Notes under the pieces: model-generated
The model's database searches: none
The model's input: only the letters and a program-made list of their open reading frames with translations
What the model was told of the DNA's origin: nothing
Shown here: piece after piece, positions 1 through 33,654 of the stretch
Position numbering within the stretch: position 1 is the first letter of the stretch
How the letters are laid out: each line of letters opens with the position of its first letter
Assembly: GCF_002006795.1 (NCBI RefSeq)
Contig: NZ_MVDN01000010.1
Span: 35,523 to 69,176 of the forward strand
Length of the DNA stretch: 33,654 nt
Reading direction: 5' to 3'
DNA from: Wohlfahrtiimonas populi
GTDB lineage: Bacteria > Pseudomonadota > Gammaproteobacteria > Cardiobacteriales > Wohlfahrtiimonadaceae
Program-made: the position numbers and the translations under genes

Positions 1-70
1 GTACAGGTGCATTTGCACAACCCACAACCATTAAACCTGTCAATACAGCTGTTAAAAATTTAACCTTCAC
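1..70 (-). CDS. Lipoprotein, N-terminal fragment (runs off the left edge)
   Basis: Only the first 23 or so codons are in the window. Read on the minus strand they give a short basic start (VKVKF), a hydrophobic stretch and a lipobox-like LMVVGC, then ANAPV. This is a typical lipoprotein signal peptide for export and lipidation at the Cys. A GGAGG ribosome site lies inside the end of rhlB, 5 bases before the GTG at 68-70 and only 2 bases before an in-frame ATG at 71-73, so I prefer GTG. The gene overlaps the 3' end of rhlB in another frame, which suggests translational coupling. The mature protein is not visible, so its function cannot be given. Confidence 0.6.
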   Translation of the reverse strand, partial: MKVKFLTAVLTGLMVVGCANAPV

Positions 71-1550
71 CATTGCCTCCATTTTCTGTCGGTGCTTGTG
101 TATTATTGCGTTGATGTGATTTGCTACGACCGCGCGTGTGCATATTGCGTGGGCGACGGCGCTTATCAAATTTACGCTCGATCTTATCTTCTGCTGATTG
201 AACCATTTCATTATTGTCTGAAGATTCTTCCACAGCATCTTCTACGATGAATACAGGTTCTTTCTCAGCTTTTTCAGATTTCTCTGATTGTTCAGTTGAT
301 TGTGGACGTTCAGTTCTTGGCTTATTGCGATTCTGATTTTGACGAGGTTTATTCGATGATTGATTTCTGCTTGGCTTTTTAGGTTCAACCAATAAATCAT
401 CTTCCAACTGAATGGTTGGGATTCTCATCTCAATGTATTCTTCGATGTCAGGTAATGAGTAAACATATTCTTCACATGCAAAGCTGATTGCAGTGCCTTC
501 TTCGCCAGCACGCGCTGTACGGCCAATACGGTGAACATAATCTTCCACATCTTGTGGTAGATCATAGTTGATGACATGCGTTACATCAGAAATGTGTAAA
601 CCACGTGCTGCAACATCCGTTGCTACCATGATGGAAATTTTTCCATCTTTGAAATCACCTAATAAACGTTCACGTTTATTTTGTGGAATATCACCAGATA
701 ATACGCCAGCTTTATAATCATTTGCTGCTAAGTAATTAGAGATTTCTTCCGCTGCACGTTTTGTGTTCACAAAAATGATTGTGCGAGCTGGTTGTTCTTT
801 TTTCAACACACCGAATAGCAATGAAATTTTATCAGGTGAACCTACATGGATTAAGTATTGTTTGATCTTATCAGCCGTTACGTTATCCGCTTCGATCTGA
901 ACTTTTTCTGGCATATCCATGTGCTCATACGCTAATTCTAAAACGCGCTGAGAGAACGTTGCTGAGAAAAATAGATTTTGGCGCTCTGTTACGTCTGGCA
1001 TTTTTTTGAACAAGTAACGAATATCAGAAATAAAGCCCAAGTCGAACATGCGATCTGCTTCATCCAATACGACAACTTCGATCTCTTTAAGATTCAACTC
1101 ACCTTGCTTATAGAAATCTAAAATGCGGCCAACTGTACCAATCACTACATCCACATCTGATGCTAAATCACTGCGTTGCTTCTCGTAACCAGTACCGCCA
1201 TAAATACAGCTGAATTTTAAGCCTGTGTAACGACCTAACATTTCTGCATCTTCATAAATCTGAATCGCTAATTCGCGCGTTGGTGCCATGATGATGGCAA
1301 AAGGCCCACGCTTGCCTTGCTGAACTGGAACAGTCATCAAACGATTCAAGGTTGCCAATAAGAACGCCGCACTTTTCCCCGTGCCCGTTTGCGCTTGGCC
1401 AACTATATCTCTACCTGCCAATAAAAGTGGCAATGATAAAGCTTGAATTGGAGTACATTGCACATAATTGTTATCTTCTAACGCTTCTTGCAAAGATTCA
1501 TCAAGCGGTAAATCCTTAAACATTATGTGACTTAATTCTGGTTTTGCCAT
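60..1550 (-). CDS. rhlB: DEAD-box ATP-dependent RNA helicase RhlB
   Basis: A 496-residue helicase whose core matches RhlB, the RNA-unwinding partner of RNase E in the RNA degradosome. Visible motifs: Q-motif region with CTPIQAL near 32-38, Walker A AQTGTGKS at 53-60, PTRELA at 90-95, DEAD at 163-166, SAT at 196-198, ARGLHI and HRIGRTARAG in the second RecA-like domain. RhlB-specific wording such as CTPIQAL, DRMFDLGFI and CEEY is present. After about residue 390 there is a roughly 100-residue low-complexity tail rich in Asn, Arg, Lys and Glu, probably an RNA-binding extension. The gene is divergent from trxA, the arrangement seen in enterobacteria, which supports the assignment over other DEAD-box paralogues. 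Confidence 0.93.
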   Translation of the reverse strand: MAKPELSHIMFKDLPLDESLQEALEDNNYVQCTPIQALSLPLLLAGRDIVGQAQTGTGKSAAFLLATLNRLMTVPVQQGKRGPFAIIMAPTRELAIQIYEDAEMLGRYTGLKFSCIYGGTGYEKQRSDLASDVDVVIGTVGRILDFYKQGELNLKEIEVVVLDEADRMFDLGFISDIRYLFKKMPDVTERQNLFFSATFSQRVLELAYEHMDMPEKVQIEADNVTADKIKQYLIHVGSPDKISLLFGVLKKEQPARTIIFVNTKRAAEEISNYLAANDYKAGVLSGDIPQNKRERLLGDFKDGKISIMVATDVAARGLHISDVTHVINYDLPQDVEDYVHRIGRTARAGEEGTAISFACEEYVYSLPDIEEYIEMRIPTIQLEDDLLVEPKKPSRNQSSNKPRQNQNRNKPRTERPQSTEQSEKSEKAEKEPVFIVEDAVEESSDNNEMVQSAEDKIERKFDKRRRPRNMHTRGRSKSHQRNNTQAPTENGGNGEG

Positions 1551-1720
1551 GTGTATCTTGACCTTTGATTGAAATGTGTAATAAACAATTTTTACTGAAA
1601 GCGTTTAAACTTTAAATACAAACTATGCTTGTTATTTCTAACTAATTCCGTTTTAATAAACCAGAATTTTAAATAACAGACTAAAATTGTCTATTATAAA
1701 TTATTTTAAGGAGTTTTATC

Positions 1721-2044
1721 ATGAGTAATTACGTTAATGCAACAGATGCTACATTTGAAGCAGAAGTTTTGCAATCAGATCTACCTGTTTTAGTGGATTT
1801 TTGGGCTGATTGGTGTGGCCCTTGTAAGATGATTGGCCCACACGTTGAAGCTGCTGCTGAAACGTTTGCAGGCAAATTGAAAGTTGTTAAGTTGGATGTT
1901 CAAAACAACCAAGCAATCGCAACTCAATTACAAATCCGTTCAATCCCAGCATTGATGATTTTCAAAAATGGTGAAGTTGTTGATACGCAAGTTGGTGCAA
2001 TTCCTAAAGCTGCATTAGAAGCTTTCATCAACAAAAACATCTAA
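1721..2044 (+). CDS. trxA: Thioredoxin 1
   Basis: A 107-residue cytosolic thiol-disulfide oxidoreductase of standard length. The active site is WCGPC at residues 31-35 and the cis-proline is P76 in SIPALMIF. It reduces protein disulfides, ribonucleotide reductase and peroxiredoxins using thioredoxin reductase and NADPH. The start has AAGGAG a few bases upstream. It is followed by a strong terminator and then by tpx, a thioredoxin-dependent peroxidase, so enzyme and reductant are neighbours but separate transcription units. Confidence 0.97.
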   Translation: MSNYVNATDATFEAEVLQSDLPVLVDFWADWCGPCKMIGPHVEAAAETFAGKLKVVKLDVQNNQAIATQLQIRSIPALMIFKNGEVVDTQVGAIPKAALEAFINKNI

Positions 2045-2067
2045 TCTTTCATTAGATTACAGTATTT

Positions 2068-2093
2068 AAAAGGCAGGTTTTCCTGCCTTTTTT
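2068..2093 (+). terminator. Intrinsic terminator after trxA
   Basis: A 10-bp perfect stem (AAAAGGCAGG paired with CCTGCCTTTT) with a TTTT loop and a short T-run, 24 bases after the trxA stop codon. Confidence 0.9.
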
Positions 2094-2184
2094 GCATCTT
2101 AAATACCCGAAATATCTATTGCATCATTTTTCAACTATAATTCTAAAAGCTTTCCGTTATTGAACGATTCTCAAGGAGATGACA

Positions 2185-2691
2185 ATGTCACAAAGATCTA
2201 GCATTACAATGAAAGGCAATCCAATCACATTATTGGGTACAGAAGCAGTTGTTGGACAAGAAGGCGCAAACTTTAGAGTAGTTGATTTAGGTTTGAATCC
2301 TGTTACTTTGGATAATTTTGACGGAAAAATTAAAATCATCTCCGTTGTGCCATCGATCGATACAGGTGTTTGCTCAATTCAAACTAAACGTTTTGAAGAA
2401 GAAGCAAAAGCATTGGCAGATGTTGCAGTACTAACGATCTCTGTGGATTTACCATTTGCACAAAAACGCTTTGCAGATGAAAACTCTATCAACCATCAAA
2501 GCATGTTGTCTGATTACCAAACCCATGATTTTGGTGTTGAATATGGCTTCGAAATCGAAGGCTTAGCATTGTTATCTCGCGGTATCGTTGTGTTAGATAA
2601 AAACAACATCATTCGCCATGTTGAATATGTTCAGGAAGTGACTAACGAACCTGATTATGACAAAGCATTGGAAGTTGCAAAATCTTTATAA
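2185..2691 (+). CDS. tpx: Thiol peroxidase Tpx, single-cysteine form
   Basis: A 168-residue atypical peroxiredoxin that reduces hydrogen peroxide and alkyl peroxides. The fold is clear from GNPITLLG, VPSIDTGVC, DLPFAQKRF and EPDYDKALE. The peroxidatic Cys is C63 (TGVC). The resolving Cys that normally follows RF or RW in the family (RFCGAEG in E. coli) is absent: here the codon is GCA, giving A97, and C63 is the only cysteine in the protein. It therefore cannot form the usual intramolecular disulfide. The start is the ATG at 2185, six bases after AAGGAG; an in-frame ATG at 2179 directly abuts the ribosome site and is less likely. A TATAAT box lies at 2136-2141 upstream. Confidence 0.93.
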   Translation: MSQRSSITMKGNPITLLGTEAVVGQEGANFRVVDLGLNPVTLDNFDGKIKIISVVPSIDTGVCSIQTKRFEEEAKALADVAVLTISVDLPFAQKRFADENSINHQSMLSDYQTHDFGVEYGFEIEGLALLSRGIVVLDKNNIIRHVEYVQEVTNEPDYDKALEVAKSL

Positions 2692-2712
2692 TTTTCTAAG
2701 AAACAGATATTT

Positions 2713-2736
2713 AAAAGGCAGGAAACTGCCTTTTTT
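2713..2736 (+). terminator. Intrinsic terminator after tpx
   Basis: A 9-bp stem (AAAAGGCAG with CTGCCTTTT) with a GAAA loop and a run of six T, 21 bases after the tpx stop. It closely resembles the trxA terminator. Confidence 0.88.
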
Positions 2737-2782
2737 ATTTAAGCGTGATTTAATACTTATAATAAAACCTTGAAGGAAAATT

Positions 2783-3433
2783 ATGTCTAATAAATTATTA
2801 TGCCCAGCCTGCAATACAAATATCCCTATCAATACCAGCCATGCAAAAATAATATTAAGGTACCCAAAAACCAATACAGAAAATGATGAAAGTTTTATTA
2901 CATTAAGTTGTTATCATTGTGATCAGCTATCTATCTGGGATTGTAGAGAAGCACCAGATGTTTTTCACGTAGTTTACCCTTCAGCTATCACAGCAGAACC
3001 AGCTCATCCTGATATGCCAGAAGAAATAAAAGTAGATTTTGAAGAAGCGAGAAAAATTGCCAAAGATTCTCCTAGAGGAGCGGCTGCGTTATTGCGATTA
3101 TGTCTTCAAAACCTTTTAATTCATATAGGTAGCCCAGGAAAAACTATTGATAAAGATATCAGCTTTCTAGTTAAAGAAGATATTTTACCACGACACTTGC
3201 AACAGGCTTGTGACACATTAAGAGTGCTAGGTAATAATGCTGTGCATCCTGATAAAATTGGGCTAAATCTACAAGATAATAAAGATATTGTTCATGCTTT
3301 ATTTAAACTAGTAAACCTATTAATACAAGAAAAAATTAGCAATCAAAAAGAAATTGAATCATTGTACAATCTCATCCCTAAAAATTTACAAGATGCTATA
3401 AATAAAAGGGATGATAAAAATACATCAGAATAA
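2783..3433 (+). CDS. DUF4145-domain protein with N-terminal zinc ribbon
   Basis: A 216-residue soluble protein. The N-terminus has two CxxC pairs (C7/C10 and C43/C46) that would form a zinc ribbon. Residues about 85-180 have the DUF4145 signature: ARKIAKDSPRGAAALLRLCLQ, then a helical stretch and LRVLGNNAVHP. DUF4145 domains occur alone and fused to restriction or other nucleic-acid enzymes, and their biochemical role is not established. The gene stands alone between the tpx terminator and the convergent adhP. AAGGAA sits before the ATG. The family assignment is from motif recall; the function is unknown. Confidence 0.75.
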   Translation: MSNKLLCPACNTNIPINTSHAKIILRYPKTNTENDESFITLSCYHCDQLSIWDCREAPDVFHVVYPSAITAEPAHPDMPEEIKVDFEEARKIAKDSPRGAAALLRLCLQNLLIHIGSPGKTIDKDISFLVKEDILPRHLQQACDTLRVLGNNAVHPDKIGLNLQDNKDIVHALFKLVNLLIQEKISNQKEIESLYNLIPKNLQDAINKRDDKNTSE

Positions 3434-3468
3434 ATCTCTATGAAAATTTAAAACTACTACTAAAACAA

Positions 3469-3491
3469 AATCCCTTGCGTAGCAAGGGATT
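3469..3491 (-). terminator. Terminator hairpin of adhP
   Basis: A perfect 10-bp stem with a GTA loop between the convergent DUF4145 and adhP genes. Reading on the minus strand the stem is followed by the T-rich TTGTTTTAG, so it most likely ends the adhP transcript. The plus strand lacks a T-run. Confidence 0.75.
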
Positions 3492-3522
3492 GTAGAGACT
3501 CTTAGTTAAATACAGAAGCTAA

Positions 3523-4542
3523 TTAAGCTTTCATATCCACAACCATTCGGCCTTGGATTTTACCTGCTTCCATTTCTTCAAAAATAGCATTCACATCAGC
3601 CAACTTACGTTTTTGCACAACTGGCACAACTAAGCCTTCTGCCGCGAATTGGAATGCTTCTGTTAAATCTTGGCGTGTGCCAACTAAGCTACCAATCACT
3701 TCAATGCCATCTAGCACTGTTTTAACAATTGCTAAATCCATTGTTTCTGATGGCAAGCCAACTGCGATAACTTTACCCGTTGCACGAAGTGAATCTACAG
3801 CCTGATTGAAGGCAACTTTTGATACAGCCGTAACAACCGCTGCATGTGCACCACCAACATCTTCTTGGATTTGTTTAGCAACATCTTTGATTTTTGCTGA
3901 GTTATAAATCAAATCCGCACCAACTTCTTTTGCTAACTGCAATTTATCATCATTAATATCAACGGCAATTACTTTGGCATTGAATACTTTCTTAGCGTAT
4001 TGCACAGCCAAGTTACCCAAACCGCCCACGCCAAAAATCGCGATCCATTGCCCTGCTTTCACATCTGCAACTTTTACAGCTTTATAAGTAGTTACACCCG
4101 CGCAAGTTACACTACTTGCTTGGAACGAATCTAAGCCATCTGGTACTTTTACCGCATAATCAGCAGCAACAATACATTGCTCTGCCATTGCACCATCCAC
4201 AGAATAACCTGCATTTTTCACGCTACGGCAATAGGTTTCTTTGCCTGTAATACAATATTCACAAACGCCGCAGCCTTCAAAGAACCAAGCAACACTTACG
4301 CGATCGCCCACTTTCAAGCTTGTTACGCCATCCGCAACTTTAGAAACTTTACCAATACCTTCATGACCAATCACTCGCCCGGGCACTTTACCAAAATCAC
4401 CTTTTGCAACGTGTAAGTCAGTATGGCAAACGCCGCAACATTCTACATCCACCAATGCTTCACCAGGCTTTAGATCACGAACTTTTAGCTCTTTAATTTC
4501 AACTTTACCGTCACTATTTTGATTGACAACTGCTGCTTTCAT
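3523..4542 (-). CDS. adhP: Zinc-dependent alcohol dehydrogenase AdhP
   Basis: A 339-residue medium-chain dehydrogenase that interconverts primary alcohols and aldehydes with NAD(H) in the cytosol. Catalytic zinc ligands are C39, H60 (GHEG) and C147; structural zinc ligands are C91, C94, C97 and C105. The nucleotide-binding motif GVGGLG is at 171-176. Long stretches match E. coli AdhP as I remember it, including [24 protein letters not shown] and [26 protein letters not shown] lies upstream of the ATG. A Fur-like box sits 54-72 bases upstream, suggesting iron-dependent control, which would be unusual for this enzyme. Confidence 0.95.
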
Positions 4543-4595
4543 AAAAGCTCCTTATATTGTTTACATCAATTAAAATAAAATTTTATTAAAATATT

Positions 4596-4614
4596 GATAA
4601 TGATTATCATTTAC
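4596..4614 (-). promoter_or_regulatory. Putative Fur box upstream of adhP
   Basis: The 19 bases GATAATGATTATCATTTAC match the Fur consensus GATAATGATAATCATTATC at 16 positions, with a perfect 9-base left half. It lies 54 bases upstream of the adhP start and about 160 bases before prfB, so adhP is the more likely target. On the minus strand it falls between a TTGCAC and a TATCAA, possible -35 and -10 elements. Confidence 0.6.
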
Positions 4615-4729
4615 AGTGCAAAATCTATCATACTATTAATTAGAAAAATAAATCAAAAATTTAGTACCCATTTAATTCTAATAATTTGGAGATCAAAGCT
4701 TTTTATAGAAGCACATCGAATTTTAGCGC

Positions 4730-4735
4730 TATAAT
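4730..4735 (+). promoter_or_regulatory. Likely -10 box of prfB
   Basis: A perfect TATAAT 38 bases before the prfB start codon. No good -35 hexamer is seen at the usual distance. Confidence 0.45.
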
Positions 4736-4773
4736 AGCCGACTTAAAATTTTCATCAGTCGAAAGGAAACACA

Positions 4774-5869
4774 ATGGAACTCAATTTACATTACGAAAAA
4801 ATTGATGACCTCTTAACAAGATTGCACGATCTTAGGGGGTATCTTTGACTTTGATACAAAGTCAGAACGATTAACTGAAGTTCTCATGGAACTTGAAAGC
4901 CCTGAAATCTGGAATGATCCAGAATATGCACAAAAGCTCGGTAAAGAGCGCTCTTCTCTAGAAAACATCGTTTACAACATTCGTGATCTGACTGCTCACT
5001 TAAGCGATGCGAAAGACTTATTAGAACTCTGTGAAATGGAGAATGATGAAGATTCTCTCGAAGCAGTGTTAGCTGATATTGCTACTTATGAAAAAGATGT
5101 TGAAGCATTAGAATTCCGTCGTATGTTCTCTGGCGAATTAGATAGCGCAAGTGCGTTTATGGACATTCAAGCAGGCGCAGGCGGTACAGAAGCACAAGAT
5201 TGGGCTTCTATGGTGATGCGTATGTATTTGCGCTGGGGCGAAGATAAAGGCTTCAAAACTGAGATCCTAGAAGAATCACCTGGCGATGTTGCAGGCTTAA
5301 AATCTGCCACAATCAAATTCGAAGGCGATCATGCTTATGGTTGGTTAAGAACAGAAACAGGGATTCACCGCTTAGTTCGTAAATCACCTTTCGACTCTAA
5401 CAACAAACGCCATACATCATTCTGCGCTGTGTTTATCTCACCCGAAATTGATGACAATGTAGAAATCGAAATCAACCCTGCTGATTTACGTATTGACGTT
5501 TATCGCGCATCGGGCGCTGGCGGACAGCACGTTAACAAAACTGAATCTGCAGTACGTATTACTCACTTGCCAACGAATATCGTTGTACAGTGCCAGAATG
5601 ATCGTTCTCAGCACCGTAACAAAGAAGTCGCAATGAACCAATTGCGCTCCAAGCTATATGAATTTGAAATGCAAAAGCGTCGTGAAAAATCTGATGCTTT
5701 AGAAGATTCTAAGTCAGATGTGGGTTGGGGTAGCCAAATCCGCTCTTATGTATTGGATCAATCACGCATTAAAGATCTTCGTACTGGTTACGAAATGGGT
5801 AACACACAAGCAGTATTGGATGGCGATCTAGATGGCTTCATTGAAGCTAGCTTGAAATCAGGCCTATAA
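4774..5869 (+). CDS. prfB: Peptide chain release factor 2 (RF2), programmed +1 frameshift
   Basis: RF2 recognises UGA and UAA stop codons and triggers peptide release. Frame 1 runs from the ATG at 4774 to an in-frame TGA at 4846-4848. The site AGGGGGTATCTTTGAC is the canonical frameshift signal: an internal Shine-Dalgarno element (AGGGGG), then CTT slipping to TTT before TGA. Skipping T4846 continues as L-D-F-D and gives about 364 residues, the normal RF2 length. Visible motifs are SPF (codon recognition, in [10 protein letters not shown]) and [12 protein letters not shown] (peptidyl hydrolysis GGQ). The residue before SGAGG is Ala, as in most bacteria, rather than the Thr of E. coli K-12. 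No lysS follows. Confidence 0.96.
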
Positions 5870-5876
5870 ACCAAAC

Positions 5877-5906
5877 AAAAAGCTCTTGAAAACCAAGAGC
5901 TTTTTT
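5877..5906 (+). terminator. Intrinsic terminator after prfB
   Basis: A 12-bp stem (AAAAAGCTCTTG with CAAGAGCTTTTT) with a 5-base loop and T-run, 7 bases after the RF2 stop. It lies over the first codons of the longest upstream reading frame of the next gene, which argues for that gene's internal start. Confidence 0.92.
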
Positions 5907-5930
5907 CTTTCCACTCAACCACCTTATCTT

Positions 5931-6419
5931 ATGAAAATTTGTATCATTGGCCCATCTGGTGTGGGCAAAACAAGTATCTCCCAACAATTGTCTTGTAGAT
6001 TGAATATCACCAATCATGAATTTGATGATATCTATTGGGATTTATCTAATGAGCATTATGTGAAAAGCTCACAAGAAAATATGGATGTACGTATTCAAGC
6101 AATCCTGCAATTGGATCAATGGATCATGGAAGGCGCTTACGACAAACGTTTACTGCCCTTTTTTCAAGAATCATCCACGATTCTTCGCTTAAAAATTCCT
6201 TATTGGCTCTGTGCTTTTCGCTTAATTAAGCGTTTTATTGGTGCGCAAATCACTCATAAACAGCCTATAGAAACATGGGCACATACAGTAGAACTACTCA
6301 AGTTTTCTAAAAACTTTGATCAAAGGTTAGATGAATTTTTCAAAAAGTATCCTGAGCTTTCAGACAAAGTTGTGGTTGTGAAAGATTTGGGTGGATGTGT
6401 TCAAAACATTCCACAGTAA
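5931..6419 (+). CDS. Small P-loop NTPase, adenylate-kinase/topology-modulation-like
   Basis: A 162-residue cytosolic protein starting MKICIIGPSGVGKTS, with Walker A GPSGVGKT at residues 7-14. Further on are a DD-x-YW motif (EFDDIYW), a predicted substrate region (WIMEGAYDK) and a basic helix (FRLIKRFIG). This order resembles the adenylate-kinase-like proteins often annotated as topology modulation protein or AAA ATPase; the phosphate acceptor is unknown. I chose the ATG at 5931 because an earlier in-frame ATG at 5886 lies inside the prfB terminator. There is no clear Shine-Dalgarno sequence, so translation may be weak. Confidence 0.7.
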   Translation: MKICIIGPSGVGKTSISQQLSCRLNITNHEFDDIYWDLSNEHYVKSSQENMDVRIQAILQLDQWIMEGAYDKRLLPFFQESSTILRLKIPYWLCAFRLIKRFIGAQITHKQPIETWAHTVELLKFSKNFDQRLDEFFKKYPELSDKVVVVKDLGGCVQNIPQ

Positions 6420-6435
6420 TATTATGTAGGAATAA

Positions 6436-6459
6436 AAAAAGCACCCTTAGGTGCTTTTT
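6436..6459. terminator. Bidirectional terminator
   Basis: A 10-bp stem AAAAAGCACC / GGTGCTTTTT with a CTTA loop between two convergent genes. T-runs on both strands allow it to serve both. Confidence 0.88.
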
Positions 6460-6477
6460 CATACTCAGTCATTATTA

Positions 6478-6666
6478 TTAATTTTTCTTACAAGTATTAA
6501 TGCCAAACAATGGATATAACGGACAAAAGCGGATGGCTCCAGCCAAGATTGGCACCAAGCCAACTAAACCCCACAATGTTTTTGGTCCCCAAAAAATTAA
6601 ACTCAATATGAATAGACCAATAATGAAGCGAACCACCATATCAGTTGTACCAATATTCTTTTTCAT
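6478..6666 (-). CDS. DUF2892 family inner-membrane protein
   Basis: A 62-residue protein with two hydrophobic segments (about 11-28 and 32-47) and the family hallmarks MKKNIGTTDMVVRFIIG, LVGLVPILAGAIRFCPLY and FGINTC. DUF2892 is the membrane part of YgaP-type rhodanese proteins and also occurs alone, as here. The two cysteines (C48 and C59) are conserved in the family and may bind sulfur or metal; the role is unproven. A GAGAG-type ribosome site precedes the ATG. Confidence 0.85.
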   Translation of the reverse strand: MKKNIGTTDMVVRFIIGLFILSLIFWGPKTLWGLVGLVPILAGAIRFCPLYPLFGINTCKKN

Positions 6667-6750
6667 TTTCTCTCCTCATTTTATAAATTACCAAAGGTAA
6701 CTTAAATTTATCATATCATAAAGAAACCCAAAGGAAATTAGAAAATTTAA

Positions 6751-7260
6751 TTATTTCAGCTTAGAAAATTTCTCTGCACTATGTTCGAAAGATTGGCTAG
6801 ATAGAACTTTAGCTAGTCGCTCAATGGGCGGTAAATCCACTGTTGCCTGCATTTCATTATTTGGCGCTTTCGTGATTTTTACTTTGCAGTAAATTAAACC
6901 ACTGTGAATACCTAATTCTTCTTTCTCTTGTTTGAGCGCTTGTGCGGTTTCTGCTTTCAAATGCCCCACAGGCATGCCATTGATCAATATACGATGCTGA
7001 GCATGATTATCTCGACTCAATATATTTTGTGTGATCATCCCATCCATAATATTCACTGTTTCAGTTGATCGCGCTGTGATGATTTGCAAATTTTCTTGAT
7101 GAACTTTTTCAGTCTCTAAAACTTCATTAAAAGCGCCATTCGCACAGACATAAAAAATATTGCCAGAGCCAATATGCTTTTTTCTGAATGAAAAAAAGAG
7201 TTTATAAACAATCGCAGATATTGCCGCCATAATGGCTAAAAGCCCTAAGATTTTTAACAT
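6751..7260 (-). CDS. Membrane-anchored protein of unknown function
   Basis: A 169-residue protein with one N-terminal transmembrane helix (about 3-20) followed by a basic FRKKH, so the rest is probably cytoplasmic. I do not recognise the full protein. The segment from about residue 83 to 130 (RDNHAQHRILINGMPVGHL, then AQALKQEKEELG and IYCKVKI) resembles, in spacing, the pattern 'NPYDxNAVxVxINGxxVGYLxxxxA' of HIRAN-like beta modules. That is inference from memory and weak. The gene is divergent from the next one. Confidence 0.55.
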   Translation of the reverse strand: MLKILGLLAIMAAISAIVYKLFFSFRKKHIGSGNIFYVCANGAFNEVLETEKVHQENLQIITARSTETVNIMDGMITQNILSRDNHAQHRILINGMPVGHLKAETAQALKQEKEELGIHSGLIYCKVKITKAPNNEMQATVDLPPIERLAKVLSSQSFEHSAEKFSKLK

Positions 7261-7362
7261 AGTTACTCCGATTGCGATATTGCCCTAAAACGATGATGGT
7301 AATCAATATTGAGGATCGTTACAATGGCAAACTATTCTCAATCCTAATCTTTCGAGCAAATC

Positions 7363-8055
7363 ATGACTCAAACCATTACTTTTATTGATAGCACATATCC
7401 TGAGCCACATAATCTACGTGAATTTGTTTGGTCGGGTCGATTAGATGATCAGGGTAAATTATGGTTTGACTTGCACTTAATCAGCGAAGATTATGATGCC
7501 AATGAACCTGATGATTTTGAAGATGAAGAAACAGAAGATGATGAACATACAAGCTTGGCTTACTGGCAAGCGAAAGACCTTTGGAATAATTATCATAACT
7601 GCATATTATCTTCGACTCATTGGTCAGATGAGCAAGGTTTTCCAGTGGGTGATGCTGACAATCCCTTTGAGTTTTCAGCATTGAATGGAAAGACATTTCA
7701 CATTGATGATGAACCATCTTTAGAAGATGAAGAATTCGCTTTTAGTATTTATCTTGCAGGGCATGATGCTTGTGCTAATCATGAAATCACATTTAACCAA
7801 CAAAATGATGGTAAATTCCACATTATTTGGCAAGGTGATATTGCACTGCTTTATAGCGGATTCACAGAATTCATTCATCAATTTAAAACAGATTTAAATG
7901 ATGTTGCTTTTGATGGTTTTTATTTTTCGAAAGATTGGAGCTTAGAGAAAGCCACAGTAGAGTTTCAAAAAGTATTAACAGATTTTGAAAACTATGAGTT
8001 TGTTGTGATTAATCCTAAGCATAATTTCCCGCAATATAAATTGGTGAGAATTTAG
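7363..8055 (+). CDS. Acidic cytosolic protein of unknown function
   Basis: A 230-residue protein with no signal peptide and no membrane segment. Residues about 42-62 are extremely acidic (EDYDANEPDDFEDEETEDDE), and another acidic patch lies near 115-125. Aromatic residues are frequent throughout (YWQAKDLWNNYH, FDGFYFSKDWS). Size, acidity and aromatic content recall SMI1/KNR4-like or immunity-type proteins, but no diagnostic motif is visible and I do not assign a family. No toxin gene is adjacent. Codon use resembles the neighbours. Confidence 0.6.
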   Translation: MTQTITFIDSTYPEPHNLREFVWSGRLDDQGKLWFDLHLISEDYDANEPDDFEDEETEDDEHTSLAYWQAKDLWNNYHNCILSSTHWSDEQGFPVGDADNPFEFSALNGKTFHIDDEPSLEDEEFAFSIYLAGHDACANHEITFNQQNDGKFHIIWQGDIALLYSGFTEFIHQFKTDLNDVAFDGFYFSKDWSLEKATVEFQKVLTDFENYEFVVINPKHNFPQYKLVRI

Positions 8056-8066
8056 CAAAATAAAAA

Positions 8067-8090
8067 AGCCCCATAAAAATTTAAGGGGCT
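8067..8090 (-). terminator. Terminator of the asparaginase operon
   Basis: AGCCCC / GGGGCT stem with a 12-base loop. On the minus strand it is followed by TTTTTT, placing it as the terminator of the operon starting at 11561. The plus strand has no T-run. Confidence 0.75.
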
Positions 8091-8119
8091 GTTGAAATTT
8101 AAGTCATGATAAAAAAGTG

Positions 8120-9103
8120 TTAATACGTGAGACTTGCCAAATACTGCTTATACTCATCCATTGATAAACCATTCGCCAAAACAACGGATAATAACAATCT
8201 AGCTTTTTTAGGACTCAACCATTCACTCATCGTTATACCTTTATTTTGAAGATCTATCTCCCCACCAACATAGCCATAAGTTTGAGATGCAGTTGAACCT
8301 TTAAGTGTTGCAGAAGAAACAACAATAGGTAGCTTTTGTGCTAGCTCACCTAATTGATTAGCCATATCTTCTGATACATGCCCTGCACCAAAAGCAGACA
8401 CGACAATACCTTGATACTCAGCAGCAATCATATCTAGTAATTTTACGGAATCACTTAACGATGATTCCCATAAAAATACTTGAGGAATAGATTGTTGAGG
8501 TCTATCAAAAACATATCTTTTGGATGGTGCTTTAAAATATTGGCACTGACTTTCAAAGACAGTTCCAGAAACTCCAACTTGTGATTGAAATGCATCAACA
8601 TCGGCAGTGTGATTTTTTTGAACCCATCGCGCTTCATGAATCCAGTTATTCATCACAACCAACACACCACGCCCACAACTATTAACAGAAGATGCTGTTA
8701 GAAGTGAAGCCAATAAATTACCAGGACCTTCTGCACCCGCTTGTTGAGGCGATCGCATTGCTCCCATCAAGACTAAAGGCACATCGGAATCCCAAAGTAA
8801 ATCCAATAAATACGCAGTTTCTTCTAAAGTATCTGTGCCTTGCGTTAATACAATACCTTCAGCACCTTCACTCACTTGCTGTTTTGCCCAGTCATAACAT
8901 TGTAAAACATGTTCAAAGGTTATATAACTACTGGGTACTTGCAAAATATTTTCAGCAAAAATTTCTAAACCATCCAAAGGTTGCCCAACAGAAGCAATCA
9001 AGTCTGTAGCAGTCAAGCGCGGTTTAACACCAGCTTCCGTTGCTTCTTTAGTCATACTGACTGTGCCACCTAAGGAGCCAAGTGAAATTTTAATGGTAGT
9101 CAT
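8120..9103 (-). CDS. Asparaginase family protein, cytosolic
   Basis: A 327-residue protein of the asparaginase/glutaminase family, hydrolysing a side-chain amide to the acid and ammonia. Catalytic residues line up with the E. coli enzymes: T14 in GGTVS, T90 and D91 in TQGTDTLEE, and K163 in ARWVQKNHTADVDAF. There is no signal peptide, so it acts in the cytosol. It starts 10 bases after the MFS gene stop and is the last gene of an operon with a D-malate/tartrate-type dehydrogenase. This context hints that the natural substrate may be an amide or related compound imported by the transporter, rather than bulk asparagine; that is inference. Confidence 0.88.
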   Translation of the reverse strand: MTTIKISLGSLGGTVSMTKEATEAGVKPRLTATDLIASVGQPLDGLEIFAENILQVPSSYITFEHVLQCYDWAKQQVSEGAEGIVLTQGTDTLEETAYLLDLLWDSDVPLVLMGAMRSPQQAGAEGPGNLLASLLTASSVNSCGRGVLVVMNNWIHEARWVQKNHTADVDAFQSQVGVSGTVFESQCQYFKAPSKRYVFDRPQQSIPQVFLWESSLSDSVKLLDMIAAEYQGIVVSAFGAGHVSEDMANQLGELAQKLPIVVSSATLKGSTASQTYGYVGGEIDLQNKGITMSEWLSPKKARLLLSVVLANGLSMDEYKQYLASLTY

Positions 9104-9113
9104 AATATATTCC

Positions 9114-10422
9114 TTACTTCAATTTTCCTGGACGCACTAATAACATTGCAACCATACCAATACAAGTCACTACAGCTGCTGCTGTAAACATAGCGCCATA
9201 GCCCGATTGACTGACTAAGTAACCCGTCAATGTTGGTGCTAATACCGCACCAATATTAGAAAGGAAATGCATCATTCCACTGTATGTACCAATTTTCGCT
9301 TTAGGTGTGGTATCAATCACAACCGTCCAATAAACCGTATTTGCTAATGCATTTAAAGCATTACCAATCGATATCAATGCAATCACAGCAGCAGCACTAC
9401 TCACAAAATTAACAGAGATGAAACAGATCGTTGTGAAAAATAAAATACTTGCCGCAAACCAACTTCTTGCAATCGTTAATTTACCAGTTTTTTGGAATAA
9501 CCAATCTGAAAAACGTCCACCTAACAATACTGTGAAACATGCACCTACCCAAGGAACCATCCCCATATACCATAACGATGACAAATTGTAGTTAAACTGA
9601 TCTTGCAAAAATTTTGGAGTCCAAGTTAACAATAAGAAATTCACATAAATGAATGCAAAATATCCTACAGTATTAAAAATTAATGTACGACTTTGAAAGA
9701 AATCAAACCATCTTAAACTAGAGCCTTCTTGGCTAGCCTGTTCAGCTGCATTTGCAGATGCTATTTGACTTGCTTCAATTTCAGCTAACTCTTCTTCTGA
9801 TACATATTTACTTTCGCGAGGGCTATTCGTAAATACACGCATTAAGAAAAATAATGCAACTAACCCAACAATACCTAAAATGATAAACATTGCTCTCCAA
9901 CTGCCTGTTAATGCTAATAAGCCAACGGACACAGGTGCTGTTAACAATGCTCCTAATGGTGTACTTAATAAACCAATACCTACAACAAAGCCACGTTCTT
10001 TAGGTGTTGCCCAATTACCAATTGTTTTATTAATAATTGAATAAGCAGGTCCTTCAGAGAAGCCAAATAATACACGCATAATTGCAAAGCCTGCTAAAGC
10101 AGAACCACCAAAAAAACATCATGCCTATCTCACCAGCAAATGCTGTACCTACTTCAAAAATTGACCATGCAATACCTGCAATCAACCAAACCTTCTTTGG
10201 TCCCCAATAATCGCCTAATGCACCACCAATCAATGCACCAAACATGTAACCATAGCCAAAATATCCTAAAATTTTTCCCCAATCTTGATTATTAAAACCA
10301 AACTCTCCCATAACCTGAGACCCAGCATAAGATAATGCACCACGGTCAATATAGTTAATTAAAGCAACCACCAAAACCAAGAAAAATATTTGATAACGAA
10401 ATTTATTATGTGACTTAACCAT
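9114..10422 (-). pseudogene. MFS anion/carboxylate transporter, frameshifted
   Basis: A 12-helix major facilitator of the anion:cation symporter (ACS) type, with motif DRGALSYA in helix 1 and GGALGDYWGPKKV after helix 2. It is split into two overlapping frames. The N-terminal part runs from the ATG at 10422 (AAGGAG six bases upstream) and loses frame at a run of seven T on the coding strand (plus-strand A at 10110-10116). Removing one T restores MMFFGGSALAGFAIMRVLFG and a protein of about 435 residues, the usual length. The rest of the reading frame is intact and well conserved, so this is a recent mutation, a slippage-based on/off switch, or a sequencing error. It lies between the dehydrogenase and asparaginase genes and would import their substrate. 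Confidence 0.85.
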
Positions 10423-10475
10423 ATCTAACTCCTTTGATACCATTCGCTGTATTTTATTATTTTTTAACACATGGA

Positions 10476-11561
10476 TTATTTTGCAATCAACTGATTAATT
10501 GCAGAACCTACCTCAGTTGTTGAAGCAGTTCCACCTAGATCTCTTGTGATTGGGCCCTGAACTAAAATCGTTTCAATCGCATGTAAAATTGAATCATGAG
10601 CCTTCTTAAACTGTTCATTTTCTTGGCCAAAGAATTCCAACATCATTGCTGCTGACCAAATCATGGCTATTGGATTTGCAATATTCTTTCCATAAATATC
10701 AGGTGCCGAACCATGTACAGGTTCAAACAACGAAGGGAATTTGCGATCAGGATTTAAGTTAGCAGATGCTGATAAACCAATTGTGCCCGTTGTTGCAGGA
10801 CCTAAATCAGATAAAATATCACCAAATAAATTGGAAGCTACAACAACATCAAATCGATTAGGTTGTAAGACAAAACGTGCAGATAAAATATCAATATGTT
10901 GTTTATCCCATTTTACAGAAGGATATTTTTCTGCCATCACCTCTACTCGCTCATCCCAATACGGCATGCTAATTGCGATACCATTAGATTTAGTTGCTGA
11001 GGTTAATAACTGTCTAGGACGGCTTTCTGCCAATTCAAAAGCAAATTTTAAAATGCGATCTACGCCATGGCGTGTAAAAATTGCTTCTTGTGTTACAAAT
11101 TCTCGATCTGTGCCTGCGAACATTTTACCACCCACTGAAGAATATTCACCTTCAGTGTTTTCACGCACCACATAATAATCAATATCCCCTGCTTTAAATC
11201 CAGCCAATGGCGAAGTGACACCTTCAAACAATCGCACTGGTCGAAGATTGACATATTGATCAAATTTCTGCCTAAATTGCAATAATGATCCCCATAAAGA
11301 AATATGATCCGGTACAGTATCAGGCCAACCAACTGCACCAAAATAGATAGCATCATAACCTTTCAATTTTTCAAACCAATCATCTGGCATCATTTTTTGA
11401 TGCTCAATATAATAATCACAGCTCGCCCAATCGAATATGTCAATTTCAATAGGTAAATTGAATTTCTCTTTAACTGTATTTAAAATTTTTAACCCTTCAG
11501 GCATTACTTCTTTACCAATCCCATCGCCAGCCAATGCTGCAACCTTATAAACCTTTGACAT
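10476..11561 (-). CDS. dmlA: D-malate/tartrate dehydrogenase (decarboxylating)
   Basis: A 361-residue enzyme of the isocitrate/isopropylmalate dehydrogenase family, converting D-malate to pyruvate, CO2 and NADH (also tartrate or isopropylmalate in relatives). Visible features are the N-terminal GDGIGKEV, YFGAVGWP, LRPVRLF, VRENTEGEYSSVGG, NLFGDILSDL and EPVHGSAPDIYGKNIANP. Length equals that of E. coli DmlA. The start is the ATG at 11561, with GGAAGG eight bases upstream; an upstream ATG at 11585 lacks a site. A divergent LysR gene matches the dmlA-dmlR layout of E. coli. Substrate choice within the family is not certain from sequence. Confidence 0.85.
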   Translation of the reverse strand: MSKVYKVAALAGDGIGKEVMPEGLKILNTVKEKFNLPIEIDIFDWASCDYYIEHQKMMPDDWFEKLKGYDAIYFGAVGWPDTVPDHISLWGSLLQFRQKFDQYVNLRPVRLFEGVTSPLAGFKAGDIDYYVVRENTEGEYSSVGGKMFAGTDREFVTQEAIFTRHGVDRILKFAFELAESRPRQLLTSATKSNGIAISMPYWDERVEVMAEKYPSVKWDKQHIDILSARFVLQPNRFDVVVASNLFGDILSDLGPATTGTIGLSASANLNPDRKFPSLFEPVHGSAPDIYGKNIANPIAMIWSAAMMLEFFGQENEQFKKAHDSILHAIETILVQGPITRDLGGTASTTEVGSAINQLIAK

Positions 11562-11616
11562 ATATCCTTCCTCACTGTTATGCATATCTTTTAACTCAAT
11601 TCACTATCTGAGCAAA

Positions 11617-11644
11617 AATATAGTACCCTGTATCTGTTTTGTAA
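11617..11644 (-). promoter_or_regulatory. Putative promoter of the dmlA operon with LysR-type site
   Basis: On the minus strand TTACAA (11639-11644), a 16-base spacer and TATATT (11617-11622). The spacer holds an imperfect dyad ATA-N8-TAT at 11620-11633, a plausible LysR-type contact near the promoter. Confidence 0.45.
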
Positions 11645-11680
11645 CTAATCCTCCATCTATGAATACAAAGGACATGAATC

Positions 11681-12598
11681 GTGAAGAATCTACCGCAAAC
11701 TGAAGATTTAAATGTATTTATTCAAGTGGTAAAAAATGGAAGCTTTGCAAAAGCTGCAGATGAAATAGGTATGTCACCAGCCTATATTAGTAAACGAATT
11801 CAAATATTAGAAGATTGTCTAGGCGTAAAATTACTTAATAGAACAACAAGATCCTTAAACATTACTAGTCACGGGCTATTAGTTTATGAAAAAGGCATCG
11901 ATATCTTATTAGATATAGAAAATGTTGTAGAAAGTATTTCTAACCAAATGAATAAGCCTAGTGGATCATTAAACATTACCAGCAGCTTAGGCTTTGGTAG
12001 GCAACATGTAGCGCCATTAATCTCCGAGTTATCCAATAAATATCCAAAATTAACAATTCGTTTTGATACTATTGATCAAATTTTAGATTTGGCCAGCGAA
12101 CAAATAGATTTAGATATCAGGATTGGCAATAATATTGCGCCTAATTTAATTGCACGGAAATTATTCTCTAACCGCCGTATTTTATGTGCTACACCTAATT
12201 ATTTGAAAAAATATGGCACACCTAAGAAACTCAATGAACTATCCGACCACCAATGCTTAATAATCAAGGAGCGTGATCATCCCTTTGGGCTATGGGAATT
12301 GGATAATAAAAAGGGAAAAGTGTCTGTCAAAGTATTTGGGCAGTTAGCTTCAAATAATGGTGATTTAGTCAAATATTGGGCCTTAAATAGCCATGGCATT
12401 ATGTTACGATCTTTATGGGATATTCATGAAGAACTCAAATGTAAAGATCTCATTCAAATTTTACCCAATTATTGGCAAAATGCAGATATATGGGCAGTTT
12501 ATCCTACAAGACTTAATCATTCCGCCAAACTACGTGTCTGTGTTGATTTCTTACAAAATAATCTGCCACAACGCTTAAAGCACCTACAAAGCCATTAA
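11681..12598 (+). CDS. LysR-type regulator, DmlR-like
   Basis: A 305-residue transcription factor. The N-terminal helix-turn-helix is at about 10-65 (LNVFIQVVKNGSFAKAADEIGMSPAYISKRIQ), followed by the effector domain. It starts with GTG at 11681, eight bases after AAGGA; nearby ATG codons are out of frame. It is divergent from the dmlA operon and very probably controls it in response to its substrate. Its stop codon overlaps the convergent Pmp3-family gene by 3 bases. The gene is a little more AT-rich than the housekeeping genes around it. Confidence 0.88.
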   Translation: MKNLPQTEDLNVFIQVVKNGSFAKAADEIGMSPAYISKRIQILEDCLGVKLLNRTTRSLNITSHGLLVYEKGIDILLDIENVVESISNQMNKPSGSLNITSSLGFGRQHVAPLISELSNKYPKLTIRFDTIDQILDLASEQIDLDIRIGNNIAPNLIARKLFSNRRILCATPNYLKKYGTPKKLNELSDHQCLIIKERDHPFGLWELDNKKGKVSVKVFGQLASNNGDLVKYWALNSHGIMLRSLWDIHEELKCKDLIQILPNYWQNADIWAVYPTRLNHSAKLRVCVDFLQNNLPQRLKHLQSH

Positions 12599-12801
12599 TC
12601 TCTAAATTGTCTACCTGACATTTGAGCATCTCTGATTTTCTGATCCGTTGTGTATTGTGATAAAGCATAAACTGACCAAATCATTGCAGGCAACCAACCA
12701 ATAATTGTTAATTGCAGAATTAAACAGACAATCCCAGCAATTGGGCGAGCGATCGTGAAAAATTGTAACCAAGGCAATAAAAATGCCAATAATAAGCGCA
12801 T
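12595..12801 (-). CDS. Pmp3/YqaE family (UPF0057) small membrane protein
   Basis: A 68-residue protein with two transmembrane segments (about 3-18 and 20-45) and the family-like end GWLPAMIWSVYALSQYTTDQK. Pmp3 proteins affect membrane potential and salt stress in yeast; the bacterial role is uncertain. AAGGAAGAG precedes the ATG. It starts 14 bases after the end of rnd and is probably co-transcribed with it. Confidence 0.82.
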   Translation of the reverse strand: MRLLLAFLLPWLQFFTIARPIAGIVCLILQLTIIGWLPAMIWSVYALSQYTTDQKIRDAQMSGRQFRD

Positions 12802-12815
12802 TACTCTTCCTTTAT

Positions 12816-13679
12816 TTAACTATAATTCGATAAAAACTCATCAATCACAGGCTGGAAATATGGAGCCATTCTCTGTTTTTGAAAGTATGAAACCAACGTT
12901 TTTTCATTTGTTGCTTGGTTGAAATCTTTAGACATACTGATTAAAGCAGCATCATCCACAACCCAACGTTTAGGCATATCATGCTCAATAGCAACTTCTT
13001 CCCTTTTTTTAGCGAGCATTTTCAACAACTGCAAACGTTTGCCGCGTAAAGTCTTGCGCGCTTTAACTTTCATCCAAGCCATTTCAGGATTCGGTGCATA
13101 TTTTTCCACCATATATAAGGCTTCGGTTTTATCAAAAAACATACGTTGTTCTTCTTTCGTTTCGATCTTCCCTTTCATTAACAGATAAAGATCATATAAA
13201 TACGTCACATCATCGTAGGCATAATCAATTTGGCTCTGTGATAATGGGCGCTTTTCCCAATCTGTGCGCGTTTCTGTTTTTTCTAATAAAACATCTAAAC
13301 GCATTTCCACAGTATCTTGGTAGCTCATCAAATGATCCGCACCCAAAACTGTTTCTGCAATTTGTGTGTCAAAAACTGGCTTAGGAATCAGATTAAAAGT
13401 CGTATATAGAGTTTCCAAATCTTGGCTTGCTGAATGGAAAATTTTCACAATTTTTGGATGCGTTAACATCGCCAATAATGGCTCAAAATTTGTGATTGCT
13501 AATGGATCGATACAAATGGCTTCTTTATCTGTTGCCAACTGTATTAAACATAATTTTGAAAAGTAAGTACGAAAACGCATGAATTCTGTATCCACCGCTA
13601 TCGCTGTTAAATCTTGTTGATTGGCCAACCAGTTTTTTAATGCTTCATCACTATCGATGAAAAGATATTCTCTAGCCAT
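12816..13679 (-). CDS. rnd: Ribonuclease D
   Basis: A 287-residue 3'-to-5' exoribonuclease that trims tRNA precursors. The DEDDy nuclease motifs are DTEF at 30-33, D87 in HSASQDLE, and Y153-x3-D157 in YAYDDV. The region ESRTDW-like (TRTDWEKRPLSQSQIDYA) matches RNase D. An HRDC domain follows at about 205-285. The E. coli enzyme is near 375 residues with two HRDC-like domains; this one ends after the first, a shorter form also known elsewhere. It is divergent from bamE. Confidence 0.92.
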   Translation of the reverse strand: MAREYLFIDSDEALKNWLANQQDLTAIAVDTEFMRFRTYFSKLCLIQLATDKEAICIDPLAITNFEPLLAMLTHPKIVKIFHSASQDLETLYTTFNLIPKPVFDTQIAETVLGADHLMSYQDTVEMRLDVLLEKTETRTDWEKRPLSQSQIDYAYDDVTYLYDLYLLMKGKIETKEEQRMFFDKTEALYMVEKYAPNPEMAWMKVKARKTLRGKRLQLLKMLAKKREEVAIEHDMPKRWVVDDAALISMSKDFNQATNEKTLVSYFQKQRMAPYFQPVIDEFLSNYS

Positions 13680-13810
13680 GCTGTCCAGTTATTTTAAAAA
13701 CATGGCGAAATTATAGAGTAAATTCAACAATAACAAAGATTATTTTTATAAAGATTCGTTCTAGTATAGAATTAGCACTATTTACCGACTTACTTTGCAT
13801 GGAAATGATG

Positions 13811-14140
13811 ATGAAAAAGAGAGTAATGCAGATCAGCAGTCTATTATTAATCGCGGGCCTTGCTTCGGCGTGTTCAAATATGCCAGGCTTGCACAAAACT
13901 GTTATTCTTCAAGGCAATCAAGTTGAAGATTCACGCTTAGAACAAATTAAACCAGGCATGGCGCAAGTGGATGTTCAACGTATTTTAGGCACGCCATTAG
14001 TGCGTGATGCATATCATCCTGATGTTTGGCACTATACCTTCATGAGCTCATTATCCACTGGCGAGCAAGTCGCTCATCAAAGCGTCAAAGTGACATTTGA
14101 TAAAAACAAAAAAGTTCAATCTATTGAAAGACTTCAATAA
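13811..14140 (+). CDS. bamE: Outer-membrane assembly lipoprotein BamE (SmpA)
   Basis: A 109-residue lipoprotein of the BAM complex, which inserts beta-barrel proteins into the outer membrane. The signal peptide MKKRVMQISSLLLIAGLASA ends at a lipobox with C21. The SmpA core is clear: IKPGMAQVDVQRILGTPLV followed by WHYTF. Several ATGs are in frame (13799, 13805, 13808, 13811); I choose 13811 since it places GGAA seven bases upstream and gives a normal signal peptide. The stop overlaps an in-frame ATG of the following gene by one base. Confidence 0.9.
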   Translation: MKKRVMQISSLLLIAGLASACSNMPGLHKTVILQGNQVEDSRLEQIKPGMAQVDVQRILGTPLVRDAYHPDVWHYTFMSSLSTGEQVAHQSVKVTFDKNKKVQSIERLQ

Positions 14141-14154
14141 TGATAGGAGAAGTT

Positions 14155-14550
14155 ATGCTTCATAAAGGCATTGGTTTAGTCGCACATGACCAAAAGAAAT
14201 TAGAGTTGGTCGAATGGATCAAACCACATTACGAATTTTTCAAACAATTCCCTCTTTATGCAACAGGTACAACAGGTAAAGTGATTTTAGAATCCTACCC
14301 TGATTTGAATTTAACACGTTTAAAAAGTGGGCCATTGGGCGGAGATCAACAATTAGGCTCGTTGATTTGTACTGGCGAATTGGGCTTGCTCATTTTCTTC
14401 ACAGATCCATTAACACCGATGCCACATGATGTTGATGTTAAAGCATTAATTCGTTTATCAACACTTTATAATATCCCAATGGCTTGTAATCAAGGTACAG
14501 CGGACCTATTAATGACAGGTCTCACTCATGTTTACTCACAAAAAGGTTAA
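14155..14550 (+). CDS. mgsA: Methylglyoxal synthase
   Basis: A 131-residue enzyme converting dihydroxyacetone phosphate to methylglyoxal and phosphate, a bypass used under phosphate limitation or sugar overflow. Motifs: H11 in LVAHD, ATGTTGK at 36-42, SGPLGGDQQ at 58-66 with catalytic D64, FFTDP (D84), and PHDVDVKAL with H91 and D94. The start is the ATG at 14155, six bases after AGGAG; the ATG at 14140 has no ribosome site. It is shorter at the C-terminus than E. coli MgsA (152) but has all catalytic residues. Confidence 0.93.
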
Positions 14551-14554
14551 TACA

Positions 14555-15373
14555 ATGGTTAATATCTCTCTATTTAAAACTCCAGTTAGCAATGATACAC
14601 CTTTTTTCTTGATCGCTGGTACATGCGTAATTGAATCAAAAGAAATGACATTTGAAGTTGCAGGTCGTTTAAAAGAGATGTGTGAAAAACTCAACATTCC
14701 ATTTATCTATAAGTCATCATTTGATAAAGCTAACCGTTCTTCTATCAATAGCTATCGTGGTCCTGGTATTGAAAAAGGTTTGGCAATTCTTGAGAAAATT
14801 CGTGCAGATTTAAATGTGCCTGTATTAACAGATGTGCATGAAGATACACCTTTAGATGAAGTGGCCGCTGTTGTGGATGTATTACAAACACCAGCATTTT
14901 TATGCCGCCAAACTAACTTTATCCAAAATGTTGCAAAAACAATGAAACCTGTGAATATCAAAAAAGGTCAATTCTTAGCACCTTGGGATATGCAACATGT
15001 AATCGAAAAAGCACGTGCAACAGGCAACCAAAACATCATGGCTTGTGAGCGCGGTGTTTCTTTTGGTTATAACAACTTAGTTTCAGATATGCGTTCATTA
15101 GAAGTGATGAAAGATATCGGCTGCCCAGTTGTATTTGATGCAACGCATTCAGTGCAATTGCCAGGCGGACAAGGCACGAGTTCTGGCGGTCAACGTCAAT
15201 TCGTTCCTGTGTTATCTAAAGCGGCAGTTGCTGTGGGCGTGGGTGGTTTATTCATGGAAACTCACCCAGATCCTGATAAAGCATTATCAGATGGTCCAAA
15301 TGCAATCAAATTGTCAGAATTAGAAGCATTATTGATGAAATTAAAAGCCATTGATGAGATTGTTAAAGGCTAA
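14555..15373 (+). CDS. kdsA: KDO-8-phosphate synthase, metal-dependent type
   Basis: A 272-residue enzyme joining phosphoenolpyruvate and arabinose 5-phosphate to form KDO-8-phosphate for lipid A/LPS inner core. Motifs: [28 protein letters not shown] and FGYNNLV. The residue that distinguishes classes is C24 in AGTCVIES: metal-independent enzymes (E. coli) have Asn here, metal-dependent ones (Aquifex) have Cys. The other expected ligands are present as His in DATHSVQ, Glu in METHPDP and Asp in LSDGPNA. Start at 14555 because an earlier ATG at 14528 lies within mgsA. The stop overlaps the maf start codon (TAATG). Confidence 0.93.
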
Positions 15374-15957
15374 TGATTTTACTCGCATCGAAATCGCCTA
15401 GGCGACAAGAACTGCTGAAACAGATCGGTGTTGATTATCAAGTGATCAATACCGATATTGATGAATCAGTTTTACCAAATGAAAATCCCCATGATTATGT
15501 GGCGCGTATGGCGCATTCAAAAGCCATTGCAGCACAATCACTTTTGGGCACTGTAGAGCATCCAATTTTAACGGCTGATACCAGCGTGATTAAAGATGAT
15601 GTGATTTTAGGCAAACCTGAAGATTATGCTGATTTTCTAAGAATGATGACAATGTTATCAGGTTCGACACATCAAGTTTTATCAGCCATTGCTGTGCAAT
15701 ATCAAGATAAAATTATTGTGAAAACTAGTGTGAGCTTAGTTACTTTTGTAAAATTACCTGAAACTTTTATCAAAGATTATTGGGCAACTCATGAACCTTG
15801 CGATAAGGCTGGCGGTTATGCAATTCAAGGCTTAATGGCGAGATACATAGCAGAAATTAAAGGTAGTTATTCTGGCATCATGGGCTTACCGCTGTTTGAA
15901 TTATCCGAAGCTTTACGAGAAATTGGGTATAATGATTCTTCATTAGCCTTTTCATAG
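15373..15957 (+). CDS. maf: Maf nucleotide pyrophosphatase, YhdE-type (dTTP/UTP)
   Basis: A 194-residue house-cleaning enzyme hydrolysing dTTP, UTP and modified pyrimidine triphosphates to monophosphates. Motifs: SKSPRRQELL at 6-15, TADTSV with D69, GKPEDYADF, LSGSTHQV and DKAGGYAIQG. The Arg-rich SPRR and the DKAGGYAIQG block are typical of the YhdE subgroup. It is translationally coupled to kdsA by a one-base overlap. No separate terminator lies between it and the following membrane-protein gene. Confidence 0.9.
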   Translation: MILLASKSPRRQELLKQIGVDYQVINTDIDESVLPNENPHDYVARMAHSKAIAAQSLLGTVEHPILTADTSVIKDDVILGKPEDYADFLRMMTMLSGSTHQVLSAIAVQYQDKIIVKTSVSLVTFVKLPETFIKDYWATHEPCDKAGGYAIQGLMARYIAEIKGSYSGIMGLPLFELSEALREIGYNDSSLAFS

Positions 15958-15982
15958 ATCATGCAACTAGACAAGATTTAAT

Positions 15983-16879
15983 ATGGAACCATCATTCAAA
16001 TACATCAAAAATCCAGAAAGCGGTAATAAAGAATCTGTTGCCATTGAAACCAAAAATGTCAATGAGCAGAATAAAGAAGCTGAAATTGTCCAGAAAAAGA
16101 AATCCAAAAAATATGGTAGTTCTTTAGGCTGGGGATGGTTTCAGGGCTTTAACTTATTCATTACAGGCAGCTTTTTAACTATCTGTTTAATTTTTGCTTA
16201 TTTTATGATGGGCAGCGAAACAACACGCTCAGGTTTACCGAAATATTCAATTGATCGCACTAATGATCTAGGCAAAGCAATCTACAATCCTGCTTTATCA
16301 GAGGAAGAGCGTGAATCATTTGTCTATAAACCACCTGTGAGACGTCCAAAAGCTACAGAAAAACCAGCATTAGATGAAATTGAATTATTGAGTGAAGCTG
16401 CTAAAAATCCAACAGCTAATTTAGATTTACCTGCACTGAGCTTAATTTCTGCGACAGAAGATGATGAAGCAGAACATAATGCAGAAAACTTCTATGGTGA
16501 TTCTCCATTTGGTTTAAATATGGAATCATTACAGTTAGAATCTTCATCACAGCCTGCTGAACAAAATACAGTTTCTAGCAACCCAGAATCTAATTCAATG
16601 GTTCAACAAGCCAACGCAGCATGGGATCGTGGACAATTGAGTGAACCTTATCAAGGCTCTGCCCTTGCTTATTATCATCAAGCATTAGCTGCGGACGCTA
16701 ATAACCAAGCCGCATTGACAGGTTTAAATAAATTAGCAACGCATTATTTGAATCTTGCCCAAAAAGAATTCAGTCGTAATGATTATTTTTCAGCATTGGA
16801 TTATGTGGATTTAGGCTTAAAAGCTGATCCATTAAACCCTGAATTGAACCAATTAAAAGCTCGATTGGTTAATGAATAA
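15983..16879 (+). CDS. Single-pass membrane protein with C-terminal TPR-like repeats
   Basis: A 298-residue protein of unknown function. A charged N-terminus with KKKSKKYG precedes one transmembrane helix at about 55-76. An acidic, Ser/Pro-rich linker follows to about residue 210. The C-terminal part (YYHQALAADANNQAALTGL, then ALDYVDLGLKADPLNPEL) reads as two or three TPR units. The orientation rule (positive residues inside) puts the TPR part in the periplasm, where it could scaffold envelope proteins; this is inference. It overlaps the next gene by 8 bases. Confidence 0.65.
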   Translation: MEPSFKYIKNPESGNKESVAIETKNVNEQNKEAEIVQKKKSKKYGSSLGWGWFQGFNLFITGSFLTICLIFAYFMMGSETTRSGLPKYSIDRTNDLGKAIYNPALSEEERESFVYKPPVRRPKATEKPALDEIELLSEAAKNPTANLDLPALSLISATEDDEAEHNAENFYGDSPFGLNMESLQLESSSQPAEQNTVSSNPESNSMVQQANAAWDRGQLSEPYQGSALAYYHQALAADANNQAALTGLNKLATHYLNLAQKEFSRNDYFSALDYVDLGLKADPLNPELNQLKARLVNE

Positions 16880-17291
16880 AGCCATTCGCATTACAGTACT
16901 GACTGGATTTATATTCTTTTTAGCTAGCCATTATTTGGTCATGAGCATCAATAAAGAATATTTTCCAGTCTTTGCTTATTTGTATCCTTTTGTGGCTAAA
17001 GTTTGGTTTGAATCTGGTCGTTTATTGTTATCAATGAATTGGAATGTTGATTTAGAAACTCTTTTCAAAGCAATCAAATATCTCTTCTTACTCAATATTG
17101 CTATCGCTATATTTGCCTTTAAATATCAAAGTTTTTATAGAATCATTCTTTGGATTGGTGCCATTCTCTTTGCCTGTTATTTATTAGCATTATTATTTTT
17201 AGGCTTAGCAACGATTTACCCGATATACACCGTTTGCATTGCATTTGCACTCGCAATATTTTTATTCTTGATTAAAAACAAACCGCTATAA
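16872..17291 (+). CDS. Four-helix inner-membrane protein, unknown
   Basis: A 139-residue very hydrophobic protein with about four transmembrane helices (near 6-24, 67-84, 91-110 and 114-134). I recognise no family. Its ATG lies within the last codons of the preceding TPR membrane protein, so the two are translationally coupled and may form a complex. No terminator is evident downstream. Confidence 0.6.
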   Translation: MNKAIRITVLTGFIFFLASHYLVMSINKEYFPVFAYLYPFVAKVWFESGRLLLSMNWNVDLETLFKAIKYLFLLNIAIAIFAFKYQSFYRIILWIGAILFACYLLALLFLGLATIYPIYTVCIAFALAIFLFLIKNKPL

Positions 17292-17441
17292 GTAACTGAT
17301 TTAATCAATGAGTGAAACTCTAAAACAATATTTCCACCCTTTTAAGTCAAAAAAAATCTAAATATTGTTATAAAAATGTCGTATAAATAACATACAATCT
17401 TAAATAGTAAAGTTTTTGTACAGAGTTTTAAGGTGCCCATT

Positions 17442-18101
17442 ATGGTTAAATATATACTATCAGTCATGATTATGATCATGTCTTCCATAGCACTTGCATA
17501 CAACGTTGATGATCCTAACTTTTGGGATGGATGGAAACGTGATACGTCTGTGGAAACAAATGTCTTTAATGTGGTGAATAACAGCAGATTTTCAGCGCAA
17601 GAGCTCATTGATTATGCAACAGAAGCTCACCCTGAACACGCATTTTATGTGGGTTTACTCTATTATTTAGGCTACCACAATCATGCTGGCGTACCTTTCC
17701 AAAGAGATCATAAAAAAGCTCTACAATATTTCCAAAAAGTTGGGGCATATGGTTACTTATCGCCTTATGTAGATTATTACATGGGCATGATTATGTGGAA
17801 TGGTTATGATGGTGCACCTTTAAATAAAATCCGTGCTAAAACCTTATTAGCACGCGCAAATACGCCTGAATCTTTCTTGATGTTGACTGCCATGAATTCA
17901 GACAATCCTAATGAACAACTGATTTGGTATAAAAAATTAGCCTATATGGATGATTGGCGTGCTATTTTAACAGTTGCCCATTGGTACAATATTGGCCGTG
18001 GCACTAGAAGAAATGGTGGCGAAGCATATTATTGGTATAACAAAGCTTGCGCACAACGTGTTGCAGAAGCATGCTCAAAATTAAATACATTACACCCTTA
18101 A
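17442..18101 (+). CDS. Secreted Sel1-like repeat protein
   Basis: A 219-residue protein with an N-terminal signal peptide (MVKYILSVMIMIMSSIALAY), probably cut after ALA. The mature part has helix-pair repeats of Sel1 type: ALQYFQKVGAYGYLSPYVDYYMG, and near the end AHWYNIGRGTRRNGGEAYYWYNKACAQ, which matches the Sel1 pattern well. Such proteins act in the periplasm or cell surface as adaptors; the partner is unknown. AAGG lies eight bases before the ATG at 17442. Two cysteines near the C-terminus could form a disulfide. Confidence 0.7.
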   Translation: MVKYILSVMIMIMSSIALAYNVDDPNFWDGWKRDTSVETNVFNVVNNSRFSAQELIDYATEAHPEHAFYVGLLYYLGYHNHAGVPFQRDHKKALQYFQKVGAYGYLSPYVDYYMGMIMWNGYDGAPLNKIRAKTLLARANTPESFLMLTAMNSDNPNEQLIWYKKLAYMDDWRAILTVAHWYNIGRGTRRNGGEAYYWYNKACAQRVAEACSKLNTLHP

Positions 18102-18459
18102 AAGTTAGTCAAATGACATAACCTCACTTAGAGCATCATTGAATTTTCACATTGAAGTAAACTTTTTACCTTTAGCCTTTTAAATTTTATTGATTAATAA
18201 TCAAGAAATTATAATTGTTAGATTGAAAAAATAGCGATCTGGATAAAAATTATCAATGTTCAAAATAAAAAAATGTAGCCAAATGAGAAAAATGCTGTAA
18301 AATCCCCTGATTCCTCATCTAGTTATGAGGAATTTTTTTTAGAGTTAAATTTATATTGGGTCTTTAACTCGCACACAAGGGGGCAATAATTCTTTTGAAT
18401 TAACGCGCATATTTATCTCTCTTTCAACATGCCACGGAAAGGCTGGGGGAAATAAACTT
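18102..18459 (+). promoter_or_regulatory. Long gene-free leader before the PuuP-type transporter
   Basis: This 358-base stretch holds no convincing protein gene. It contains a possible -10 (TAAAAT near 18298), a strong terminator hairpin (18310-18340), an 8-bp hairpin GAGTTAAA / TTTAACTC (18342-18349 with 18363-18370), and a small AATTC / GAATT hairpin. A GGGGGA ribosome site precedes the transporter ATG. The terminator could end the upstream Sel1 gene, but it is over 200 bases from that stop, so attenuation of the transporter is an alternative. Confidence 0.45.
18310..18340 (+). terminator. Intrinsic terminator or attenuator
   Basis: A perfect 9-bp stem (ATTCCTCAT / ATGAGGAAT), 6-base loop and eight T. 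It stands 209 bases after one gene and 120 bases before the next. Confidence 0.8.
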
Positions 18460-19890
18460 ATGTTATCAAACACACAAACGTTATCTCCTAACGTTACCAA
18501 TAACGGTTCTGCAAGCTTACAAAAAACATTAGTACTTTGGCAGCTTGTCATGATCGGTTTAGCATATATGCAACCTATGACTGTATTCGATACTTTCGGT
18601 ATTGTAAGTCAGGACACAGGTGGACACGTTCCAACTGCATATATCATCACATTAGTCGCTATGATGTTCACTGCATTAAGTTACGGCAAGATGGTTCGCC
18701 GTTATCCTTCTGCAGGTTCAGCTTATACATATACACAAAAGTCAATTGATCCTAAAGTAGGTTTCGTTGTCGGCTGGTGTACATTATTAGACTATTTGTT
18801 CAATCCAATGATCAACATTTTGCTAGCAACTATTTATTTGAAATCACAATTTGGTGACATCAATATTTGGTACTACGTTGTTCCATTGGCAGCATTGATG
18901 ACTTACATTAACTATCGCGGTGTAGAAATGGTGGCGAGCTTTAACAGCATCATCGTATTCTTCCAGTTATTGTTAATGGTTATCTTTGTTATTTTAGTTT
19001 TAAAAGGTCTGTATTTTGATGGCGTAGGTGCTGCAACATTAGTGAGTTCTAAACCTTTTGTTAGCCCCGAAATGTCAATCAGCGTTGTAGCAGCAGGTTC
19101 TGCAATTCTTTGCTTCTCATTCTTAGGCTTTGATGGTTTAAGTTCACTATCAGAAGAAGCAAAAGATGCTGCTAAAGCTGTACCAAAAGCGATCTTTTTA
19201 ACAACATTAATTGGTGGTGTGATATTCATTTTCATCACATATTTTATGCAGTTGTTTTTCGAAGGTTATACATTCACTAATCCTGAAGAAAGCCAACCAG
19301 AAGTATTGTTATATGCTGGTGAACAAGCGATGAGCGGTGTGCAAATCGGTAAGTTCTTAGCATCAACATTCTTCCAATCTATTGGTTTATGGTTAGCAAT
19401 CTTTGCGGTATTTGCATCAGGCTTGGCAGCTCATACAGGTGTTTCTCGTATGATGTATGTAATGGGTCGTGATGGTATTTTCCCTAAAAAAGCATTTGGT
19501 TATATTAATCCAAAATACAAAACACCTTCAATTAACATTGTAATCGTTGGGATTGTATCTTTAAGCGCTGGCTTCTTTGACTTAGACTTTGCATTACATT
19601 TGGTTAACTTTGGTGCATTGACAGCTTTCTTTATTGTTAACGTGTGCGTAATCGTACAATGTTACTTCAGAGATGGTCAAAAAGATGGCTTTAAAAATAC
19701 TATGAATTATCTAATCCTACCTTTCTGTGGCATGCTCTTCATTGGTTACTTATGGTACAACTTAGAAGAGATGGCATTGAAAATTGGTTTAGTATGGGGT
19801 GCATTAGGCATTATCTACCTAGCAATTGTGACCAAAGGATTTAGGAAATACCCTAAAGCATTTTTGGATCGCCAAAGCAATGTAGACTAA
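18460..19890 (+). CDS. APC-superfamily importer, PuuP (putrescine)-like
   Basis: A 476-residue permease with about 12 transmembrane helices. It follows E. coli PuuP/PlaP closely as I recall it: LVMIGLAYMQPMTVFDTFG, AGSAYTYTQKSIDPKVGF, CFSFLGFDGLSSLSEEAKDA and SGLAAHTGVSRMMYVMGRDGIFP. PuuP imports putrescine by proton symport in the inner membrane. No putrescine-degradation genes adjoin it, so the exact substrate (putrescine or a related amine/amino acid) stays open. The start has GGGGGA about nine bases upstream. Confidence 0.88.
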   Translation: MLSNTQTLSPNVTNNGSASLQKTLVLWQLVMIGLAYMQPMTVFDTFGIVSQDTGGHVPTAYIITLVAMMFTALSYGKMVRRYPSAGSAYTYTQKSIDPKVGFVVGWCTLLDYLFNPMINILLATIYLKSQFGDINIWYYVVPLAALMTYINYRGVEMVASFNSIIVFFQLLLMVIFVILVLKGLYFDGVGAATLVSSKPFVSPEMSISVVAAGSAILCFSFLGFDGLSSLSEEAKDAAKAVPKAIFLTTLIGGVIFIFITYFMQLFFEGYTFTNPEESQPEVLLYAGEQAMSGVQIGKFLASTFFQSIGLWLAIFAVFASGLAAHTGVSRMMYVMGRDGIFPKKAFGYINPKYKTPSINIVIVGIVSLSAGFFDLDFALHLVNFGALTAFFIVNVCVIVQCYFRDGQKDGFKNTMNYLILPFCGMLFIGYLWYNLEEMALKIGLVWGALGIIYLAIVTKGFRKYPKAFLDRQSNVD

Positions 19891-19911
19891 TAACATAAAA
19901 AATCCCCCAAG

Positions 19912-19943
19912 AAAAACACCCGTGCCCAATAGCGGGTGTTTTT
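19912..19943 (+). terminator. Intrinsic terminator after the PuuP-like gene
   Basis: An 11-bp perfect stem AAAAACACCCG / CGGGTGTTTTT with a 10-base loop. It overlaps the first codons of the longest lolB frame, so lolB must start further on. Confidence 0.9.
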
Positions 19944-19987
19944 GTGTTAAAGTTTCTATAATTTTATTCACTCATGAGAATCCATTC

Positions 19988-20542
19988 ATGCTTAACTTAA
20001 AACGCATTGGTAGCCTACTCACAATCATTGCAATTACAGCAGGTTGTGCAACGACAATTCCTGATCCTAATAAGCCTTTAGAAAAATATACAGCCATTGG
20101 TCGCGCCGCATTAAAAGCACCTGAAAACAGTGGCCAAGCAAGCTTCAATTGGGAACAAAAAACACCTGAAGAATTAAAACTGATTGTTCAAGGTCCTTTG
20201 GGTAGTGGCAGAATTGACTTGGCTGTTGCACCGAATGAAAGTATATTAAAAACAGAAGAGAAAACTTACACAGGCAAATCACCTGATGAATTATTCACAG
20301 AAATTACAGGCTTTGATTGGCCAATTTCTGGCATGCAAAATTGGTTAGTGGGCACACCCAATGCTAAAGCAACCAGCATTGAACGCGATGATAAAAATCG
20401 TATCATTGCCTTTAAAGAAGATGGCTGGAACATCCAATATAAAAAATGGATGAACTACAAAAAACGTGACATTCCACAGAGCATCGAATTAACACGCGGT
20501 GATGTTCGTTTACGTTTATTAGTTGAGCACTGGTTATATTAA
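19988..20542 (+). CDS. lolB: Outer-membrane lipoprotein receptor LolB
   Basis: A 184-residue lipoprotein that receives lipoproteins from LolA and inserts them in the outer membrane. The signal peptide MLNLKRIGSLLTIIAITAG ends at C20 (lipobox ITAGC). The LolB fold is suggested by YTAIGRAALKAPENSGQASFNW, GPLGSGRIDL and GWNIQYKKW. The start at 19988 is favoured since an earlier in-frame codon falls in a terminator. ispE begins 1 base after its stop, an order conserved in gammaproteobacteria. Confidence 0.9.
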   Translation: MLNLKRIGSLLTIIAITAGCATTIPDPNKPLEKYTAIGRAALKAPENSGQASFNWEQKTPEELKLIVQGPLGSGRIDLAVAPNESILKTEEKTYTGKSPDELFTEITGFDWPISGMQNWLVGTPNAKATSIERDDKNRIIAFKEDGWNIQYKKWMNYKKRDIPQSIELTRGDVRLRLLVEHWLY

Positions 20543-20543
20543 G

Positions 20544-21365
20544 ATGCAATTTTTCAAATCTCCTGCGAAGATTAACCTATTTCTTCGCATTGTTCGTCCA
20601 GAACCGAATGGCTATCACTATCTGCAAACCCTATTTCAATTCATCTCATTGCAAGATGAAATAGGGTTTGAATTACGCAACGATGACAAAATCATTGCGG
20701 ATTATCACAATGAATTCATCACAGAAGAGAATGATCTCATTGTTAAAGCCATTCGTTTATTGCAAAAAGAAAGTGGCATCACAACTGGCTTAAACATCAA
20801 GCTCAATAAAAATATTCCAATGGGCGCAGGTTTAGGTGGTGGAAGCTCTAATGCAGCAACCACATTAATGGCTATCAATGAGCTATATCAACTCGATTAC
20901 AGCTCAGAAAAGCTCCAAGCTTTGGGTCGTACTTTAGGTGCTGATGTACCAATCTTTATCTATGGTCAAAGTGCGTGGGCAGAAGGGATTGGTGATTTAT
21001 TCATCCCAATGCAGCCTAAAGAAAAAGCATATGGCTTGATCATTCCCAATATTTCCATCAGTACGCAAAAAGTTTTTCAGTATCCTGCCCTATCGCGCAC
21101 TAATCCAATTCTAGAAAAGACAGATCACCCTGATTATTTGAATGATTGTACCTCTGCAATTTATGCGCTCTACCCTAAAATGCAAGGTTACATGACAGCT
21201 CTAACTGATTTAGGTTTATCACCTAAAATTACAGGCACAGGTTCTTGTATCTATATTGATGAACCAACAATTGAACAACAAGTTCAACTGGATCAATTTT
21301 TGCAAGTGGAAAACCTCCAATATCGTACTTTCAATACGTTAAATCGCTCGCCTTATCACGGCTAG
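20544..21365 (+). CDS. ispE: 4-diphosphocytidyl-2-C-methyl-D-erythritol kinase IspE
   Basis: A 273-residue GHMP kinase that phosphorylates CDP-methylerythritol in the MEP isoprenoid pathway. Motifs: SPAKINLFL with K9, GYHYLQTLFQF, the ATP loop PMGAGLGGGSSNAA at 92-105, GADVPIF with catalytic D134, and TGTGSCIYI near the end. The ATG at 20544 comes directly after the lolB stop (TAAGATG), showing coupling. No terminator follows; an inverted repeat overlapping the fumarase ribosome site lies next. Confidence 0.95.
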   Translation: MQFFKSPAKINLFLRIVRPEPNGYHYLQTLFQFISLQDEIGFELRNDDKIIADYHNEFITEENDLIVKAIRLLQKESGITTGLNIKLNKNIPMGAGLGGGSSNAATTLMAINELYQLDYSSEKLQALGRTLGADVPIFIYGQSAWAEGIGDLFIPMQPKEKAYGLIIPNISISTQKVFQYPALSRTNPILEKTDHPDYLNDCTSAIYALYPKMQGYMTALTDLGLSPKITGTGSCIYIDEPTIEQQVQLDQFLQVENLQYRTFNTLNRSPYHG

Positions 21366-21376
21366 CCATTCATTTA

Positions 21377-21438
21377 ATGCGCTCTTTTATGGTATGATTC
21401 AGCTCGATAATTACCATCAATTCACTAAAGGAGCGCAT
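21377..21438 (+). promoter_or_regulatory. Inverted repeat enclosing the fumarase ribosome-binding site
   Basis: ATGCGCTCTTTT (21377-21388) pairs with AAAGGAGCGCAT (21427-21438) over 12 bp with one G-U pair; ATGGTA (21389-21394) pairs with TACCAT (21412-21417) inside it. The right arm contains the whole Shine-Dalgarno AAAGGAG and ends one base before the GTG start. A TATGAT at 21393-21398 could be a -10 box, in which case transcripts from it would lack the left arm and leave the site open. Confidence 0.65.
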
Positions 21439-21439
21439 A

Positions 21440-22954
21440 GTGACCATTATCAAACGTGAAGATCTTGTTCAATCTATCCACGATAGTTTGCAATTCATCT
21501 CCTATTATCATCCTGAAGATTATATTAAAAATCTTACAGCGGCTTATGAATGCGAAGAGTCAAAAGCAGCTAAAGATGCAATGGCACAAATCCTTATTAA
21601 CTCTAGAATGTGTGCAGAAGGTCGCCGCCCAATCTGCCAAGACACAGGGATTGTGACTGTATTTGTAGAGATTGGTACATCCGTACAATTTGAAGATGGC
21701 TTTGATGTCACTCAAGCAATCAATGAAGGCGTTGCAAAAGCTTACACTGATCCTGACAATATCTTGCGTGCATCTGTATTGGCTGATCCTATGGGCAAGC
21801 GCATCAATACTAAAGATAATACGCCTGCTGTTATCCATTACGATTTAGTACCTGGCGATAAAATCGAAGTTCATGTAGCAGCCAAAGGTGGCGGCAGTGA
21901 AGCAAAAAGTAAATTCGCAATGCTAAATCCTTCTGATTCTGTTGTGGATTGGGTTTTAAAAATGGTTCCTGAAATGGGCGCAGGCTGGTGTCCACCAGGA
22001 ATTTTGGGCATTGGTATTGGCGGTACGGCTGAAGAAGCAATGTTGATGGCTAAAAAGTCATTGATGGAACCCATCGATATCCAAGACTTAATTGCAAAAG
22101 GTGCTGAAACTCGTGCAGAAGAAGTTCGCTTAGAGCTTTATGACAAAGTGAATGCTTTGGGCATTGGCGCGCAAGGTTTGGGTGGCTTAACAACAGTATT
22201 GGACATTAAAATTCTAGAATGCCCAACGCATGCTGCAAACTTGCCTGTTGCAATGATTCCAAACTGTGCCGCAACTCGTCATGTTCATTTCACATTGGAT
22301 GGCAATGGTCCTGCAGTATTAACACCACCTAACTTAGATATCTGGCCAAAAATCACAAATGATAGTTCGGCTGGTAAAAAAGTTAACCTAGATAACATCA
22401 CAAAAGAAGAAATCGCAACATGGCAACCAGGTGATACTTTATTGTTATCAGGTAAAATTTTAACAGGTCGTGACGCTGCGCATAAACGCATGATCGACAT
22501 GTTGAATAAAGGTGAAAAGCTACCTGTAGATTTCACTAACCGCTTTATCTACTACGTTGGCCCTGTTGATCCAATCAATGATGAAGTTGTTGGACCTGCT
22601 GGCCCGACAACGGCAACGCGCATGGATAAATTTACTCGCCAAATCTTAGAAACAACTGGTTTAATCGGTATGATTGGTAAATCAGAACGTGGTGATATTG
22701 CCATCGAAGCAATCAAAGATAATAAAGCTGTTTATTTGATGGCTGTTGGCGGTGCTGCTTACTTGGTTTCTAAAGCCATCAAAGCATCTAAAGTATTAGC
22801 ATTTGAAGACTTGGGCATGGAAGCAATCTATGAATTCACAGTAGAAGATATGCCTGTGACTGTTGCTGTTGATACATTAGGTCAATCAGTTCACAAAACT
22901 GAACCTGTTAAATGGCAAGCAAAAATTGGTAAGATTCCAGTGATCACACAATAA
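21440..22954 (+). CDS. Fumarate hydratase class I (4Fe-4S)
   Basis: A 504-residue iron-sulfur fumarase of the TCA cycle, converting fumarate to L-malate. Three cluster cysteines appear with the spacing of the E. coli class I enzyme: C66 (RRPICQDTG), C184 (AGWCPPGILGIGIGG) and C276 (IPNCAATRHVHF). The C-terminal domain has GPAGPTTATRMDKF and AVGGAAYLVSKAI. It starts with GTG, six bases after AAAGGAG, and no in-frame ATG is near. Such oxygen-sensitive enzymes often depend on iron status; here the ribosome site lies in an inverted repeat (see that entry). Confidence 0.93.
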   Translation: MTIIKREDLVQSIHDSLQFISYYHPEDYIKNLTAAYECEESKAAKDAMAQILINSRMCAEGRRPICQDTGIVTVFVEIGTSVQFEDGFDVTQAINEGVAKAYTDPDNILRASVLADPMGKRINTKDNTPAVIHYDLVPGDKIEVHVAAKGGGSEAKSKFAMLNPSDSVVDWVLKMVPEMGAGWCPPGILGIGIGGTAEEAMLMAKKSLMEPIDIQDLIAKGAETRAEEVRLELYDKVNALGIGAQGLGGLTTVLDIKILECPTHAANLPVAMIPNCAATRHVHFTLDGNGPAVLTPPNLDIWPKITNDSSAGKKVNLDNITKEEIATWQPGDTLLLSGKILTGRDAAHKRMIDMLNKGEKLPVDFTNRFIYYVGPVDPINDEVVGPAGPTTATRMDKFTRQILETTGLIGMIGKSERGDIAIEAIKDNKAVYLMAVGGAAYLVSKAIKASKVLAFEDLGMEAIYEFTVEDMPVTVAVDTLGQSVHKTEPVKWQAKIGKIPVITQ

Positions 22955-22975
22955 GTAACAATATATACATAATAA

Positions 22976-23000
22976 AAAACCAGTTCTTTGAACTGGTTTT
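22976..23000. terminator. Bidirectional terminator between fumarase and mscL
   Basis: An 11-bp stem AAAACCAGTTC / GAACTGGTTTT with a TTT loop and A/T runs on both sides, between convergent genes. Confidence 0.9.
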
Positions 23001-23019
23001 TATGTTTAATGCTCAATAT

Positions 23020-23448
23020 TTATTTTTCAGCTTGTTTCGCCAACAAATCACGAATTTCTTTCAAGTAATCTTCTGAAGTTGGTGCTGCTGGTTCAGCTGG
23101 CGCTGCTGCCGCCGCTTCTTCTTCCGCACGCTGAGTTGCTGCCATCACTTTATTCACAGTTTTCATAATTGCAAACAACACAACTGCTGTGATTAAAAAT
23201 GTGATTAAAGCACTCAATACAGAGCCCACGTTGAAAGTTACGCCTTTCACTTGGAAAACCATGTTACCCAAAGCATCATCTGCTGATTTACTGCCTGTGG
23301 TTACTACGAAAATCAAACTAATGATTGGTGTTAATAAACCCTCTACAATTTTATTTACGATCGCTGTAAATGCACTACCGATCACAACACCCACTGATAA
23401 ATCAAGGATGTTACCGCGCAATAAAAACTTTTTAAATTCTTGTAACAT
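23020..23448 (-). CDS. mscL: Large-conductance mechanosensitive channel MscL
   Basis: A 142-residue channel that opens under membrane tension to release solutes during hypo-osmotic shock. The N-terminus FKKFLLRGNILDLSVGVVIGSAFTAIV is nearly invariant in MscL. The second helix is at about 78-100 and the cytoplasmic bundle SEDYLKEIRDLLAKQ ends the protein. An Ala/Glu/Pro-rich linker at 108-125 is longer than usual. It is convergent with the fumarase gene. Confidence 0.96.
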   Translation of the reverse strand: MLQEFKKFLLRGNILDLSVGVVIGSAFTAIVNKIVEGLLTPIISLIFVVTTGSKSADDALGNMVFQVKGVTFNVGSVLSALITFLITAVVLFAIMKTVNKVMAATQRAEEEAAAAAPAEPAAPTSEDYLKEIRDLLAKQAEK

Positions 23449-23574
23449 AATTATCTCACTTATATGATTATAAAATTGAAGAGCTAACAGAGTAGTACAA
23501 AATCACAGATATTGAGCTACCCTGTATAATTTTTACTTATTATTTAAATTTACTATTACAGCACAACCATCATA

Positions 23575-24357
23575 TTAGAAAGTACCAGGATATGCACCCC
23601 CATCAATTAGAAAATTTTGTCCAGTTATGTAAGCTGCTTGTGCACTACATAAATATGCACACAATGCGCCAAACTCATCAGGTTGACCAAAGCGTTTAGC
23701 AGGAATTTTCTGCATACGTGCATCCACTGCTGCTTCTTGTGAAATACCATTTTTATCAGCTTCTGCTGCAATTGTTTGCAATAAACGATCTGTTGCAAAT
23801 GCACCAGGCAAAATGCTATTAATCGTCACATTATCGTGCACAGTTGTACGCGCAACACCTGCCACAAAACCAGTTAAACCTGCACGTGCACCATTGGATA
23901 AGCCCAAAACAGCAATCGGCGCTTTCACTGCACTCGAGGTAATATTCACAATGCGACCAAATTGCTGTGCTTGCATCTTTGGTGTGACAGCTTTGATTAG
24001 CTCAATAGCTGTGAGCATATTGTTATTCAATGCCTTCATCCAATCTTCAGTCGTCCAATCTAAGTAGTTTCCTGGTGGTGGGCCGCCTGCGTTATTGATC
24101 AAAATATCAATTTGAGGTGCTGCCGCTAATACTTTCTCACGGCCTTCTGGTGTTGTAATATCAGCAACAACAGTGATGATTTTGCCAACGTTAGGCAGAG
24201 CTTCTAACTCTTTTTGTGTTGCCAATAATGATGCTTCAGTACGACCATTGATCACAACATTCACACCTTCACTCGCCAATGCTTTCGCGCACGCTTTACC
24301 TAAACCTTTACTACCCGCACATACAATCGCCCAGCGATCTTTAATTCCTAAATCCAT
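23575..24357 (-). CDS. SDR oxidoreductase with non-standard catalytic residues
   Basis: A 260-residue Rossmann-fold protein resembling 3-oxoacyl-ACP reductases. The nucleotide loop is AGSKGLG at 14-20 and NNAG is at 88-91. The Ser of the triad is S142, but the expected Tyr is S154 and the expected Lys is R158 (LSNGAR). This matches the 'BKR-like' SDR subgroup with GGPPPGNY and SNxxR, which lacks the usual tetrad, so the reaction is unknown. The ATG at 24357 has AAGGAG upstream; an earlier in-frame ATG is weaker. It is divergent from the PP-loop ligase gene. Confidence 0.85.
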   Translation of the reverse strand: MDLGIKDRWAIVCAGSKGLGKACAKALASEGVNVVINGRTEASLLATQKELEALPNVGKIITVVADITTPEGREKVLAAAPQIDILINNAGGPPPGNYLDWTTEDWMKALNNNMLTAIELIKAVTPKMQAQQFGRIVNITSSAVKAPIAVLGLSNGARAGLTGFVAGVARTTVHDNVTINSILPGAFATDRLLQTIAAEADKNGISQEAAVDARMQKIPAKRFGQPDEFGALCAYLCSAQAAYITGQNFLIDGGAYPGTF

Positions 24358-24473
24358 GAGATCTCCTTTGATCAAAATCATTATCAAATGTTAATATTAA
24401 TCATAGCGAAAAATTAGCGATTAATATGCTTAATTTTGAACATTTGGCAAAAATCATTCTCAAAAGGATTCCC

Positions 24474-25148
24474 ATGCTCAATCAATGGCCAAAAAACTCC
24501 AATCCTAAATTCATCTTATCTTTCAGTGGTGGTAAAGACAGTATCTTGGCGCTCTATCATGCATTACAACATGGTGAATGTGTTGGCTTAATCATGATGT
24601 TATCGGATGAAGGCGATCATTCCCGCTCACACGGTGTGCCAATGTCCATCACACAAAAGCAGGCTGATTCATTGAACTTCCCTATTCTCAGCGCACAATC
24701 TAGCTGGGATGATTATGAAGTGAATTATTTACAGCTCTTGGAAGATGCCAAACTTAAAGGTGCAGAGCTTTTAGTCACCGGCGATATTGATGTGCCAGAA
24801 CATGCATCATGGCATGAACAAATCGTACAAAAAGTAGATTTAGATTTACATATACCATTATGGAATCGCCCCCGCAGAGAAATTGTTGAAGAGTTTGTGA
24901 ATCGTGGTTTTAAAGCTATGATTGTTTCAGTGAACCTCACAATGGGCATGACAACTGAAGATTTAGGCAAAATACTTACATTAGAGATGATCCAAAACTT
25001 AGAAGATCGTGGTATTGATCCTTGTGGCGAAGCAGGTGAATTCCATACATTGGTCATAGATGGGCCAATTTTCAAATCGCCCATCGAAGTCTTCCCTATT
25101 GATATTCGTTCTAATGGCACGAATGCATTTTTGCAGCTTACATCTTAA
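24474..25148 (+). CDS. Diphthine-ammonia-ligase-like PP-loop ATPase
   Basis: A 224-residue ATP pyrophosphatase. The PP-loop SGGKDS is at 18-23, EGDHSRSHG at 46-54, TGDID at 102-106 and CGEAGEFHT at 184-192, the marks of the DUF71/Dph6-like family. In eukaryotes the family amidates diphthine on EF-2; bacteria lack diphthamide, so the bacterial substrate is unknown (some members have been linked to cobalamin-related steps). AAAGGA stands before the ATG at 24474. The 3' end overlaps the convergent TrpF-like gene by 11 bases. Confidence 0.85.
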   Translation: MLNQWPKNSNPKFILSFSGGKDSILALYHALQHGECVGLIMMLSDEGDHSRSHGVPMSITQKQADSLNFPILSAQSSWDDYEVNYLQLLEDAKLKGAELLVTGDIDVPEHASWHEQIVQKVDLDLHIPLWNRPRREIVEEFVNRGFKAMIVSVNLTMGMTTEDLGKILTLEMIQNLEDRGIDPCGEAGEFHTLVIDGPIFKSPIEVFPIDIRSNGTNAFLQLTS

Positions 25149-25701
25149 AGTTTAGCTCAATGCCTAATGGACGAGATTGAATATTGGGTAACAAAGCACT
25201 ATCTTTCCAATTCCCTGATAAAAACACATTACTCAAATCTATATTTTTGAGTAATGTCCAATTTGGCTCTAAAATTTCACCAACATGCCCACCTAATAAG
25301 TAAAAATCTACATGTTGGTAATTCATTTTCGGTGCATCATCTTTCAAATGAGCAATTTTGATAATTTTAATGGATTCAGGCAGTTGTTCACGCAATTTAG
25401 TGATGAAAGCTTGCGTTTCCCAACCATTCAACAAAATTGCATAGAGCTTTATTTCATTCACCACATATAAAATATCTGCTAAATCTGAGTTTTGAAAAAT
25501 ACCAATGTGCTTTAAAGGTGAATCCTTGGCAATCTCTTTGGCATCTTCAATCGCAATACCATAAGGCGACGTCAATACGAAGATAAAGCCCGCATAAGTT
25601 GCACCCGCAGCATGCGCCGCTATTAAATCTGTACGATTCGTAATGCCACTGACTATGGATTCTTTCGATTGTAATGTTTTCAATTGTGTTAACACTGCCA
25701 T
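25138..25701 (-). CDS. TrpF-like (phosphoribosylanthranilate isomerase) pseudoenzyme
   Basis: A 187-residue protein aligning by eye with the TrpF half of enterobacterial TrpCF: GITNRTDLIAAHAAGATYAGFIF, IGIFQNSDLADI, LREQLPESIKI, NYQHVDFYLL and FDWSLL-like EPNWTLLKN. Active-site residues are lost: the general-base Cys is S18, the phosphate-site Arg in SPR is Y47, the QLHG motif is LLNG (90-93), and the general-acid Asp is G137. It ends after the eighth strand, without the SSGVE-type phosphate loop and final helix. It should not isomerise phosphoribosylanthranilate. It is preceded by a tyrosine-type attenuator and AAAGGAA lies before the ATG. It may bind a ligand or act as a regulator; that is inference. 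Confidence 0.75.
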   Translation of the reverse strand: MAVLTQLKTLQSKESIVSGITNRTDLIAAHAAGATYAGFIFVLTSPYGIAIEDAKEIAKDSPLKHIGIFQNSDLADILYVVNEIKLYAILLNGWETQAFITKLREQLPESIKIIKIAHLKDDAPKMNYQHVDFYLLGGHVGEILEPNWTLLKNIDLSNVFLSGNWKDSALLPNIQSRPLGIELNFKM

Positions 25702-25719
25702 TTCATTTCCTTTAGGTAT

Positions 25720-25747
25720 AAAAAAAGCCCGCTTTCTAGCGGGCTTT
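25720..25747 (-). terminator. Attenuator terminator before the TrpF-like gene
   Basis: On the minus strand AAAGCCCGCT, loop AGAA, AGCGGGCTTT and further T. It lies 19 bases before the TrpF-like start and downstream of the leader peptide. Its 5' arm CCCGCT (25738-25743) is complementary to AGCGGG at 25795-25800 in the leader, giving an alternative antiterminator. The sequence resembles the E. coli trp attenuator stem (AGCCCGCC / GAGCGGGCTTTT). Confidence 0.88.
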
Positions 25748-25765
25748 CATTTGATATAGGGTGAA

Positions 25766-25846
25766 CTATTTTTCATTCACGAACAGCCATATCTCCCGCT
25801 TGTGGAGATAATAGTAATAATAGTAGTTCGCAAAAAATTGGTTCAT
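25766..25846 (-). CDS. Tyrosine-rich leader peptide (26 residues)
   Basis: An ATG at 25846 opens a 26-codon frame ending in TAG at 25766-25768. It reads MNQFFAN, six consecutive Tyr (codons 8-13: TAC TAT TAT TAC TAT TAT at 25808-25825), then LHKREIWLFVNEK. A run of six codons for one amino acid directly before a hairpin is the mark of attenuation leaders (compare seven His in hisL). No strong Shine-Dalgarno site is visible, which is a weakness. Two Phe codons come earlier and one Trp later, but Tyr dominates. It overlaps no other gene. Confidence 0.8.
   Translation of the reverse strand: MNQFFANYYYYYYLHKREIWLFVNEK
25790..25810 (-). promoter_or_regulatory. Leader 1:2 hairpin of the tyrosine attenuator
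   Basis: On the minus strand TATCTCC, loop ACAAGCG, GGAGATA: a perfect 7-bp stem. Its 5' arm begins with the last Tyr codon, so a ribosome stalled in the Tyr run would cover it and free AGCGGG (25795-25800) to pair with the terminator's 5' arm. Confidence 0.78.
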
Positions 25847-25881
25847 AGATATTCAGTTAAAATAATTTAGATAACAGATTG

Positions 25882-25909
25882 ATCATAATCTTTTAAAAAA
25901 AGAAGTCAA
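25882..25909 (-). promoter_or_regulatory. Promoter of the attenuator/TrpF-like unit
   Basis: On the minus strand TTGACT (25904-25909), a 16-base spacer and TATGAT (25882-25887); both hexamers match the sigma-70 consensus at five of six positions. The -35 box overlaps the stop codon of the upstream GltP-type gene. Transcription would start near 25875, leaving about 30 bases before the leader ATG. Confidence 0.75.
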
Positions 25910-27192
25910 GAAGGTTCTACTGATGATTCATTCACAGTTGCTAAACTGCCTGATTCACCAAGTTTAGCTGCTGCTCGTTTCTCTGATAGATCCACCATTT
26001 TAGCTGCAACCAAGTCACCTGTTACATTACCTAATGTAAACACCATATCGACAATGATATTAATCCCTGCTGTTAACGCAACGATCTCAATTGGCAAACC
26101 TGCTTGAGCAAATACTGCAGACATCGCGATCAAACCAGTGCCAGGAACGCCAGCTGTACCCACTGCTGTCAATGTACCAATTAAGATAATCGACACAAGC
26201 TCTACAATACTTAAATCGATGCCCATGATTTCTGATGCAAAGATCACCGCAACACCTAAGCGCAATGCTGTACCGTTCATATTCACAGTTGCACCAATTG
26301 GCAATGTTAAGTTCGCAATGCTTTCATCAATGCCTGCTTTTTTCGCTGCACGAATCGAAATTGGCAATGTGCCTAAGCTACTTGCTGTCACAAATGATGT
26401 CAGCATACATTCTTTGATATCACGGTAGAACTGAATAACCTTACAGCCCCATAATTTCAAAATGAGTGGATAGAAAACCACTAGTAATAAGCCAACGCCA
26501 ATGTATGAAGTTAAAATAAATTTACCCAATGCAATCACAGTATCCAAGCCTTGCGCACCAATTGTTGCCGCTGTAATGCCAAATACACCAATCGGTGCAT
26601 ATTGCAAAATACCGCTCAAGATTCTTAACGTCACTTCATTCGCAGCTTCCACAAATTTCATGAGAGTTTCACCCATATCTTTGTGAACGTCATTTTCAGA
26701 ATGGCGCATATACAACATAGAGATACCAATGATGATCGCCACAAATACGATCGCTAAAATATTACCATCTGCAAATGTTTTCACAATATTTGTTGGCACC
26801 ATATTAATGATCGTATCCAAGAAACTTGGACGATCAGGCACAGTCACAGAAAGACCTTCTTTTAACTTTACGCCAGCACCAGGATTCATCAATTTTGCAA
26901 TCACAATACCAATCACAACAGATAATGCTGTCGTTACAATATAGATTGGAAAAACTTTTACACCAATGCGCCCCAACTCAGATGGGCTTGAATGATTCAC
27001 AGCAACAACTAATGATAAGAAAATGAGCGGAATTACGATCATTTTCAACAAATTCATAAAGATCGCACCTAGCGGTGAAAAAATTTCATTTTGTGGGCCC
27101 AGTACAACACCAAAAACCAATCCAAGAATAAAACCTACCGTAATTTTGAGCATAAAAGATTTGCTCATGTACCAATTCCACAACAACTTCAC
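25906..27192 (-). CDS. Dicarboxylate/amino acid:cation symporter, GltP-type
   Basis: A 428-residue transporter of the DAACS family (glutamate, aspartate or C4-dicarboxylates driven by H+ or Na+). Family marks: MIVIPLIFLSLVVAV, the serine-rich hairpin loop TSFVTASSLGTLPIS, NMNGTALR (cation and substrate site), GVPGTGLIAMSAVF and the unwound helix segment near NVTGD. About eight membrane helices plus two re-entrant hairpins. The likely start is GTG at 27192, six bases after AAGGAGG; the in-frame ATG 37 codons earlier lacks a site. It is divergent from a LysR gene. Confidence 0.88.
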   Translation of the reverse strand: MKLLWNWYMSKSFMLKITVGFILGLVFGVVLGPQNEIFSPLGAIFMNLLKMIVIPLIFLSLVVAVNHSSPSELGRIGVKVFPIYIVTTALSVVIGIVIAKLMNPGAGVKLKEGLSVTVPDRPSFLDTIINMVPTNIVKTFADGNILAIVFVAIIIGISMLYMRHSENDVHKDMGETLMKFVEAANEVTLRILSGILQYAPIGVFGITAATIGAQGLDTVIALGKFILTSYIGVGLLLVVFYPLILKLWGCKVIQFYRDIKECMLTSFVTASSLGTLPISIRAAKKAGIDESIANLTLPIGATVNMNGTALRLGVAVIFASEIMGIDLSIVELVSIILIGTLTAVGTAGVPGTGLIAMSAVFAQAGLPIEIVALTAGINIIVDMVFTLGNVTGDLVAAKMVDLSEKRAAAKLGESGSLATVNESSVEPS

Positions 27193-27218
27193 TACATTCC
27201 TCCTTAAAACATTCTTAT

Positions 27219-27265
27219 TTTTACCGATGAAAATATCAATCCAAAGATTGACGACTTCGGTAAAA
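27219..27265 (-). promoter_or_regulatory. Two-tier hairpin in the GltP-type leader
   Basis: A perfect 9-bp stem (TTTTACCGA / TCGGTAAAA, at 27219-27227 and 27257-27265) with a smaller CAATC / GATTG hairpin inside it (27237-27241 and 27246-27250). It ends 27 bases before the GTG start and leaves the ribosome site free. No T-run follows directly. Confidence 0.5.
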
Positions 27266-27313
27266 TACTGATACAACTGATGTCCAGAATTTTTGATGAA
27301 CATAACCTATAAT

Positions 27314-27327
27314 TTGATCTAGGTCAT
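27314..27327. promoter_or_regulatory. FNR-like site between gltP-type and lysR genes
   Basis: TTGAT-CTAG-GTCAT matches the FNR consensus TTGAT-N4-ATCAA at 8 of 10 specific bases. It is in the divergent intergenic region, close to a TATAAT at 27308-27313 on the plus strand. No proof of use. Confidence 0.35.
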
Positions 27328-27437
27328 GCAGTCGGCTAGATTAGTAGTAAATGTGTTATAAATGCAAGCGAGCTTTCCGCATTAATTCATTCCATATTGG
27401 ATTGAACAGTAGTTTTATATTTTTAAGGACAAGATGT

Positions 27438-28379
27438 ATGAACCTTTCTCAAATACCGCGCAAACAGATTCCATCGATGGCTTCTTTGCAGTGTTTTGAA
27501 GCCTCAGCGCGTTATTTAAGTTTCACGCAAGCAGCTGAAGAACTCTTTTTGACTCAAAGCGCTGTGAGTAAACAAGTGGCGCAATTAGAAGCAACGTTAC
27601 AAACAAGTTTATTTTACCGTGTACGTAAGCGTTTGAAATTATCCGCAGCTGGTGCTGCTTATTTGCCAGAAGTAAGAAAAATTCTCGGTATCGTGGAAGA
27701 TTCTACTTTGCATATGCTCACTTATGGTGGCGATCGTGAAATTTTAAGCCTAGCCGCTCACCCAACATTTGGTGCGCGCTGGCTTATTCCTGCACTCAAA
27801 GAATTTTATGATATCTATCCCAACATTCATTTAAACCTTAAAGATTATGTTCAACCTTTTGACTTAGCCAAAGCAGGCATTGATGTTGCCTTCATATTTG
27901 GTGGTGGCGTTTGGGAAGATATTGAATGTATCAAATTATTCGATGAATGGATGATACCTGTTTGTCATCCAACATTCCTTCAAGATAAAGGTCATCCCAT
28001 TAAAGAGTTGGAAGATTTCAAACATTACACCTTATTACAATGTCAATCTCGTGTAGCTTCTTGGTACTTATATTTTTCTAGCCAAGGTGCCAACATAGAT
28101 AATTGTTATCAAGGCCCTGAATTCGAGACTTGGTCGGCTTGTATTCGTGCTGCTGAAATGGGTTATGGCATCGCTTTAGTGCCAAAATTTTTAGCACAAG
28201 AAGAATTAGAACGCGGAACTTTGATCATTCCTTGGGATTATGAACTTGATAGCCACGGCGCTTATTATTTAGCTTATGAAGCACAATCCATTGATATTCC
28301 TAGAATTAAAAAATTCATTACTTGGCTAAAAAGTCACTTAGCGAACATGAGTGCCCTAGAATCGGAAAAAAAGGAATAA
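27438..28379 (+). CDS. LysR-type regulator of the aminotransferase/HglS operon
   Basis: A 313-residue factor of the GcvA-like branch: PSMASLQCFEASARYLSFTQAAEELFLTQSAVSKQVAQLE forms the N-terminal helix-turn-helix, followed by a substrate-binding domain. The start is the ATG at 27438, eight bases after AAGGA; a nearby ATG at 27434 is out of frame. It precedes the aminotransferase gene in the same direction and is divergent from the GltP-type gene, so either may be its target. I favour the downstream operon because HglS homologues commonly have a LysR neighbour. Confidence 0.88.
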   Translation: MNLSQIPRKQIPSMASLQCFEASARYLSFTQAAEELFLTQSAVSKQVAQLEATLQTSLFYRVRKRLKLSAAGAAYLPEVRKILGIVEDSTLHMLTYGGDREILSLAAHPTFGARWLIPALKEFYDIYPNIHLNLKDYVQPFDLAKAGIDVAFIFGGGVWEDIECIKLFDEWMIPVCHPTFLQDKGHPIKELEDFKHYTLLQCQSRVASWYLYFSSQGANIDNCYQGPEFETWSACIRAAEMGYGIALVPKFLAQEELERGTLIIPWDYELDSHGAYYLAYEAQSIDIPRIKKFITWLKSHLANMSALESEKKE

Positions 28380-28444
28380 TTCACAGCATTTTTTTCGTTT
28401 GAACCACTTTCAGATTTTTGATTTCATAACTCCATAATCAATAG

Positions 28445-28483
28445 CACTGATCATACTTTTCCATGAGAGGAAAGCCATCAGTG
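28445..28483 (+). promoter_or_regulatory. Imperfect stem-loop or operator before the aminotransferase
   Basis: CACTGAT (28445-28451) pairs with ATCAGTG (28477-28483), enclosing TTTCC / GGAAA (28458-28462 and 28469-28473). It ends 20 bases before the aminotransferase ATG. As DNA it could be the LysR operator; as RNA, a leader hairpin. Confidence 0.45.
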
Positions 28484-28503
28484 TTATCTTTGGAGGAAAC
28501 TAC

Positions 28504-29748
28504 ATGAGCATTACATCAGCACTTTCTATCGTGCACCCTATCACTTTGTCTCACGGCTTGAATGCTAAAGTTTGGGATGAAAGCGGTAAATCTTACATCG
28601 ACTTCGTTGGTGGCATTGGTGTTTTAAACTTAGGTCACTGTAATCCTAAGATCGTTGCTGCAATTACTGAACAAGCACAAAAATTAACTCATTATGCTTA
28701 CAATGCTGTACCACATGGCACATATCCGAAAGCAATGAGTGCTTTGGCAAAGTTTGTTCCAACTGCAAAGCCAATGGTGGGCATGTTCACTAACTGCGGT
28801 GCAGAAGCGACAGAAAATGCTTTGAAAATTGCACGCTTACAAACTAAGCGCACTGGCGTAATCGCATTTGATGGTGGCTTTCATGGCCGTACATTGGCTG
28901 CATTGAACTTGAATGGTAAAGTTGCACCCTACAAACAAGGCATTGGCCCATTGCCTGGTCCTGTTTATCATTTACCTTTCCCAAGTAAAGACACAGGTGT
29001 CACTTGCGCTGAAGCTAAAGCAGCATTGGCACGTTTATTCAGTGTAGAAGTAGATGTACAAAATATCGCATGTATTTTCCTAGAGCCAATCCAAGGTGAA
29101 GCAGGCTTCCAATTGATGGATAAAGAGTTCGCACAATACTTGCGTGAATTCTGTGACCAAAATGGCATTTTATTAGTGTTAGATGAAATCCAATCAGGCT
29201 TTGGTCGTACAGGTAAACGCTTTGGCTTTGAACATTTAGGCATTGAACCAGATCTATTATTGCTCGCAAAAAGCATCGCAGGTGGCTTGCCATTGGGTGC
29301 GGTAATGGGCAAAGAGCATTTGATGAATAATTTACCAAAAGGTAGCTTAGGTGGTACTTATTCAGGCAATCCTATTGCTTGTGCTGCGGCATTGGCAACT
29401 ATGGAAATTATGTCTGATGATCAGCAAATGGCACAATGGAATCAGCAATACACACAAATGATCGAAAAGTACCATGCAAAATGGCAAACTGAAGGCTTAA
29501 CATGTGTTGGCCCATTAACAGGTGTGGATGCAATGCGTGGCATTACTTTATTGAATAAAGATGGTTCAGCAGGCACAGAAATATTGGCAAAAGTACTAGC
29601 AAGTGCTCGTGAACGTGGTTTGCTATTAATGCCAAGTGGTAAAAGCCGCAACATCATCCGCTTATTAGCACCGATTACAATCGAACCTGAAGTATTAGAA
29701 GAAGGCTTGAACATTTTAGGCGAATGTTTAGCTGAAGCAAATCAATAA
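28504..29748 (+). CDS. Class III aminotransferase, probably 2-aminoadipate transaminase
   Basis: A 414-residue PLP enzyme of the GABA/ornithine aminotransferase class. PLP Lys is K256 (LLAKSIAGGLPLGAV), D227 contacts the ring (LVLDEIQSGFGRTG), and NCGAEATENALK and GGFHGRT are present. It closely resembles the Pseudomonas putida 2-aminoadipate aminotransferase as I remember it (HPITLSHG, VGGIGVLNLGHCNP). It is followed 33 bases on by HglS, which uses its expected product 2-oxoadipate. GABA as substrate is the main alternative. GGAGG lies seven bases before the ATG. Confidence 0.85.
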   Translation: MSITSALSIVHPITLSHGLNAKVWDESGKSYIDFVGGIGVLNLGHCNPKIVAAITEQAQKLTHYAYNAVPHGTYPKAMSALAKFVPTAKPMVGMFTNCGAEATENALKIARLQTKRTGVIAFDGGFHGRTLAALNLNGKVAPYKQGIGPLPGPVYHLPFPSKDTGVTCAEAKAALARLFSVEVDVQNIACIFLEPIQGEAGFQLMDKEFAQYLREFCDQNGILLVLDEIQSGFGRTGKRFGFEHLGIEPDLLLLAKSIAGGLPLGAVMGKEHLMNNLPKGSLGGTYSGNPIACAAALATMEIMSDDQQMAQWNQQYTQMIEKYHAKWQTEGLTCVGPLTGVDAMRGITLLNKDGSAGTEILAKVLASARERGLLLMPSGKSRNIIRLLAPITIEPEVLEEGLNILGECLAEANQ

Positions 29749-29781
29749 CAATAGTAAAGAATTCATTTGGAGGAACTCACC

Positions 29782-31170
29782 ATGTCAAATACAGCATTTA
29801 TCTCGCCTGATTTAATCAGAGCGAAATTTTCCAGAGCAATGTCCCACATGTACCGCGATGAAGTACCATTATATGGTGACTTAATGCAGTTGGTTTCTGA
29901 TGTAAACCAATCAACATTGGACAGCAATCCATTGCTTCATAAACACTTGATCAAAACTGGCGAAATCGAGCGCTTAGATGAAGAACGCCATGGTGCAATT
30001 CGTTTGGGTACAGCAGAAGAATTGAACACAATTCGCCGCTTATTTTCAGTCATGGGCATGTTCCCTGTTGGTTATTATGACTTAACTCCTGCGGGTGTTC
30101 CAGTTCATTCAACAGCATTCCGTGCGATTCATGAAGATTCTTTGAATGTCAGTCCATTCCGCGTATTCACATCATTATTGCGCTTGGAATTGATTGATGA
30201 TGCTGACTTACAAAAAGAAGTTAAAGAAATTCTTTCTCAACGCAATATTTTCACTGATGGCGCAATTCGCTTGATTGAAAAGAATGAGAAAGAAGGCGGT
30301 TTGAATGAAGCAGATGCTGATGAATTCATTAAAGAAGTGCTAGAAACTTTCCGCTGGCATTCAAATGCAACAGTAACAGCTGATCAATACCAAACTTTGC
30401 ATGATCAACACCGCTTAATCGCGGACGTTGTAGCATTCAAAGGCCCACACATTAACCACTTAACGCCAAGAACTGTGGACATTGATGTGGTGCAAGATAT
30501 GATGCCAAAACGTGGCATTACGCCAAAAGCAGTTGTGGAAGGCCCACCTTCACGTAAATGCCCTATTTTGCTTCGTCAAACAAGCTTTAAAGCACTACAA
30601 GAAAATGTACGCTTTACAGATCAAGCAGATCAAAATGGCACAGGCAATCACACTGCTCGCTTCGGTGAAATTGAGCAACGCGGTGCAGCATTAACGCCAA
30701 AAGGCAGAATTTTGTATGATCAATTGTTGAATCAAACGCGTGCAGAAGTTGGTACAACCAATGAATCTAATGCTGATCAATATCGTGCAGCATTGGCAAA
30801 ACACTTTGCAGCATTCCCAGACAGCTACAAAGAGTTGCACGATAACAAATTAGCATATTTTGCTTACTATCCAACACAAGATGGCATCGCAAAAGCAGGT
30901 TCATTTGCAGCAAATGCTACGATTGAAGATTTAATCGCAGCTGGTGCAATCAGCTATGAACCAATCGTTTATGAAGATTTCTTGCCAGTGAGCGCTGCAG
31001 GTATTTTCCAATCTAACTTGGGCGACAATGCACAAGCGGAATATACAATCAGCTCAAATCAAGAAGAATTCATGAGAGATTTAGGTACAAAAACAATCGA
31101 TGAATTAGAGTTATATGCTTCATCCCAAGCACGTTCGTGGGAAGCATGTAAAGAAGCTTTGGCGATCTAA
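29782..31170 (+). CDS. hglS: 2-oxoadipate dioxygenase/decarboxylase HglS (DUF1338)
   Basis: A 462-residue Fe(II) enzyme converting 2-oxoadipate to D-2-hydroxyglutarate and CO2, known from lysine catabolism in Pseudomonas putida; E. coli YdcJ is a relative. The metal and substrate residues of that enzyme are visible: H70 and R74 in ERHGAIRLGT, H226 in GPHINHLTPRTVD, and a Glu in ARFGEIEQRGAALTPKG (E296 here). The start is the ATG at 29782, seven bases after GGAGG; the upstream TTG at 29767 lies in the ribosome site. It is co-transcribed with the aminotransferase. No D-2-hydroxyglutarate dehydrogenase gene is in the window. Confidence 0.9.
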   Translation: MSNTAFISPDLIRAKFSRAMSHMYRDEVPLYGDLMQLVSDVNQSTLDSNPLLHKHLIKTGEIERLDEERHGAIRLGTAEELNTIRRLFSVMGMFPVGYYDLTPAGVPVHSTAFRAIHEDSLNVSPFRVFTSLLRLELIDDADLQKEVKEILSQRNIFTDGAIRLIEKNEKEGGLNEADADEFIKEVLETFRWHSNATVTADQYQTLHDQHRLIADVVAFKGPHINHLTPRTVDIDVVQDMMPKRGITPKAVVEGPPSRKCPILLRQTSFKALQENVRFTDQADQNGTGNHTARFGEIEQRGAALTPKGRILYDQLLNQTRAEVGTTNESNADQYRAALAKHFAAFPDSYKELHDNKLAYFAYYPTQDGIAKAGSFAANATIEDLIAAGAISYEPIVYEDFLPVSAAGIFQSNLGDNAQAEYTISSNQEEFMRDLGTKTIDELELYASSQARSWEACKEALAI

Positions 31171-31181
31171 TCTCATCTTTC

Positions 31182-31218
31182 AAAGCAAATGGCGTTCCTC
31201 CCGCCATTTGCTTTTTTT
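31182..31218 (+). terminator. Intrinsic terminator after hglS
   Basis: A 13-bp stem AAAGCAAATGGCG / CGCCATTTGCTTT, 7-base loop and T-run. Confidence 0.93.
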
Positions 31219-31267
31219 CATGGCATAATATCCCACTATGTTATGCAGTCACTGAGGATATGATCGA

Positions 31268-32044
31268 ATGGCAACATTATTAAACTATAAAATCACCCAA
31301 CCTGAAACCGAGATTCATGCAACACCTATTTTGTTAATTCATGGCTTATTTGGCGATATGAATAACCTTGGCATGATCGCACGCGGTTTGACGGATTACA
31401 CAACAATCCAAGTGGATGCACGTAATCATGGTGATTCTTGCCATTCCGATGAAATGAATTATTCTGCGATGGCGCAAGATATCGTAGCCCTACTCGATGA
31501 TCTAAATATTCCTGAAGTCACAATTATCGGACATTCTATGGGCGGTAAAATTGCAATGAAAGTCACGGAATATATCCCTGAAAAAATCAAAAATCTTATT
31601 GTGATTGATGTTGCACCTGTGGCTTACAACGTTCATCGCCATACTGAAATCTTTGCAGCATTGAATGCTGTGAGCGATGCTAAAATTACAGATCGCAAAG
31701 AAGCGGCTGAGTTAATGCGCACGATTTTGGATGAAGAATTTGTAATTCAATTCTTATTGAAATCATTCAAGCAAGGTACTTGGAAATTTAATGTGGCAAC
31801 CTTGCAAGATCGTTATTTAGAGATCATTGGTTGGCAGGATGTTCCTGCTTTCATAAAGCCAACATTATTCATCATTGGCGGTGAATCTGGCTATGTTCGC
31901 AAAGAAGATCAAGCATTGATCACAGCACAATTTCCTAATGCAACTGCTAAAGTGATCGCTGGTGCTGGCCATTGGGTTCATGCTCAAAAAACCGATGCGG
32001 TGCTCCGCACGATTCATACGTTTTTAGATGAACATAATGATTAA
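31268..32044 (+). CDS. Alpha/beta hydrolase, YbfF-type esterase
   Basis: A 258-residue cytosolic hydrolase acting on short acyl esters or thioesters. The oxyanion region is HGLFGDMNNLG, the nucleophile S90 sits in GHSMGG (88-93), and the catalytic His is H235 in GAGHWVHAQKT. The whole order matches E. coli YbfF. The natural substrate is unknown. AGGA lies nine bases before the ATG at 31268. It is a single-gene unit with its own terminator. Confidence 0.88.
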   Translation: MATLLNYKITQPETEIHATPILLIHGLFGDMNNLGMIARGLTDYTTIQVDARNHGDSCHSDEMNYSAMAQDIVALLDDLNIPEVTIIGHSMGGKIAMKVTEYIPEKIKNLIVIDVAPVAYNVHRHTEIFAALNAVSDAKITDRKEAAELMRTILDEEFVIQFLLKSFKQGTWKFNVATLQDRYLEIIGWQDVPAFIKPTLFIIGGESGYVRKEDQALITAQFPNATAKVIAGAGHWVHAQKTDAVLRTIHTFLDEHND

Positions 32045-32066
32045 TATCTAATAATTCCCAAATATT

Positions 32067-32092
32067 AAAAAAGCCACTTATGTGGCTTTTTT
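32067..32092 (+). terminator. Intrinsic terminator after the YbfF-type gene
   Basis: An 11-bp stem AAAAAAGCCAC / GTGGCTTTTTT with a TTAT loop. Confidence 0.9.
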
Positions 32093-32175
32093 AATGCTTA
32101 TTCATTAGTAACTCAGCTAATCATAGACTTTATATTATTGATCTATATAATTTCCTTCATTATTTATAAATAGAA

Positions 32176-33219
32176 ATGGAAGAAAATATTTTGGTTAGCA
32201 ATATTATCTATATATCTTTGATTGTTCTTTGCTTAGTCTTAATTATTATCTTATTTAAGCAATTAAGAACAACCAATAAACTATTAAAAACTACTCAAGA
32301 TAAATTTCATACAAAATTATCAGCTTTAGAAAATAAATATGCCTCAACTATAAATACAAAGCCCACAACTACTATTAAGACAACAGTAGAAGAAACACCT
32401 ATTACGAGACATGAAGCATTTGTTAATAACATTCCTTTATATGCAAAAAAATTCTTTGCTACAACAGCCAGCATTATGTTTACGGCCTTCATTTTATATT
32501 CACTTTATTCTTCAGCTGCACAATTTTATGAATCTTACTACAAAACTCTTGGTATTCCTTATTTGGAAGGATTAAATAGAATAAATTCGTGGTCTTTCTA
32601 TATTTCACATCCTCAAATACTCATAGCAATATTTGTAAGCATTAATATATTACTAATTATTTATATTACGGCTTGGATTGATGCCATAAAGCCTCAAACA
32701 TCTAGCATATTTAGAAAAATTTTATCTAGTTTCTGCATAGCATTTGTAATTGGATTTTCATATTTTGAATTCTTTAGAATAAGCTCATTATGGTATTACT
32801 TTTTCTACATATGCGCATTTACTACCTTCTTAACGTATGCTCAATATTCAGCTAATAAAAATAATAAACCTGCCAAAAAACAAGAAGACAAAATAATTTT
32901 ATATAGTGTTTCTTATTGTGTTTTAGTCTACAGTTTTAGTTGGTATCCCATTGGTACAGTCTCCGTTAATAACTATATAGCTAGTTACTATGGTCAATCA
33001 GCTGGAAAAGATATATTAATTAAAATATTAGATGACAAATATCTGAAATCCCATAACCACATAATGTTAAAAGCTACACAAGAAAATATCTATCTACTCG
33101 ATTGCGAAGGTTCAGAATGCACAGGCTTACGAAAAATTAATGATGACAAAGTTGCATTAGCCTTTTTTGAAAGAAAAGATTTTACTTTTTACAGTGAAAC
33201 TAAAGAAAAAATAGATTAA
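32176..33219 (+). CDS. AT-rich polytopic membrane protein, unknown
   Basis: A 347-residue protein I do not recognise. One N-terminal helix (about 7-27) is followed by a possible coiled coil (29-55), a Thr-rich linker, then about four more membrane helices (near 94-115, 146-166, 184-203 and 207-222, with another near 240-256). A soluble C-terminal domain from about 270 contains C314 and C319 (DCEGSEC). Base composition is clearly more AT-rich and the codon use differs from the neighbours, suggesting acquisition by transfer. No good ribosome site precedes the ATG; an in-frame TTG just downstream follows a GGAAGA. It may be an accessory gene. Confidence 0.6.
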   Translation: MEENILVSNIIYISLIVLCLVLIIILFKQLRTTNKLLKTTQDKFHTKLSALENKYASTINTKPTTTIKTTVEETPITRHEAFVNNIPLYAKKFFATTASIMFTAFILYSLYSSAAQFYESYYKTLGIPYLEGLNRINSWSFYISHPQILIAIFVSINILLIIYITAWIDAIKPQTSSIFRKILSSFCIAFVIGFSYFEFFRISSLWYYFFYICAFTTFLTYAQYSANKNNKPAKKQEDKIILYSVSYCVLVYSFSWYPIGTVSVNNYIASYYGQSAGKDILIKILDDKYLKSHNHIMLKATQENIYLLDCEGSECTGLRKINDDKVALAFFERKDFTFYSETKEKID

Positions 33220-33326
33220 TCATTAGTGATTAAAACAACTTCTTCTCGCCCATATTCTCAATCTATTGCTTTTGTGCTATGTTCAGAAAGTAAGCAAAAT
33301 TACTAAAATTGGGAGGAAGAAGGTTT

Positions 33327-33654
33327 ATGAGAACAAGTAAAATTTTATTGTTATTGTCAGTTTTGATGCCATTTTCAGTGGGCACATTATCCTTGGCAGA
33401 AAAAGCCAACAAGCGCGTGGCAATCACTGCGATTGTTGAGCATCCTGCATTGGATCAAGCGCGCCAAGGTGTGATTGATGAACTGAAAGATGCAGGTTAT
33501 GTGGAAGGTCAAAACTTAACAGTAGAATTCCAAAGCGCACAAGGAAACACTGCAACCGCAGCGCAAATTGCTAAAAAATATGCGGGCGATAATCCTGATG
33601 TAATCGTAGGAATCGGCACACCAAGCGCGCAAGCATTGATTGCATCTACAAGAA
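33327..33654 (+). CDS. ABC transporter substrate-binding protein, TrpX/ABC_sub_bind family (5' part)
   Basis: The first 109 codons; the gene runs off the right edge. It begins with a signal peptide (MRTSKILLLLSVLMPFSVGT, then LSLA) and continues AITAIVEHPALDQARQGVIDEL, GYVEGQNLTVEFQSAQGN and DVIVGIGTPSAQALIAST, the classic start of the ABC_sub_bind family. Members bind aromatic amino acids such as Trp or Phe in several bacteria, often with TrpY/TrpZ permease and ATPase downstream. GGAGGAAGAAGG stands before the ATG. The partners are outside the window. Confidence 0.85.
   Translation, partial: MRTSKILLLLSVLMPFSVGTLSLAEKANKRVAITAIVEHPALDQARQGVIDELKDAGYVEGQNLTVEFQSAQGNTATAAQIAKKYAGDNPDVIVGIGTPSAQALIASTR

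Follow-up and report, generated by a model that had tools for sequence, protein, structure and literature searches.

We report a maintained gene of Wohlfahrtiimonas, here called PTF (a TrpF-derived protein), which lacks the active-site residues of TrpF and stands behind a leader that, from its sequence, is built as a ribosome-mediated attenuator for tyrosine. We lean slightly towards the reading that an attenuator has passed from Trp to Tyr while its enzyme acquired a new pocket and role, and that the leader would be a genuine Tyr-sensing attenuator of an effector of aromatic metabolism. Of the two parts of the finding, the change of amino-acid identity in the attenuator is the more surprising. 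The gene lies in a stretch of 33,654 nucleotides (the window, meaning the whole stretch analysed) from a bacterium of fly larvae, a member of Wohlfahrtiimonas with 93% protein identity to W. larvae.

A TrpF homologue without the TrpF active site

The gene and its ribosome-binding site are as follows.

25138..25701, minus strand: PTF, 187 aa, ATG start
25708..25713, minus strand: Shine-Dalgarno sequence AAAGGA of PTF, 6 nt upstream of the start, read from the sequence

PTF matches the Pfam family PF00697 (PRAI; E=4e-17, 62.9 bits), and its top NCBIfam model, bifunctional TrpCF, gives 101.6 bits against a cut-off of 380, which leaves PTF far under all TrpF equivalog cut-offs. For comparison, 12 TrpF domains were taken from functional TrpCF proteins of this bacterial family and set against eight PTF orthologues. 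In the alignment, PTF carries the substitutions C18S, H92N (QLHG to LLNG), D137G, G142E and, on the phosphate side, G164N; the residues S18, N92, G137, E142 and N164 are fixed in 8/8 orthologues, and the ancestral residue is invariant at each site among the functional domains. The catalytic Cys of strand beta-1 and Asp of beta-6, for instance, are found in 12/12 functional domains, and Ser and Gly take their places in 8/8 PTFs. The Arg of the TSPR motif is replaced by Y47, or by Phe in one orthologue. The protein terminates with strand beta-8 and so has neither helix alpha-8 nor the phosphate loop NSxVE; the pair of phosphate-binding loops expected after beta-7 (GG) and beta-8 (NSxVE) is thus not found, G164N being invariant. 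The initial annotation, drawn from a single sequence, had listed S18, Y47, LLNG, G137 and a stop ahead of the final phosphate loop and helix, together with a good ribosome site, the AAAGGA given above. These sequence claims hold, except that the residue lost at Y47, which it called a phosphate-site Arg, is named here only as the Arg of TSPR, and the clade-wide loss for which it proposed a check is borne out in 8/8. In the sister-genus PTFs, strand beta-8 is replaced by an unrelated C-terminal tail, SPPPKKRALLC, so this end of the barrel is variable.

The TrpF scaffold, also claimed by the initial annotation, is retained in the predicted structure. An AlphaFold2 model built on a 20-row alignment shows the eight strands of the TrpF barrel without alpha-8 (pLDDT 85, pTM 0.85), and another model, for which only the orthologues were aligned, gives the same picture (82.3). 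Its closest solved relative is Escherichia coli TrpCF, 1pii, with Z 23.2 and an rmsd of 2.4 A over 177 residues (Foldseek, VIA-align), as compared with Z 17-19 for the next TrpFs and <15 for unrelated barrels. GlpP (3kts) also appeared in the Foldseek list, but its similarity was no better than that of unrelated TIM barrels and gives no ground for a claim of RNA binding. PTF thus shares the TIM barrel with the TrpF domain of TrpCF (PF00697; 1PII and the Ignatzschineria-type proteins; 34-47% identity), and differs from it in being unfused to TrpC, in lacking the Cys, Asp, TSPR Arg, QLHG His, phosphate loop and alpha-8, and in standing behind a leader with Tyr instead of Trp codons.

Distribution, selection and neighbourhood

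Orthologues with the same losses are present in 6/6 Wohlfahrtiimonas and 2/2 sister-genus genomes. Among approximately 85,000 GTDB species genomes, PTF was found nowhere beyond Wohlfahrtiimonas and one sister-genus MAG; a search of 369 Gammaproteobacteria at E<=1e-20 returned nothing except ordinary TrpCF, viral contigs yielded no PTF, and a plasmid collection gave only ordinary TrpCF-like matches (<37% identity among the matches listed). Between close pairs, the dN/dS of PTF is 0.04-0.10 (Nei-Gojobori), the same range as for the TrpCF of those genomes, and in comparisons across the two genera PTF has changed even less than TrpCF (pN 0.29 vs 0.36). Neither stops nor frameshifts occur in the eight genomes, which span 54-93% identity. 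PTF is therefore a maintained gene under purifying selection, neither decaying nor one-off, in line with the initial view of an intact frame. The second trpF that had been proposed as a check exists as well: the window genome has a complete TrpCF inside trpD-trpCF-trpB-trpA. An 80%-complete family member (genus g2) has no TrpF of any kind, which reflects either an incomplete assembly or loss of Trp synthesis.

The leader and PTF are constant in three genomic contexts whose surroundings differ, which marks the two together as a functional unit. In the window, this unit is flanked by the gene of a dicarboxylate/amino-acid symporter and by a convergent one for a Dph6-like ATP pyrophosphatase. No Trp or Tyr synthesis genes were found among its named neighbours there, and no co-conserved neighbour that would hint at its function was seen across the three contexts. 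Elsewhere in the window, a 2-aminoadipate transaminase (28504-29748) adjoins the 2-oxoadipate dioxygenase/decarboxylase HglS (29767-31170); the region 28504-31170 forms a lysine-catabolism cluster with a GcvA-like LysR regulator nearby, beside a DctA/GltP-like symporter.

The leader as a probable tyrosine attenuator

The initial annotation had rightly spoken of dedicated regulation, its most informative point, without naming the kind of switch. That regulation takes the form of a Tyr-codon attenuator, whose predicted elements are listed below.

25882..25909, minus strand: sigma-70 promoter TTGACT-16-TATGAT; TTGAC(A/T)-16-TATGAT/TAATAT at 8/8 loci
25766..25846, minus strand: leader peptide ORF MNQFFANYYYYYYLHKREIWLFVNEK, 26 codons
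25808..25825, minus strand: six consecutive Tyr codons (control codons)
25790..25810, minus strand: 1:2 hairpin UAUCUCC / GGAGAUA, forming without ribosome stalling
25739..25799, minus strand: 2:3 antiterminator, GCGGG (25795-25799) with CCCGC (25739-25743), extended by GAUAUGG / CCUAUAUC
25718..25747, minus strand: 3:4 intrinsic terminator GCCCGC...GCGGGC, then T7

The promoter, the Tyr-codon leader, the mutually exclusive 1:2, 2:3 and 3:4 hairpins and the terminator form one unit common to 8/8 loci. The Tyr run comprises 5-6 consecutive codons, except in W. chitiniclastica, where it reads YYDYY (four Tyr and one Asp); TAC and TAT interchange synonymously across the loci, Tyr being otherwise kept. 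The elements CTCCAC, GCGGG, CCCGC and GCGGG and the T run are present at all eight loci, which amount to only seven distinct leaders. When region 1 is masked and region 4 absent, folding gives a long 2:3 antiterminator at every locus; two-sided compensatory changes are seen in 7/16 consensus 2:3 pairs, and the full leader folds far better than its shuffles (z -5.2). Without masking of region 1, the 1:2 hairpin is not always thermodynamically favoured, so kinetics matter, and the Shine-Dalgarno sequence at the leader start is weak at some loci. The anatomy is nevertheless that of a ribosome-mediated attenuator for Tyr, and a response of the leader to Tyr in vivo would be expected from it.

Other leaders with Tyr runs were sought in the same genome and order, and the four-Tyr matches examined, loci being given for part of the matches, either were not arranged as a leader with a terminator or fell within ordinary genes or on the strand opposite to them. 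Neither tyrosine leader peptides of such a kind nor a TrpF pseudoenzyme is described in the literature searched, a weak negative because most subscription papers lay outside its scope. The same holds for a Tyr-run ribosome attenuator. Its nearest counterpart is the AroR leader of aroF in Corynebacterium glutamicum, likewise a ribosome-mediated attenuator with a Tyr codon ahead of an aromatic-pathway gene (PMC11802643); yet AroR has the codons Phe-Tyr-Phe, is reported to be unresponsive to Tyr, and controls a DAHP synthase unrelated to PTF (PMC11802643). The Phe leaders of pheA and pheST (RF01859) have aromatic amino-acid attenuation in common with the PTF leader, but carry Phe codons and precede different genes, and the Rfam Phe_leader score of 27.9 is below the threshold of 55.

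Ancestry of the switch and of the gene

Across the family, the leader of the trp operon carries tandem Trp codons, for example MTHITSVSRNFWWQISHKAGDLVVSWQK ahead of trpD in the window genome. The DNA core of the trp leader aligns with that of the Tyr leader (ATCTCTCACAAGGCGGGAG vs ATCTCCACAAGCGGGAG), and the downstream peptide segments are alike (HKAGDLVV in the trp leader vs HDAGDMVV in the Tyr leader). In a scan of 18 family genomes with the core motif, each match with a terminator behind it belonged either to the Tyr leader of PTF or to a Trp leader, the latter before trpD or what appears to be trpE. A covariance model, R1, was then built from family trp leaders only, starting after the Trp codons. 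It recovers the Tyr leader at 8/8 loci with 53-67 bits (E 3e-10 to 2e-7), values that constraints shared by attenuators could inflate somewhat, and its best other match is an ordinary terminator at 36 bits. That background match is a terminator-like stretch at 22972-23056 on the minus strand, between a fumarase-like gene and mscL. In the window, R1 marks the following segment.

25720..25809, minus strand: trp-leader-homologous segment, R1 53.4 bits, E 1e-7

Recovery of all the Tyr leaders by a model of trp leaders argues that the switch is, apparently, a descendant of the trp attenuator re-specified from Trp to Tyr. The two classes have in common the layout of regions 1-4 (RF00513 and the family trpD/trpE leaders) and the core ATCTC..CAC..GCGGGAG..CCCGC..GCGGG-T7; they differ in that the PTF leader has a Tyr run, not WW, and a single downstream gene. 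Tandem Trp codons are absent from the Tyr leaders, a single W further on being seen in the window leader only. With the Rfam model RF00513 (Trp_leader), the window leader scores 24.0 against a gathering cut-off of 41. The genuine trp leaders of the family, at 39.6-40.2, also fall just under that cut-off and so would be missed by default annotation. In genomes of the W. chitiniclastica type, a further Trp attenuator, MTHLTQYLWWHISSSREMVLCVQ, precedes what appears to be trpE, apart from the trpD leader.

In a maximum-likelihood tree, the PTFs come together as a single clade (100/100), which is joined (93/88) by TrpF from a third family genus, presumably Ignatzschineria. Descent from the TrpCF of Wohlfahrtiimonas itself after the genus arose was considered and rejected (AU p 0.011 against it, with long branches as a caution). 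Horizontal replacement of the Wohlfahrtiimonas TrpCF, considered since PTF stands nearer to the Ignatzschineria-type TrpF, is not supported: the TrpC halves follow the family, and the resident TrpCF therefore looks vertical. A weak alignment between the N-terminal helix of PTF and the final helix of TrpC fits a start of PTF within what was once the end of trpC. PTF probably arose early by partial duplication, or else was transferred between members of the family.

A conserved pocket and what it may do

We propose that part of the trp operon, comprising the attenuator and the end of trpCF that encodes TrpF, was copied and came to stand alone early in the lineage of Wohlfahrtiimonas and its sister genus, and that a run of Tyr codons then replaced the Trp control codons in its leader. 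Transcription would read through past the terminator only if charged tRNA-Tyr were scarce and the ribosome stalled. The protein has lost the catalytic and phosphate-binding residues of TrpF, a loss which implies that it does not isomerise PRA, and has kept the TIM barrel with different, strongly conserved residues on the catalytic face. When Tyr is short, it would most likely act in the chorismate branch as a non-catalytic effector that binds a ligand or a partner, and might, for instance, shift synthesis from Trp towards Tyr. We give this scheme as a whole, from a trp fragment to a Tyr-shortage-induced, non-catalytic effector of aromatic balance, an even chance. It builds on the residue losses, their clade-wide conservation, selection, the attenuator anatomy and the trp-leader homology, all of them read from sequence; the function of PTF, its ligand, its production on Tyr starvation and its action via the pocket are what we infer beyond these. 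The initial annotation had likewise suggested that the protein might have come to bind a ligand or to regulate.

The Tyr pathway itself exists in the family, since TyrA is present in 18/18 genomes and type II DAHP synthase in 17/18; with these counts we reject the idea that PTF exists because the Tyr pathway was lost. The PF00793 gene of the window genome is KdsA.

Conservation within PTF is concentrated on the catalytic face, where 29/54 residues are invariant as compared with 30/116 elsewhere outside the strand cores (other-face loops, helices and remainder; Fisher p 5e-4). The conserved polar pocket comprises N92, W94, K115, H118, D121, K125, Y128, E142 and N164. This enrichment, with residues unlike those of TrpF, points to a conserved, remodelled pocket. 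Such a pocket would fit an enzyme equally well: the many invariant polar residues could form a new active site whose reaction would serve the supply or salvage of Tyr, the gene being induced when Tyr is short, and biosynthetic attenuators usually control enzymes. However, PTF is a single gene without pathway partners, its phosphate loop and alpha-8 are lost, and the Tyr pathway looks complete without it, TyrA and type II DAHP synthase being present in Ignatzschineria-type genomes that have no PTF. We regard a neofunctionalised enzyme as the main rival, possible though rather unlikely, and favour an effector of aromatic balance, while noting that the data separate the two poorly.

Alternatively, PTF might inhibit TrpCF or another enzyme of Trp synthesis, or act as a decoy for it, through protein-protein contact by an inherited domain surface. 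Its direct descent from the TrpF half of TrpCF would suit such a part, as would the regulatory logic, in which chorismate is spared when Tyr is short; yet the outer helices, with 10/44 invariant residues, are poorly conserved relative to the catalytic face, which makes this improbable. That PTF is still a phosphoribosylanthranilate isomerase with displaced residues, as its overall fold and identity to TrpF domains might suggest, is highly improbable: in 8/8 neither a Cys at beta-1 or beside it nor an acid where beta-6 ends is present, the phosphate loop is gone, and an intact TrpCF is at hand in the window genome. Least probable of all is that PTF is a fragment of trpCF in decay and owes its open frame to chance; the C-terminal truncation and restricted lineage might speak for this, but the selection analysis already contradicts it, and it sits badly with the conserved promoter, attenuator and Shine-Dalgarno sequence.

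If the effector reading is true, PTF and its leader offer a readable example in which an RNA switch has come to sense another amino acid and the function of its gene has changed as well, and in which the ancestral switch and the ancestral enzyme both persist in the same genome and can be compared with their derivatives. Annotation pipelines would name PTF a phosphoribosylanthranilate isomerase and so mask a different conserved function, for which the Tyr signal gives a concrete condition under which to seek it. It seems that in these bacteria part of the tryptophan pathway has been rebuilt for a new job linked to the supply of Tyr.
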